Positions 1 to 37,923 of a DNA stretch of 37,923 bases are shown piece by piece. This DNA comes from a virus. Made by a program: the position numbers and the translations under genes. The notes under the pieces are model-generated. The model saw nothing but the letters and a program-made list of their open reading frames with translations. It did not search any database and was not told the DNA's origin. The DNA lies in IMG/VR virus record IMGVR_UViG_3300041955_000551, positions 1 through 37,923 of that record. One strand, written 5' to 3'. Position 1 is the first letter of the stretch. The number at the start of each line of letters is the position of its first letter.

Positions 1-127
1 GACTGGCGCACGAACGACCGATCTGAACTGGCTCCGCAATGCGCGGAACCCTTATACGGGGACGCTATTCTCCGGCCGTGACACCAACGTCACGTTTTTC
101 ACCCCATCCGGAGAGTGGACGTGGGCC
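1..127. repeat. 127-bp terminal direct repeat, left copy
   Basis: The first 127 bases are identical to bases 37797-37923. An exact terminal overlap of 127 is what a de Bruijn assembler run at k=127 leaves when it closes a circle, so this is best read as an assembly overlap of a circular or circularly permuted molecule of 37,796 bp, not as a biological terminal repeat. Confidence 0.9.
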
Positions 128-268
128 GATGGAAAGCTCTGGACGCCGAACATTCCTGGCGTGTATGGCGACCACTGGATCGGCTGCGAAAAACTGGAGG
201 ACGTGCTCGAAACCATCACCGAGTCGCTGGACGGAAAGCCCGTCGCTGAGATTTACGACAACGCCTAA
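2..268 (+). CDS. Small protein crossing the contig join (3' part)
   Basis: This is the 3' part of a 109-residue protein whose start lies at 37735 at the other end of the window. The reading frame joins exactly across the 127-bp overlap and ends in TAA. The sequence is acidic in its C-terminal half and rich in Trp and aromatic residues (for example WTWADGKLWTP), with no transmembrane segment. I do not recognise a family. It is the second gene of the small rightward operon that starts at the promoter near 37413, and it is preceded by one copy of the repeated hairpin leader. The window start cuts the gene, so an annotation of the linear contig would miss its N-terminus. Confidence 0.75.
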   Translation, partial: TGARTTDLNWLRNARNPYTGTLFSGRDTNVTFFTPSGEWTWADGKLWTPNIPGVYGDHWIGCEKLEDVLETITESLDGKPVAEIYDNA

Positions 269-270
269 CC

Positions 271-315
271 ACCAACCCCGCGCAGGGCGGGAAACCATGA
301 GAGGGGAATGAGATG
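271..315 (+). promoter_or_regulatory. Repeated hairpin leader, copy 2
   Basis: This is an intergenic module with a short CCCGC/GCGGG stem, then AAACCATGAGAGGGGAATGAG, ending on the start codon at 313. It is nearly the same as the segments at 37693-37737 and 646-695 and is weakly matched at 1044-1094. The GAGAGGGG stretch is the likely ribosome binding site. The shared hairpin upstream suggests a common cis-acting RNA element. Confidence 0.6.
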
Positions 316-639
316 CCGAACCTATTTGTTGACCTTGATGACTTTGTACCCGGCGGCGCTGGTGGCCTGGATGACGGCGACGTCGTGCCCGCGCGGGATT
401 ATGCGCAGGATTATGCACCCGGAGGATGCTACCACGTGTCGCGAGCGCCAGAACTCGTGGCGGACATTCGGGCGGCAGCGGCTGCTGGGCACGCATACAT
501 CCAGCGCCTCAATCGGCCCGAACCCCACCGCCGATCGCTCGAAGACGTCGTGTGGTGCTTCGCGGGTGTCGGGGTTGGCACCGAGCTAGGTGCGGCCATA
601 TATGCCGATCTGATCGCGAACCCGCTGCAGGTCCGTTGA
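313..639 (+). CDS. Small acidic early protein, unknown function
   Basis: This 108-residue protein starts at the ATG that ends the repeated leader (GAGAGGGG Shine-Dalgarno, about 8 nt spacing). The N-terminal third is strongly acidic (LFVDLDDFVPGG, then GGLDDGD), and the C-terminal half is Ala-rich and probably helical. No catalytic motif or membrane segment is visible and I do not recognise the family. It lies third in the early operon that begins at 37487, between two other genes with the same leader. It could be a host-takeover or regulatory protein, but that rests on position only. Confidence 0.7.
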   Translation: MPNLFVDLDDFVPGGAGGLDDGDVVPARDYAQDYAPGGCYHVSRAPELVADIRAAAAAGHAYIQRLNRPEPHRRSLEDVVWCFAGVGVGTELGAAIYADLIANPLQVR

Positions 640-645
640 TCTTTG

Positions 646-695
646 ACCACCCACCCCCGCGCCGAGCGGGAAACCATGAGGGGGGAATGACGATG
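646..695 (+). promoter_or_regulatory. Repeated hairpin leader, copy 3
   Basis: Same module as at 271-315: a Pro-codon-like C-rich run, a CCCGC stem paired with GCGGG, AAACCATGAG, then GGGGGG and the start codon at 693. The loop differs from the other copies while the stem is kept, which fits selection on the hairpin. Confidence 0.6.
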
Positions 696-902
696 AACAC
701 GTACACTACAGACGGATCAGTGCGAGGCGACTGTGGCCACAGGCACCGGACGTTATCCGGTGCGATCCAGTGCCTCGCTCGCGATCAGGCTGGATGCAAG
801 AGCCAAGGCGGTTACTCTGACCGCCAGATTCGCCACAGCGACGGATCGCCGTTGACGGAGCGCGAGTACGACCAGTTGTGCCAGATTGAGGATGCACGCT
901 AA
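693..902 (+). CDS. Small CGHRHR-motif protein
   Basis: This 69-residue protein carries a conserved-looking block, GDCGHRHRTLSGAIQCL at residues 11-27, followed by a basic and polar stretch. The spaced Cys and His residues could bind a metal. I have seen similar CGHRHR-type small proteins in phage genomes, but the function is unknown to me. The ATG at 693 is chosen over the one at 687 because it keeps the leader-to-start spacing seen in the other copies (GGGGGG about 7 nt upstream). It is the fourth gene of the early operon. Confidence 0.7.
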   Translation: MNTYTTDGSVRGDCGHRHRTLSGAIQCLARDQAGCKSQGGYSDRQIRHSDGSPLTEREYDQLCQIEDAR

Positions 903-914
903 CCCGATTAGCCT

Positions 915-930
915 ATATGATTTCTCATAT
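915..930. promoter_or_regulatory. AT-rich palindrome in an intergenic gap
   Basis: ATATGA, a 4-base spacer, then TCATAT form a short AT-rich palindrome in an otherwise GC-rich 190-bp gap (903-1091). It could be an operator or promoter element for the gene at 1092. No clear -35/-10 pair is seen. The rest of the gap holds no convincing gene apart from the last leader copy. Confidence 0.3.
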
Positions 931-1043
931 CATAACATCAGATTACACCGATTGTGGGATCATCGAGGCTCGAGGCCAGCGGTGGGAATGGTGATTGCTT
1001 CCCTATCGCATTTCGTTTGGCTGGACACCGCCGCGAGCTTGAC

Positions 1044-1094
1044 GACCGACCCCCTCGCCGGCGCGGGGCAACCGTGAGAGGAGAAAAGGCGGTG
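1044..1094 (+). promoter_or_regulatory. Repeated hairpin leader, copy 4 (degenerate)
   Basis: This copy has a CCCC..GGGG stem, a CAACCGTGAGAGGAGA core and the GTG start at 1092. It keeps the order stem, AACC-TGAGAG, purine-rich ribosome binding site, start codon of the other three copies, but with many changes. Confidence 0.45.
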
Positions 1095-1538
1095 CCAGAC
1101 CCTCCGAAACTGCTCGGCGGTCCCTACGCGATGCCGCGGTGTCGCGTAGGAAAGCCCCTCTTCGACACGATCCGTGGCGACCTCGTCGTCGCCACGATCA
1201 CCGATACCCCGATTCCCTGGCCGTTCGGCCGGGTCTCGCGAGCGTGCCGGGGCGCCCCGATCCTGACGGGCGACCTCGAGCGCGCGGTCAGGGTCGAATC
1301 GAACCAGGCCATCCAATACTACTGGGGAGTCAGCCGCTGGACGGTCGAGCGGTGGCGGCGGGCGCTCGGTGTCGAGCGCATGAATCCGGGTACCGCGGCC
1401 GTCTGGAAAGAGCTGTCGGCCTCGAAAGTCCAGTCGGCGCGGGCCCGGCGGCGGGCACGGTCGCCGGCGGCCAGGAGGAAGATGAGCTTGCGGGCCAAAG
1501 CAGCGTGGGCCAGGCGGAAGGCCGCGCAGACCGGCTAA
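1092..1538 (+). CDS. Planctomycete-type conserved protein with helix-turn-helix-like core
   Basis: This 148-residue protein starts at GTG behind the purine-rich GAGAGGAGAAAAGG. Features in order are PRCRVG near residue 15, an APIPWPFGR-like stretch (here TPIPWPFGR) near 46, SNQAIQYYWGVSRWTVERW near residues 75-93, which reads like a helix-turn-helix, and a long basic Arg/Ala-rich C-terminal helix. I recognise the 'DxPIPWP ... ESN/QAxxYxWGVS...VxxWRxALGV' pattern as a family common in Planctomycetota genomes, with no known activity. A DNA-binding role is plausible from the helix-turn-helix look and the basic tail. The stop codon lies inside a host-type repeat (1529-1553), so the C-terminus may have been reshaped by repeat insertion. 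Confidence 0.8.
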   Translation: MPDPPKLLGGPYAMPRCRVGKPLFDTIRGDLVVATITDTPIPWPFGRVSRACRGAPILTGDLERAVRVESNQAIQYYWGVSRWTVERWRRALGVERMNPGTAAVWKELSASKVQSARARRRARSPAARRKMSLRAKAAWARRKAAQTG

Positions 1539-1553
1539 AGCCGGGACTCCAAC
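1529..1553 (-). repeat. Dispersed palindromic repeat, GTTGGAGTCCCGG family, copy 1
   Basis: On the minus strand it reads GTTGGAGTCCCGGCTTTAGC and continues to CGGTC. It matches the segments at 24562-24587, 24662-24687, 24702-24726 and 37330-37356. The inner part forms a stem-loop. It overlaps the end of the gene at 1092-1538. Confidence 0.75.
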
Positions 1554-1586
1554 TGAATTCACGGTCGTCACATCGGGCATAATTAG

Positions 1587-1668
1587 GCCCCCAACCCGGC
1601 AACGCGCGCACCGAGCTGGGGGCGATCGCCGCCGGCCTGGTGGCCTTCGGGCCGATTTTCACGCCCGA
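1587..1668. terminator. Two hairpins between convergent genes
   Basis: GCCCCCA (1587-1593) pairs with TGGGGGC (1617-1623), and TCGGGC (1647-1652) pairs with GCCCGA (1663-1668). They lie between the rightward early operon and the leftward integrase, where a bidirectional stop would be expected. There is no good T-tract, so intrinsic termination is uncertain. Confidence 0.35.
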
Positions 1669-1705
1669 TTAAGCTGACAGCATCGCCAGATCGCTGCGGT
1701 CGGGA

Positions 1706-2707
1706 TCACGTCGCGAGATCGATCCGTCGGCCGCAATGCGGGCATACCGATGCAGGGCCTGGTCGCCGGCGAGCTCGACGATAATCGACCTTGCCAATCG
1801 CCCGTGCCATCAGCTCAAGATCCTGGTGTCGATAGCTCCTCTGGCTGCGCCGGTTTGAATGCCGCAATAGCCTTTGGAGCATCAGCTCGCCGATCCCCCA
1901 GTCCTCGGCGAGGGTCGCGAAGGTGTGTCTGAAGGCGATCAAGGTAAGCCCTTCGACGCCGGCCCGCTCGCCGAGCTGCTTCACCTGGTCGAGGGCGCGG
2001 TACCCATGCCGGCCGTGGAGCCAGGGTCGATCGACTGCGTTGGGAAAGAGCCATTCACTGCGTTGGGTCTGCCTCATCCAGGCTTTTAGTACCTTGAGAA
2101 GCGGCCCGGCGATCGGGATCCGGGCCGCTCGGGCGGCGTTCTTGAGTTTTTTTTGGGCGTGGGATCGGATCTTGATGACGCTTGCGTCAAGGTCCACATC
2201 GCATTTGCGTAGGCCCAGGATTTCGTTTTTGTGGGCTCCGGTGAAGGCAGCGGTATAAACCAGGGCTCGAAGCCTGGCGGCCTTCCAGGCGCCGGCCAGG
2301 GCCTCCCGATCGGCCAAACGCAGGATGGCCTGGATCTCCTCGGCCGTCCGATGGTGGGGAAATGGCTCCTCGTCGTCCGGCTCGATTTCGTCGGCGGAAA
2401 ACCAATCGTCTAGGCGGCGAAACTCAAACGGGTTCCGGATCCAACCTTTGTACACCCCGTAGCTGCACGCGGCTCGGAACGCGGAAAGGAGACTTCGATT
2501 GGTGATGGGGGCGCGGTCGGCGTGCTGGCGCAACCAGTCGGCGATTGCATCGGGATCCACGTCGCGGGTCGTGCGGCAATGTGGACGAAATTCGCGCAGC
2601 ACCTGGGCGATCTTCGCGAGGGTTGCTTTCCTCCTTAGCGGCGGCTTGTATTGCTTGACGACGCGCTTCTCGAAGCGCGAGAATGAGATGGAAGTGATTC
2701 TGGCCAT
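1706..2707 (-). CDS. int: Tyrosine recombinase (phage integrase), altered active site
   Basis: This 333-residue protein has an N-terminal core-binding SAM-like domain (about residues 25-100) and a C-terminal phage-integrase domain (about 120-305). The box III His283 (LLRHS) and nucleophile Tyr292 (SYRH) are present. Two usual active-site positions are changed: the first Arg of the TGxR motif is His159 (TGAHKNEI), and the His of HxxRH is Ile257 (IAFRH, Arg260 kept). The C-terminus carries one CPHC pair resembling half a zinc ribbon. It lies beside a tRNA-Arg-like attP (2817-2862), the classic place for the phage integrase. It should catalyse site-specific integration, but the missing Arg makes activity uncertain unless Lys160 or another residue compensates. 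Confidence 0.85.
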   Translation of the reverse strand: MARITSISFSRFEKRVVKQYKPPLRRKATLAKIAQVLREFRPHCRTTRDVDPDAIADWLRQHADRAPITNRSLLSAFRAACSYGVYKGWIRNPFEFRRLDDWFSADEIEPDDEEPFPHHRTAEEIQAILRLADREALAGAWKAARLRALVYTAAFTGAHKNEILGLRKCDVDLDASVIKIRSHAQKKLKNAARAARIPIAGPLLKVLKAWMRQTQRSEWLFPNAVDRPWLHGRHGYRALDQVKQLGERAGVEGLTLIAFRHTFATLAEDWGIGELMLQRLLRHSNRRSQRSYRHQDLELMARAIGKVDYRRARRRPGPASVCPHCGRRIDLAT

Positions 2708-2816
2708 TGGAAGTGATCCGGTAAAAATGGGGAATGGGGATCACCCCAAGGCTAGACCGAGTTTTGTCTCCTATTTCCTTAATATCGATCACTGACGGCT
2801 CGACTGGGTGGGACCT

Positions 2817-2862
2817 GGGTCTACGGAACCGAAGGTTACTGGTTCGAATCCAGTCGGGTGTA
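2817..2862 (+). other. Likely attP core: 3' half of a tRNA-Arg(ACG) gene
   Basis: The sequence reads as a tRNA from the anticodon loop to the discriminator base: loop CTACGGA (2821-2827, anticodon ACG), the 3' side of the anticodon stem, a perfect T-arm ACTGG-TTCGAAT-CCAGT (2838-2854), CGGGTGT as the 3' acceptor strand, and A. There is no matching 5' acceptor strand or D-arm upstream, and the anticodon stem has a G-G mismatch on the phage side, so this is not a working tRNA. A partial tRNA next to the integrase gene is the standard form of an attP whose host target is a tRNA gene, with crossover near the anticodon loop. Confidence 0.8.
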
Positions 2863-2924
2863 ATGCCAGGCCGCTTTGGAGAGCTGCGCTGGCAGGAGTT
2901 TGTTTATAGATTGTGCTCGTGAGA

Positions 2925-2952
2925 TTGACCATGTCGAGACCGCGTGTACAAT
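2925..2952 (+). promoter_or_regulatory. Sigma-70-like promoter for a short transcript
   Basis: TTGACC (2925-2930), a 16-bp spacer, then TACAAT (2947-2952) on the plus strand. No gene follows on this strand before the terminator ending near 3033, so it would drive a transcript of about 75 nt. Confidence 0.5.
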
Positions 2953-2958
2953 CGATTA

Positions 2959-3033
2959 GGCGAGCTCCCAGATCCTTTCGACCGCCCCCGGCAGGGCCTC
3001 ACAAAACCACTAGCCGGCGGGCGGTTTTTCTTT
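2959..3033 (+). ncRNA. Candidate small RNA between attP and the methyltransferase gene
   Basis: A promoter-like pair (2925-2952) is followed at the right distance by about 75 bp that end in a strong GC hairpin and T-tract. No credible open reading frame lies between them. The predicted RNA would have a 20-nt single-stranded 5' part and a long terminator stem. It runs opposite to the flanking integrase and methyltransferase genes. It matches no RNA family that I can name. It could instead be a terminator that insulates phage genes from tRNA transcription after integration. Confidence 0.45.
2981..3033 (+). terminator. Strong intrinsic terminator
   Basis: ACCGCCC-CCGGC (2981-2992) pairs with GCCGG-C-GGGCGGT (3013-3025), 12 pairs with one bulged C, followed by TTTTTCTTT. 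It works only on the plus strand, since there is no T-tract on the other side. Confidence 0.8.
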
Positions 3034-3046
3034 CGCCTGGCGGCGG

Positions 3047-3077
3047 GTCCTTGGTCCTTTGTCCATGGTCCGTTGTT
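3047..3077. repeat. Dispersed GGTCCNTTGTCC-type repeat, copy 1
   Basis: A run of degenerate tandem units (TTGGTCCTTTGTCCATGGTC and on to CCGTTGTTA) that recurs at about 6949-6982. It supplies the stop codon of the methyltransferase gene. Such runs are familiar as dispersed intergenic repeats of planctomycete chromosomes. Confidence 0.6.
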
Positions 3078-3897
3078 AGCGGAAAAGAAGCCCCTCGAGT
3101 GCTGCGCTGGTCTTCGGAGATAGCCAGATGCTTTCCAGTCGCCGGGATTGCCTGAAGATAACCGTCTCGCGGTCGTGGCGCATCCAGCCTTCGTAGAGGT
3201 CGTCGTAGAGATCGCAGCGGTAGCCGGAGATTACGACGAATCCGGTCAGCCTGTGTAAAGCGTCAGCGAGGTTGCAATGGTCTTGATCGGTTAGCTCATG
3301 CTCGTAACCGCGCACCTCGCTCCGGGTGGCGGGTACGTAGGGTGGGTCGGCGTAGTGGAGGGTATCGGGCATGTCGTGCTCATCCATTACGTCGATGGCC
3401 GGGCGACAGTCGATAAGTACGCCTTGGAGTCGCTGGCAGAAGACTGCGATTTCCGCGGGGTACCGGCTCCAATCCAGGGCGGGGGTTGTCCCTCTGCGAT
3501 TGGTGTTACTGCGGAATCCCGTCCGGCGTTTGATGGGTGAGGAGTCGGAGCCGAACCCACCGAAGCTGCGGAGCAGAAGCCTGCGGGCTCGCTCGATTGG
3601 CTCGTCGATGTGCTCGTAGGCGGATTTCCATTCGGCTCGGGCGAACGGGGTTAGGGCGACCAGGCGGCAGAGCTCGGCTGATTGATGAGGGTCTCGAAGC
3701 ACGCGGAAGAAGCTAACGAGGTCCTCGTTCAGGTCGTTGTACACCTCTGAAAAAGCGGGCGCTTTGGCCAGCAATACGGATCCGGCGCCGCCATAGGCAT
3801 CGACGAAAACGCGATGTCGTGGGAAGTGGCTTATGATCCAGTTAGCGAGCCGGAACTTGCCGCCGTGATATCTCAGTGTTGGGCGTGTGGGTCTCAT
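3076..3897 (-). CDS. Adenine-N6 DNA methyltransferase, Dam/D12 class
   Basis: This 273-residue protein should transfer a methyl group from S-adenosylmethionine to adenine N6 in DNA. Motifs in family order are YHGGK (residues 10-14, motif X), FVDAYGGAGS (31-40, SAM-binding motif I) and ADPPY (183-187, catalytic motif IV). The length fits the D12 class. ATG 3897 is chosen; an in-frame GTG lies three codons upstream. The gene overlaps the end of the upstream gene by 56 nt, so it is probably translated as part of the leftward early operon. It may protect phage DNA from host restriction or mark it for control of replication. No restriction-enzyme partner is seen nearby. Its target site cannot be read from the sequence. 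Confidence 0.9.
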   Translation of the reverse strand: MRPTRPTLRYHGGKFRLANWIISHFPRHRVFVDAYGGAGSVLLAKAPAFSEVYNDLNEDLVSFFRVLRDPHQSAELCRLVALTPFARAEWKSAYEHIDEPIERARRLLLRSFGGFGSDSSPIKRRTGFRSNTNRRGTTPALDWSRYPAEIAVFCQRLQGVLIDCRPAIDVMDEHDMPDTLHYADPPYVPATRSEVRGYEHELTDQDHCNLADALHRLTGFVVISGYRCDLYDDLYEGWMRHDRETVIFRQSRRLESIWLSPKTSAALEGLLFR

Positions 3898-4396
3898 GTT
3901 TGGCACCGCAAATGGATCTGAGGTTTGGATCGCGCTGGGAGATAGTCTCGGCCTCGGCGATCAGGTCGAGTGCGGTTTCGAGCAGGCCATGGTGATCGCC
4001 GACGACTCGGGCGACCATGCAGTGGAGCAAAAGCGCAGCCAGATCGAGCTCGCCGTCGTCGTAGGCGGCCTCGACGGCCTGGTCCAGGGCTTTCTGGGAT
4101 CGCGCGTCTCGCGTCGCGTGGCGGTTCGTCTCGATCGTCTTGCGCACGAGGGCGTCGAGTTCGTGGGGTTCGAGTCTGTGGACGGTGCTCACGGGTCGGT
4201 TCCTTTGGTGGGGGTCTGGTGCCGACGGCTCAATCGGGCGGAGTTGGTTCTGCGGGGGCTTGGCGGGTGGGCCGATCGCGGGGCCTTGGTGGCAACTTCT
4301 CCATAGGAGTATGGTCACCTGAATGGCGGCGGCGGCGATGGCGATGTAGCAGAGCTGGTGGGCGATTTTGGAGCGGAATAGTAAGCGCCACTTCAT
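3842..4396 (-). CDS. Putative single-pass membrane protein, unknown function
   Basis: This 184-residue protein begins MKWRLLFRSK and then has one hydrophobic segment (about residues 12-32), followed by a Pro-rich linker and a mostly helical soluble domain with an acidic 'AYDDGELDLAALLLHCM' stretch. The topology would place the bulk of the protein on one side of the membrane. No Shine-Dalgarno is obvious. A longer start at 4465 would read into the 35-bp inverted repeat and is rejected. The 3' end overlaps the methyltransferase gene. I do not recognise a family. Confidence 0.55.
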   Translation of the reverse strand: MKWRLLFRSKIAHQLCYIAIAAAAIQVTILLWRSCHQGPAIGPPAKPPQNQLRPIEPSAPDPHQRNRPVSTVHRLEPHELDALVRKTIETNRHATRDARSQKALDQAVEAAYDDGELDLAALLLHCMVARVVGDHHGLLETALDLIAEAETISQRDPNLRSICGAKHETHTPNTEISRRQVPAR

Positions 4397-4426
4397 GGGT
4401 TTTGTCCGCTGTTCGAAAAAGGGGGT

Positions 4427-4602
4427 ACCTCTTTGCAAAAACCCCAAAAACCCCGAAAACCCCATTTAATCATGGCTGCACGCAACGATTGACGTTTTCC
4501 GCTAAACCCTTTGGCGCTTAAGGATATGGGGATTTCTGCGGAAAAAAGTGGATTGATGCATCACTTAGGTTTTCGGGGTTTTTGGGGTTTTTGCAAAGAG
4601 GT
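4427..4602. other. Perfect 35-bp inverted repeat around an AT-richer core: candidate replication origin
   Basis: The arms 4427-4461 and 4568-4602 are exact reverse complements. The right arm reads GGTTTTCGGGGTTTTTGGGG and continues to GCAAAGAGGT, so each arm also contains tandem GGGGTTTTT units. The 106-bp spacer is AT-rich for this genome. The element sits just downstream of the DUF3987-type replication gene and overlaps no gene. An inverted repeat with iteron-like units next to a replication ATPase fits an origin. A transposon footprint or transcription element is possible. Confidence 0.55.
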
Positions 4603-4617
4603 CAGGGTTTTCGTTCG

Positions 4618-6267
4618 TTAGTGATGTAACAGAGGGTTGACGTCATAGGTTGGCGACGGCGGGCGGCCACCTTTGGGCCCGGAAAGGGCGGCCGGTGTGG
4701 GGCGTATCACACCCCGGGAAATGAGATGCGTGATCGTCGCGGAAAGCGCGTCGTCGTCGATCCATCGTCTGGCATGGCGCAGGTCGGCAATGCTGAATCG
4801 GGTGAGCAATTGGGAACTAAGCCAGAGTGTGACGGCGCGGATGGCTTTCCCTTTTCGCGTGCTTGCACCGTGGAGAACGCTTTGCACGCGGAGGGCGTGG
4901 CTTTTGAAGTAGGCCACAAGCTCCCAGGCTCGGTCGACGTTTTCCGCCTCGACGGCCGGCACTGCGGTCGGGTCGGTTTCTTCCGCGGCATAGTGCATCA
5001 GCGTGAGTATCAGGGCGAAGCGCCCAGCATACTCACGCATCTTGCCCCACGGGCCTCGCAGCTCGGGGTCGAATTCGAGCCCGTTCATTTCTTGGCAGTG
5101 GGCGTTGAAATGCAGGCGCCAACATTCTTTTGCCGCTGTGCTGGGGATGATCGCCGAGGGTTGGGGTTTGTTGCGATTGAGAACAAGCGGCCGGTCCCAG
5201 AGCCGGGTTATCAACGCGGTCCAATCGCGCATGATCTTGGGCGAGATTCCGCGGTCGTTCCAGGGCGCGACGGGTCGCGCGTCGGGGAAGGAGAAAAGGT
5301 AGCGATCAATGAAGCCGTCGGAGACGCCATGGTTGCCGCCGAGCTCGAACAAGATGTCGGGCGGCAGACCCCCGGTGATACTGACGGCCGGGTCGTCGCA
5401 GGCGACCGGCTCTTGGTTTTCGTGGCTGACTCGGTCGGTGACGATTCGGTCCCCAGACCAGATCTTGCAGGCAATCGACCGGTCGTGGCCTCGGCCGCCG
5501 CTTTTGTACTGGTTCATGCCGCGGAGATAGGCGCTGAGCTCGTCGCGGATCATGACGAGTCCGCGGGGGTTTTGTTGGAGGATCCGAGGGATCGCCTCGG
5601 TGGTCGTATCGTCGATATCGATGCGCTTGCGCTTAGGTCGCTGGGGCGTCGGCAGACGCTCGGTAATCGCCTTGGCGCAGGCCGCCTCCCATTCTTTGAT
5701 CGCCTTTCGGTGGTCGGCTGCGAGCCGGTGATCGATTGCGCGCACCGGAGCGGCGCAGAATTTCATCGCCGGGGTTTTTCCATCGGAGGGCGGTCCAACA
5801 CAAGCGGCATAGAGCGTTGCGCCGACGGCATATCCGTTCTTCAGTAGTAGTACACTCGATCGACCGATTGCGCCGGCAGCAATCACAAGGGCGGGCACAG
5901 CGAGGAAATCTGGGGCGCAGCCGATCGACTGACTGCCGGCCTCGGCAAGGGCCCTCGCCGGCGACGGCAGAACATCAAGCGGAAACGGCTTGACTTGAGA
6001 CGACTCGTCGAGGCGCATCGGCGGCCACGGTTCGGGTTCATCAGCGGGGGCTACCTCGGTCTCGATCGCTTCGTCGTCGATGCATGCAATAACCCGGGCT
6101 TGGATCTCTGGCGGTAACGCGTTGAGCGCTTCGCCTCTTCGGCCGGGCTCGGCCGCGGCGAGAATTCGCGCGGCCGATTGAAATGGTTCCTCCAGGCTGT
6201 CGATTTCGCCGTTGGGGGTGAAGCCGATGAGCAGTCGCCGGAAAAGGGCGGCGGGGGAAGTGTTCAT
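4618..6267 (-). CDS. DUF3987-type replication helicase/primase-associated ATPase
   Basis: This 549-residue protein has a helical N-terminal region (1-100), then a domain with AAGAIGRS near 131-137, the P-loop-like GPPSDGKTP (158-166), MIRDELSAYLRGM (239-251, a Walker-B-like acidic pair Asp242-Glu243), and a GGLPPDILFEL sensor-like stretch. This is the order seen in DUF3987 proteins, which sit with primases and D5-like helicases in phages and mobile elements. The C-terminal 80 residues look like a winged helix (RFSIADLRHARRWIDDDALSATI). It probably unwinds or organises DNA at the phage origin. It starts by an ATGA overlap with the gene upstream. The inverted repeat at 4427-4602 lies just past its end. 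Confidence 0.8.
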   Translation of the reverse strand: MNTSPAALFRRLLIGFTPNGEIDSLEEPFQSAARILAAAEPGRRGEALNALPPEIQARVIACIDDEAIETEVAPADEPEPWPPMRLDESSQVKPFPLDVLPSPARALAEAGSQSIGCAPDFLAVPALVIAAGAIGRSSVLLLKNGYAVGATLYAACVGPPSDGKTPAMKFCAAPVRAIDHRLAADHRKAIKEWEAACAKAITERLPTPQRPKRKRIDIDDTTTEAIPRILQQNPRGLVMIRDELSAYLRGMNQYKSGGRGHDRSIACKIWSGDRIVTDRVSHENQEPVACDDPAVSITGGLPPDILFELGGNHGVSDGFIDRYLFSFPDARPVAPWNDRGISPKIMRDWTALITRLWDRPLVLNRNKPQPSAIIPSTAAKECWRLHFNAHCQEMNGLEFDPELRGPWGKMREYAGRFALILTLMHYAAEETDPTAVPAVEAENVDRAWELVAYFKSHALRVQSVLHGASTRKGKAIRAVTLWLSSQLLTRFSIADLRHARRWIDDDALSATITHLISRGVIRPTPAALSGPKGGRPPSPTYDVNPLLHH

Positions 6268-6563
6268 AGTGCCAACCTCCTTTCCTCGGCGCGGAGCCGG
6301 TAGAGGCGGGTCGTACGCGGCATGGCGTGGCGCGGGTCGGCGTGGTCGTCAACGACGAGCTGCCGCTCGAATACGAGCGAGTTGAGGGCGACAGCGCGGG
6401 CCTGATCCGGGATGAAATCGAACGGGTCCACGTAATGCCAGATTTCGGCCGCAGTGACCGGGCGGGTCCAGAAGCGCACCGCGCCGAGGCAGCGCTGTTT
6501 CAACTCTTCCATGGTGAGTCGGATTCCTTCGAAGGGAATCGTGGGGATCGTGGCGGGCGTCAT
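6264..6563 (-). CDS. Small protein, possible winged helix, coupled to the replication gene
   Basis: This 99-residue protein starts at ATG 6563 behind a perfect GGAGG. It stops in an ATGA overlap with the DUF3987-type gene, so the two are translationally coupled. The middle (TMEELKQRCLGAVRFWTRPVTAAEIWHYVDPFDF) and the strand-rich C-terminus resemble a winged-helix fold, which fits a DNA-binding helper of the replication ATPase. No family is recognised with confidence. Confidence 0.7.
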   Translation of the reverse strand: MTPATIPTIPFEGIRLTMEELKQRCLGAVRFWTRPVTAAEIWHYVDPFDFIPDQARAVALNSLVFERQLVVDDHADPRHAMPRTTRLYRLRAEERRLAL

Positions 6564-6868
6564 GAGCGACCTCCTTCCGGGTGGGAATCGGAGGCCGGGA
6601 GAATGTCGGCGCACGTCAGCGGGATCGAGACTCGCTCGTGATCGGTCCAGTCGGGCCACCAGGCGGGGCTGTTGTCGAGCTCGTAATGGTCTTGGTCCGT
6701 CCAGGCCGGCCACATCGCGGCGGGGATTCCTCGCACGCGGCGCTGGCGGCGGTGGCGGGCGAACGACTCGGTGTAACGGCCGGTCGTGACGATGTGTATC
6801 GACCGCGCTGAGGGCGTGGAGACAGCGTCTCCGGGCCGGCGTTGGGCCGGCGGAACATGAGGCAGCAT
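6560..6868 (-). CDS. Small early protein with a duplicated WPxWTD motif
   Basis: This 102-residue protein starts at ATG 6868 with GAAAGGATC upstream and ends in an ATGA overlap with the next gene. It has a basic middle (SFARHRRQRRVRG) and then two copies of a Trp-rich unit, MWPAWTDQDHYEL and WWPDWTDHERVSI, separated by four residues. The duplicated aromatic and acidic motif suggests a small binding surface. Function is unknown. Confidence 0.65.
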   Translation of the reverse strand: MLPHVPPAQRRPGDAVSTPSARSIHIVTTGRYTESFARHRRQRRVRGIPAAMWPAWTDQDHYELDNSPAWWPDWTDHERVSIPLTCADILPASDSHPEGGRS

Positions 6869-6948
6869 TGAAAAGATCCTTTCATTGGCCGGTCGATTCA
6901 GTAGGGCCTCACAAGCACTAACTGAGTCGAGCGGGGCTTCCGTGGGAA

Positions 6949-6982
6949 TTGGTCCCTGGTCCGTTGTCCTTTGTCCGTTGTT
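6949..6982. repeat. Dispersed GGTCCNTTGTCC-type repeat, copy 2
   Basis: Degenerate tandem units (TGGTCCCTGGTCCGTTGTCC and on to CCGTTGTT) in the 145-bp gap 6869-7013. Same family as 3047-3077. The gap is otherwise empty of genes. Confidence 0.6.
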
Positions 6983-7013
6983 GGGGACAACCCGGGGGCC
7001 AAAGGGGAGTCTA

Positions 7014-7262
7014 TCATTCAGGCTGGCGGGTGCCAATCGGCTGTCTGGGCTCAAGCTCCAGAAGTAAGATTGGAAACGGCGCGTCGGGGCGGTCGGTCAG
7101 GTGGCCGAAAGGTGCGTGGCCGGGAGAGACGTAGACAACGAGGTTCTTGTTGATGAGCGCCTCGTAGATTTCGTCGGCGAACTCGTCAATGTTGGGTTCG
7201 ACGTGGAAGCCGTTGGCTCTTGGCCGGCCGGTCAGGTAATCGATCAGGCGGGCGTATTTCAT
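7014..7262 (-). CDS. Small early protein, unknown function
   Basis: This 82-residue protein starts at ATG 7262, with GCGAGGAC upstream, inside an ATGA overlap with the gene before it. It begins MKYARLIDYLTGR, has an acidic helix (IDEFADEIYEALI), then strands. The compact mixed profile suggests a soluble domain. No known motif is seen. Confidence 0.65.
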   Translation of the reverse strand: MKYARLIDYLTGRPRANGFHVEPNIDEFADEIYEALINKNLVVYVSPGHAPFGHLTDRPDAPFPILLLELEPRQPIGTRQPE

Positions 7263-7588
7263 CGCATTGGGTCCTCGCAACAGGCACTGCAGAGATCGAA
7301 ACTCACCCATTCACAGCCGCCGTCGCAGGCGTTGTCGGCGGTGCAACCGCATTTCTTGCAGCGTTGGAGCTCGGCGCGCTGGTCGAACCATTCGCGGAGA
7401 GTGCAGGACGGCCCGGTCGAGATAAAGAGCCGGGCTTCGACGATTTTCCAGAGAGGCCATTTGCGAATTGCGGTCGCGGTATGGCGGTAGCCGCGGTCGG
7501 CGAGCTGGCCGGAAAGCCAGATCGCCAGGGTTAGGGAGATTTTCCCTCGCTCGCGCGTCGGGTTGGTGTGGGTCGGTTTCATACGCAT
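7259..7588 (-). CDS. Cys-rich zinc-binding phage protein with a repeat-derived N-terminus
   Basis: The C-terminal third of this 109-residue protein has seven cysteines (residues 77, 80, 82, 88, 92, 100, 103) in a CxxCGC...C...C.W...LCxxC arrangement. I recognise this as a small zinc-knuckle type common in phage genomes. The first 26 residues, including NPTRERGKISLTL, are encoded inside the 107-bp direct repeat 7512-7618, which also supplies a GGGAG ribosome binding site for ATG 7588 (an in-frame ATG at 7582 is coupled to the tiny ORF 7579-7623). The family usually needs only the Cys domain, so the N-terminus may be recent. It could bind nucleic acid. Confidence 0.65.
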   Translation of the reverse strand: MRMKPTHTNPTRERGKISLTLAIWLSGQLADRGYRHTATAIRKWPLWKIVEARLFISTGPSCTLREWFDQRAELQRCKKCGCTADNACDGGCEWVSFDLCSACCEDPMR

Positions 7589-7618
7589 TGGCAAGCTCCC
7601 GACTGGCGAGTTGGCGGG
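7512..7618. repeat. 107-bp perfect direct repeat, copy 1
   Basis: Identical to 8053-8159. On the minus strand it holds the end of one gene (the PPTRQSGACQCV tail) and the beginning of the next (MRMKPTHTNPTRERG...), that is, a gene junction present twice. The 'NPTRERG' coding stretch is typical of planctomycete dispersed repeats. Confidence 0.95.
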
Positions 7619-7623
7619 TACAT
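7579..7623 (-). pseudogene. 14-codon remnant of the 8120-8386 gene end, with its own ribosome binding site
   Basis: Behind a perfect AAGGAGACATC, ATG 7623 opens MYPPTRQSGACQCV and stops in an ATGA overlap with the zinc-protein gene. Its last 12 residues are the same as the C-terminus of the protein at 8120-8386. It looks like a leftover tail after a duplication, now acting as a translation leader. Confidence 0.5.
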
Positions 7624-7740
7624 GATGTCTCCTTGCGTGTGAAGGTGCGATAAACGCCATGGCAACATGCCAGGGCGATTCCGGCCGGGCCTACTAGGGG
7701 ACTAAGCCCAGTCGGCTAGAGGGGAGCGGGAAGCGTCGTT

Positions 7741-8022
7741 TCAGTCGTCGTAGCGGGGCTCGTAGGCGCGGGCCATGGCGGGGGCCGCGTCAAGGCGCTC
7801 GAGGGCTTTGATCACGCCGTTAGTGGTAATGCGGGCCAGTCCGGACGGTCCGATGCGATTGCGTAGGCTCTGGAGCGTCGGTACGTGGTCCTTGTGAATG
7901 CCGGTGTAGCGGCCAGTCTGCCAAGCGTGGTCAAGAGCTGCTCGCCAGCGTCGGCCATGGGTGGCGATAACGTCCAGTAAGGCGCGACATTCGGCCGCGT
8001 CCAGGGTGGGCGTGGTGGTCAT
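7741..8022 (-). CDS. Small early protein in a cassette between two 107-bp repeats
   Basis: This 93-residue protein starts at ATG 8022 with GAGGAGACATC just upstream. It is basic and helical (ALLDVIATHGRRWRAALDHAW..., then SLRNRIGPSGLARITTNGVIKALERL), which could fit a small DNA-binding or adaptor protein. No family is recognised. It is the only gene between the two copies of the 107-bp repeat, so it was probably added to the operon as a unit. Confidence 0.7.
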   Translation of the reverse strand: MTTTPTLDAAECRALLDVIATHGRRWRAALDHAWQTGRYTGIHKDHVPTLQSLRNRIGPSGLARITTNGVIKALERLDAAPAMARAYEPRYDD

Positions 8023-8129
8023 GATGTCTCCTCAAGGGAAGCGTGCTGGTCCGAAAGCCAGATCGCCAGGGTTAGGGAGATTTTCCCTCGCTCGCGCGTC
8101 GGGTTGGTGTGGGTCGGTTTCATACGCAT
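8019..8129 (-). pseudogene. Truncated copy of the zinc-protein N-terminus
   Basis: A 36-codon frame whose first 26 residues equal those of the protein at 7259-7588 and whose last residues (DQHASLEETS) are unrelated. It overlaps the stop of the upstream gene and ends in an ATGA overlap with the gene at 7741-8022. It lacks the Cys domain and is best read as the broken half of a duplication that still keeps translation coupled. Confidence 0.5.
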
Positions 8130-8159
8130 TGGCAAGCTCCCGACTGGCGAGTTGGCGGG
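8053..8159. repeat. 107-bp perfect direct repeat, copy 2
   Basis: Identical to 7512-7618. It contains the end of the gene at 8120-8386 and the broken start of the zinc-protein gene. Confidence 0.95.
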
Positions 8160-8386
8160 CGCACCATTGCGGGCGCAGCGAGCACTAGGGCATAGGGCAC
8201 GATGCGATCAGGGCCGACGGCGTTTTCGATCATGCCGGCGAGCGCTGGAGCGTCGGTCTCATCGACGACGCCCAGGGCGTGGACGATGGCGACGAGCTCA
8301 ATGCCCGTCTCTGTCTTGCCTTTAAAGATTCGGGCCCAGCCTGCGCCATCGAAAGTGACGAGGCTGGTCGGTCTGAGAGTGATCAT
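8120..8386 (-). CDS. Small early protein, unknown function
   Basis: This 88-residue protein starts at ATG 8386 after CAAGGACCTCCA. Its profile is alternating strands and helices (SLVTFDGAGWARIFKGKTETGIELVAIVHALGV). The final dozen residues lie inside the 107-bp repeat. No known motif is seen. It belongs to the leftward early operon. Confidence 0.6.
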   Translation of the reverse strand: MITLRPTSLVTFDGAGWARIFKGKTETGIELVAIVHALGVVDETDAPALAGMIENAVGPDRIVPYALVLAAPAMVRPPTRQSGACQCV

Positions 8387-8411
8387 TGGAGGTCCTTGCC
8401 AGTTGAAAAGC

Positions 8412-8437
8412 GAACTGGGAACTGGGAACTGGGAACT
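8412..8437. repeat. Triplicated 9-bp host-type repeat
   Basis: GAACTGGGA repeats three times without a break (8412-8437) in the gap between two genes. Runs of this kind are known as dispersed intergenic elements in planctomycetes and some other phyla. Confidence 0.6.
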
Positions 8438-8446
8438 TAGAAACTG

Positions 8447-8785
8447 CTACGACAGGTACCGAATCCGCACGAGGAAGGTCCCGCGCCGGAGGTAGAAGCC
8501 GGTTTCGTCGAATTCGAACCCGGTCTCGAGCTCGGTTTGGCCGCCGTCGATGCGGACGCCGATGGGGTCGCCATCGGTCTTGATTGCTCCCCATTTGCTG
8601 CGGCGAATGAGACCGAACCAGAGGACGCTGCCTTTCAGCTCGGCGAAAAAACAGTGACTGGAAGTCACGGCAATTCCGCACGGGACCGCGCGCGTGGGCG
8701 ACCGCGTTAGTTCGACGCGCCGGTGGGTCTTGAGGTACTCGATGGCCTCTTTCATCGATCTGGGGTGGGTCTGGTTGCGATTCAT
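8447..8785 (-). CDS. Small early protein, unknown function
   Basis: This 112-residue protein starts at ATG 8785 with CCGGAGCAACC upstream. It has an N-terminal helix (RSMKEAIEYLKTHRRVEL), then a strand-rich domain with FFAELKGSVLWFGLIRRSKWG and a GFYLRRGTFLVRIRYL end. It looks like a complete small beta-rich domain. No family is recognised. Confidence 0.65.
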   Translation of the reverse strand: MNRNQTHPRSMKEAIEYLKTHRRVELTRSPTRAVPCGIAVTSSHCFFAELKGSVLWFGLIRRSKWGAIKTDGDPIGVRIDGGQTELETGFEFDETGFYLRRGTFLVRIRYLS

Positions 8786-8838
8786 GGTTGCTCCGGTTGG
8801 AAGCGAAAAATGACTTCCATTCGCAGGAAAGAGAAAGG

Positions 8839-9024
8839 TTACGTTGATCGACGACGGGCGGCCGCGGCGTCTTTGTTGGCTTGCCGCTGGCATTTTTTGC
8901 AGGTTGCGAGATAGCGGGCTCGAATTGGGATCCAGTAGAACGCGGACAGGGGTTTAGCCTGGCCGCAATGGGTACACCTCTTGAGCCCCTCGGCGGGCGG
9001 GGCGTCGGGTTGATTGGGGGGCAT
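8839..9024 (-). CDS. Small zinc-ribbon protein, first gene of the leftward operon
   Basis: This 61-residue protein starts at ATG 9024 with AAAGGAGT upstream. CTHCGQAKPLSAFYW (Cys17, Cys20) and TCKKCQ (Cys42, Cys45) form a CxxC...CxxC zinc ribbon of the type often placed before HNH or resolvase-like domains, but here it stands alone with a basic tail (NKDAAAARRRST). It may bind DNA. Placed right at the divergent promoter region, it may be a regulator of the early block. Confidence 0.75.
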   Translation of the reverse strand: MPPNQPDAPPAEGLKRCTHCGQAKPLSAFYWIPIRARYLATCKKCQRQANKDAAAARRRST

Positions 9025-9201
9025 CGGGACTCCTTTCTGGCGGCGAGCGCCGGGGTATGGGTGTTTGTGCCTCCAAAGGATAGTATAATACATGGACGCC
9101 CAAAGGACGCTAGCGGGGAGTCTATCGGACGTCCGATGGGCGCCACATTGCGATCTTGTCTGCAGGCGGATATTTTTGGAACTCGGTTCGGGGAGCACGA
9201 A
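9025..9201. promoter_or_regulatory. Divergent promoter region
   Basis: This is a 177-bp gap between the leftward early operon and a short rightward operon. TATAAT (9084-9089) on the plus strand overlaps TATTAT and TATACT on the minus strand, so both operons may start here. No convincing -35 is seen at 17 bp on either side. A regulator acting here would control both directions. Confidence 0.5.
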
Positions 9202-9423
9202 ATGGCGCCAGCGCTCGAGGTGCTGATGGCTGCGAAAGGTCGGAAGCCCAGGAAGTCGGACCACAAGGCGGAGCGGATCGGGACGATCTGGGGGCGTCCG
9301 GAGTGGAAGAAGTGGGTGCAGGATTTCGCGGTCTTCAACCGGTGCGACGTCGGCACGCTGGTCGACCAGGCCCTAACGCGGCTGGCCCGGGAGCTCGAGT
9401 TCCGGGAACCACCGGAGAGGTGA
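9202..9423 (+). CDS. Small RPRKSD-type DNA-binding-like protein
   Basis: This 73-residue protein starts at ATG 9202 (GGGAG upstream); ATG 9226 after GAGGTGCTG is a good alternative. A basic hook (AAKGRKPRKSDHKAER) is followed by a strand and two helices (PEWKKWVQDFAVFNRCDVGTLVDQALTRLARELEF). This fits a ribbon-helix-helix fold of the CopG type. I associate this small-protein pattern with planctomycetes. It may be the regulator of the divergent promoter next to it. Confidence 0.7.
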   Translation: MAPALEVLMAAKGRKPRKSDHKAERIGTIWGRPEWKKWVQDFAVFNRCDVGTLVDQALTRLARELEFREPPER

Positions 9424-9428
9424 GGCTG

Positions 9429-9758
9429 ATGATGCGAACAGAACTCGGAATGTATCGACTCGATGGTCATGAGCCAGTTCCGGTGTATGACACGAGCGAG
9501 TGGGCGCGGGCGTTCGCGGCGACCGACGGGACGGTGGCGCAGGACTTCGTGGGACGGGTCGAGGTCGTTACATATTTTCTCGGGGTCGATTACCATTTTC
9601 ATCGAGAGGGAGCGCCGCTTCTTTTTGAGACTGGGATCTTCCCGAGCAAGCGGCGGCATGACCGTCTCGCGCGACGGTATCACACGTGGGCCGAGGCGGA
9701 GGCCGGGCACGCCGAGATCGTCGCCGAGCTGCGTCGGGAGAGGAGCGAAGGGAAATGA
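9429..9758 (+). CDS. Conserved phage protein of the 'YDTSEWARAF' type
   Basis: This 109-residue protein starts at ATG 9429 after GAGGTGAGGCTG. The sequence VPVYDTSEWARAF (near 18-30), VEVVTYFLGVDYHF (near 50-63), LLFETGIF, and YHTWAEAEAGHAEIVAELR near the end is a pattern I recognise from many phages and mobile elements, always as a hypothetical protein. Its role is unknown. It ends by overlapping the next start (ATGA). Confidence 0.8.
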   Translation: MMRTELGMYRLDGHEPVPVYDTSEWARAFAATDGTVAQDFVGRVEVVTYFLGVDYHFHREGAPLLFETGIFPSKRRHDRLARRYHTWAEAEAGHAEIVAELRRERSEGK

Positions 9759-10042
9759 TCGGGATCGCGTTTCTAGGTTTCTGGGTCGCGTGCGGGGTTG
9801 CCCTACACCTCGCGTGCTCTCTTACGGGCTACTATATCTCGGCCGAGAAGGGGCGCGGGGGGCTCGAGGGGTTTTTGTTTGGGCTCGTCTTCGGACCGTT
9901 CGGGCTTTTGCTGGCGGTTTTGATGCCGGAGCCGCCGATGCGGCGTGAGCCGGTCGTCGCGTTTGGAGCGGTCGCGGGCGGAATTTTGGTTGCGGTTTTG
10001 GCGGTTGGGATTTGCGCGGTTTTAAGGGTGAGCGCGCCGTAG
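9755..10042 (+). CDS. Small membrane protein with three predicted transmembrane segments
   Basis: This 95-residue protein has hydrophobic segments at about residues 3-24, 38-57 and 68-90. The loop AEKGRGGLEGFLFGLVFGPFG resembles small inner-membrane proteins with a 'KGR...GfllG..fGPiGl' motif. It starts inside the previous stop (ATGA). Because it lies in the early and lysogeny region and away from the lysis genes, superinfection exclusion is a possible role, but this is a guess. Confidence 0.7.
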   Translation: MIGIAFLGFWVACGVALHLACSLTGYYISAEKGRGGLEGFLFGLVFGPFGLLLAVLMPEPPMRREPVVAFGAVAGGILVAVLAVGICAVLRVSAP

Positions 10043-10053
10043 GGGGTGGGCCA

Positions 10054-10356
10054 ATGACGGGGTTCTTTGTAAGGGTCTATCGCAAGCCGTTGGACTTCCA
10101 GGTTCACTCCGGTCGATCGGGCGATGCAGGGTGCAAGGTTCCAGTGTATGTCGAGGTCGAGAGGCTAAGCATCGAGGAACTTCAGCAGTTTTTTTCTCGG
10201 ATGGAACACCGGGCCGTGGTCAACTGGGCGTGCAGGCTGGCGCGCTGGATCGGGGACAATGTGCAGCATGAGGCCGGAGCATCCGATCCTCTCTTCAGTG
10301 GTTTGGCCGAATCGCGGGAAGGAGGAGGGGACAATGGCGCGGGCGAAGAACAGTGA
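10054..10356 (+). CDS. Small protein, unknown function
   Basis: This 100-residue protein starts at ATG 10054 behind GGGGGTGGG. The N-terminal half is strand-rich (FFVRVYRKPLDFQVH), the middle helical (SIEELQQFFSRMEHRAVVNWACRLARWIGD), and the end polar. It overlaps the start of the next gene by 23 nt. No family is recognised. Confidence 0.6.
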   Translation: MTGFFVRVYRKPLDFQVHSGRSGDAGCKVPVYVEVERLSIEELQQFFSRMEHRAVVNWACRLARWIGDNVQHEAGASDPLFSGLAESREGGGDNGAGEEQ

Positions 10357-10594
10357 GGAAACGAGTGCGGTTGCGACGTTGGAACCGCGCAAGGTGCGGA
10401 CTGAGATTGTCGGGGTTGTGCGCATTTCGCCAAAACTCGATGTGCGATTAACGGCGATTGCGAGGAGTGAAGGGAAACGCAAGGGGCGCTTTCTAGAAGA
10501 GATCCTGGACAAGGCTTTGCGCCGTTACAAGTTTGACGAAGCGCTCCGAAGTGCGCTTGGAGTTTCGGCCAGTGAAGAGGCTCCGGAGGCGTAA
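10334..10594 (+). CDS. Ribbon-helix-helix-like regulator
   Basis: This 86-residue protein starts at ATG 10334 behind GGAGGAGGGGACA. After a polar 20-residue tail, the pattern TEIVGVVRISPKLDVRLTAIARSEG-KRKGRFLEEILDKALRRYK gives one strand and two helices, as in Arc/MetJ-type repressors. It probably binds operator DNA as a dimer. It is the last gene of the short rightward operon. A link to control of the recombinase or the divergent promoter is possible. Confidence 0.65.
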   Translation: MARAKNSEETSAVATLEPRKVRTEIVGVVRISPKLDVRLTAIARSEGKRKGRFLEEILDKALRRYKFDEALRSALGVSASEEAPEA

Positions 10595-10746
10595 AGTCTC
10601 CGGTTGAAACTCTGCGCGTCAGAGAAACCGGACGAGCTGCCCTGCCCTTCTGCGGTCGGGGAAGGGGAGGGGCGCAAAAAACGACGGCGACCGGGGCTGT
10701 GGAAGAGCACCGATCGCCGGATTTGGCGGCCGCGTAGCGGCACATG

Positions 10747-10770
10747 GAGGGGTAGGAGGTCCCTCCCCTC
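10747..10770. terminator. Hairpin between convergent genes
   Basis: GAGGGG (10747-10752) pairs with CCCCTC (10765-10770), with an inner AGG/CCT. It lies in the 223-bp gap between two convergent genes (10594 and 10818). The gap also has a direct repeat of CGATCGCCGG (10711-10720, 10774-10783) and a host-type G-rich run near 10640-10670. There is no T-tract. Confidence 0.4.
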
Positions 10771-10817
10771 ACGCGATCGCCGGGGGAATGATAGCGATTT
10801 CTGGCGACGGGGCCAGG

Positions 10818-11708
10818 TCAGTCGGCGGGGCCGTCGAGGGAATCAACGGCGCGCTGGAGGTCCTCTGGCGAGGACTCGCAATACAGGCGGGTCGTATCGA
10901 GGCGATCGTGGCCCAGGATCGCTGCGACGGTCTGGATGGGCATCCCGGCCTCGATGAGGCGGCGGGCGCACGTGTGCCTCAAGATGTGGGGATGGAAGCC
11001 CTCGAGGCCGGCTTTGCGCGCATAGGGCTCGAGGATCTTTTCAAGGGCCCGGACGCCGAGCGGTCCGCGCTGGCCCATCAGAATGTGATCGGTCGGGCCG
11101 CCTCCGCCGCCGAGGCGCGCCAAGTCGCAGAACGCGTCGCGGGCATCTTTGGAGAGCGGTACTTCGCGTTCTTTCCCCCCCTTCCCTCTGACGATCGCGT
11201 GACCTTTGCGGGGGCCGTTGTGGATGTCGGCTGTGAGGAGGCCGGCGAACTCGCCGATTCGTAGGCCGGTGCGCAGCAGAATGATCGTGATGGCTCTGTC
11301 GCGCGGGTGACCGTCGACGGCCTTGAGCAATCGAAGCTGCTCCCTCGAGGTAAGCCATCGCGGGCCTGGGCGAGCTCGGCGCACTTGCTTGGGGACCTGG
11401 ATCGGCTCAGAGATTCCGGCGGTGCCGGTCCAGCGCAGGAAGGAAGCCAGGGCGGAAAGGGCCGTGTTAACCGAGCTCGCTTTCACGCGCTTCGTGTCCT
11501 TGAGCCAGGCCTTGTAGTTTCGGAGATCGAAGGCGGCGATGTTGGCGGGTGAGAGCTCATCGGGGTAGTTCGACCGGTACCAAGCGGCGAAGGCGCCGAG
11601 CTGGTGGCGGTAGGTGCGGATGGTCGCGGCGGAGCGCTCGACCTCGACGAGCTGGCGGACGAATCCCTCGATGGCGTCGGACCAGGTGATGTTGGTCGCG
11701 GTGCTCAT
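10818..11708 (-). CDS. Second tyrosine recombinase, Xer-like, intact active site
   Basis: This 296-residue protein has an N-terminal SAM-like core-binding domain (10-100) and a catalytic domain (115-285) with all residues in place: Arg150 (TGLRIGE), Lys of the beta-hairpin (RGKGGKE), His241 and Arg244 (HILRHT), His267 (LGHDRLDTT) and Tyr276 (RLYCE). The length and spacing fit XerC/XerD and integron-like enzymes. It starts by an ATGA overlap with the Cys-motif gene. Possible roles are resolution of genome dimers, integration in place of the altered integrase at 1706, or excision. No clear dif-like site is seen nearby. Confidence 0.9.
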   Translation of the reverse strand: MSTATNITWSDAIEGFVRQLVEVERSAATIRTYRHQLGAFAAWYRSNYPDELSPANIAAFDLRNYKAWLKDTKRVKASSVNTALSALASFLRWTGTAGISEPIQVPKQVRRARPGPRWLTSREQLRLLKAVDGHPRDRAITIILLRTGLRIGEFAGLLTADIHNGPRKGHAIVRGKGGKEREVPLSKDARDAFCDLARLGGGGGPTDHILMGQRGPLGVRALEKILEPYARKAGLEGFHPHILRHTCARRLIEAGMPIQTVAAILGHDRLDTTRLYCESSPEDLQRAVDSLDGPAD

Positions 11709-12040
11709 TGCTTCGGCTCGAAGAGGACGCACGCAAAATCGGGTTTGGTTCTCAGGTGCACGACGACGTCGTCGAAGCCGCCGGCGATTTGGACGAGGTC
11801 CGCATCGGGATACTGTTCGGGATTTCCTTTCACTCCCCCCTGGTCAGGGATCGCAGCGCATTGGCCAAAGCCGGTTTTGGTATCTCGCCAAGGAAATGTT
11901 TCAGGTCCCCAATGGCGGCAGTCGCTACATCGTGGGATTCGGACATCGCCGTTTTTTACCGCAATGAAACCGTCCAGATTATCCGTCCAGATTTTGGGGT
12001 GATAAAACGGGGATAATTGTGGGGATACGGTGGTTTTCAT
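11705..12040 (-). CDS. Cys-motif protein coupled to the second recombinase
   Basis: This 111-residue protein starts at ATG 12040. Cys38 and Cys41 (RCSDCRHW), Cys61 (GQCAAI) and Cys104 (DFACVLFEPK) give a four-Cys metal site of the 'CxxCxxW...GxC...FxCxxFEP' kind that I have seen in phage and planctomycete proteins of unknown function. It is translationally coupled to the recombinase (ATGA), so it may help or regulate recombination. A -10-like TATAAT lies about 25 bp upstream. Confidence 0.7.
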   Translation of the reverse strand: MKTTVSPQLSPFYHPKIWTDNLDGFIAVKNGDVRIPRCSDCRHWGPETFPWRDTKTGFGQCAAIPDQGGVKGNPEQYPDADLVQIAGGFDDVVVHLRTKPDFACVLFEPKQ

Positions 12041-12064
12041 CCCGTATCTGATCGACTAAGGGCA

Positions 12065-12093
12065 ATTATACGAAGAGTCAGGCTAGTCCGGAA
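12065..12093 (-). promoter_or_regulatory. Leftward promoter for the recombinase pair
   Basis: On the minus strand TATAAT is at 12070-12065, with TTCCGG at 12093-12088, 17 bp upstream. The -10 is perfect and the -35 is weak. Confidence 0.45.
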
Positions 12094-12186
12094 GCGCCGG
12101 GCATGCCGCCGGTGATCAACCCGGGTCTGAGCCCGGCCTCTTCCGTTCCGCGGGCTAGCAATATCACTATTGCGGCCGCGCTGCTT

Positions 12187-12220
12187 CCCCGGGCGAGGCA
12201 TCCTTGCCTTTTGCCCGGGG
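12187..12220. promoter_or_regulatory. Strong hairpin in the recombinase/sigma divergent region
   Basis: CCCCGGGC (12187-12194) pairs with GCCCGGGG (12213-12220), and inside it AGGCA pairs with TGCCT. This very stable stem-loop sits in the 327-bp gap 12041-12367 between two divergent transcription units. It could be a terminator insulating them or an operator. No gene is seen in the gap. Confidence 0.55.
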
Positions 12221-12230
12221 CGCTTTCGGC

Positions 12231-12256
12231 CTGTAACACCTTTCCTGACTGTAACA
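12231..12256. promoter_or_regulatory. Paired CTGTAACA direct repeats
   Basis: CTGTAACA at 12231-12238 and 12249-12256, spaced by 18 bp, between the hairpin and the sigma gene. Two copies on roughly the same helical face suggest a regulator or sigma binding site. Confidence 0.35.
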
Positions 12257-12367
12257 ATCCCACCCTTCGGAAATCTCCCACTAAGTGAGCCGATTCGGGG
12301 GCTCGGCCGCAATAGTAGGGGTAGACAATCGGTAGTGCGCCTCGGCTAACTCAGAGACCACACCTCG

Positions 12368-12970
12368 ATGTCGCTACCCTTCGCCGAGCGGGATCGGCTG
12401 ACTACCGAGCTCGACTTGCTGGCGTCCTGGTTCGCGGAGCGCTATGCGCGCCGCGGGCTTGAATTTGATGATGCGAGGCAGGAAGCGCTGACGGCAATCT
12501 GGGTCGCGGCGGGGAAGTTCCGACCCACGCGGGCCCATTGCCATGTGCCGTTTTCGGCGTTCGCCCGCAAGTTCATCGTCCGCGCCTTGGAGCGTGCGCG
12601 GGCCAAGGCTCGCTGCCGAGGAATCACGCAAGCCGGCGAGCGCGTGACCTTTGCGGGCATCGATCTCGATCAGATCACAGCGATCTCGGAGGCGACCGAT
12701 TCGGGCGCTCTCGGAGAGGCGCTGGGCCGGGCGATCGCCTCTCTGCAGCCGGAAGAGCGGATGCTGGTCCTGCGCCGCTATGGCCTCGATGGGTTGCCGA
12801 GTTGGAGTCTGGTCGAGTGCGCAAACGAATTCTTGATCACCGTTGCATCCGTGAAAAAACGATTGCAGCACGCGCGGGCAAAAATCGGCGCTGAACTCCG
12901 TTCTGCGGGATGGGATCCGGCGAACTGGCAACGCCGGGCAACGGAAGAAAAGGCCATCAAAGCGGGCTGA
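12368..12970 (+). CDS. Sigma-70-family RNA polymerase sigma factor (ECF-like)
   Basis: This 200-residue protein has region 2 at about residues 20-85 (ARRGLEFDDARQEALTAIW, then FSAFARKFIVRALERARAKARC) and region 4 at about 118-175 (ALGRAIASLQPEERMLVLRRYGLDGL, then a helix-turn-helix ending VASVKKRLQHARAKI). This is the two-domain plan of short sigma factors. It should direct host RNA polymerase to phage promoters. As the first gene of the long rightward block, it is a good candidate for the late-gene switch. The ribosome binding site is weak (GAGACC), so its expression may be limited. The downstream gene overlaps its stop (TGATG). Confidence 0.85.
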   Translation: MSLPFAERDRLTTELDLLASWFAERYARRGLEFDDARQEALTAIWVAAGKFRPTRAHCHVPFSAFARKFIVRALERARAKARCRGITQAGERVTFAGIDLDQITAISEATDSGALGEALGRAIASLQPEERMLVLRRYGLDGLPSWSLVECANEFLITVASVKKRLQHARAKIGAELRSAGWDPANWQRRATEEKAIKAG

Positions 12971-13260
12971 TGCATGACCTCGGGCGCAATGGTGAGGTTG
13001 ACCATCGAGAGACTCGGCGGGAACGTCGCTCTCGACTCTTTGGCAAGCGCACGGCGCGGGCTCCTTATCTACTGATCGATCCGACGTGGGAACAATTTCG
13101 GGCCTGGAATCTCTGGAGCGGCGGAGGGTGGGGCACATGGGTGACGTTCAACTATCACATCCTCCTGGCCGAGCTGCCCCAGCCCGACCTGCGAATTCGT
13201 TGCTGGGCACGTTCGCGCGCTGGGTACAGAAGCGCGGTGCTCAGCGGAGCTCGCCGGTAG
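12970..13260 (+). CDS. Small basic protein, doubtful
   Basis: A 96-residue frame starting inside the stop of the sigma gene (TGATG). The N-terminus is highly charged (RETRRERRSRLFGKR), and the middle has WNLWSGGGWGTWVTF. Its 3' third overlaps the next gene by 124 nt in another frame, so only one of the two may be real there, or this gene may be shorter in related phages. No family is recognised. Confidence 0.4.
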   Translation: MHDLGRNGEVDHRETRRERRSRLFGKRTARAPYLLIDPTWEQFRAWNLWSGGGWGTWVTFNYHILLAELPQPDLRIRCWARSRAGYRSAVLSGARR

Positions 13261-13457
13261 TCGGGCTCGAGAAGTGGAAGGACATCATCCCCGCGGGATA
13301 CGTCCAGTCAGGGCCTCGCGACTATCGCGAAGTTTTCCACGTTGTCTGGGTTCGGGCCCGGACGAAGTCGGAAGCTCGAGCCAGGGCAAAGATGGCGCTT
13401 GGCCATCCCATTCGATTGCCCATTGGATCGGAGTTCACGCTCGAATGTCCTCGGTAG
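13137..13457 (+). CDS. Small protein, unknown function
   Basis: This 106-residue protein starts at ATG 13137 behind GGAGGGTGGGGC, a strong ribosome binding site. The second half (EVFHVVWVRARTKSEARARAKMALG) has a strand-helix profile. It overlaps the previous frame by 124 nt and the next gene by 13 nt. It is the more credible of the two overlapping frames. Function is unknown. Confidence 0.6.
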   Translation: MGDVQLSHPPGRAAPARPANSLLGTFARWVQKRGAQRSSPVVGLEKWKDIIPAGYVQSGPRDYREVFHVVWVRARTKSEARARAKMALGHPIRLPIGSEFTLECPR

Positions 13458-14161
13458 TGAACGCGTTTGCGAAAGCGAAGGAGCGGACGGAGGTCCTGGC
13501 CGCGGCCAAGGGCGAGAGCTGCGCCTATTTCGTGGGCCGCGGGACGGAACACGAGGATCTCGGCGAGACAATCCGACTGTGGTGCAACGAGCACCTCAAG
13601 GCACGCGAGGCTCTGGCCAGAGCCGAGGGCTATGAGAAGCCGATCAGGGAATTTGCCGAGCGCGTCTGGGTCGAGCGCCTGGCGCAGGAGGGCATTCCCA
13701 GTCCGTCGCCCCTCAAGCTCGTGAACGCCGATGGGTCAACGGCGACCTTTGTGGTGCAGGACCGGACGGCGTCGACTCACATCGATGACAAGGCGCTCAC
13801 TGCGCTCTCGGAGACGGTCGGGCCGGAGGCGGTCGCCGCGGCGATCATCGAGCGAACAATCTACTCTTTCGATCCCAGGATCATGGGGCATGTGGTCAAT
13901 GTTCCGGGCCGGCGGCGAGCTCGAACGGTTGAATCGATCATTGGCGAGCGGTTGATGGCGATGACTGACGACCTTGTGGTCAAGGGCGTCCTGACGGCCG
14001 ATGAGGCTGGCGCGCTGATCGTCGCGTCATCGAAGCGAACGCTTAGTCCGGGGTTTGTGCGTGATTCCATACCGCCGCTTTGCGAGCACAAGGCGGGTCG
14101 AATAGCGCGGGCAATCGCGGCGCTGGGGTCGGCGGTGGTGCGGTTTCTCAAGCCAGCGTGA
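13445..14161 (+). CDS. Conserved protein of unknown function
   Basis: This 238-residue protein starts at ATG 13445. It is largely helical, with the central pattern LVNADGSTATFVVQDRTAS and then ERTIYSFDPRIMG near residue 140. The C-terminal part repeats helix-turn units (LTADEAGALIVASSKRTLSPGFVRD). I associate this 'TFVVxDR ... ERTVYSFDP' type with planctomycete phage-like regions but know no function. It is not a recognisable lysin or capsid component. It lies between the sigma factor and the protease. Confidence 0.7.
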   Translation: MSSVVNAFAKAKERTEVLAAAKGESCAYFVGRGTEHEDLGETIRLWCNEHLKAREALARAEGYEKPIREFAERVWVERLAQEGIPSPSPLKLVNADGSTATFVVQDRTASTHIDDKALTALSETVGPEAVAAAIIERTIYSFDPRIMGHVVNVPGRRRARTVESIIGERLMAMTDDLVVKGVLTADEAGALIVASSKRTLSPGFVRDSIPPLCEHKAGRIARAIAALGSAVVRFLKPA

Positions 14162-14163
14162 TC

Positions 14164-14925
14164 ATGCGAATCAGAGGTAAATACGGTAGGCTCGCGCCAC
14201 GCCCTGAAGTCCAAAGCCGGCTCCTGCGGCTGGCGTCCTACACCTCGAGCGCGCTCCCCGCCCCGCCGCCTGATTGCGATTGGACCCCAGCGGTCACCGG
14301 GCCCTGGCTCAATTGGTGGAACGACACGCTAGGCGACTGCACGGTCGAGACGGCTGGGCATCTCCTGATGTCGATGTCCGCCAACGCGAGCGCTCCCATC
14401 ATCCCAACGGCCCCTCAGATCCTCACGCCCTACGAGGCGGTCGGCGGCTATGACCCGGCCACCGGAGCCAATGACGACGGCCTGGTGCTGACGGACCTCC
14501 TGGACTACTGGGGACGCACCGGGATCGCGGGAAATCGGATCAAGGGTTACGTGCGGCTCAATGTCAACAACCTCAATCAAATCAAGCAGGCGATCTACCG
14601 ATTCGGCGGGGTGGCGCTGGGCATCCGGATGCCGCAGTCAGCCGAGGACCAGTTTGATCTCGGCAAGTCGTGGACCCGCACTTGGTGGCCGACACCCATC
14701 GTCGGCGGGCACGCAGTCCCGGCCCTCAGCTACACCCGCGATGGCCTGGGTGTGATCACGTGGGGCGAGAAACAGGGGCTCACCTGGGACTGGTACGAAG
14801 AGTATTGCGAAGAGGCGTATGCGATCCTCGATCTCATTTGGCTCAACTCCCGCGGTCAAACCCCCGTCGGGCTGGCGCTCAACCAGCTCATCAGCGACCT
14901 GGGCCAACTCCCGATGTCCGCGTGA
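14164..14925 (+). CDS. Papain-like cysteine protease, candidate lysis or wall-degrading enzyme
   Basis: This 253-residue protein has a nucleophile Cys59 in NDTLGDCTVETAGH and His183 in VGGHAVPALSY, followed by GVITWGEKQGLTWDWYEEYCEEAYAIL. This order (LGDC...GGHA...TWG....T..W) is that of C39/C1-like peptidases seen in phages and bacteria. It has no signal peptide. Four genes for small membrane proteins follow without a gap, so it is placed where an endolysin would be. No amidase, lysozyme or transglycosylase domain is found elsewhere in the genome. It may cleave wall proteins or peptide cross-links. An alternative is a virion maturation protease, but the prohead protease is at 22111. Confidence 0.7.
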   Translation: MRIRGKYGRLAPRPEVQSRLLRLASYTSSALPAPPPDCDWTPAVTGPWLNWWNDTLGDCTVETAGHLLMSMSANASAPIIPTAPQILTPYEAVGGYDPATGANDDGLVLTDLLDYWGRTGIAGNRIKGYVRLNVNNLNQIKQAIYRFGGVALGIRMPQSAEDQFDLGKSWTRTWWPTPIVGGHAVPALSYTRDGLGVITWGEKQGLTWDWYEEYCEEAYAILDLIWLNSRGQTPVGLALNQLISDLGQLPMSA

Positions 14926-15044
14926 GAGTCCGGTGGGCTAGCTGGCTCGATCGCTTCGTCTGGGTCGTCGCCATCATGCTCCTGATTCCGATCGTGGTGG
15001 CCTGGCTTGACTATTGTTGGCGCGCTCTCAACCAAATCCCGTGA
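14922..15044 (+). CDS. 40-residue single-span membrane protein, holin-like
   Basis: It starts at GTG 14922 in a GTGA overlap with the protease stop. One transmembrane segment (about residues 13-28, VWVVAIMLLIPIVVAW) sits between a basic N-terminus (VRVRWASWLDR) and a short tail. Size, topology and coupling to the protease fit a small holin or pinholin. Confidence 0.65.
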   Translation: MRVRWASWLDRFVWVVAIMLLIPIVVAWLDYCWRALNQIP

Positions 15045-15051
15045 GGTATCC

Positions 15052-15306
15052 ATGGCAGCTTTCGCAACGATCTTGGGTCTGATCATGCAGTACGGCCCCG
15101 GCGTGGTCGCGGCCCTGGGGTCGATCCTGGCCTACTTGAAGGCCGCGCAAGCTCATACCGTGGCCACTGAAAACGCCACGTCACTCCAGTCTCTCCACGC
15201 CAAGGTCAGCTCCCTGATGGGCGCTCGATCCGTGCCGACTCCGCTACCCCCTCCGCGCTCCGGACCGATCCCGCTCAGGGCGCACGAACTCGACATCAAC
15301 GACTGA
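15052..15306 (+). CDS. Small protein with N-terminal membrane segment
   Basis: This 84-residue protein starts at ATG 15052 after GAGGTATCC. A hydrophobic segment (about 4-30) is followed by a helical stretch with heptads (AHTVATENATSLQSLHAKVSSL) and a Pro-rich tail. It is probably part of the lysis cassette. Another role at the membrane is possible. Confidence 0.6.
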   Translation: MAAFATILGLIMQYGPGVVAALGSILAYLKAAQAHTVATENATSLQSLHAKVSSLMGARSVPTPLPPPRSGPIPLRAHELDIND

Positions 15307-15315
15307 GGAGCCCTG

Positions 15316-15498
15316 ATGTACTCCCTCGTTCAACTGATCATCATGGCCATCGTGATCGCCGGCATCGTCGGCATCGCCATGATCGTGATTCGCCAAGCCG
15401 GGATTTCGATTCCGGGCTGGATTATCAACATCTTCTGGATCGTGCTGGTCGTCGTGGTGGCTGTCGTCGCCATCAAGTTTCTCGCGGGGATGATGTGA
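15316..15498 (+). CDS. 60-residue protein with two transmembrane segments, holin-like
   Basis: It starts at ATG 15316 behind GAGGAGCCCTG. Two hydrophobic segments (about residues 5-25 and 34-57), nearly the whole protein, are joined by a short loop. This is the class II holin topology. It lies between two other membrane proteins. Confidence 0.65.
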   Translation: MYSLVQLIIMAIVIAGIVGIAMIVIRQAGISIPGWIINIFWIVLVVVVAVVAIKFLAGMM

Positions 15499-15499
15499 T

Positions 15500-15835
15500 A
15501 TGGACCCCGGCGAGATCAAGAACGGCTGGCAAGCGATGGTCACGATCATACCCTGGATTCTGACATTTTTGACCGCCTTGGCGGGGGCCTACTTCGCTTT
15601 TCAAATCAAGGTAACAGTGCTCGGCCAAGCCAAGGGCTTCGCCGCGCGGAATGAAGCGACCAACGCGAAAATCGAGGAGCTCCACGTCGCGGTCAACTCG
15701 CGGCTGACGGCCCTTTTGGAGACGACGGCGAAGCTGGCCAAGGCGCAGGGCATCGCAGAGGGCATCACGAAGGGGCGGGGCGACGACAGCGCGCAGCAAA
15801 AACCCCCGGCCAGCGACAAGCTAACCGGGGGCTGA
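15500..15835 (+). CDS. Membrane-anchored coiled coil, i-spanin/Rz-like
   Basis: This 111-residue protein starts at ATG 15500. One N-terminal transmembrane segment (about 12-36) is followed by a long helix with heptad pattern (about 40-92) and a polar Pro-rich end. This is the design of inner-membrane spanins. It is followed by a Pro-rich exported protein, so the pair could bridge the inner and outer membranes. Direct evidence is topology only. Confidence 0.55.
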   Translation: MDPGEIKNGWQAMVTIIPWILTFLTALAGAYFAFQIKVTVLGQAKGFAARNEATNAKIEELHVAVNSRLTALLETTAKLAKAQGIAEGITKGRGDDSAQQKPPASDKLTGG

Positions 15836-15925
15836 TTCCACGCTCCGTAAGGTAGATCGGATGCTCAGCCGATACAACATGAGTGTCGCTTTTCTTTCCG
15901 ACCACTCACGTTCCGAGGTTTGACC

Positions 15926-16492
15926 ATGCTCCGTTTATCGGTGTGTCTCGCTGTCCTATTGTCCTGTGTGTCTGCGTGGGCTCAAGCCCCATCCCCGCAA
16001 CAGCCCGTAGCAGCCCCGGCGAAAGCCCCTCCACAAGCAATCCCCCCGGCGCAGCAGTATCCGGGCGCTCAGCCCGGCTACTACCTCGTACCGGCTCCGC
16101 AGTGGTATTCCACCCCGGCGATTCCGTGGACTCCCCAGGCCCTGATGGGCGTCCAAGCCTATGCCGCGCCGGCCGCTAATCCGTGCTCGATCGTGCTCGG
16201 TCCTAGCCTGGTTGGTCAGGGCCTGGCGGCTGTCGGCCGGCGCATGGCCACGCTCGGGCAAAAGCAGTGGGTCATCCAGCGCGTGGCCACGGCTCCCGTG
16301 CAGCCCGTCGTGGTGACCCCCGTTGTCGCGCAACCCGCTATCCAGCCCCCGCCGCAACCGGGATTCGTGCCGAGCCCTCCCGTGTTTTTCTCGGGCGCTA
16401 ACCCATCGCGTGAGGCAGCTCCGCCTCCGCCAGTGGCACCGAGCCCGCAAAAACAAGCGGCCGTCTGGCCACCGTCCAACGTGTCGTTCTGA
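15926..16492 (+). CDS. Pro-rich exported protein, possible lipoprotein (o-spanin candidate)
   Basis: This 188-residue protein starts at ATG 15926 with CGAGG upstream. The first 21 residues are a Sec signal, MLRLSVCLAVLLSCVSAWAQ. Cleavage could be by signal peptidase I after AQA or by the lipoprotein enzyme at Cys14 (LLSC). The mature part is rich in Pro, Ala and Gln with no domain, like enlarged Rz1-type outer-membrane spanins. It could also be a surface protein of the host cell made during infection. It ends the lysis cassette. Confidence 0.65.
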   Translation: MLRLSVCLAVLLSCVSAWAQAPSPQQPVAAPAKAPPQAIPPAQQYPGAQPGYYLVPAPQWYSTPAIPWTPQALMGVQAYAAPAANPCSIVLGPSLVGQGLAAVGRRMATLGQKQWVIQRVATAPVQPVVVTPVVAQPAIQPPPQPGFVPSPPVFFSGANPSREAAPPPPVAPSPQKQAAVWPPSNVSF

Positions 16493-16504
16493 CCGGGAAA
16501 AAGA

Positions 16505-16550
16505 GCCCGGGTCGGACCTGATCCACGCAGCCAACTCTATCGACCCGGGC
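16505..16550. repeat. Inverted repeat ahead of the coiled-coil gene
   Basis: GCCCGGGTCG (16505-16514) and CGACCCGGGC (16541-16550) form a perfect 10-bp stem with a 26-nt loop in the 66-bp gap before the next start. It may be a terminator without T-tract or an RNA processing site. Confidence 0.5.
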
Positions 16551-16558
16551 GATCAATC

Positions 16559-16858
16559 ATGTTTGGTTCTTTCGTCAACAAAATCGCTGCGGCTGTCGCG
16601 GCGCTCATCAACCCTCGTCTGACAGCACTGGAGAAAACCGTGAACAGCCTCGAAACCGCAATCGCCGCTCTGCAAACCGACGTCACGGCGCTCACCGCCG
16701 CTGTCGCCGCTCTACCCCCGGCCAGTACCAACACCTACACCCCGGCCGACGTCGCCAACGTGACGGCCGCCGACACCGCCGTGAAAGCGGCCGTGGCCGC
16801 GCTCACGACGTACAGCACTCCGCCCGCGCCCGCGCCGACTCCGGCGCCGGCTTCCTGA
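16559..16858 (+). CDS. Ala-rich coiled-coil protein
   Basis: This 99-residue protein starts at ATG 16559. A short amphipathic helix (MFGSFVNKIAAAVAALI) and a heptad region (LTALEKTVNSLETAIAALQTDVTALTAAVAAL) are followed by a Pro-Ala tail. There is no clear ribosome binding site; the start lies 8 nt after a hairpin. It could be a scaffold-like or structural helper, or part of the lysis group. Function is unknown. Confidence 0.55.
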   Translation: MFGSFVNKIAAAVAALINPRLTALEKTVNSLETAIAALQTDVTALTAAVAALPPASTNTYTPADVANVTAADTAVKAAVAALTTYSTPPAPAPTPAPAS

Positions 16859-16861
16859 CCG

Positions 16862-17245
16862 ATGCCGCAACGAGTTCCAACGCACCGTCCCGCAGCGGTC
16901 GCGGTCTCGCGACATAGAGACTACGACCGCTATGCCCGGGATCGCGACGCCAAGGCGTTCTATTCGTCCCCGGCCTGGCGGTCTCTCCGTCTCAGTAAGC
17001 TGAGGGCCTACCCGTTGTGCCAACCATGCCACCGTGCGGGCCGTCTCGCGATCGCCATGATCGTGCACCACAAGCAACCAATCGACACCCATCCAGAGGT
17101 AGCGCTCGACTGGGATAACCTGGAGTCAATCTGCGCATCGTGTCACAGTCGGCACCATGCCGCCGATCGCGGCCAGGCCCCTTCCATCGATGAGAGTGCA
17201 TGCACTGGTACGTCTGCACCCATGCACACCCCAGGGGGGGAGTGA
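16862..17245 (+). CDS. HNH endonuclease
   Basis: This 127-residue protein has Cys53 and Cys56 (CQPC), the catalytic VHHKQPI (His69-His70), WDNLESICASCH (Asn87, Cys91, Cys94, His95) and a final HH, the full HNH zinc-finger nuclease pattern. The position directly before the terminase subunits is the standard one for HNH proteins that work with terminase in cos-type DNA packaging of HK97-like phages. The gap 17246-17353 is then a candidate for the packaging site. Confidence 0.85.
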   Translation: MPQRVPTHRPAAVAVSRHRDYDRYARDRDAKAFYSSPAWRSLRLSKLRAYPLCQPCHRAGRLAIAMIVHHKQPIDTHPEVALDWDNLESICASCHSRHHAADRGQAPSIDESACTGTSAPMHTPGGE

Positions 17246-17353
17246 TTTTGCTGGGCCGCGCGCTCCCCAGGCCGCAGACGGCCGACCGCGATTTTTTGAG
17301 CAAAATTGGCATGCCTTTTTTGTTGTCAGTCGCCATCTAATGAGCATCTTGAC

Positions 17354-17749
17354 ATGAGAGGGCGCAAGCCGAAGCCTACGGCGCTGAAAATCCTCGAAGG
17401 GCATCAGAAGAGCCGCACGAATTTTGCGGAGCCGAGGATTCCGGAGGCCGAACTCACACCCCCGCGGTGGCTCACATTGGAGGCGCTAGAACACTGGATC
17501 GAGCTGGGCCCGGTCCTCCGGTCGGCCGGCTTGCTCAGCCAGGGCGATCGGCCGGCGTTCGCCATGCTGTGCGAAGAGTATGCGAGGATCCGCCGATCCC
17601 GAAAAGCCGCCAACGCAGACAAAGCGCGTGAGAGATATCGGCGTTGGCTGACGGAATTCGGGCTCACTCCGTCGTCGCGCTCGCGAATCAAATCAACGGC
17701 CGAACCTCCGAAAGATGAGCTCCAAGTTTTTCTCGAAAAGAAGGCGTGA
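17354..17749 (+). CDS. terS: Terminase small subunit, P27 family
   Basis: This 131-residue protein starts at ATG 17354 and opens with MRGRKPKPTALKILEGH, the hallmark of the P27 family, then PPRWLTLEALEHWIELGPVL and a helical C-terminus ending EVFLEKKA-like (QVFLEKKA). It should recognise phage DNA and start packaging with the large subunit. HNH, small terminase, a short gene and large terminase follow in order. Confidence 0.9.
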   Translation: MRGRKPKPTALKILEGHQKSRTNFAEPRIPEAELTPPRWLTLEALEHWIELGPVLRSAGLLSQGDRPAFAMLCEEYARIRRSRKAANADKARERYRRWLTEFGLTPSSRSRIKSTAEPPKDELQVFLEKKA

Positions 17750-17991
17750 TGCCGCAGCTTTTATTGCCTCCCTCGGCCCGGCCGGCGCAGCCGGCGATGA
17801 AACCTGGTGTTCAGCTCGCGTTTGGACAGGACGGCGCGAATGTCTGGATCCAGTGCACTTCCACCGTGGTCCTAGCTCCCGAACAGGCACTCCAATTTGC
17901 CGAGCAACTCAAAGCAGCATGTGAAGCCGCGGCGCAGTTCCGCGAAGCGGTCCTCAACCCCGCGCCTGTCATCGCCAACGGCCACGTTTGA
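17749..17991 (+). CDS. Small protein between the terminase subunits
   Basis: This 80-residue protein starts at ATG 17749 in a TGATG overlap with the small terminase stop. The N-terminus is Pro-rich, followed by a strand pair (GVQLAFGQDGANVWIQCTSTVVL) and a helix (PEQALQFAEQLKAACEAAAQF). Its 3' end overlaps the large-terminase frame. No known function. Confidence 0.6.
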   Translation: MPQLLLPPSARPAQPAMKPGVQLAFGQDGANVWIQCTSTVVLAPEQALQFAEQLKAACEAAAQFREAVLNPAPVIANGHV

Positions 17992-19579
17992 TTGGGTCCG
18001 CAATGCCTCTGATGAGCTCGCTCTTTCGCAGGGTTACCACTTCTCTGAGGCTCATGGGCAGCGGGCTTGCGATTTCATCGAGCAATTTTGTCGACAGTCG
18101 AAGGGTCGATGGGCCGGCCAGCGTTTGATTCTCCTTCCATGGCAGCGGGATTACATCATGAGACTCTTTGGTTGGCGGGCTCCTAGCGGGCTCCGGCGCT
18201 TCCTCACGTCCTATCTGGAAATCGCGAAGAAAAATGGGAAATCGACGCTGATCTCGGCGATCGCGCTCCTGCTGTTGATTGCCGATTGCGAAGGGGCTCC
18301 GGAGGTCTATCTGAATGCGGTTGATCGCAGCCAGGCCAACATCGTCTATGAAGAGGCGGTGCGCATGGTGAAGGCGAGTCCGGGGTTGAGATCGCGGCTG
18401 CAGGTGATCGAGAGTCGGGGCGTGATCGTGGATCCGGCTAACTACGGGAAGATCCAGAAGAACTCGGCCGACGCTCCCTCGAAGGATGGGATCAATCCCT
18501 CCGGTACGATCTTCGACGAGTTGCACCGGTTCAAGACTCGATCGCTCTGGGACGTTTTCCAGTATGCATCGGTCGCCCGTGAGCAGCCGCTGCGGATCGT
18601 GATCACGACAGCCGGCGAGGAAGAAGACGGCGTCTGGTTCGAACAACGCGATTACTCGGAAAAGGTCAACGCCGGCCTGGTTCCCGACGTCACTCACCTC
18701 GGAATCGTCTATCGCGCGGAGCGGACCGATGATCTCGATTCTCCCGAGACTTGGCGCAAGGCCAATCCTTCGCTTGGAGTGACGATCTCGGAGGAGGGCT
18801 TCCGTCGCGAGCTGGCAAAAGCCAAGGAGACGCCCTCTGAATGGGGCAACTTCCTGCGCCTCCGTCTCAACATCGTCGTCGCCGGCGAGACGAGGTTTTT
18901 GCGCATCGAGGATTGGGATCGTTGCAAAGATCCGCCGGTCGTGGAGCCGGGCGAGCCCTTCTTGCTTGGGCTCGATCTCTCGGACACTCAGGATCTCACA
19001 GCGCTCGCCCAGGTTGCCGGCGATCTTTATGACGGAATCCACGCGCGGATGTGGTTTTGGCTTCCCGAGGACAACATCGTCAATCTCGAGCGCCGGCACC
19101 AGTTGCCCTACCGGGCCTGGGCGGAGCAGGGGCTCATTACGCTCACTCCGGGCAATGTGATCGACTACGAGTTTATCCGCTCGGAGATTCTCCTCTTGGC
19201 CGGCCAGGGCGAATGCCGCAAGGTCCTCATCGATCCCTACAACGCGACCAAGCTCGGGATCACGCTCAAAGAGCAGGATGGCCTTCCTGTCGAGTTCGTG
19301 CGTCAGGGCTTCTTGTCCCTTTCCGCTCCAACGAAGGAGCTCGAGCGATTGATCTTGGCCGGCAAGCTGCGCCACGGCGGTAACCCAATCCTGCGGAATC
19401 ACGCTAGCAATGCGGTCGTGGTGAAAGACGCGGCCGGCAATGTGAAGCTCCACAAGGAGAAGAGCAGGAAGAAGATCGATGGGCTAGCGGCTCTGGTCAA
19501 TGCGGTCGCCGGACTTAGCACCGGCGGTCTCGATCTCGAACCAAGCGTTTACGAGTCTCGCGGGCTCCTTTTTGTCTAG
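17921..19579 (+). CDS. terL: Terminase large subunit
   Basis: This protein of about 552 residues packages DNA into the prohead and cuts it. The ATPase has a Walker A, AKKNGKST (about residues 102-109), and a Walker B, GTIFDELHRF (Asp198, catalytic Glu199). The nuclease domain begins at GLDLSDTQDLTAL (about 350), with a later DPYNA and KKIDGLAALVNA acidic positions. This is the HK97-type Terminase_1 family. The start is uncertain: GTG 17921 is proposed, and TTG 17897 is in frame. Either overlaps the previous gene. No strong ribosome binding site is seen, so translation may be coupled. Confidence 0.92.
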   Translation: MKPRRSSAKRSSTPRLSSPTATFDWVRNASDELALSQGYHFSEAHGQRACDFIEQFCRQSKGRWAGQRLILLPWQRDYIMRLFGWRAPSGLRRFLTSYLEIAKKNGKSTLISAIALLLLIADCEGAPEVYLNAVDRSQANIVYEEAVRMVKASPGLRSRLQVIESRGVIVDPANYGKIQKNSADAPSKDGINPSGTIFDELHRFKTRSLWDVFQYASVAREQPLRIVITTAGEEEDGVWFEQRDYSEKVNAGLVPDVTHLGIVYRAERTDDLDSPETWRKANPSLGVTISEEGFRRELAKAKETPSEWGNFLRLRLNIVVAGETRFLRIEDWDRCKDPPVVEPGEPFLLGLDLSDTQDLTALAQVAGDLYDGIHARMWFWLPEDNIVNLERRHQLPYRAWAEQGLITLTPGNVIDYEFIRSEILLLAGQGECRKVLIDPYNATKLGITLKEQDGLPVEFVRQGFLSLSAPTKELERLILAGKLRHGGNPILRNHASNAVVVKDAAGNVKLHKEKSRKKIDGLAALVNAVAGLSTGGLDLEPSVYESRGLLFV

Positions 19580-19607
19580 GACACAACTTTTCGCCTAGGA
19601 AACAACC

Positions 19608-20234
19608 ATGGCCACCACGGGCAGTAACTTCGTGTATGTGACCGATGCGGGAAATTCGCTGCTCGTCGGGTCGGCGGCGATCGCGCCTCCCTTTCTGGTC
19701 GCGATGAATCCGGTTCAGGCCCTCGAGCTGGTGAACTCGAAGCCGATGAACACGGCGCTTCCGAGCTATCCGGGCGTGTGCGTCGATCGTCTCAGCGTCG
19801 ATCTGTCGCTGCTTCCGGCCCAGGTGCCTCTGCAAGTGGGCGCAAACCAGGTCGCCATGGGCGCGTACCTCGGCGGCTACGCCAAAAACGGCTCGGTCCT
19901 GCTCAGCTTTACGGGTACGACGGCGCAGACGATCCTTTTTACCAACACCACGACGAACACTCCGGCGGCCTATGCCGGCGACACCGCCTTGGCCACGTGG
20001 TACACGATCGTATTCCAGAATCTCAGTACGAGCGGCAACATCGTCATTTCTCCGGCCTCGAGCAATCCGCTCCTCATCCCGTTCGGTGGTACCACGCCCA
20101 CGTACACCCTCGCTTATGGCGACACGTGCGTCTGGAACTCCGCGGCCGGCCAGGCGGTCGGGAGTACGCACACCGGGCTCACCTTCACGCCGACGGCTGG
20201 CGGCATACTGGCCGTGTCCTTCGGCGGGGCGTGA
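19608..20234 (+). CDS. Beta-rich putative virion protein
   Basis: This 208-residue protein starts at ATG 19608 behind CTAGGAAACAACC. It has low charge, is rich in Thr, Ser, Gly and Ala, and shows strand-type patterns throughout (TTAQTILFTNTTTNTPAAYAGDTALATWYTIVF). It looks like a decoration or fibre domain. It is unusual in lying between the large terminase and the portal. No family is recognised. Confidence 0.65.
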   Translation: MATTGSNFVYVTDAGNSLLVGSAAIAPPFLVAMNPVQALELVNSKPMNTALPSYPGVCVDRLSVDLSLLPAQVPLQVGANQVAMGAYLGGYAKNGSVLLSFTGTTAQTILFTNTTTNTPAAYAGDTALATWYTIVFQNLSTSGNIVISPASSNPLLIPFGGTTPTYTLAYGDTCVWNSAAGQAVGSTHTGLTFTPTAGGILAVSFGGA

Positions 20235-20243
20235 GAAACCATT

Positions 20244-20268
20244 CACTCGCTGGCGCTTCGGGCTCGTA
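20244..20268 (+). repeat. Planctomycete-type 25-bp repeat, copy 1
   Basis: A 25-bp element beginning CACTCGCTGGCGCTTCGGG, identical at 22072-22096. The complementary reading gives the 'SPKRQRV' peptide that I associate with dispersed repeats in Planctomycetota genomes. It fills the gap before the portal gene. Confidence 0.8.
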
Positions 20269-20281
20269 TTGATATACCGCG

Positions 20282-21595
20282 GTGAACCCAATCTCCAAAG
20301 CTCGGTCGTGGTTGGCGGCTCGGCGGCTCCGCGCCGAGCTCCGCTCGCTGGGCTACATGTCCAGCGGCGGCTATGTGCCGGCGGCTCCGGTGCTCTCAGG
20401 CACCTTCGTCACGCCGGAGACGGCGCTCGGCGTCGCGGCGCTCTTTTGCGCCGTGAATGTGATCAGTCGCGACATCGCCGTCATGCCGCGGGCGGTTTAC
20501 CGACGGCTTCCTGGCGGCGGCCGGGAGATCGACCGGTCGCTGCCGGTGCACGATCTGATCAGCGTCCAGCCCAACGACGACATGAACTCCCAGCGCTGGA
20601 TGCAATCGGAGATGTGCCACGTTTTGACCCGGGGGAATGGTCTCAACGAGATCGTGCGGAACAAGCGGAATGGGGAGCCAGTGGAGATCCACGTTCTTCA
20701 CCCGGCGAAAACCTACCCGAAACGCACCGAGTCCGGACAGCTCTATTATGAGCTGGAAAACAAGAAGAAACTGCTGCCGGAAGACTGCCTCCACTTCGCG
20801 GGCATGGGTTTCGACGGGATCATGGGGTATTGTCCCGTGACGGTGTGCCGGCAGACGGTTGGGCTCACGATGGGGGCGGAGCAATATGGCGCCGCGTTCT
20901 TCGGCAACTCAGCGCGGACAGGCGGTTGGATCAAGGTAGCGCGCCGCATGTCCGAGGGCGCTCTCAATTCCCTCCGCCGCTCCTTCAACCAGATCCACCA
21001 GGGGAGTCAGTCGGCGCACCAGGTCGGGATCCTCGAGGAGGGCATGGACTGGGTCAATGCCCAGTTCTCGCCGGAAGACGCCCAGTTTCTCGCGACGCGT
21101 GCCTTCCAGGTCCTCGACATCGCCCGAATGTACGGGATCCCTCCCCACAAGCTGTGCGACTACTCGCAGGCTCACCTCGCCAACGTCGAGCAGTCCAACC
21201 TGGAATACGTCGCCATGACGTTACTGGGATGGGTCGTCATGCTCGAGAGCGAAATGAATTGCAAGCTGCTCACGCGCGAACAGCGGCAGACGCATGAGAT
21301 TGGCCTCGACATGTCCGTGCTTCTCCGGGCCGACACCGCGGCGCGAATGGCGCGGGTGCAAACGCTCCGCAATACCGGTGCGATCAGCGCGGACGAAATC
21401 CGCATCAGCGAGGGCATGAACCCGATCGGGCCCGACAGGGGCGGCGACAAGTACCTCGTGCAGGCGCAGTACATCCCGCTCGACCAGGTCGGGAAGATCC
21501 CGCCCAAACCGACCAAGACTTCCGATGATCGGGCTGCCTTCCCAGGCCTCGAAGAGCGAATCAACGGTTCTTACATCAACGGAGCGGCCGCATGA
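20282..21595 (+). CDS. HK97-family portal protein
   Basis: This 437-residue protein starts at GTG 20282. It forms the dodecameric ring through which DNA enters the capsid. Recognised stretches include ALGVAALFCAVNVISRDIAVMP near 47-68, HVLTRGNGLNEIVRN, AARAFQVLDIARMYGIPPHKL-like (FQVLDIARMYGIPPHKL) and the final SADEIRISEGMNPI, all typical of the family. Length is normal. The start follows a host-type repeat directly, and the ribosome binding site is poor. The stop overlaps the next gene (ATGA). Confidence 0.93.
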   Translation: MNPISKARSWLAARRLRAELRSLGYMSSGGYVPAAPVLSGTFVTPETALGVAALFCAVNVISRDIAVMPRAVYRRLPGGGREIDRSLPVHDLISVQPNDDMNSQRWMQSEMCHVLTRGNGLNEIVRNKRNGEPVEIHVLHPAKTYPKRTESGQLYYELENKKKLLPEDCLHFAGMGFDGIMGYCPVTVCRQTVGLTMGAEQYGAAFFGNSARTGGWIKVARRMSEGALNSLRRSFNQIHQGSQSAHQVGILEEGMDWVNAQFSPEDAQFLATRAFQVLDIARMYGIPPHKLCDYSQAHLANVEQSNLEYVAMTLLGWVVMLESEMNCKLLTREQRQTHEIGLDMSVLLRADTAARMARVQTLRNTGAISADEIRISEGMNPIGPDRGGDKYLVQAQYIPLDQVGKIPPKPTKTSDDRAAFPGLEERINGSYINGAAA

Positions 21596-22062
21596 CGGGC
21601 GATCCCAAGGTCATCAAGGCCCTCAACGAGCTGGTCGCGCTCGAGATCACGGTTCACGAAGTCGGCCACGGCTGGGAGAAGGTCTGGGAATGCGCCGGTT
21701 ATAAGGGGCTGCGGAAGTTCTGGGATGACAAGGTCGTCGGGAAGTCCCGGATTCGCCGGCGGTACCTGGAGAAACGGATCGTGCGGTTTGAGGGGCAAAT
21801 TACGGTCACTCTTCAAACCGCGACAATCGACCCCGCGACGAAGGCCGAGGCGGCCCTGGCCGGCGCGATGAAGGCGGTGATGAATCTCCTCAACGCCTAC
21901 CGCTCGGCCTGGAAAGCGGTCTCCGACGCCGGCGACAACACCACGGCGGACGATCTGTGCGATCTTCAGAAATCAGTCGAGGCAACCATCTTCAAGCTTG
22001 AGTCATGGGCTCGTCAAATCTCCGACATCGACATCAAGCTCTGGCTTGCTCAGCAGGTCTAA
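21592..22062 (+). CDS. Bacterioferritin-like protein, apparently without ferroxidase site
   Basis: This 156-residue protein starts at ATG 21592 in an ATGA overlap with the portal gene. The N-terminus MTGDPKVIKALNELVALE matches the start of bacterioferritins, and total length (156, usual about 158), four-helix profile and the YLEKRIVRFEG segment agree. By eye, Glu18 is kept, but the other di-iron ligands (Glu51, His54, Glu127, His130 in E. coli numbering) align with non-ligands. A shell- or bundle-forming structural role in the head is possible. It could also be an unrelated helical protein with a chance similar N-terminus. Confidence 0.65.
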   Translation: MTGDPKVIKALNELVALEITVHEVGHGWEKVWECAGYKGLRKFWDDKVVGKSRIRRRYLEKRIVRFEGQITVTLQTATIDPATKAEAALAGAMKAVMNLLNAYRSAWKAVSDAGDNTTADDLCDLQKSVEATIFKLESWARQISDIDIKLWLAQQV

Positions 22063-22071
22063 CAAGAGGCG

Positions 22072-22096
22072 CACTCGCTGGCGCTTCGGGCTCGTA
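22072..22096 (+). repeat. Planctomycete-type 25-bp repeat, copy 2
   Basis: Identical to 20244-20268. It lies in the 48-bp gap between the ferritin-like gene and the prohead protease gene. Confidence 0.8.
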
Positions 22097-22110
22097 AAAG
22101 CATCACTCCC

Positions 22111-22869
22111 ATGAACCTCCTCGACCAGGTGATCGCTCTCCTCCGCGGGGGCAATGCGCGCGGGCAGGTCCTCCACGCCCCGAAGCTCGATGAGCAAGCG
22201 GTCGAGCTGCTCCGCGCGGACCTCGAGCGCATCCAGGCCGGGAGCCCTAAGCGGGCGATGTTCGGCGTTGAGAGACGATTCATCCCCGAACAGGTCGAGC
22301 TGCGGAAGGCCAAGTTCGGCGGGCCGGGTCGCATGGTGGGCTATGCAGCCAAATTCGGCGTTCTGAGCGTCGATCTCGGCGGTTGGAAAGAGTTGCTCCA
22401 ACCCGGGGCCTTCGCCATGGCGATCGCCAACGGGGAAGATTGCCGGTGCCTCCGCAATCACATGGACGACAACCTTCTCGGCCGCCAGTCGGCGGGCACG
22501 CTCGAGCTTCAGGAAGACGCCGACGGCCTCCGCTTTGAGTGCGACCTGCCCGACACGCAAACCGGTCGCGATACGGCGGAGAACATCCGCCGCAAGGATA
22601 TGACCGGGTGCTCTTTCCAGTTCAGCGTTCGCGAAGGCGGCACGCAGTGGAATTTCGACGCTGAGATGCCACTCCGGACGGTGCTCGCCAACGGCGTCAA
22701 ACGGCTCTACGACGTGGGGCCCGTCACCTTCCCAGCCTACGAATCAACCGAAGTCGATATGCGGTCATTCGAAGCCGCCAGGGCCGCATTGCAACATCTG
22801 CCGGCGGCGGCCGTCTTAGAGGCCATTTCTCGCGCCAAAGCGCGCCAGCGGCTCGCCGAGGCTCTCTAG
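22111..22869 (+). CDS. HK97-family prohead protease
   Basis: This 252-residue protein cleaves the scaffold part of the capsid protein during assembly. GYAAKFG (77-83), the catalytic His117 in RNHMDDNLLGR, Ser168 in MTGCSFQF and VGPVTFPAYEST (202-213) are the U35 family pattern. An N-terminal extension of about 65 residues precedes the usual start of the domain and may be a further scaffold segment. Confidence 0.9.
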   Translation: MNLLDQVIALLRGGNARGQVLHAPKLDEQAVELLRADLERIQAGSPKRAMFGVERRFIPEQVELRKAKFGGPGRMVGYAAKFGVLSVDLGGWKELLQPGAFAMAIANGEDCRCLRNHMDDNLLGRQSAGTLELQEDADGLRFECDLPDTQTGRDTAENIRRKDMTGCSFQFSVREGGTQWNFDAEMPLRTVLANGVKRLYDVGPVTFPAYESTEVDMRSFEAARAALQHLPAAAVLEAISRAKARQRLAEAL

Positions 22870-22892
22870 TCACCCTTCCCAGGAACACTCCG

Positions 22893-24272
22893 ATGAGAGA
22901 AAAAGCCAGTGAGCTGCGGGCGCAGCGCGCCAAGCTGCTCGACGAGGCGCGTGAGATCGTCGAGCGGTCCGAAAAAGAAAACCGCGTCATGACCAAGGAT
23001 GAAGAGGCGCGGCACGTCGCCATTTGCGGTGATTTCGCCCACCGGGACAAGTTCCCGGGCGAAGCGAACCAGCTAGCCCAGCGCATCTCCCAGATCGAGC
23101 GGCAAATCGCCGTGGACAACATGGGCGACGAGACGCCGGAGCGTCGCTCCCGGCCGCTCCCCCATGAGGATCCCGCCAACACGGGCGATGGGAAGCACCG
23201 CTGGTCGCTCATGAAGGCCGTGCGCCAGATGGCATCGAAGGGCCTCGAGCCGCTGGACGGGCTGGAGAAGGAAGTATCCGCCGAGATCTCCCACCGGACG
23301 GACAAGACTCCCCAGGGCTTTTTCATGCCCTATCGCACGACGCGGCGCACCTACCGCGATTGGGACCGGGAGAAGAGGGCTCTCGACAGCAATCAGGGCG
23401 CAGGCTCGGTCCCGACCGTCCTCGATCGGGACTGGATCGAGCTGCTCCGCAACAAGATGCAGGTGATGGCGGCGGGCGCCCGCGAGATCCTCGACCTTAA
23501 GGGGAAATTCGCGATCCCGCGCCAAAACGCGGCGGCAACGGCCTACTGGGTCGCCGAATCGGCGGCGCCGACGGGGACAAATCAGACGCTGGATCAGGTG
23601 CTCTTCACGCCGCATACGATCGGCGCGTTTACCGACATTTCCCGCCGCTTCTTCGAATTGACGATCCTCGATAGCGGCGAGGAATTCGTGGAGGAGGATC
23701 TTACGGCGATCCTTGGCCGTGGTGTTGACCTCGCCGCGCTCAACGGGCCGGGGAATAGCTTCACGCCGTTGGGCATCCTCCAAAACACGGGCATCACGGC
23801 CACCCGTACCGTATCGCTGGGAACAAACGGCGCCGCCCCAACGTGGTCGGCGGTGGTCGAGCTTTACACGATCGTATCCAGGGGAAATGCCGCCGACCTC
23901 GGCGAGTTCGTCTATTTGGGGAACGGCGACGTCGAGGGCACGCTGGCCACGACGGCGAAGATCGGCAGCACTTTCCCCTATTTTATTCTCGACGACAACC
24001 GCCGGATCTATGCCAAGCGATTCCTGGCGACGCAACAGCTTCCGAACAACCTGACGAAGGGGTCGGGCACGAGCTTGTCGCCCATCATCGGGGGGATCTG
24101 GAACCAGCTCGTGCTTGCCTACTGGAGCGGCGTGGACATCCTGGTGGATCCCTACACCGGGTCGAGCACGGGAACGGTCCGGATCGTCGCGCTCCAGGAT
24201 ATGGACATTCAGGCCCGCCACAATGAAGCGTTCAGCGTGATCGTGGACATGGTCTCGAACCAGACTCAGTGA
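22893..24272 (+). CDS. HK97-fold major capsid protein
   Basis: This 459-residue protein has an N-terminal coiled-coil delta domain (MREKASELRAQRAKLLDEAREIV..., about 1-75) with a charged linker, then the shell domain from about residue 160. It has FAIPRQNAAATAYWVAESAAPT, TDISRRFFELTILD and a C-terminal VRIVALQDMDIQARHNEAFSVI strand, all typical of HK97 capsids. The protease probably removes the N-terminal part. It is placed directly after the protease, as usual. Confidence 0.93.
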   Translation: MREKASELRAQRAKLLDEAREIVERSEKENRVMTKDEEARHVAICGDFAHRDKFPGEANQLAQRISQIERQIAVDNMGDETPERRSRPLPHEDPANTGDGKHRWSLMKAVRQMASKGLEPLDGLEKEVSAEISHRTDKTPQGFFMPYRTTRRTYRDWDREKRALDSNQGAGSVPTVLDRDWIELLRNKMQVMAAGAREILDLKGKFAIPRQNAAATAYWVAESAAPTGTNQTLDQVLFTPHTIGAFTDISRRFFELTILDSGEEFVEEDLTAILGRGVDLAALNGPGNSFTPLGILQNTGITATRTVSLGTNGAAPTWSAVVELYTIVSRGNAADLGEFVYLGNGDVEGTLATTAKIGSTFPYFILDDNRRIYAKRFLATQQLPNNLTKGSGTSLSPIIGGIWNQLVLAYWSGVDILVDPYTGSSTGTVRIVALQDMDIQARHNEAFSVIVDMVSNQTQ

Positions 24273-24362
24273 GCGAGCTAGTCCGCGGAGTCCCTCTCAT
24301 TCCTTCTCCCAGGGGAAACATAGGGCGGGCTCCGCGGGCGCTATTTTTCTGGGAGTTTTTCA

Positions 24363-24560
24363 GTGCTACTCCAGGTCAAAGCCAACGTCAAAGGTTTCGT
24401 GGTCGGCTCGCGTTACATCACTCCGGAAGACGGTCCTACCGAGGTCGAGGATCGCCGAGCCGGCGATCTCGTGAAGGCCGGCCTGGCCGAAGTAGTCGTC
24501 AGTCTCCGCAAAGGCGTCGCCCAGGCAGTCGCTCCGAAGACGGGGGCAGAACGCCGGTAG
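24363..24560 (+). CDS. Small head-region protein
   Basis: This 65-residue protein starts at GTG 24363 behind GGGAG. It has a compact strand pattern (LLQVKANVKGFVVGSRYITPED) and then AGDLVKAGLAEVV, resembling small SH3-like proteins found after capsid genes in many phages. It may be a connector or head stabiliser. Function is unproven. Confidence 0.6.
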   Translation: MLLQVKANVKGFVVGSRYITPEDGPTEVEDRRAGDLVKAGLAEVVVSLRKGVAQAVAPKTGAERR

Positions 24561-24561
24561 G

Positions 24562-24587
24562 GTTGGAGCACCGCCTTCAGGCGGTTT
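24562..24587 (+). repeat. GTTGGAG-family palindromic repeat, copy 2
   Basis: GTTGGAGCACCGCCTTCAGG and on to CGGTTT; CCGCC...GGCGG forms a stem. It follows the stop of the gene at 24560 directly and could end or protect the transcript. Confidence 0.7.
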
Positions 24588-24661
24588 TCGTAACACGATT
24601 AGCCGGCGATCCGGGTGGTGATCTCACAAAACGCTCGAAAACGTAACACGGCAAATCGGGA

Positions 24662-24726
24662 GTTGGAGTCCCGCCTTCAGGCGGTCTTCAATCTTCATCC
24701 GGACCGGCTGAAGCCGGGACTCCAAC
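24662..24726. repeat. GTTGGAG-family repeat, inverted pair (copies 3 and 4)
   Basis: Copy 3 (24662-24687) and copy 4 (24702-24726) face each other, so the whole can fold into one long cruciform in addition to two small stems. The region 24561-24732 holds three copies and no gene. The next start, GTG 24733, lies 6 bp after the last copy. Confidence 0.75.
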
Positions 24727-24732
24727 AAATCT

Positions 24733-25647
24733 GTGCGTCTCGTCCCCACAACTACCCTCGACGGCGTCACGCCGATCACGCAGGTGATCACCACGGGCAC
24801 GCTCTCAAGCGGCTCGCCGGTTATCACCGGGATCGCGGCGACATCGGCGATCCTGGGGGCCCTCGCCGTCTCCGGCGTCGGCATCCCGGCTTACACTTAC
24901 GTGCAGTCGATCGACTCGCCGACGCAATGCACGCTCACTCAGGCCGTGACAGCCAACGGTCCCCAGTCACTGACCTTCACACTCGAGCCGGTGACGCTGG
25001 CCGAGGCGAAAGCCCAGGCTCGCGACGAGCTGCCGGCCACCGACCCGGCCGCTCCGCTCGACAACGCGCTCATCGCCAGCTTCATCATGGCGGCCAGGCG
25101 GCCCGCCGAGGTCTGGCTCAAGTCGGCTCTGCTCACACAGAGCTGGACGCTCTACCTCGACTCCTTCCCATCCGCCGGCGGCTATTACAATCGCGCCATT
25201 CGCGAGATCTGGCCGTCGCTGGGCGGGCTTCCGTCTGGCCTGGGCTTCTATCCGGGTCTCGTGCCCAATTCGACCGGTGTGATCGATATCCCCGTTCCGC
25301 CGCTTCAGTCGATCACGGCGGTGCAGTATTACAACTTTGCTGGCGTACTCACGACGGTCGCGAGCTCGGCTTACAACGTCAGCCTGGGCACTCCGGCCCG
25401 CATCCAGCCGCAATATTCGACGGTCTGGCCGATCAGCCGGCCGACGATCGACTCGGTTCAGATCACGTTCACCGCGGGCTATGGGCCCACGGCGGCGGTC
25501 ATCCCCGAAAACATCAAGACCTTCATCCGCATGGCCGTCTCGCACTGGTATGAGAACCGCGACCTGGTGGCCGAGAGCGGGATGGCCCATGTGCCATTCG
25601 CGCTCGAGGCTCTTCTTGGTCCGTCCGATCCGGGGCTGTACGCGTGA
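24733..25647 (+). CDS. Head-tail adaptor (gp6-like) with an inserted beta domain
   Basis: This 304-residue protein starts at GTG 24733. MRLV at the N-terminus and PVTLAEAKAQARDEL at about 85-99, with IASFIMAARRPAE and ENIKTFIRMAVSHWYENRD later, are those of the HK97 gp6-type adaptor that sits under the portal. Between MRLV and PVTLAEAK lie about 75 residues of a beta module (TTGTLSSGSPVITGIA...VSGVGIPAYTYVQSID...TLTQAVTANG) that I know as a mobile domain in many phage structural proteins. No ribosome binding site is visible after the repeats. Confidence 0.8.
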   Translation: MRLVPTTTLDGVTPITQVITTGTLSSGSPVITGIAATSAILGALAVSGVGIPAYTYVQSIDSPTQCTLTQAVTANGPQSLTFTLEPVTLAEAKAQARDELPATDPAAPLDNALIASFIMAARRPAEVWLKSALLTQSWTLYLDSFPSAGGYYNRAIREIWPSLGGLPSGLGFYPGLVPNSTGVIDIPVPPLQSITAVQYYNFAGVLTTVASSAYNVSLGTPARIQPQYSTVWPISRPTIDSVQITFTAGYGPTAAVIPENIKTFIRMAVSHWYENRDLVAESGMAHVPFALEALLGPSDPGLYA

Positions 25648-26000
25648 GGCCGACCAAATCGGGCCGCATGCGCCAGAGGGTCACGCTTCAGGCGCTCTCC
25701 GCGACGGAATCATTCGACAGCTTCGGTCAGCCGGTTCAGGCCTGGGCCAGCGTCGGCACCTTCTGGTGCGAGGTCATCCCGCTCACGGGTCACGAGCTGG
25801 TGGCGGCGAAGCAAGTCAAAGCGCAGGCCACGATCAAGGTCAAGATGCGGTTCCAGGGCACATCGATCAGCATTTCGCCGGAAAATCGGCTCCTTCTCAA
25901 TGGGCGGGTGTTTGGTCTGTTCGACGTCCGCAACATCGAAGAGCGCAACCGCCGCTACGAAATGACGGCCTACGAAATCCAACAGGCAGGCCCGGTCTAG
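25644..26000 (+). CDS. Head closure (stopper) protein
   Basis: This 118-residue protein starts at GTG 25644 in a GTGA overlap. RMRQRVTLQAL, FGQPVQAWASVGTFWCEVIPLTGHEL and FDVRNIEERNRRYEMTAYE match the SPP1 gp16/phage head-tail joining family. It should close the portal after packaging and join the tail. Confidence 0.88.
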   Translation: MRPTKSGRMRQRVTLQALSATESFDSFGQPVQAWASVGTFWCEVIPLTGHELVAAKQVKAQATIKVKMRFQGTSISISPENRLLLNGRVFGLFDVRNIEERNRRYEMTAYEIQQAGPV

Positions 26001-26003
26001 GCG

Positions 26004-26714
26004 ATGTCCACCGGCATCTCCTATCGGGTCTCCCAAAGCGTCGTTTCCTCGGATAACTCTGCGCCCCTGTCGCAGAGCTATTACGAAGTGGGGACCGTCT
26101 CCACCAATTTCAGCGAGGTCTATGCCGCGGGCGGGAGTCTCCAGCTTCTGTCGGTCTCATGGGGCGCCCCTGGGCAGGGATCTGGGGACCTCCAGGCAAT
26201 CGAGCTGGTCGCAAATCAACCGGTCACGATCCAAACCAACGGCAATGGGACGATCGGCGTTCAATCGCTCTCGATCACGGGCTCGCCGACCGGCGGGACA
26301 TTTACTCTCGGGTTCCAAGGCCAGATCACCGCGGGTATCGCCTGGAACGCGTCGGCCGCGGCCGTCCAATCGGCTCTGCGGGCGCTTTCAACGATCGGGT
26401 CCAACGTCACCTGCACGGGCGGAGCTCTGCCTGGGACGGCGGTTACCTGCACGTTCAGCGGGTCGCTCGTCGCGAAAACGGTGCCGCTGCTCACGTTCAA
26501 CGCGTCTGGTCTCACCGGGGGGTCCGGACCCACCGTCGTTGTCGCGAATGCGCTGTACACGCCCCAGGATGTGATCGTGCTTCAGGCGAACATTCCGCTG
26601 CTCTGGTCGATCACGCCCGGGTATTTCGCGTGTCCGTTTCTGGGTGCGGTCACCTCGATGTTCGTCTCGAACACCAATGCCTGCACGTTGAACGGTCGCA
26701 TTTTGACGTATTAG
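26004..26714 (+). CDS. Beta-rich virion protein with an Ig-like module
   Basis: This 236-residue protein starts at ATG 26004. The central part, GTFTLGFQGQITAGIAWNAS, AAAVQSALRALSTIGSNVT, VTCTFSGSLVAK and LTGGSGPTV, is a repeated module I recognise from many phage structural proteins. The flanks are also strand-rich. It may be a decoration or neck fibre. It is inserted in the connector gene order. Confidence 0.7.
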   Translation: MSTGISYRVSQSVVSSDNSAPLSQSYYEVGTVSTNFSEVYAAGGSLQLLSVSWGAPGQGSGDLQAIELVANQPVTIQTNGNGTIGVQSLSITGSPTGGTFTLGFQGQITAGIAWNASAAAVQSALRALSTIGSNVTCTGGALPGTAVTCTFSGSLVAKTVPLLTFNASGLTGGSGPTVVVANALYTPQDVIVLQANIPLLWSITPGYFACPFLGAVTSMFVSNTNACTLNGRILTY

Positions 26715-26722
26715 GCAAGCCC

Positions 26723-26774
26723 GGTCGCGTCAGCGCCGGGAGTTTTTTCAGGAACTCGGGGCGCTAACGCGACC
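26723..26774. repeat. Long imperfect inverted repeat in an intergenic gap
   Basis: GGTCGCGT-C-AGCGCC (26723-26737) pairs with GGCGCT-A-ACGCGACC (26760-26774), with one mismatch. The 22-nt loop has a further AGTT/AACT pair and a T run. It is similar in style to planctomycete repeats with a GACGCGACC core. It lies between two structural genes. Confidence 0.75.
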
Positions 26775-26791
26775 CCGCTCGCCAAGGAACA

Positions 26792-27262
26792 ATGCAAACC
26801 AGCGTCACAGTCACCGGCGTCGAGGAAATCAAGCGGGCCTTCCGCGAGCTGCCTCGGAACATCGCGCGCAAGGTCATCCGCCAGGCCGAGCGCAAGGCGA
26901 TGCGGATCCCGCTCGCGGCGGCGCGGGCCAATGCGCCGGTGAAAACCGGCAAGGGCCGGAAGTCGCTGCGGATCCGGGCCTCGAAAGGGCCGCGGGGCGC
27001 CGGCCGGGACACCATCGCGATCGCGCTCCTCGTCGGCGCGGCCGTCCCAGGTGAGACCTGGTATATGCAGTTGCAGGAGAAGGGCTGGCAGACTGGGAAG
27101 CGGGTTCGGTCTGGCGGGAAAGTCGTGGGACGGGTTGGAACGAGTCGGAAAATCCCCGGCAAAAGGTTCATGAAGAACGCGTTGACTACGACTGAGGAAC
27201 AAGTCAAGGCAGAGATGATCGACGAGATTACCGCGGGTATCGAACGGGAGGCGAGTGTCTGA
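26792..27262 (+). CDS. HK97 gp10-type tail/connector protein
   Basis: This 156-residue protein starts at ATG 26792 behind CAAGGAACA. VTVTGVEEIKRAFRELPRNIARKVIRQAERKAM, RANAPVKTGKGRKSLRIR and WYMQLQEKGW with a C-terminal RKIPGKRFMKNAL fit the gp10 family. It takes part in head-tail joining or tail completion. The stop overlaps the next start (TGATG). Confidence 0.88.
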   Translation: MQTSVTVTGVEEIKRAFRELPRNIARKVIRQAERKAMRIPLAAARANAPVKTGKGRKSLRIRASKGPRGAGRDTIAIALLVGAAVPGETWYMQLQEKGWQTGKRVRSGGKVVGRVGTSRKIPGKRFMKNALTTTEEQVKAEMIDEITAGIEREASV

Positions 27263-27846
27263 TGCAGCAAACTCCGCAACAGCAAGCCCTCAACGCGGCC
27301 AATCAAGTACAGAGCCTCATGGCGCAGCTCAGGGCGCTGCAAAATCAGGTCAATGCGTTTCTCTTGACCTATAACGATCAGTCGTATGCGTCGATCTGGG
27401 CGGGTCTGCCGACGGTGGCGATCAATGCTACTACGGGCCTGCCTAGCGCCTACGACCTGACGGCCGGGTCGGGCACGGTCACCGCCACGCAAGCCTCGAC
27501 CGTCCTGAGCTTCAGCACGAGCCAGAGCAACCTGGCGGGCACCTACATCGCGATCACCGGGGACACGAGTAACGGGCTCTACCTGGTGGGGAGTGGGTCG
27601 GGTACCGCCTGGACGATCGCAACGCCGTTCGGCGGTTCAAATCTCTCCGGAGCGGCATGGGGCACTTCGAATCCCAACTCAGCGCATCCCATAGCGCTGC
27701 CGGTGGGGTCGCCGATTCTGATGGCCGAGGGCAATTTGATCACGGCCATCGGGGCCCTGCAAAATTTTCAGAGCTATATGACCGGGGTCGCGATTTCGAC
27801 TCAAGTCAACACCCCGCAGAAGTTCGCCGACATCCTCAATTCGTAA
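27262..27846 (+). CDS. Putative structural protein with N-terminal coiled coil
   Basis: This 194-residue protein starts at ATG 27262. The first 40 residues are a Gln-rich helix (QQQALNAANQVQSLMAQLRALQNQVNAFL), followed by a Ser/Thr/Gly-rich beta region (STVLSFSTSQSNLAGTYIAI) and a final helix. A trimeric stalk with a small head is a plausible reading. Family is unknown. Confidence 0.65.
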   Translation: MQQTPQQQALNAANQVQSLMAQLRALQNQVNAFLLTYNDQSYASIWAGLPTVAINATTGLPSAYDLTAGSGTVTATQASTVLSFSTSQSNLAGTYIAITGDTSNGLYLVGSGSGTAWTIATPFGGSNLSGAAWGTSNPNSAHPIALPVGSPILMAEGNLITAIGALQNFQSYMTGVAISTQVNTPQKFADILNS

Positions 27847-27855
27847 GGCCGACGC

Positions 27856-28323
27856 ATGTCCATCTCGATCAATTACGGGACGCGGACCGAGTTTGGCTCT
27901 GACTCCAATCTCGCGAGTTTAGCCAATGCGGCGGCATGCGCGATCGGCCAGGTCGACAACCACTCCGCCGGCAACTGCGGCTACCTGGTCGATTTCACGA
28001 TTGTCGGCGCTTCCAGCGGCGTTTCGGCCACGGGGACGGTGGTTTTCTACCTCATCCAAGCACCGAACGTCTCTGGCTCCCCAGGGACTTACACGGACGG
28101 GATCTCGGTCACCGGAGCATCGGTCGCGGGCGCGATCAAAAACGCCCGGCTGGTGTACGTAGCAAACCTCAACGCGAATAGCCTGACGATCAACGACTGT
28201 TTCCTGTTGCCGGTGCCCGATCCCGGCGCGTTCTGGAGTCTCGTCATTCTGAACAGCTCCGGCGCGGCGCTCGCCGCTAGCGGGCACTCGGTCTACTACG
28301 AGCCGTTTACATATAACGACTGA
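27856..28323 (+). CDS. Putative structural beta protein
   Basis: This 155-residue protein starts at ATG 27856. It is strand-rich with low charge (YLVDFTIVGASSGVSATGTVVFYLIQAP). It has the look of a jelly-roll or decoration protein and sits in the same accessory structural group as its neighbours. No family is recognised. Confidence 0.65.
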   Translation: MSISINYGTRTEFGSDSNLASLANAAACAIGQVDNHSAGNCGYLVDFTIVGASSGVSATGTVVFYLIQAPNVSGSPGTYTDGISVTGASVAGAIKNARLVYVANLNANSLTINDCFLLPVPDPGAFWSLVILNSSGAALAASGHSVYYEPFTYND

Positions 28324-28326
28324 CCA

Positions 28327-29127
28327 ATGAAACGCCGTTACTGGCCCAGTAAACCGCCTGTCGGCTGGCAGATCGATTGGAGTCATCCGTTTGCGCAGGG
28401 TCTGGTCGCGTTCTGGGCCTTCAATGAGGGCTCGGGAATTCCCCTTGAACTCGTTTCCCGATCCTTGCCATCGGCCTCGGCGAATTTTAGCTGGGGGGTC
28501 TCGACCGCAGGGCTTGCCGGTAGTTTCAATGGGTCTTCGACCAACCTGACATACACACGTGTTGCGAGCACCACCTCAACGCTCTCGCTCGCTGGGTCGT
28601 GCACGTTCAATACTTTCTCGGCGGGGCAGATGCTCATTGAACGCACCCCCGTCAACACAGTCTGGGAAGTGTTGTACTCGCCGACTAGCAGTACTCTGGC
28701 ATACCGCGGCGCAAGCGCCTCAAATCGTAATCAAATTCCCGTTTCCTTGCTTACGGCTGGTCAGCGCTTCTCATGGGGAGTGACTGATACTGGTACGGGG
28801 TCCACGCCTCCCAACGGCTCCACCATGTATCTGAATGGGGTGCAGCAGTCAAACGGTGCTGCGGGCGGTGGTTTGCCAGTGAGCAGCTCCGCAGCCATCT
28901 ATGTGGGGAATTATGACGGCAGCGGGTATTTCTTCAATGGAACACAGGACTATATTAGCATGTGGAAATACGCGCTCCCCGCAGCCACCATGCAGGCCAT
29001 CGGTTCCAGCCCCAACGCTATCTGGCAGATGTTCCAGTTTCCCAAGCGCTTCGGAAAGGGCCTGAAGTCGCCCCTCCTCGGTTACGTCCGATCAAATCGT
29101 CCCGATAACCGCCAATTTTGGAGTTAG
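28327..29127 (+). CDS. LamG/concanavalin-like lectin protein, candidate receptor binder
   Basis: This 266-residue protein starts at ATG 28327. SHPFAQGLVAFWAFNEGSG near residue 19 and YVGNYDGSGYFFNGTQDYISMWKYALPAATMQAI toward the end are the characteristic opening and closing segments of a laminin-G/concanavalin-type sandwich domain. Phages use such domains on fibres and capsids to bind sugars. The final 40 residues are basic (RFGKGLKSPLL). Confidence 0.8.
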   Translation: MKRRYWPSKPPVGWQIDWSHPFAQGLVAFWAFNEGSGIPLELVSRSLPSASANFSWGVSTAGLAGSFNGSSTNLTYTRVASTTSTLSLAGSCTFNTFSAGQMLIERTPVNTVWEVLYSPTSSTLAYRGASASNRNQIPVSLLTAGQRFSWGVTDTGTGSTPPNGSTMYLNGVQQSNGAAGGGLPVSSSAAIYVGNYDGSGYFFNGTQDYISMWKYALPAATMQAIGSSPNAIWQMFQFPKRFGKGLKSPLLGYVRSNRPDNRQFWS

Positions 29128-29132
29128 TTCCA

Positions 29133-29567
29133 ATGCCAAAATACGCGCCTCAAGCTGAGGCCCAGGCCAAGCAACAGCTTCCAATCAACATTTTGGCGCT
29201 CAACAACAAGCTGGCGCCGCTCAAGATAACCGCCGAGCTGGGCGGCAAGACCAAGCGCCGCACGGCCGACCCCAAGACCGGCAAAGATCTGTCGGGTTGC
29301 GAGGCGTTCCAGAAGATCGAATTTTCCGGGGCCCTCTCGGAGCGAGACGAGGTCCATCACGGCAATGTGGATCCCGATTATCGCGCGTACGTGGAGAGCA
29401 AGGATCCGACCGTGGCGGCCGCGGGCAAGCTCCATGACGCCGGCGCCGCCTACGACGCACACTCCGATTTTCATCCGAAGTCAAAAGACCGGACGCCGGT
29501 CTGGTATTACGAGCAGCATCCCGTCGAGCTCAACCAGTTCATCGTGAGTCTGATTGCCGCGCTCTAA
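29133..29567 (+). CDS. Conserved-looking protein, unknown function
   Basis: This 144-residue protein starts at ATG 29133 behind GGAGTTAGTTCCA. It is highly charged, unlike its structural neighbours, with APLKITAELGGKTKRRTADPKTGKDL, then an acidic stretch (SERDEVHHGNVDPDY) and a helical end. It may be a regulator or assembly factor. No family is recognised. Confidence 0.6.
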   Translation: MPKYAPQAEAQAKQQLPINILALNNKLAPLKITAELGGKTKRRTADPKTGKDLSGCEAFQKIEFSGALSERDEVHHGNVDPDYRAYVESKDPTVAAAGKLHDAGAAYDAHSDFHPKSKDRTPVWYYEQHPVELNQFIVSLIAAL

Positions 29568-29573
29568 CAGTGA

Positions 29574-29654
29574 GGAGTGGGGAGTGGGGAGCGGGGAGCG
29601 AAAACCCGCGCCGGAGCTTCTTGCTCTCCACTCCCCACTCTCCACTCCCCGCTC
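29574..29654. repeat. GAGTGGGG-type repeats in inverted array
   Basis: Tandem GGAGTGG units on the left face complementary CCACTCC units on the right, with a 35-nt middle part, so the region can fold into a long hairpin. Such GGAGTGGGGAGTGG runs are known as host dispersed repeats. The gap 29568-29702 holds no gene. Confidence 0.7.
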
Positions 29655-29702
29655 AAATCTTTTCCAATTCGCACGTCGGTTTCTGACACCAGGAGTTAAT
29701 CC

Positions 29703-30149
29703 GTGAATCTTCGTGGATTCGTCAACATCGCCCAGGGCTCGCTGACGTCGGGGACCACGTACAACCTCCTCGTCGGAGCGGCCCCCGCTCAACAGCGGGT
29801 CGCGGTCACCGGGTTCGGCATCTTCGGTGCGTATAACGCGGCGGCCACTCCCGGCTTGCTTCAGTTCGCCAAGGCAGCCTCGGCCGGGTCCGGCGGTACC
29901 GCCGTCACCCCGCTCCCGCTCGAGCCGGAGTGCACCGAGACGTTCCAATCGACGTGGGCGACGCAACCCTCGAGCGCTCCGTCGTCGATCGTCGTGTTCG
30001 ATTCACGCGAAGTGAATCCGCAGCTCGGTTTGACCGAGTATTTCCCACTCGGCGATGAGATCTACATCAAGGGCGGCGGGTTCTTCGTGATTCAGTTCAC
30101 GCCGCAAGTCACCTGCAATTACTCGGGCTGGATCCGGATCAACGAATAA
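29703..30149 (+). CDS. Putative structural protein
   Basis: This 148-residue protein starts at GTG 29703 behind CAGGAGTTAATCC. It is strand-rich (QRVAVTGFGIFGAYNAAATP, then DEIYIKGGGFFVIQFTPQVTCNYSGWIRINE), like small single-domain capsid or tail decoration proteins. Two host-type repeats flank the gene. Confidence 0.65.
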   Translation: MNLRGFVNIAQGSLTSGTTYNLLVGAAPAQQRVAVTGFGIFGAYNAAATPGLLQFAKAASAGSGGTAVTPLPLEPECTETFQSTWATQPSSAPSSIVVFDSREVNPQLGLTEYFPLGDEIYIKGGGFFVIQFTPQVTCNYSGWIRINE

Positions 30150-30154
30150 GGCGG

Positions 30155-30244
30155 TGATGGGTGGCGGGTGGCGAGTGGCGGGCAAATACAGCCGCCTCCG
30201 CGAGCGATTGTTTTAACCCTGCACCCTCCACCCTCCACCCTCCA
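30155..30244. repeat. GGTGGCGGGTGGCG / CACCCTCCACC repeats
   Basis: A run of GTGGCGG units (30155-30183) and a run of CACCCTC units (about 30220-30244) lie around a short unique core. Both are host-type dispersed runs. The second ends on the start codon of the next gene, which therefore has no ribosome binding site. Confidence 0.65.
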
Positions 30245-30246
30245 CC

Positions 30247-31227
30247 ATGGAAGCGGAGCGAAGACGTCGCCGTGCGCTCGAGTTCGATGGTGTGCCGCCG
30301 CCGGCGGCCGGGAAGGTTGGACACCTCGGTTTCGTGCCAGTCGTCGCGAGGCGCCGGCCTCGGCGAGCCTCGATCTTCTCGCCGGCCCGCACCGCCGGCG
30401 GCGAGGCCGGTCACCTCGCGCTCAAGCCGGTCATCGCGCCGCGGCAGCCGCGGCGGTCGATGGTCGTCACCGAGCAGCTCGCCAAGTCGCCGGCTGCCGC
30501 GCAGCCTCCGATCTTGGCGCTCAAGCCAGTCACCCCATTTAGGCGGCCGCGGAAAGCGACCCTCTCGATCGAGCAGCTCGCCAAAGTCCCAGCGCAGCCT
30601 CCTCTGGTACCACTGCGTCCCTTTTTCCCAGGGAAGCGGCCGCGGCGGGCGATCGTCGTGCCCGAAATCCTGGGCAAGACGCCGGCGGCTCCCCAGCCTC
30701 CGCTGCTGCGTTTCGTCGCGGCCCGGCGGGCCGAGCGGGTGCGACGGGCCCAGGTCTCCAGCGGGCAGATCCCGCCGGCGGTGCAGGCTTTGACGCTCCG
30801 GGAGGCTGTTGTCGCATGGCTGAACTCGCTGAGCGCGCTCACGGCGGTCGTTGGGACTCGGATTTACTTCGAGGATCCGAGCCAGATGGGCCTCTACCCA
30901 TGTGTGACGGTCCAGGTGACCGATCGGTCGTGGGGCCGCAACCTGGCCGGTGCCGATGGTACCTCGACCGCGACGGTGGAAATCGACGGGCTAGCCCTAA
31001 GTGAGAGCACGTGCATCGCGATCGCAGAGGTCGTGCGCAATAACTTCGACGGGTTCCGTGGCTTGCAATCGGGCGTGCCGATCCTCTGGCAGAAATACCT
31101 CGATGAGAGTGATGAGACGACCGAGCCGCCGGACGGCTCTGATCAGTGGGTCTACCACGCGATTATCAAATATCGCATCAGGCACCGCGTTCCCTTCCCC
31201 ACTTCGGTAACGCAAACAAACGTCTGA
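30247..31227 (+). CDS. Tail terminator-like protein with N-terminal Pro/Arg 31-residue repeats
   Basis: The C-terminal half of this 326-residue protein (about 185-315; LTLREAVVAWLNSLSAL...GTRIYFEDP, YPCVTVQVTDRS, DGSDQWVYHAIIKYRIRHRV) fits the DUF3168/tail-completion type. The first 160 residues are about five units of 31-33 residues with core RRPRRA..VxxEQLAKxPAAxPPLLALKPV. The repeats are very basic and proline-rich. The start at ATG 30247 follows a run of host repeats with no ribosome binding site; a shorter start could make only the terminator domain. Confidence 0.7.
   Translation: MEAERRRRRALEFDGVPPPAAGKVGHLGFVPVVARRRPRRASIFSPARTAGGEAGHLALKPVIAPRQPRRSMVVTEQLAKSPAAAQPPILALKPVTPFRRPRKATLSIEQLAKVPAQPPLVPLRPFFPGKRPRRAIVVPEILGKTPAAPQPPLLRFVAARRAERVRRAQVSSGQIPPAVQALTLREAVVAWLNSLSALTAVVGTRIYFEDPSQMGLYPCVTVQVTDRSWGRNLAGADGTSTATVEIDGLALSESTCIAIAEVVRNNFDGFRGLQSGVPILWQKYLDESDETTEPPDGSDQWVYHAIIKYRIRHRVPFPTSVTQTNV
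30259..30729 (+). repeat. About five coding repeats of 31-33 codons
   Basis: Units inside the 30247 gene, anchored on RRPRRA, EQLAK and ALKPV. They are diverged at the DNA level. The period equals that of the repeats at 35451-36008. Confidence 0.7.
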
Positions 31228-31239
31228 GGGTCATCTGCC

Positions 31240-31656
31240 ATGGCAGTCAATGTAGGGCAAGGGACAATCTTAAAGGTCACGATTTCGAGCACCCTCACGG
31301 CGGTGTTCCAGCTCCTCGAGGTCGATGGTCCCGGGGCCGAAATTGGCACGAAGGAAACCACGAATTTGGGGAGCACGGTCAAGACGTTTCGTGCTCAGCT
31401 TCCGGATCCGGGCGAGCTCTCGTTCACAGTACAGTACGATCCGAGCGATACGACGACGACTCAGGCTCTTCAGACGATGGTGATGACGTGGCCGCAAGCG
31501 GCGGTTGTGTGGAATTTGATCTTCAACACGTCGCCGTCGCACTCCTGGGCCTTTTCGGCGATCTTGACCGGGTTCAAGCCGAAGGGGATGAACGAGGATG
31601 ACAACCTCGAAGCCGACCTCAAGTTGAAGCTCACGGGCGCCATCACGTTTACTTGA
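31240..31656 (+). CDS. Major tail tube protein
   Basis: This 138-residue protein starts at ATG 31240. TISSTLTAVFQLLEVDGPGAEIGTKETTNL and PDPGELSFTVQYDPSDTTTTQAL match the lambda gpV-like tube proteins, which stack as hexamers to form the tail tube. The position before the frameshifted chaperone pair and the tape measure fits. Confidence 0.88.
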   Translation: MAVNVGQGTILKVTISSTLTAVFQLLEVDGPGAEIGTKETTNLGSTVKTFRAQLPDPGELSFTVQYDPSDTTTTQALQTMVMTWPQAAVVWNLIFNTSPSHSWAFSAILTGFKPKGMNEDDNLEADLKLKLTGAITFT

Positions 31657-31679
31657 TGATTCATTCATTGTCGTCTGTT

Positions 31680-31709
31680 GCTCCGCGAAAGAATTCCCTT
31701 TCGCGGAGC
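31680..31709. repeat. Perfect 12-bp hairpin, host-type repeat
   Basis: GCTCCGCGAAAG (31680-31691) and CTTTCGCGGAGC (31698-31709) with a 6-nt loop. The pattern recurs widely in planctomycete genomes as far as I recall. Being between the tube gene and the chaperone gene, it could cap the very abundant tube transcript. Confidence 0.75.
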
Positions 31710-31742
31710 GAAAGGCGACGGTAACCACGCCCCCGGGTGCCC

Positions 31743-32216
31743 ATGAACCTCCGCGACCAAATCCTTGCTGCCGAAGATCGCAAGATCGTTTCTGTCGATG
31801 TCCCGGAATGGGGAATCACAGTCCACGTGCGCACGATGTCCGCCTCGGAGCGCGATCGTTTTGAGGAAGTGCAGATCCGCCAGAAGTGGCAAGACCTGCG
31901 CGCTCGCCTGGCCGTGGCCACGCTCTGCACCGAGGAAGGTGAGCTCATTTTCAGCGAGCCCGACGTCGCCGAGGTCGCCAGCAAGAACGGCCATGCGCTC
32001 GATCGGATCTTCGCGGTGTCGAGCAAGCTCAACCATCTGACTGCGGAGGACGTGGCCGAGCTAAAAAAAAACTCCGAGGAAATCCGCTCCTCCGGTTCGA
32101 GCTCAAGCTTGCGCTCGCCCTCGGCATGTCCCGGAAACGGTTGCTCCGAGAGCTCGATTCCGAGGAACTCAGTCTCTGGCTCGCATACGACGGTCTCGAC
32201 GGGATCCCGGACCTGA
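31743..32216 (+). CDS. Tail assembly chaperone, gpG-like
   Basis: The zero-frame product has 157 residues starting at ATG 31743. MNLRDQILAAEDRKIVSVDVPEWGITVHVRTM, SASERDRFEEVQ and DRIFAVSSKLNHLTAEDVAELKKN are typical of gpG-type chaperones. Past residue 108 the sequence becomes a Ser-rich tail, as expected if it is only the unshifted end. It coats the tape measure with the frameshifted gpGT form. Confidence 0.85.
   Translation: MNLRDQILAAEDRKIVSVDVPEWGITVHVRTMSASERDRFEEVQIRQKWQDLRARLAVATLCTEEGELIFSEPDVAEVASKNGHALDRIFAVSSKLNHLTAEDVAELKKNSEEIRSSGSSSSLRSPSACPGNGCSESSIPRNSVSGSHTTVSTGSRT
32063..32072 (+). promoter_or_regulatory. Slippery site for -1 frameshifting
   Basis: Nine A residues followed by C. 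In frame it reads CTA AAA AAA AAC, containing the classic heptamer A AAA AAC at 32066-32072. A -1 slip continues into the frame that ends at 32407. Confidence 0.85.
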
Positions 32217-32407
32217 ACTGGAGCGCCGCGCGCATCTGTGCGACGACGGTGGCGGCGCTCACGGGGCGGAAGTCGAGCCTCTGGGATCACATGCCGCGGC
32301 AGAAGGAGAGCCGGGCGTTGCCGGCTGAGGAAGGCCTGCGAGTGATGCAGGCGATTGCGATCCATCACAACGCTAGAGTAGCCGTCACGAGTCACGCCCC
32401 GGCGTGA
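32072..32407 (+). CDS. Tail assembly chaperone, gpT part of gpGT (after -1 frameshift)
   Basis: About 111 residues in the -1 frame after the slippery site. RFELKLALALGMSRKRLLRELDSEELSLWLAYDGLDGIPDL is a clear match to the 'LAlaLGmtv.eL...ls..ELteW.ayy' pattern of gpT-type extensions. It has no own start with a ribosome binding site, so it is made as a fusion to the gpG protein. The ratio of the two products is set by the slip rate. Confidence 0.85.
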   Translation, partial: LRGNPLLRFELKLALALGMSRKRLLRELDSEELSLWLAYDGLDGIPDLNWSAARICATTVAALTGRKSSLWDHMPRQKESRALPAEEGLRVMQAIAIHHNARVAVTSHAPA

Positions 32408-32461
32408 CGTTTTTGTTGGAGTCTGATCAGTATAAGGAGGCGGACCGATGGCGACAATCGG

Positions 32462-33937
32462 TTGGATAAAATCGGTATAGCGGCGGACACCAAGCCGCTT
32501 GAGGCCAACGTCAAGCAGGCCGAGGGCGTCGTCGAGGGGTTCAAGAGCAACCTCCTCGCGATGGGTGCGGCGGCCGGCGCTGCGTTTCTTTCGTTCGAGG
32601 CGATCAAGGGCCTTTATGAGTGGGTCAAGGGCGCGGGCGAGGCGATCAACCAGGCTCGGGTCATGGCCGATCGCGTCGGGATGAGCAGCGAGGCTTTTAA
32701 TAAGCTCTCCTATGCCGCCACCGCGGCCGGCATCGATGAAGGCACCTTCGCGATGTCCGTTGAGCAGATGAATAAGCGCCTCGGCGAGCTTGCCGTCGAG
32801 GGCACCGGGCCCGCGGCCGACGCGTTGAAGCGTTTCGGCCTCAGCGCCCGCCAGCTCGCCGAGCAGGGGCCGGAGGCCAGCTTCGAGAAATTGGTCGGCG
32901 TGCTGGGCAGCATCAAGAATCCGGCCGAGAGAGCGGCTGTGGCCATGGACCTCTTCGGCAAATCCGGTCAGGCGATACTCAACCTCGCCGAGAAGGGGCC
33001 GGGCGGCCTCAAAGAGTTAGAGGAAGAGGCCCAGAAATTGGGTATCGCGACGAGCAACGTCGACGCCGAAAAGGTCCGCGAAGCGGAACATGCCTGGAAT
33101 CAGATCTGGACCGCAGTGCAGGGTCTGGGGCGCACGATCGCCGTTGAGCTCGCGCCCCATATCGCTTATGTCGCCGACGCGTTTAGCGACTGGGTCAAGC
33201 GGTCCAATGGTTTCGCGGTGATCGGGAGTGCCATTCACGATTTCGTGCTCAAGCCAATTTACATCGTGGCTGATGTGGTCAAGTTCGTGGAGTCGGCACT
33301 GCTGAGCCTCGGTGCAGCCGGGGTGCAGGCTTTCGCCGATCTGGCGAAGGGCGCAGCGGGATTTTCCGCGGCCATTAGCGGCCAGGGGAAGGCAGCGGGC
33401 GCAGGCGCACGCAAAGGCCATTGGGGCGGCCCTGATTGGGGGGCAATCTTGGGCGACGGTGCCGCCCCAGCGGCCGAGGCAAAGCAGCCGGGGAAATCGG
33501 GCTTCCTCGAGGGTTGGGCGGACGCTCTTCAGAAAAAATCCGACGAGATGCAGGCCCACGCGTTCAAGCTATGGAACGAGATCGGGAAGGGCCTCGACGA
33601 TGTCACCAAGGGTGCGGAGGATCGCGCCAAGGCCGCGGCCGATCGTAGTGCCGCTTTCCGCGCTCCGGGCGCTCTCTCTCCGCTCGAGCCGCCCAAGGCA
33701 AAGCCCAAGGAAAAAGAATTTGCCGGCGCTTTCACGCTGGGCTCAAAGGAAGCCTACTCGGCGATCGTGCAGTCGCGCGGCCAGTTTCTCTCGCAAAACG
33801 ACGCCAAGGTCACCGCGAAGAACACCGGCGAGGCGGCGGCCGAGCTCAAGGGGCACACGGCGATTCTGACGAAGATCGCCGCCGGCCTGGATCGCGCCGG
33901 CGGCGGGAATCTCGCGACGTCAGTGCACAACCACTAG
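32462..33937 (+). CDS. Tail tape measure protein
   Basis: This 491-residue protein is helical, with a membrane-like stretch (LLAMGAAAGAAFLSF), a GMSSEAFNKLSYAATAAG segment and AERAAVAMDLFGKSGQAIL, all typical of tape measures. It sets tail length. The frame opens with TTG 32462. A far better start, TAAGGAGGCGGACCG followed by ATG 32448, is out of frame by one base and stops after 10 codons (MATIGWIKSV). One lost base near 32460 would explain this. The length is short for a tape measure, which suggests a short tail. Confidence 0.85.
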   Translation: MDKIGIAADTKPLEANVKQAEGVVEGFKSNLLAMGAAAGAAFLSFEAIKGLYEWVKGAGEAINQARVMADRVGMSSEAFNKLSYAATAAGIDEGTFAMSVEQMNKRLGELAVEGTGPAADALKRFGLSARQLAEQGPEASFEKLVGVLGSIKNPAERAAVAMDLFGKSGQAILNLAEKGPGGLKELEEEAQKLGIATSNVDAEKVREAEHAWNQIWTAVQGLGRTIAVELAPHIAYVADAFSDWVKRSNGFAVIGSAIHDFVLKPIYIVADVVKFVESALLSLGAAGVQAFADLAKGAAGFSAAISGQGKAAGAGARKGHWGGPDWGAILGDGAAPAAEAKQPGKSGFLEGWADALQKKSDEMQAHAFKLWNEIGKGLDDVTKGAEDRAKAAADRSAAFRAPGALSPLEPPKAKPKEKEFAGAFTLGSKEAYSAIVQSRGQFLSQNDAKVTAKNTGEAAAELKGHTAILTKIAAGLDRAGGGNLATSVHNH

Positions 33938-34888
33938 ATGGCTATCGTCGCCGTCAACGAGATTTTCGAGGAGCGCACCGCCCGGTGGTCGGCCACCGAG
34001 GGGCGGCAATACACGCGCGTTTTCCGCGTGCTGAGCAACTCGATCTATGACGGGCCCAACACGGCGATCCAGGCCGTGGGCATCAACCGGGGCGACCCAT
34101 ACTCCGTCGTCAGCTTGATCGAGAGCGACCCGAATTCTTATTGCACCAATATCAGCGCGGTGCAGGAGGAGGGCGACCAGCTCGGGTACCTCGTTACGGT
34201 CGAGTACACCTGGTACAACCCGAACTATGCGGGCGGCGGTCCGAGTCAAAACCCGCTGCTCATCCCGATCGATGTGACGTGGAGTTTTCGGGCCCAAGAG
34301 AAGGTCGCTGAGTATGACATCAACGGCAATCCGATCCTGAACACGGCGTCTGATCCGTTTGACCCGCCTCTCGTAAAGGACGATCCACGTCCCCAGCTTA
34401 CCGTGGTGCGGAATGAGGCCGTCTACAACTTGTCCCAGGCGTATTCTTACCGAAACGCGATCAACTCGGATAGTTTTGCGACCTTCGATCCCACGATGGC
34501 GCGTGTGATTCAGATCGGCAGTAAGTCGGCTTGGCATCAGGACTGCGGCTGGTACTGGGTCGTGACCTACGAATTTGAGTTTGCTCCTCCCAGCGGGCCC
34601 GGCGATCCGGGCGGTTATAACCCGCTGGTTTTGAACCAGGGCATGCGGAAGATCAGCCAGAGCACGAATCTGCCGGTGCCGATCGTGCTGAATGGTGTAC
34701 CTGTATCAAAGCCCATGCGGCTCACCAAACAGGGTTATCTCTGTAAGCCCAGCGACCCCACGTACTGGCTCCAGTTTCAGATCTATCCGGCGCTGCCGTT
34801 CGGCGTGTTCGGCTTCGACCCGGTGGCGCTGGCCGGACAGCGCAGCGGGTTCAATACGGGGTTTGGCGACCAGAACTTCAACGATTAA
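33938..34888 (+). CDS. Tail tip or baseplate protein, unknown family
   Basis: This 316-residue protein starts at ATG 33938, directly after the tape measure stop. It is mainly strands with many aromatic residues (RQYTRVFRVLSNSIYDGPNTA, YLVTVEYTWYNPNYAGGG, WHQDCGWYWVVTYEFEFAPP). Its place after the tape measure is that of distal tail proteins. The stop overlaps the next start (TAATG). Confidence 0.75.
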   Translation: MAIVAVNEIFEERTARWSATEGRQYTRVFRVLSNSIYDGPNTAIQAVGINRGDPYSVVSLIESDPNSYCTNISAVQEEGDQLGYLVTVEYTWYNPNYAGGGPSQNPLLIPIDVTWSFRAQEKVAEYDINGNPILNTASDPFDPPLVKDDPRPQLTVVRNEAVYNLSQAYSYRNAINSDSFATFDPTMARVIQIGSKSAWHQDCGWYWVVTYEFEFAPPSGPGDPGGYNPLVLNQGMRKISQSTNLPVPIVLNGVPVSKPMRLTKQGYLCKPSDPTYWLQFQIYPALPFGVFGFDPVALAGQRSGFNTGFGDQNFND

Positions 34889-35328
34889 TGGGCATCTATC
34901 GCGCCGACCAGACTTTCGCCGACCGCCCGGTCCAGATCTCGCAGCGGCTGCTCAACGAGATCGTCCGCGCTGCGCGTCGATCGACCGAGGCCTGGCCGTT
35001 CTCTCAGGACCGCGGGATCGGGCACGATCGCGGCATGCCTGGGTCTACGGCAGGGCCCATGGGTATGTGCACGCCTGGCATCGTCACGACGCCAATTACG
35101 GTTTGCACCATTGCGAGCGGCGGTTACGTTCTGGGCCAGGGCATCGTCCAGTTCTATTTCTACGACAACGACAGCGGCTTTTCGAATCCGGTGCAGGTCT
35201 GTACGGACGATTACTCGAACGTGACGGTCTTCAACTGGTACCAGAACAGCGGAACGATTCCGACCGGCAAATCGGTGTGGTGCACGCAGTGGTCGGGGGC
35301 ATGGTGGTTTCTCGGTTCGGATTGTTGA
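34888..35328 (+). CDS. Tail protein, unknown family
   Basis: This 146-residue protein starts at ATG 34888 in the TAATG overlap. It has a helical N-terminus (DRPVQISQRLLNEIVRAARR), then a strand-rich C-terminus with a few Cys residues (MCTPGIVTTPITVCTI, CTQWSGAWWFLGSDC). It is probably a component of the tail tip or fibre attachment. Confidence 0.65.
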   Translation: MGIYRADQTFADRPVQISQRLLNEIVRAARRSTEAWPFSQDRGIGHDRGMPGSTAGPMGMCTPGIVTTPITVCTIASGGYVLGQGIVQFYFYDNDSGFSNPVQVCTDDYSNVTVFNWYQNSGTIPTGKSVWCTQWSGAWWFLGSDC

Positions 35329-35342
35329 GGTTGGATCTCTGA

Positions 35343-36953
35343 TTGCCAATCCAACAAAACAACCCGATATCCCCGAACGGTGGGGGTTCGGGCACTGCGA
35401 CCGGTACCGCGTCGGCTCATGCGCGCAGCCGGTTCGTCCAGCATCAGGGCCTTCCGCTCGGTCTGCCGAGTGGACTGCCTGGCCGCGGCCTCGTGGTGGC
35501 AGTCCAGCCCGCACGGCGGCCGCGGCCGCCAGCGATCCGGGCTCTGCCTCCGCTGGGTTTGCCGCCGAGTATCGGCCGTGGCGTGGCGGTGCAGGTCCGC
35601 AGCTCGCGGCGGCCAGGCCAGGTCATCGCGCGGGCTTTACCCCCGCACAGTTTGGCGCCGAGCCTCGGCGGCGGTGTGTCGGTGCATGTGCGGTCGGTTC
35701 GCCGGCCGACGCCCATTGCAATCCGGGCCCTGCCTCCGCCGAGCTTGGCGCCGACCACGATTCGCTCGGTCGTCTGGCCGGTGCGGCCGGTGCGGCGGGG
35801 TCGCCTCGTCTTGGCGCGGGCCTTGCCTCCACCGAGCTTGGCGCCGACCACGATTCGCTCGGCCGCCTGGCCGGTGCGATCGGCACCAAGGCCGCGGCCG
35901 GTTCTGGCGCGTGCGCTGCCTCCGCCGAGTTTGCCGCCGAGCCTGGGCACGGGGGTCGCTGCGCATTTGAGAACGGTGGCGCGGACGAAGGCGCTGGCGG
36001 TGCAGACGCCTCCATTCCCTGCCCTGGGCGGGTTCCCGAATGCGCAGGCGGGGGGAGTGCGATTTCTCGGGGTCGGCGGTACCGGCAGCGGCTGCGCCTG
36101 CTGCCCGGGGACGACGTGCCTCGAGTTTTTGGGGTGCAACCAGTCCGCGCTGCAGGGCGTCACCGTCAACGTCTACACCAAGAATGGCGGCACACTGGTC
36201 GCGGGCCCGCTCACTTCGAATTCGTCGGGATTCGTCTGCGCGTCGCTGATGACTGGCTCGTACTATGTGGTGCCGACCGGCACGGCCTGGCCGCTGAATC
36301 TCTACCAGTGGAACCCGACTCAGATCGAGCTGATATCCGGCCGGGCCGTCCTTTGGGGTCCGCCGGTGGTTTCGGGCTACGGCTGTTGCTCGACCGTGAA
36401 TTTCCCGCTGCCCCTGACGCTCTATTTGACCGTGTGCTCGCAGACGTTCACGTTGGTTGCACCGATCGTCAATCACCAGATCCAGGGCTGGGCGCCGATC
36501 GGAGCGACGGCCGACATCACGACCCCCTTTGTCGCTGTTGTCGGCGACCCGCCGGACTGCGACCTCGGCGGCTGGGATGGAGTGACGACCGACGTCCAAA
36601 CGGTTCCATGGGCTGTGCGGCTGTTGTGTCCGTCGGCCACCGGAGATGACGCGACCATGACCGGCCTGGCCGGTGTGTGCGGGATCGGGCATTACAACGG
36701 CCACATCGGTGGCTTCGATGCATTCGCGATCTGTCCGGCCGAGTGTGTGGGCGTGGGGAACGCCTACACTTGCTGTAACGGCGGCGCAGGGCCAGGGCCC
36801 GGCGTTCCATTCGCGCTGACCGGCACGATTGGCGAGGCGGGCGTCAGCCTCAGCGGCACGATGCCAGGCGGCGTGTCGACGAGCTGCGTGCTGCCTCCCG
36901 CGGCGCCGTGGCCGCTGCCGTGTGCCGGCGAGGGAATCCTCGTCACGAACTAA
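35343..36953 (+). CDS. Tail fibre/spike-like protein with six 31-residue repeats and a Cys-rich tip
   Basis: This 536-residue protein starts at TTG 35343 with GAGGTTGGATCTCTGA upstream. Residues 1-36 are a flexible head. Residues 37-222 are six exact-length units of 31 residues, core LPPPSLAP...VxVRSxRRP. After them comes a Cys-rich region: CACCPGTTCLEFLGCNQSAL, an Ig-like module with VTVNVYTKNGGTLVAGPLTSNSSGFVC, and several further Cys pairs (YGCCSTV, YTCCNGG). It is probably the host-binding fibre, with the repeat as shaft and the Cys-rich part as tip. Family is not recognised. Confidence 0.75.
   Translation: MPIQQNNPISPNGGGSGTATGTASAHARSRFVQHQGLPLGLPSGLPGRGLVVAVQPARRPRPPAIRALPPLGLPPSIGRGVAVQVRSSRRPGQVIARALPPHSLAPSLGGGVSVHVRSVRRPTPIAIRALPPPSLAPTTIRSVVWPVRPVRRGRLVLARALPPPSLAPTTIRSAAWPVRSAPRPRPVLARALPPPSLPPSLGTGVAAHLRTVARTKALAVQTPPFPALGGFPNAQAGGVRFLGVGGTGSGCACCPGTTCLEFLGCNQSALQGVTVNVYTKNGGTLVAGPLTSNSSGFVCASLMTGSYYVVPTGTAWPLNLYQWNPTQIELISGRAVLWGPPVVSGYGCCSTVNFPLPLTLYLTVCSQTFTLVAPIVNHQIQGWAPIGATADITTPFVAVVGDPPDCDLGGWDGVTTDVQTVPWAVRLLCPSATGDDATMTGLAGVCGIGHYNGHIGGFDAFAICPAECVGVGNAYTCCNGGAGPGPGVPFALTGTIGEAGVSLSGTMPGGVSTSCVLPPAAPWPLPCAGEGILVTN
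35451..36008 (+). repeat. Six tandem 93-bp coding repeats
   Basis: Six units of 31 codons in the 35343 gene. Units 4 and 5 are nearly identical over about 47 bases (from 35739 and 35832), showing recent copying, while the others have diverged. Confidence 0.85.
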
Positions 36954-36963
36954 ATGTCGGCTG

Positions 36964-37188
36964 ATGCTGTGCAATCGCTGTCCATGTCCGTCGGTGTGCG
37001 TCGGCGAGCCCCAGCTCTGCGGCCTGGCGGGCGACTCCAAGGCATGGGATCACATCCGCAACGTCTCACTGCTGAAACGCGACCCGGCCTCGGCGGTGCA
37101 CCCGCCGCGAAGCGTGCGGGGCGATGCCAGCTCGGCCGGTCCGTCGGGCACGGGCTGCTGTGGGGGCTACATCGTTCTGGGCTATTGA
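36964..37188 (+). CDS. Small Cys-rich protein at the end of the late block
   Basis: This 74-residue protein starts at ATG 36964. MLCNRCPCPSVCVGEPQLCGLAGDS has six Cys within 20 residues, like a small metal or disulfide module, followed by a basic middle and a GCCGGY end. The 'VCxGEPxxC' pattern seems familiar from planctomycete phage regions, function unknown. An alternative frame at 36954 has less natural composition. It is the last gene before the terminator. Confidence 0.6.
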   Translation: MLCNRCPCPSVCVGEPQLCGLAGDSKAWDHIRNVSLLKRDPASAVHPPRSVRGDASSAGPSGTGCCGGYIVLGY

Positions 37189-37282
37189 TCGCGCCCGGGC
37201 TCGCCCGGTAAGATCACCCCTACGTCCGTGCCGTGCCTTCGTACTGAGGGGCATGGGAACCGGAGAGTCCGCCCAACCTGAC

Positions 37283-37326
37283 GAGAGGCCCATGGGTTAG
37301 CGCTGCCCATGGGCCTCTCTTGTTTT
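37283..37326 (+). terminator. Intrinsic terminator of the late block
   Basis: GAGAGGCCCATGGG (37283-37296) and CCCATGGGCCTCTC (37306-37319) form a perfect 14-bp stem with a 9-nt loop, followed by TTGTTTT. It lies 95 bp after the last late gene and ahead of the early promoter. Confidence 0.95.
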
Positions 37327-37329
37327 GGG

Positions 37330-37356
37330 GTTGGAGTCCCGGCTTTAGCCGGTCTT
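37330..37356 (+). repeat. GTTGGAG-family palindromic repeat, copy 5
   Basis: GTTGGAGTCCCGGCTTTAGC and on to CGGTCTT, same family as copies 1-4. It sits between the late terminator and the early promoter in the 298-bp gap 37189-37486. Confidence 0.75.
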
Positions 37357-37391
37357 CTCCCCTCTCCGAAAACTATTTTGGAAAAAATCTC

Positions 37392-37430
37392 ACATAGCCC
37401 CATTGAAGGGTGTTGACATAGCCCCATTGA
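37392..37430 (+). promoter_or_regulatory. Operator-like direct repeats
   Basis: ACATAGCCCCATTGA occurs at 37392-37406 and again at 37416-37430, 24 bp apart. The second copy overlaps the -35 box and spacer of the promoter at 37413-37440. A protein bound there would block RNA polymerase. Confidence 0.7.
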
Positions 37431-37440
37431 CGCCTATACT
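37413..37440 (+). promoter_or_regulatory. Strong sigma-70 promoter for the early small-gene operon
   Basis: TTGACA (37413-37418), a 16-bp spacer, TATACT (37435-37440), then an AT-rich ATATAG. It is the best promoter match I find in the genome. It drives the gene at 37487 and, through the join, those to about 1538. Confidence 0.8.
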
Positions 37441-37486
37441 ATATAGAGGGGAAGAGAAAAGAGACCCGCAAACAAGGAGCAACGCG

Positions 37487-37645
37487 ATGACGACCCAAGA
37501 CCAGATCACGAAATTGGAGCGAACTCTCAAGCGGCTGGAAAGCCTCCGCGAGCGAACCAAGAGCGGCTCGGTACTGGCCCGGCTCACAGCCCAGGCCAGG
37601 GCCGTCGCCCGGCAGATCGCCGAGCTTTACGACCAGATCGGCTAG
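37487..37645 (+). CDS. 52-residue coiled-coil protein, first early gene
   Basis: It starts at ATG 37487 behind AAGGAGC. The whole protein is one charged helix with heptads (ITKLERTLKRLESLRERTKSG...), probably dimerising. It may act as a small regulator or anti-host factor; position is the only hint. A hairpin with T-tract follows the stop. Confidence 0.75.
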   Translation: MTTQDQITKLERTLKRLESLRERTKSGSVLARLTAQARAVARQIAELYDQIG

Positions 37646-37650
37646 GGAAC

Positions 37651-37681
37651 GAAACCAGGGCCAGGGAAGGCCCGTTTCTTT
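37651..37681 (+). terminator. Attenuator-like hairpin after the first early gene
   Basis: GAAAC-CA-GGGCC (37651-37662) pairs with GGCCC-GTTTC (37669-37678), followed by TTT. It could reduce transcription into the following genes, so that the first gene is made in excess. Confidence 0.6.
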
Positions 37682-37692
37682 CGACACACGCA

Positions 37693-37737
37693 ACCACCCC
37701 CGCGCCGGGCGGGAAACCACGAGAGGGGAATGAGATG
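37693..37737 (+). promoter_or_regulatory. Repeated hairpin leader, copy 1
   Basis: CCCGC-GCCGG-GCGGG stem, AAACCACGAGAGGGGAATGAG, then the start codon at 37735. It is the closest to the consensus of the four copies. Confidence 0.6.
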
Positions 37738-37923
37738 ATCACTCAGAAAGCCACCGCAAATTGTCACGTCAGACTCGAATGGCGCCACGACGGCCGGACT
37801 GGCGCACGAACGACCGATCTGAACTGGCTCCGCAATGCGCGGAACCCTTATACGGGGACGCTATTCTCCGGCCGTGACACCAACGTCACGTTTTTCACCC
37901 CATCCGGAGAGTGGACGTGGGCC
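37735..37923 (+). CDS. Small protein crossing the contig join (5' part)
   Basis: First 63 codons of the 109-residue protein completed at 2-268. It starts at the ATG ending leader copy 1 (GAGAGGGG upstream) and begins MITQKATANCHVRLEWRHDG. The part after 37797 is the repeated overlap, so it also appears at the window start. Confidence 0.75.
   Translation, partial: MITQKATANCHVRLEWRHDGRTGARTTDLNWLRNARNPYTGTLFSGRDTNVTFFTPSGEWTWA
37797..37923. repeat. 127-bp terminal direct repeat, right copy
   Basis: Identical to bases 1-127; see the left copy. One of the two should be removed to obtain the circle. Confidence 0.9.

Follow-up and report, generated by a model that had tools for sequence, protein, structure and literature searches.

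Phages of the lambda type keep their lysis genes directly ahead of their terminase genes. Actinophage lysis cassettes can contain cysteine-peptidase genes that adjoin a glycosidase gene, forming two-gene endolysins (PMC4982276, PMC3314691); in Gordonia phage BetterKatz one such gene of the lysin A N5 or 'protease C39' kind, gp29, is presumed to cut peptidoglycan peptides and has a GH19 hydrolase as its partner. Short C1A peptidases of the xylellain type have also been noted in Myoviridae and Siphoviridae as horizontal acquisitions, with no role given (PMC10380794).

The locus described here lies in a stretch of viral DNA of 37,923 bp (the whole of which we call the window) and resembles the lambda-type holin–endolysin cassette in that small membrane genes and one enzyme stand directly ahead of the terminase genes, but the enzyme is a papain-fold protease and no peptidoglycan hydrolase is recognised. 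As in BetterKatz, a cysteine peptidase shares its cassette with small membrane proteins; a second hydrolase, present beside the protease in many of its relatives, is not recognised in the window. Membership of the lysin A N5/C39 group was considered and rejected, as hhalign gave a probability of 0.5% against BetterKatz gp29. Our literature search on papain or astacin proteases as phage lysis enzymes and on the endolysins of planctomycete phages returned nothing relevant beyond the actinophage cases cited. The first-pass annotation had called a protease lysin an undescribed solution, which holds in part: cysteine peptidases of actinophage cassettes and C1A peptidases of phages were already known, and what is new, as far as the literature was searched, is the association of this family with lysis, a complete genome in which no hydrolase is recognised, and the differing proteases of sister phages.

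The window is a complete siphophage genome. Its first 127 bases are identical to positions 37797–37923 (a direct terminal repeat, unstranded), so the genome is circular or terminally redundant, with a length of ~37.8 kb. Matches to Pfam and PHROGs identify a P27-type small terminase, TerL, a portal, an S78 prohead protease (22111–22869), an HK97-type capsid and a short tape measure, and the nearest phage isolates, from unrelated hosts, are ~30–40% identical at the major capsid protein (MCP) or TerL. Two tyrosine-integrase-like genes (1706–2707 and 10818–11732, minus strand) are found in this one small phage genome. An identical 107-bp segment also occurs twice and yields two ORFs (7259–7582 and 8019–8123, minus strand) that both begin with MKPTHTNPTRERGKISLTLAIWL; the segment reads NPTRERG, a peptide that resembles a repeat of planctomycete genomes.

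The cassette lies on the plus strand, as do its neighbors, between a gene for a sigma-70-like factor (12368–12970, profile match), a possible late regulator just 5′ of it, and the packaging genes that directly follow (16862–19579): an HNH endonuclease (16862–17245), terS (17354) and TerL (17921), all assigned by profile matches. An ORF of 234 residues to which no function is assigned (13457–14161, plus strand) precedes the protease gene. Among the ~57 other ORFs of the window no peptidoglycan hydrolase was found by Pfam (E≤0.01) or, among the listed matches, by PHROGs (1e-3/1e-4), the second PHROGs list holding the best 25 of 50 families; this upholds the annotation's statement that none is recognised in the genome. 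The single-sequence fold of the 13457–14161 product is unreliable (pLDDT 48.6), and for this reason a hydrolase may be hidden there.

The protease gene runs from ATG 14164 to TGA 14925 (plus strand, 253 residues), with an alternative start at GTG 14158 that overlaps the stop codon of the upstream ORF as GTGA (14158–14161). Its own stop codon overlaps the GTG start of a 40-residue protein with one predicted transmembrane (TM) segment (14922–15044, plus strand), again as GTGA (14922–14925). Judged from the sequence, this overlap couples the two genes translationally, as had been claimed, and the 40-residue product is a putative pinholin, holin or partner of the protease. Three more small membrane proteins had been counted downstream, two of which stand: a holin-like 60-residue protein with two TM segments (15316–15498, plus strand), which has a weak match to phrog_13364 (E 0.0011, function not assigned) and no homologues in phage records, and a 111-residue protein in which one N-terminal TM segment is followed by a charged helical region (15500–15835, plus strand). 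TM prediction thus places holin-like small membrane proteins adjoining the enzyme at 14922, 15316 and 15500. The third, an 84-residue protein with a hydrophobic N-terminal half and a Pro-rich tail (15052–15306, plus strand), is of uncertain membrane association, no TM segment being called by a simple predictor. The Pro-rich exported protein of the annotation, 188 residues and rich in Pro and Ala, has a signal-peptide-like N-terminus from ATG 15926 (15926–16492, plus strand). Shine-Dalgarno-like GAGG sequences precede 15052, 15316 and 15926. A 99-residue Ala-rich protein, probably a coiled coil, follows (16559–16858, plus strand) and is weakly matched (E 0.017) in the relative L071 by a gene that lies 0.6 kb away from the protease gene. 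Comparison of the window's small membrane proteins with genes near other proteases of the family gave no convincing matches. L052, L071 and L083 have, downstream of their protease genes, two-TM genes about the size of that for the 60-residue protein. Separately, a 95-residue protein with three TM segments (9755–10042), 4.4 kb 5′ of the cassette, has a sub-threshold match to Phage_holin_5_2 (17.5 bits, cut-off 29.2).

The protease itself has no Pfam match at E≤1 and belongs with phrog_19005 (E 1.4e-25), a PHROGs family with no assigned function, to which the present work adds the association with lysis cassettes. We gathered 148 homologous sequences, the window's included, which were reduced to 117 by removal of near-copies. 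With residues counted from ATG 14164, the Cys59 and His183 that had been taken for the active site of a papain-like protease are conserved in 116 of the 117 sequences, as are Asn53, Asp54, Gly57 and Trp200, and Asp104 and Gly106 are kept in all 117. Structure prediction, which had been put forward as a check of this dyad, returned a papain fold (AlphaFold2, mean pLDDT 92.4, pTM 0.90). The best PDB match by Foldseek is xylellain (3ois, E 4.6e-9), on which VIA-align 2 superimposes 205 residues of the model (Z 22.3, rmsd 2.3), and the family profile also reaches 3ois at E 1.2e-5, with cathepsins weaker. The active-site Cys, His and Trp are thus shared with xylellain-type bacterial C1A proteases, together with the papain fold over ~205 residues including a propeptide-like N-terminus. 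In contrast to these enzymes, the window's protein is only 17% identical to them, has no Pfam match, and belongs to a family found in lysis cassettes; the oxyanion-hole Gln that stands six residues ahead of the Cys in C1A enzymes is Asn53 here (116/117), and the catalytic Asn of the NSWG motif is absent, the window having I198-T-W-G and the aligned homologues a hydrophobic residue or Lys with the Trp kept. Because of these two replacements protease activity is not certain, and because two papain features are missing and no curated profile matches, we describe the protein as papain-fold and C1A-like and leave it outside the C1A peptidases. Alignments to many zymogens cover the model from residue 1, and those to several mature papain-type enzymes from about residue 33; these ranges suggest a propeptide-like N-terminus. 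No signal peptide is present.

The position of the gene in a lysis cassette would also suit a true endolysin, that is, a papain-fold peptidase acting on the peptide stems or cross-links of peptidoglycan in the manner of NlpC/P60, CHAP or the actinophage lysin A N5 and representing a new branch of such enzymes. Clan CA does include known wall peptidases (PMC10318531), and actinobacterial relatives pair the protease with a glycosidase, much like BetterKatz gp29/gp30 (PMC4982276). The tail of the L019 homologue also has a very weak resemblance to SPOR (E 0.065). This is the main rival to our reading, yet we consider it unlikely, since the top fold matches are to C1A enzymes that cut proteins (xylellain, cathepsins) and homology to N5 is lacking; the wall peptidases NlpC/P60, CHAP and C39 are absent from those top matches, which leaves room for kinship with them. 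The partners and sister phages described below also weigh against it. In a separate observation, the homologues in L019 and L061 are long and bear C-terminal Ig-like domains (Big_3_5, E 8e-16 in L061).

The protease family is common in environmental viruses, with 166 matches in one scan, and was found in only 4 of the 50,697 phage records searched; plasmids gave no close homologues, and a scan of genome contigs yielded nothing with a single protein as query and 62 loci with an alignment as query. The full records of 50 relatives were surveyed for four hydrolase families (GH25, Amidase_2, M15 and GH24). Seventeen of the 21 hydrolases encountered, the 21st being that of phage record MW202816, lie on the same strand within 1.5 kb of the protease, where uniform positions would give 1.55; the corresponding P of ~1e-16 under this uniform-position null is too small, because of the relatedness among the records. 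These 17 partners comprise five GH25, six M15 (one below cut-off), three GH24 and three Amidase_2 enzymes, and in three further records a TIGR02594 or Rv2525c-type hydrolase adjoins the protease, one TIGR02594 match being below cut-off. Among genes on the protease's strand, those predicted to encode small membrane proteins account for 22.5% up to 1.5 kb away, 13% at 1.5–3 kb and 5–7% beyond 3 kb, an enrichment of about fourfold near the protease. Based on these distributions, the family is associated with lysis cassettes, and the gene at 14164–14925 is probably a lysis-cassette protease.

What the protease does in such cassettes can be approached through its partners. On the protease tree, for which part of the labelling was done by reading sequences, the type of partner hydrolase requires nine changes for six labels and has therefore switched repeatedly. 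A protease that stays constant while its partner changes is in keeping with an accessory enzyme that acts on something other than the bond cut by the hydrolase, and a peptidase of peptidoglycan would be redundant beside the M15 peptidases already among the partners, which counts against the endolysin interpretation. Most relatives in which a hydrolase is recognised have the protease together with a canonical endolysin, and so the family-wide role of the protease looks accessory and not that of a stand-alone lysin. The proposal that the protease is itself the lysin accordingly fares unevenly: the conserved active site, the cassette association, the complete genome with no recognised hydrolase and the sister proteases speak for it, and the usual pairing with a normal endolysin speaks against it.

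Other genes recur near the protease. A lipoprotein gene stands immediately 5′ of it in several relatives, and a gene for a lipoprotein of ~200 residues, a possible spanin-like partner, overlaps the protease gene in phages of Komagataeibacter (L004:12654–13259 and prophages of acetic acid bacteria). A gene of ~350 residues with the motif HPNVHxPWSxWSExQTLHVA, apparently glycosyltransferase-like, adjoins the protease or lies near it in L001, L007, L014, L026, L043, L046, L066 and L090.

Not all homologues keep to such surroundings. In L012, L024, L037 and L038 the protease gene is found among head, packaging or head-tail genes, and on account of these four relatives the product could be a virion protein, either an injection or a maturation protease, whose gene stands near lysis genes by chance. 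This is improbable in our estimation, as an S78 prohead protease is already encoded in the window, and a structural protein would not be expected to have its gene next to small TM genes and hydrolases of several folds. A role as the prohead protease is unlikely with S78 present in the phage. L102 and L106 are homologues in actinobacterial genomes, beside ABC-transporter genes and in a non-phage context; such chromosomal occurrences, like the missing signal peptide, would agree with a protease that acts inside the host, in take-over, counter-defence or superinfection exclusion, and whose location is incidental. Translational coupling to a membrane protein and the family-wide enrichment near holin-like genes and hydrolases make an intracellular role of this kind the least probable of the explanations that we weighed.

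Sister phages of the window's structural clade, gathered by TerL and capsid similarity, were examined for what they carry in its place. G053 (38,213 bp; MCP 65% and TerL 57% identical to those of the window) has no papain-fold homologue, by a search with the family profile that was repeated on pieces of its genome, and no Pfam hydrolase at E≤0.01. It encodes instead an astacin of 200 residues (G053 35639–36241, equivalent to L157:2640–3242; PF01400, 27.5 bits, cut-off 22.5) with the motif HELGHALGLIHEH and the Met-turn SIMEYP; a search for relatives of this astacin found only its own record. The astacin gene is followed by one gene for a small hydrophobic protein and another for a sigma factor, with an HNH-like stretch at the end of the contig and terS at its start. 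G056 (36,036 bp; MCP 69% identical) encodes a Trypsin_2 protease (G056 32577–33793, equivalent to L251:15577–16794; 48.1 bits, cut-off 27.6) with a full His-Asp-Ser triad, a hydrophobic segment at its N-terminus and a tail rich in Pro; 3′ of it lie a methyltransferase gene and then a gene for a 36-residue membrane protein. Trypsin_2 is above cut-off in none of 50 other phage records, and the hydrolase check of G056 was made against the hydrolase examples of this analysis, as distinct from Pfam. The Pro-rich tail resembles the Pro-rich exported protein of the window in composition.

The astacin, trypsin-like and papain-fold genes occupy the same broad region, from the early genes to terS, in a gene order that is similar and not identical. 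Three unrelated protease clans in one clade and in one region offer the strongest pointer to proteolysis itself as the conserved function, with one instance of each in a small sample, and since astacins and trypsin-like enzymes are cutters of proteins, they argue further against a peptidoglycan target. In two other members of the clade, G055 and G058, neither a protease nor a hydrolase was recognised, and an enzyme that escaped recognition may therefore be hidden in the clade. The TerL relatives L158–L235, many of which are short fragments, contain no papain or astacin. G055 and G058 (L249, L252) also have genes with prepilin-type N-termini (FTLIELL, ITLLEIL) 3′ of the tail genes; we take genes of this prepilin-like kind to be associated with planctomycete genomes. 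That the host of the window's phage may be a planctomycete is a surmise of the first-pass annotation.

Taken together, we propose, at a probability of roughly one in three, that a lineage of tailed phages uses an endoprotease, and not a peptidoglycan hydrolase, to lyse its hosts, with proteases of unrelated clans (papain-fold, astacin and trypsin-like) swapped in this role. That the papain-fold protease is the main lytic enzyme of the window's own phage is likewise a tentative suggestion, which we hold at a similar probability, well short of even odds. The protease would be made in the cytoplasm, as expected with no signal peptide, and its first ~33 residues, which align to the propeptides of pro-cathepsins, would probably keep it latent. 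Late in infection the 40-residue protein, the 60-residue protein or both may act as holins and pass the protease through the inner membrane. It is then conceivable that the released enzyme cleaves envelope proteins and thereby breaks the links that hold the envelope together. In most relatives the protease would help a normal endolysin to complete lysis, whereas the recognisable lytic enzyme of the window's clade appears to be an endoprotease whose type varies.

If true, this proposal would break the rule by which phages with double-stranded DNA cleave peptidoglycan to finish an infection. It would also tell us which hosts rely on proteins for the strength of their envelopes, a matter of long argument in the case of planctomycetes. 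A weaker reading would still give phrog_19005 a function, as an accessory protease acting alongside endolysins with several different folds.

Follow-up and report, generated by a model that had tools for sequence, protein, structure and literature searches.

The window analysed here, a stretch of 37,923 nucleotides covering positions 1 to 37,923 of IMG/VR virus record IMGVR_UViG_3300041955_000551, contains genes for an integrase, TerL, a portal protein, an S78 protease and an HK97-type capsid, together with a tail module in which two genes, P1 and P2, encode Pro/Arg-rich tandem repeats in the N-terminal parts of their products (Table 1). The source virus is read as a temperate HK97-type siphophage of planctomycete-type bacteria.

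Table 1. Features of the tail module, in window coordinates.
Feature	Position	Strand	Basis
P1 (326 aa), tail terminator bearing repeats at its N-terminus	30247..31227	+	phrog_123, PF11367; gene order
P1 conserved N-terminus (MEAERRRRRALEFD...)	30247..30309	+	invariant against L003 at 15/18 first residues
P1 array, five Pro/Arg-rich units	30310..30789	+	spacing 30, 33, 31, 33 residues
P1 terminator domain proper	30790..31224	+	alignment A3, five homologues
Major tail protein	31240..31656	+	phrog_158, E=2.1e-10; alignment A7
Tail assembly chaperone	31737..32216	+	phrog_344, E=8.7e-30
Tape measure protein	32462..33937	+	phrog_9483, E=6.4e-40
P2 (536 aa), putative tail-tip or fibre-like protein bearing repeats at its N-terminus	35343..36953	+	last large tail-module gene
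P2 array, six 31-residue units, the sixth degenerate	35481..36038	+	unit spacing; TRF
P2 C-terminal Cys-rich part	36039..36950	+	alignment A4 with L003 and L007

Judged by its sequence, P1 is the tail terminator, as had been assigned earlier, and here profile matches and gene order agree. Residues 186-314 match the phrog_123 tail terminator (E=0.00099) and residues 186-265 match PF11367 at 23.0 bits (curated cut-off 24.5, which is reached by the homologues L033, L048, L051 and L054, with L034 below it at 22.7), these Pfam and PHROG matches being confined to the terminator domain, and the gene sits between a phrog_5 neck protein (26792) and the major tail protein. Five homologues of the terminator domain are 71-77% identical to the window (alignment A3). 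A search of PDB sequences with P1 returned no relative, the best hit (E=0.91) being an unrelated AlkB homologue. The AlphaFold models were poor (mean pLDDT 40.4 for P1 and 33.5 for P2); the low-confidence P1 model shows a helix and strand pattern as in tail terminators, and the P1 arm is probably disordered. P2 had no match to PHROG at E<=1, and for its C-terminal Cys-rich part a SpaA/CnaB-type domain (PF17802) was rejected at 13.3 bits against a cut-off of 23.1 (E=0.094). Its homologue in L003 is 61% identical over aligned columns, and gene order suggests that P2 is a tail-tip or fibre-like protein placed at the tip.

Both open reading frames and both repeat regions lie where the original prediction had put them, and the unit counts that it gave (about five in P1 and six in P2) are those found. 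For self-similarity P1 scores 101 and P2 scores 356, where the best shuffled versions reach 40 and 45, respectively. The P2 units, at residues 47-232, are spaced by exactly 31 residues throughout, and TRF reports a period of 93 nt at 35724-35940. In P1 (residues 22-181) the spacing runs 30, 33, 31, 33 (mean 31.75), with the best ungapped single-period scores at 64, 30, 31 and 33, and the supposed common period of 31 residues, fixed in P2, is therefore merely approximate as a shared property. An exact RRP core, which had been claimed for both arrays, occurs in just two of the five P1 units and three of the six P2 units. P2 units 4 and 5, which had been called recent copies, are indeed the closest pair, but at 72% DNA identity they are not very recent.

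Three observations show that the P1 array is translated. Its start is conserved, the window and L003 sharing 15 of the initial 18 residues (alignment A1); the two gaps in that alignment are exactly 33 and 30 residues and thus unit-sized; and dN/dS against L003 is 0.36/0.87 = 0.41 in the array (0.11 in the terminator domain). These observations contradict an untranslated array with a start at about codon 170, which the original prediction had named as a refuting outcome, and the unit-sized length differences bear out the earlier suggestion that unit number may vary.

Relatives carry such arms unevenly. L003 retains approximately three P1 units together with roughly one P2 unit in degenerate form, both arrays are missing from L007, and the terminator extension of L006 is built of 38-residue units. 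N-terminal extensions of at least 60 residues, with start codons picked by eye, are present in 10 of the 21 distinct terminators compared, a set that leaves out as duplicates L003 and L004 (counted as L005), L047, L043 and L050. Of the 15 extensions of sufficient length for a test, 10 were self-repetitive, their scores being equalled by no more than 3 of 300 shuffles; the L003 array alone was not significantly periodic (34/300 shuffles), nor were the extensions of L051, L052, L036 and L038. Giant arms occur in two of nine further PF11367 matches examined in the order, those of L080 (568 residues, net +54) and L081 (554 residues, net +62), whose frames were open by chance in only 4 and 3 of 500 simulations, respectively. 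The terminators of this pair are 75% identical, but the arms fail to align (E=0.47), and L085/L113 and L112, of the same terminator lineage, are armless. On reading, 25 PF11367 loci of the class had no evident array. Whole P1 and P2 had no match at E<=1 among 50,697 phage records, and searches of 45 genomes of the order with the arrays only gave marginal matches (E 0.003-0.005). Alignment A3 matched 4 of 392 genomes of the phylum, three of them new (L026-L028), for which N-termini alone were examined and which stand outside the 21. Our preferred reading is that fast-evolving N-terminal arms often occur on the terminators of these phages, and that they are polybasic in the window.

The P1 array has a net charge of +26 in 180 residues (terminator domain, -6) and the P2 array +29 in 206 residues with no acidic residue (remainder of P2, -10); the corresponding L003 arrays have +17 and +8. 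Such strongly basic composition agrees with the earlier view of an extended strip on each protein that could bind the envelope or nucleic acid. The explanation that we favour, at roughly even odds, is that the P1 arms are polybasic whiskers at the neck, likely holding the particle to the host envelope. P1 bears a translated, probably unstructured, strongly basic Pro/Arg-rich N-terminal arm of ~160-180 residues, and the usual terminator hexamer would place six of these round the neck, where, displayed outward, they would most likely grip the polyanionic envelope of planctomycete-type hosts. Gain and loss of units alters arm length, and arm sequence is loosely constrained, with composition kept in the armed pairs (the window and L003; L080 and L081). 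In this explanation P2 is a tail-tip protein whose similar basic N-terminal stalk arose independently of the P1 arm.

The strongest competitor, which we regard as unlikely, is that disordered spacers or expansions, close to neutral in their effect, are tolerated at the free N-termini of the two tail proteins, take their composition from a GC-rich genome and have no binding partner. The variable presence of arms among relatives, the unalignable L080 and L081 arms next to terminators of 75% identity, the weaker constraint on the array than on the terminator domain (0.41 against 0.11) and the range of extension charge from -39 to +62 would all be expected of spacers; however, the array dN/dS is still well under 1, the 206 residues of the P2 array lack a single acidic one, strongly basic arms are retained in both the window and L003, and L080 and L081 have kept a high net charge despite sequence divergence. 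Binding of nucleic acid would have as its target either extracellular DNA or DNA packaged at the junction of head and tail. It would suit the highly basic, Arg/Pro-rich composition and the position of the terminator at the head-tail joint adjoining the DNA channel, but is improbable: the channel would scarcely have room for six arms of 160-570 residues, a similar stalk is present on P2 at the opposite end of the gene module, and extensions that are neutral or acidic occur on related terminators.

We consider it very improbable that the arrays of P1 and P2 belong together as a matched pair, whether through the same fold, mutual interaction or copying of one from the other. They are alike in unit length and composition within one phage, and there is a weak likeness, limited to the basic core, in an ungapped whole-array comparison (score 41; shuffle 99th percentile 32, maximum 43) and in hhalign (P=0.017 across 11 columns). 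Against this, BLASTP found no match between the arrays, and the unit HMMs fail to recognise each other's array: the score of the P1-unit HMM on P2 was equalled or exceeded by 320 of 495 shuffles (best domain, 30/495) and that of the P2-unit HMM on P1 by 296 of 500 (best domain, 236/500). The DNA similarity was attained by 11 of 200 codon shuffles. At this level of comparison the arrays are without detectable kinship and are not copies of one another. The original prediction had taken a matched period to suggest a common structure or an interaction between P1 and P2; that idea is not supported, since P1 spacing is 30-33 rather than 31, the units are unlike and the match is lost in relatives, an outcome that the prediction had itself named as refuting, with L003 reduced, L007 without arrays, L006 on 38-residue units, and L006, L048 and L080 having a P1-type extension and no array among the downstream genes examined. 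The two arrays share chemistry, not sequence, so that within one phage two tail proteins have come to a like chemistry, basic and built of repeats, with no common ancestry that could be detected. That the P1 array stays outside the virion, through translation beginning at about codon 180 or cleavage of the arm, would suit the plain terminators that start near that point (the second copy in L006, L007, L046) and the finding that 149 of 500 simulations leave the frame over the array open by chance, but has very little probability; the conserved start, the in-frame unit-sized indels and the array dN/dS speak against it.

Tail terminators are usually regarded as small conserved caps, among them lambda gpU and SPP1 gp17 of siphophages. 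These two and the T5 p142 and R4C terminators resemble P1 in its C-terminal 145 residues and in the position before the major tail protein, whereas P1 differs by its repeat arm of 160-180 residues. Published work places the terminator at the head-tail joint beside the DNA channel, and the T5 paper describes an N-terminus that joins the inter-subunit contact, an N-terminal His tag that yielded monomers, and larger terminators with added domains, e.g. contacting the myophage sheath. Given that contact and the effect of the tag, assembly might suffer from an arm as long as that of P1, which counts against the favoured explanation. The proposed arm would work like the neck passage structure found in lactococcal phages of the 936 and P335 groups, described in PMC6669499 as an accessory, variable, cell-binding neck appendage. 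That structure is, however, a protein of its own, made up of an N-terminal domain like that of BppU, a coiled coil and often a carbohydrate-binding module, whereas the P1 arm lies within the terminator ORF and has no recognised domain; P1 was rejected as a neck passage structure on these grounds and on its profile matches. TpeX of 936 phages, a cell-binding extension on the major tail protein (PMC6669499), would likewise be comparable as an extension on a core tail protein, but there the tube protein carries a carbohydrate-binding module of globular form, and the longer forms arise by programmed frameshift. Among the titles and abstract openings searched, we found no paper on a tail terminator with a proline N-terminal tandem repeat, no work on planctomycete terminator arms and no structural work on this phage group. 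In this phage group the tail cap appears to serve also as an appendage anchor, which offers a testable route to the first attachment of phages to planctomycete envelopes.

A wider and more tentative reading, to which we give somewhat worse than even chances, is that planctomycete siphophages use the terminator generally as a platform for display. Its hexameric ring at the neck would bear exchangeable, fast-evolving repeats as N-terminal arms, of polybasic type in the window, L003, L080 and L081 and with other repeats or fused larger regions elsewhere. The armed gene would sometimes be adjoined by a plain second terminator, which could allow mixed rings in which the number of arms is set. Against the favoured explanation, the other terminator extensions of at least 60 residues have net charges of +7 down to -39, and charge adhesion therefore cannot account for the whole class. 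In L032, L033, L034 and L051 the terminator is fused in frame to larger N-terminal regions, which fits a display role. The longest terminator extensions among relatives reach ~570 residues (P/R-rich) and 986 (other repeats), and L006 has a second, plain terminator copy.

The virus, a single IMG/VR record of 37,923 bases, encodes an integrase, a terminase large subunit, a portal, an S78 protease and an HK97-type capsid protein, after which come a neck protein, several small genes, the tail terminator with its N-terminal Pro/Arg-rich array (P1), the major tail protein, the tail assembly chaperone and the tape measure; judged from this gene content it is a temperate siphophage. Genes 33938 and 34888 follow the tape measure, then the tail-tip or fibre-like gene P2, which also has an N-terminal array, and a PHROG search (E<=1) gave no match for any of these three. 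Because a close relative (L007) sits inside a Planctomycetales metagenome assembly, we infer a planctomycete host group.

Both arrays are real, the self-similarity of each being far above shuffles, and their common chemistry is striking. The P1 array carries a net charge of +26 in 180 residues (remainder of P1, -6) and the P2 array +29 in 206 residues with no acidic residue (remainder, -10); in a scan of 150-residue net charge across 28 window genes, some of them putative ORFs of our own choosing, both ranked top at +25 each, the next reaching +23. The original prediction of an exact 31-residue period match, and of a partnered pair, is unsupported. The P2 array has six 31-residue units (residues 47-232, the sixth degenerate) whereas the five P1 units (residues 22-181) have core spacings of 30, 33, 31 and 33. 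BLASTP of one array against the other gave no match, unit profiles of either scored no higher on the other than on shuffles, and 11 of 200 pairs of codon-shuffled sequences did as well as the best DNA alignment between the arrays. When the whole arrays were compared without gaps the score was 41 (shuffle 99th percentile 32, maximum 43), and hhalign gave P=0.017 over an 11-column stretch across the basic core. From these comparisons we read the resemblance as probably like chemistry around a short motif, without common descent. Units 4 and 5 of P2, proposed to be recent copies, are indeed the most alike pair, but at 72% DNA identity they are not very recent.

Comparison with a relative present as three duplicate records (L003, L004 and L005) shows that the P1 array is translated. 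The start is conserved in L003 (MEAERRRRRALEFD vs MESERRRRRAIEFD) while the DNA immediately upstream is dissimilar, and the length difference comes mainly from two in-frame gaps, one of exactly 33 residues and one of exactly 30, each equal to one unit, besides two 2-residue gaps. The dN/dS values against L003 were 0.36/0.87 for the array (113 codons) and 0.21/1.92 for the terminator domain (148 codons), so the array is coding, under weaker constraint than the domain. The P2 array is probably translated as well, to judge from the open frame, the pattern of its repeats and the conservation of the C-terminal part.

Among relatives, L003 retains some three units of P1 and roughly a single degenerate unit of P2, and L007 has neither array. 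Tandem terminator pairs, the first repeat-extended and the second plain, stand immediately before the major tail protein in L006 and in L032 (minus strand) with L079; the L006 extension has 38-residue units and its 5' end is cut by the contig, the plain copy follows directly with 92% DNA identity over 435 bases, and no array was seen in the downstream tail genes. Repeats precede the L048 terminator (best-scoring period 48, 0/300 shuffles; about 24 residues by eye), with no array downstream of it. The C-terminal part of P2 matched seven places in 5 of 45 genomes of the order; no P2-type array lay in the open frames upstream of these, and the N-terminal region ahead of this part in L060, L057 and L058, about 120 residues long, is a different one.

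Extensions of at least 60 residues were found on 10 of 21 distinct terminators of the type aligned from five homologues (window, L006 first copy, L005, L052, L051, L048, L054, L033, L032 and L034), the net charges of these extensions ranging from -39 to +26. Ten of the 15 testable extensions, including the short L041, L037 and L042, were self-repetitive (<=3/300 shuffles as good), extension starts being mostly chosen by eye and left untrimmed for L051, L032, L038 and the L006 first copy. In four cases a large N-terminal region is joined in frame to the terminator, and its repeats are either of other types (periods 25, 42 and 20 residues) or not significant. In L038 and L042, 21-residue TGVPVVD-type and collagen-like repeats are carried by separate genes that lie upstream of the terminator; the pre-terminator interval is thus rich in repeat genes.

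Searched with Pfam PF11367, the same 45 genomes yielded 18 places, nine of them new, and two of the nine have Pro/Arg-rich arms: L071/L080 (568 residues, +54) and L077/L081 (554 residues, +62), with 35- and 37-residue repeats, respectively, near their starts. Open frames as long occurred in 4/500 and 3/500 simulated sequences for L080 and L081. Their terminators are 75% identical, yet one arm does not align with the other, the unit profiles of P1 and P2 recognised neither arm above shuffles, and L085, L112 and L113, of the same lineage, are armless. The 25 PF11367 loci of the class that were read as contrast showed no obvious array, and in most a plausible start was present near the domain; long open frames ahead of several are taken to be wrong-frame readings, and the closeness of L097 and L099 to contig edges makes these two doubtful.

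In phages where it is known, the terminator is a hexamer on the tail tube with peripheral helices (PMC10276861, PMC11784142). If P1 were likewise hexameric, six arms would be placed round the neck; they would be too long for the channel, which makes outward display likely, and their strong positive charge suggests a hold on a polyanionic envelope. Against this stand the neutral or acidic extensions of related terminators and, in T5, an N-terminus that is engaged in subunit contact and whose tagging yielded monomers. We speculate that paired armed and plain genes (L006; L032 with L079) might ease the latter problem through mixed rings. Lactococcal neck passage structures (PMC6669499) work in a similar mode but, unlike the P1 arm, are separate proteins with recognised domains. 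Terminator arms of the P1 kind were not found in the literature searched, whose coverage left out most subscription papers. The remaining interest lies in a terminator carrying fast-changing arms in this phage group.

Coordinates of the features discussed, with DNA folding z-scores for the hairpins
Record	Position	Strand	Feature	z-score
Window	1706-2707	minus	integrase	
Window	4434-4593		hairpin	-3.80 (4434-4583)
Window	29568-29654		hairpin	-4.95
Window	30158-30246		hairpin	-2.14
L004	233-332		hairpin	-5.99
L006	2-703		first terminator, repeat-extended	
L006	700-1149		second terminator, plain	
L032	4977-8351 (reverse-complement coordinates)	minus	terminator fused in frame to large N-terminal region	
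L033	6617-7831		terminator fused in frame to large N-terminal region	
L034	8813-10105	minus	terminator fused in frame to large N-terminal region	
L051	1353-2360		terminator fused in frame to large N-terminal region	
L038	7268-8419 (reverse-complement coordinates)		separate repeat gene	
L042	6122-7822		separate repeat gene	
L081	6840-7165		inverted repeat-armed intergenic element	

Hairpins lie at gene junctions, one of them adjoining the P1 start codon; both arms of each are in turn built of 7-base (or 9-base) units repeated in tandem. The exact heptamer-hairpin pattern was absent from the 45 genomes of the order, and a 24-mer of the hairpin at 29568-29654 is present in one other viral record, L004. 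A further element of this inverted, repeat-armed sort, with CGCAGAT-like units, lies upstream of the armed terminator gene in L081.
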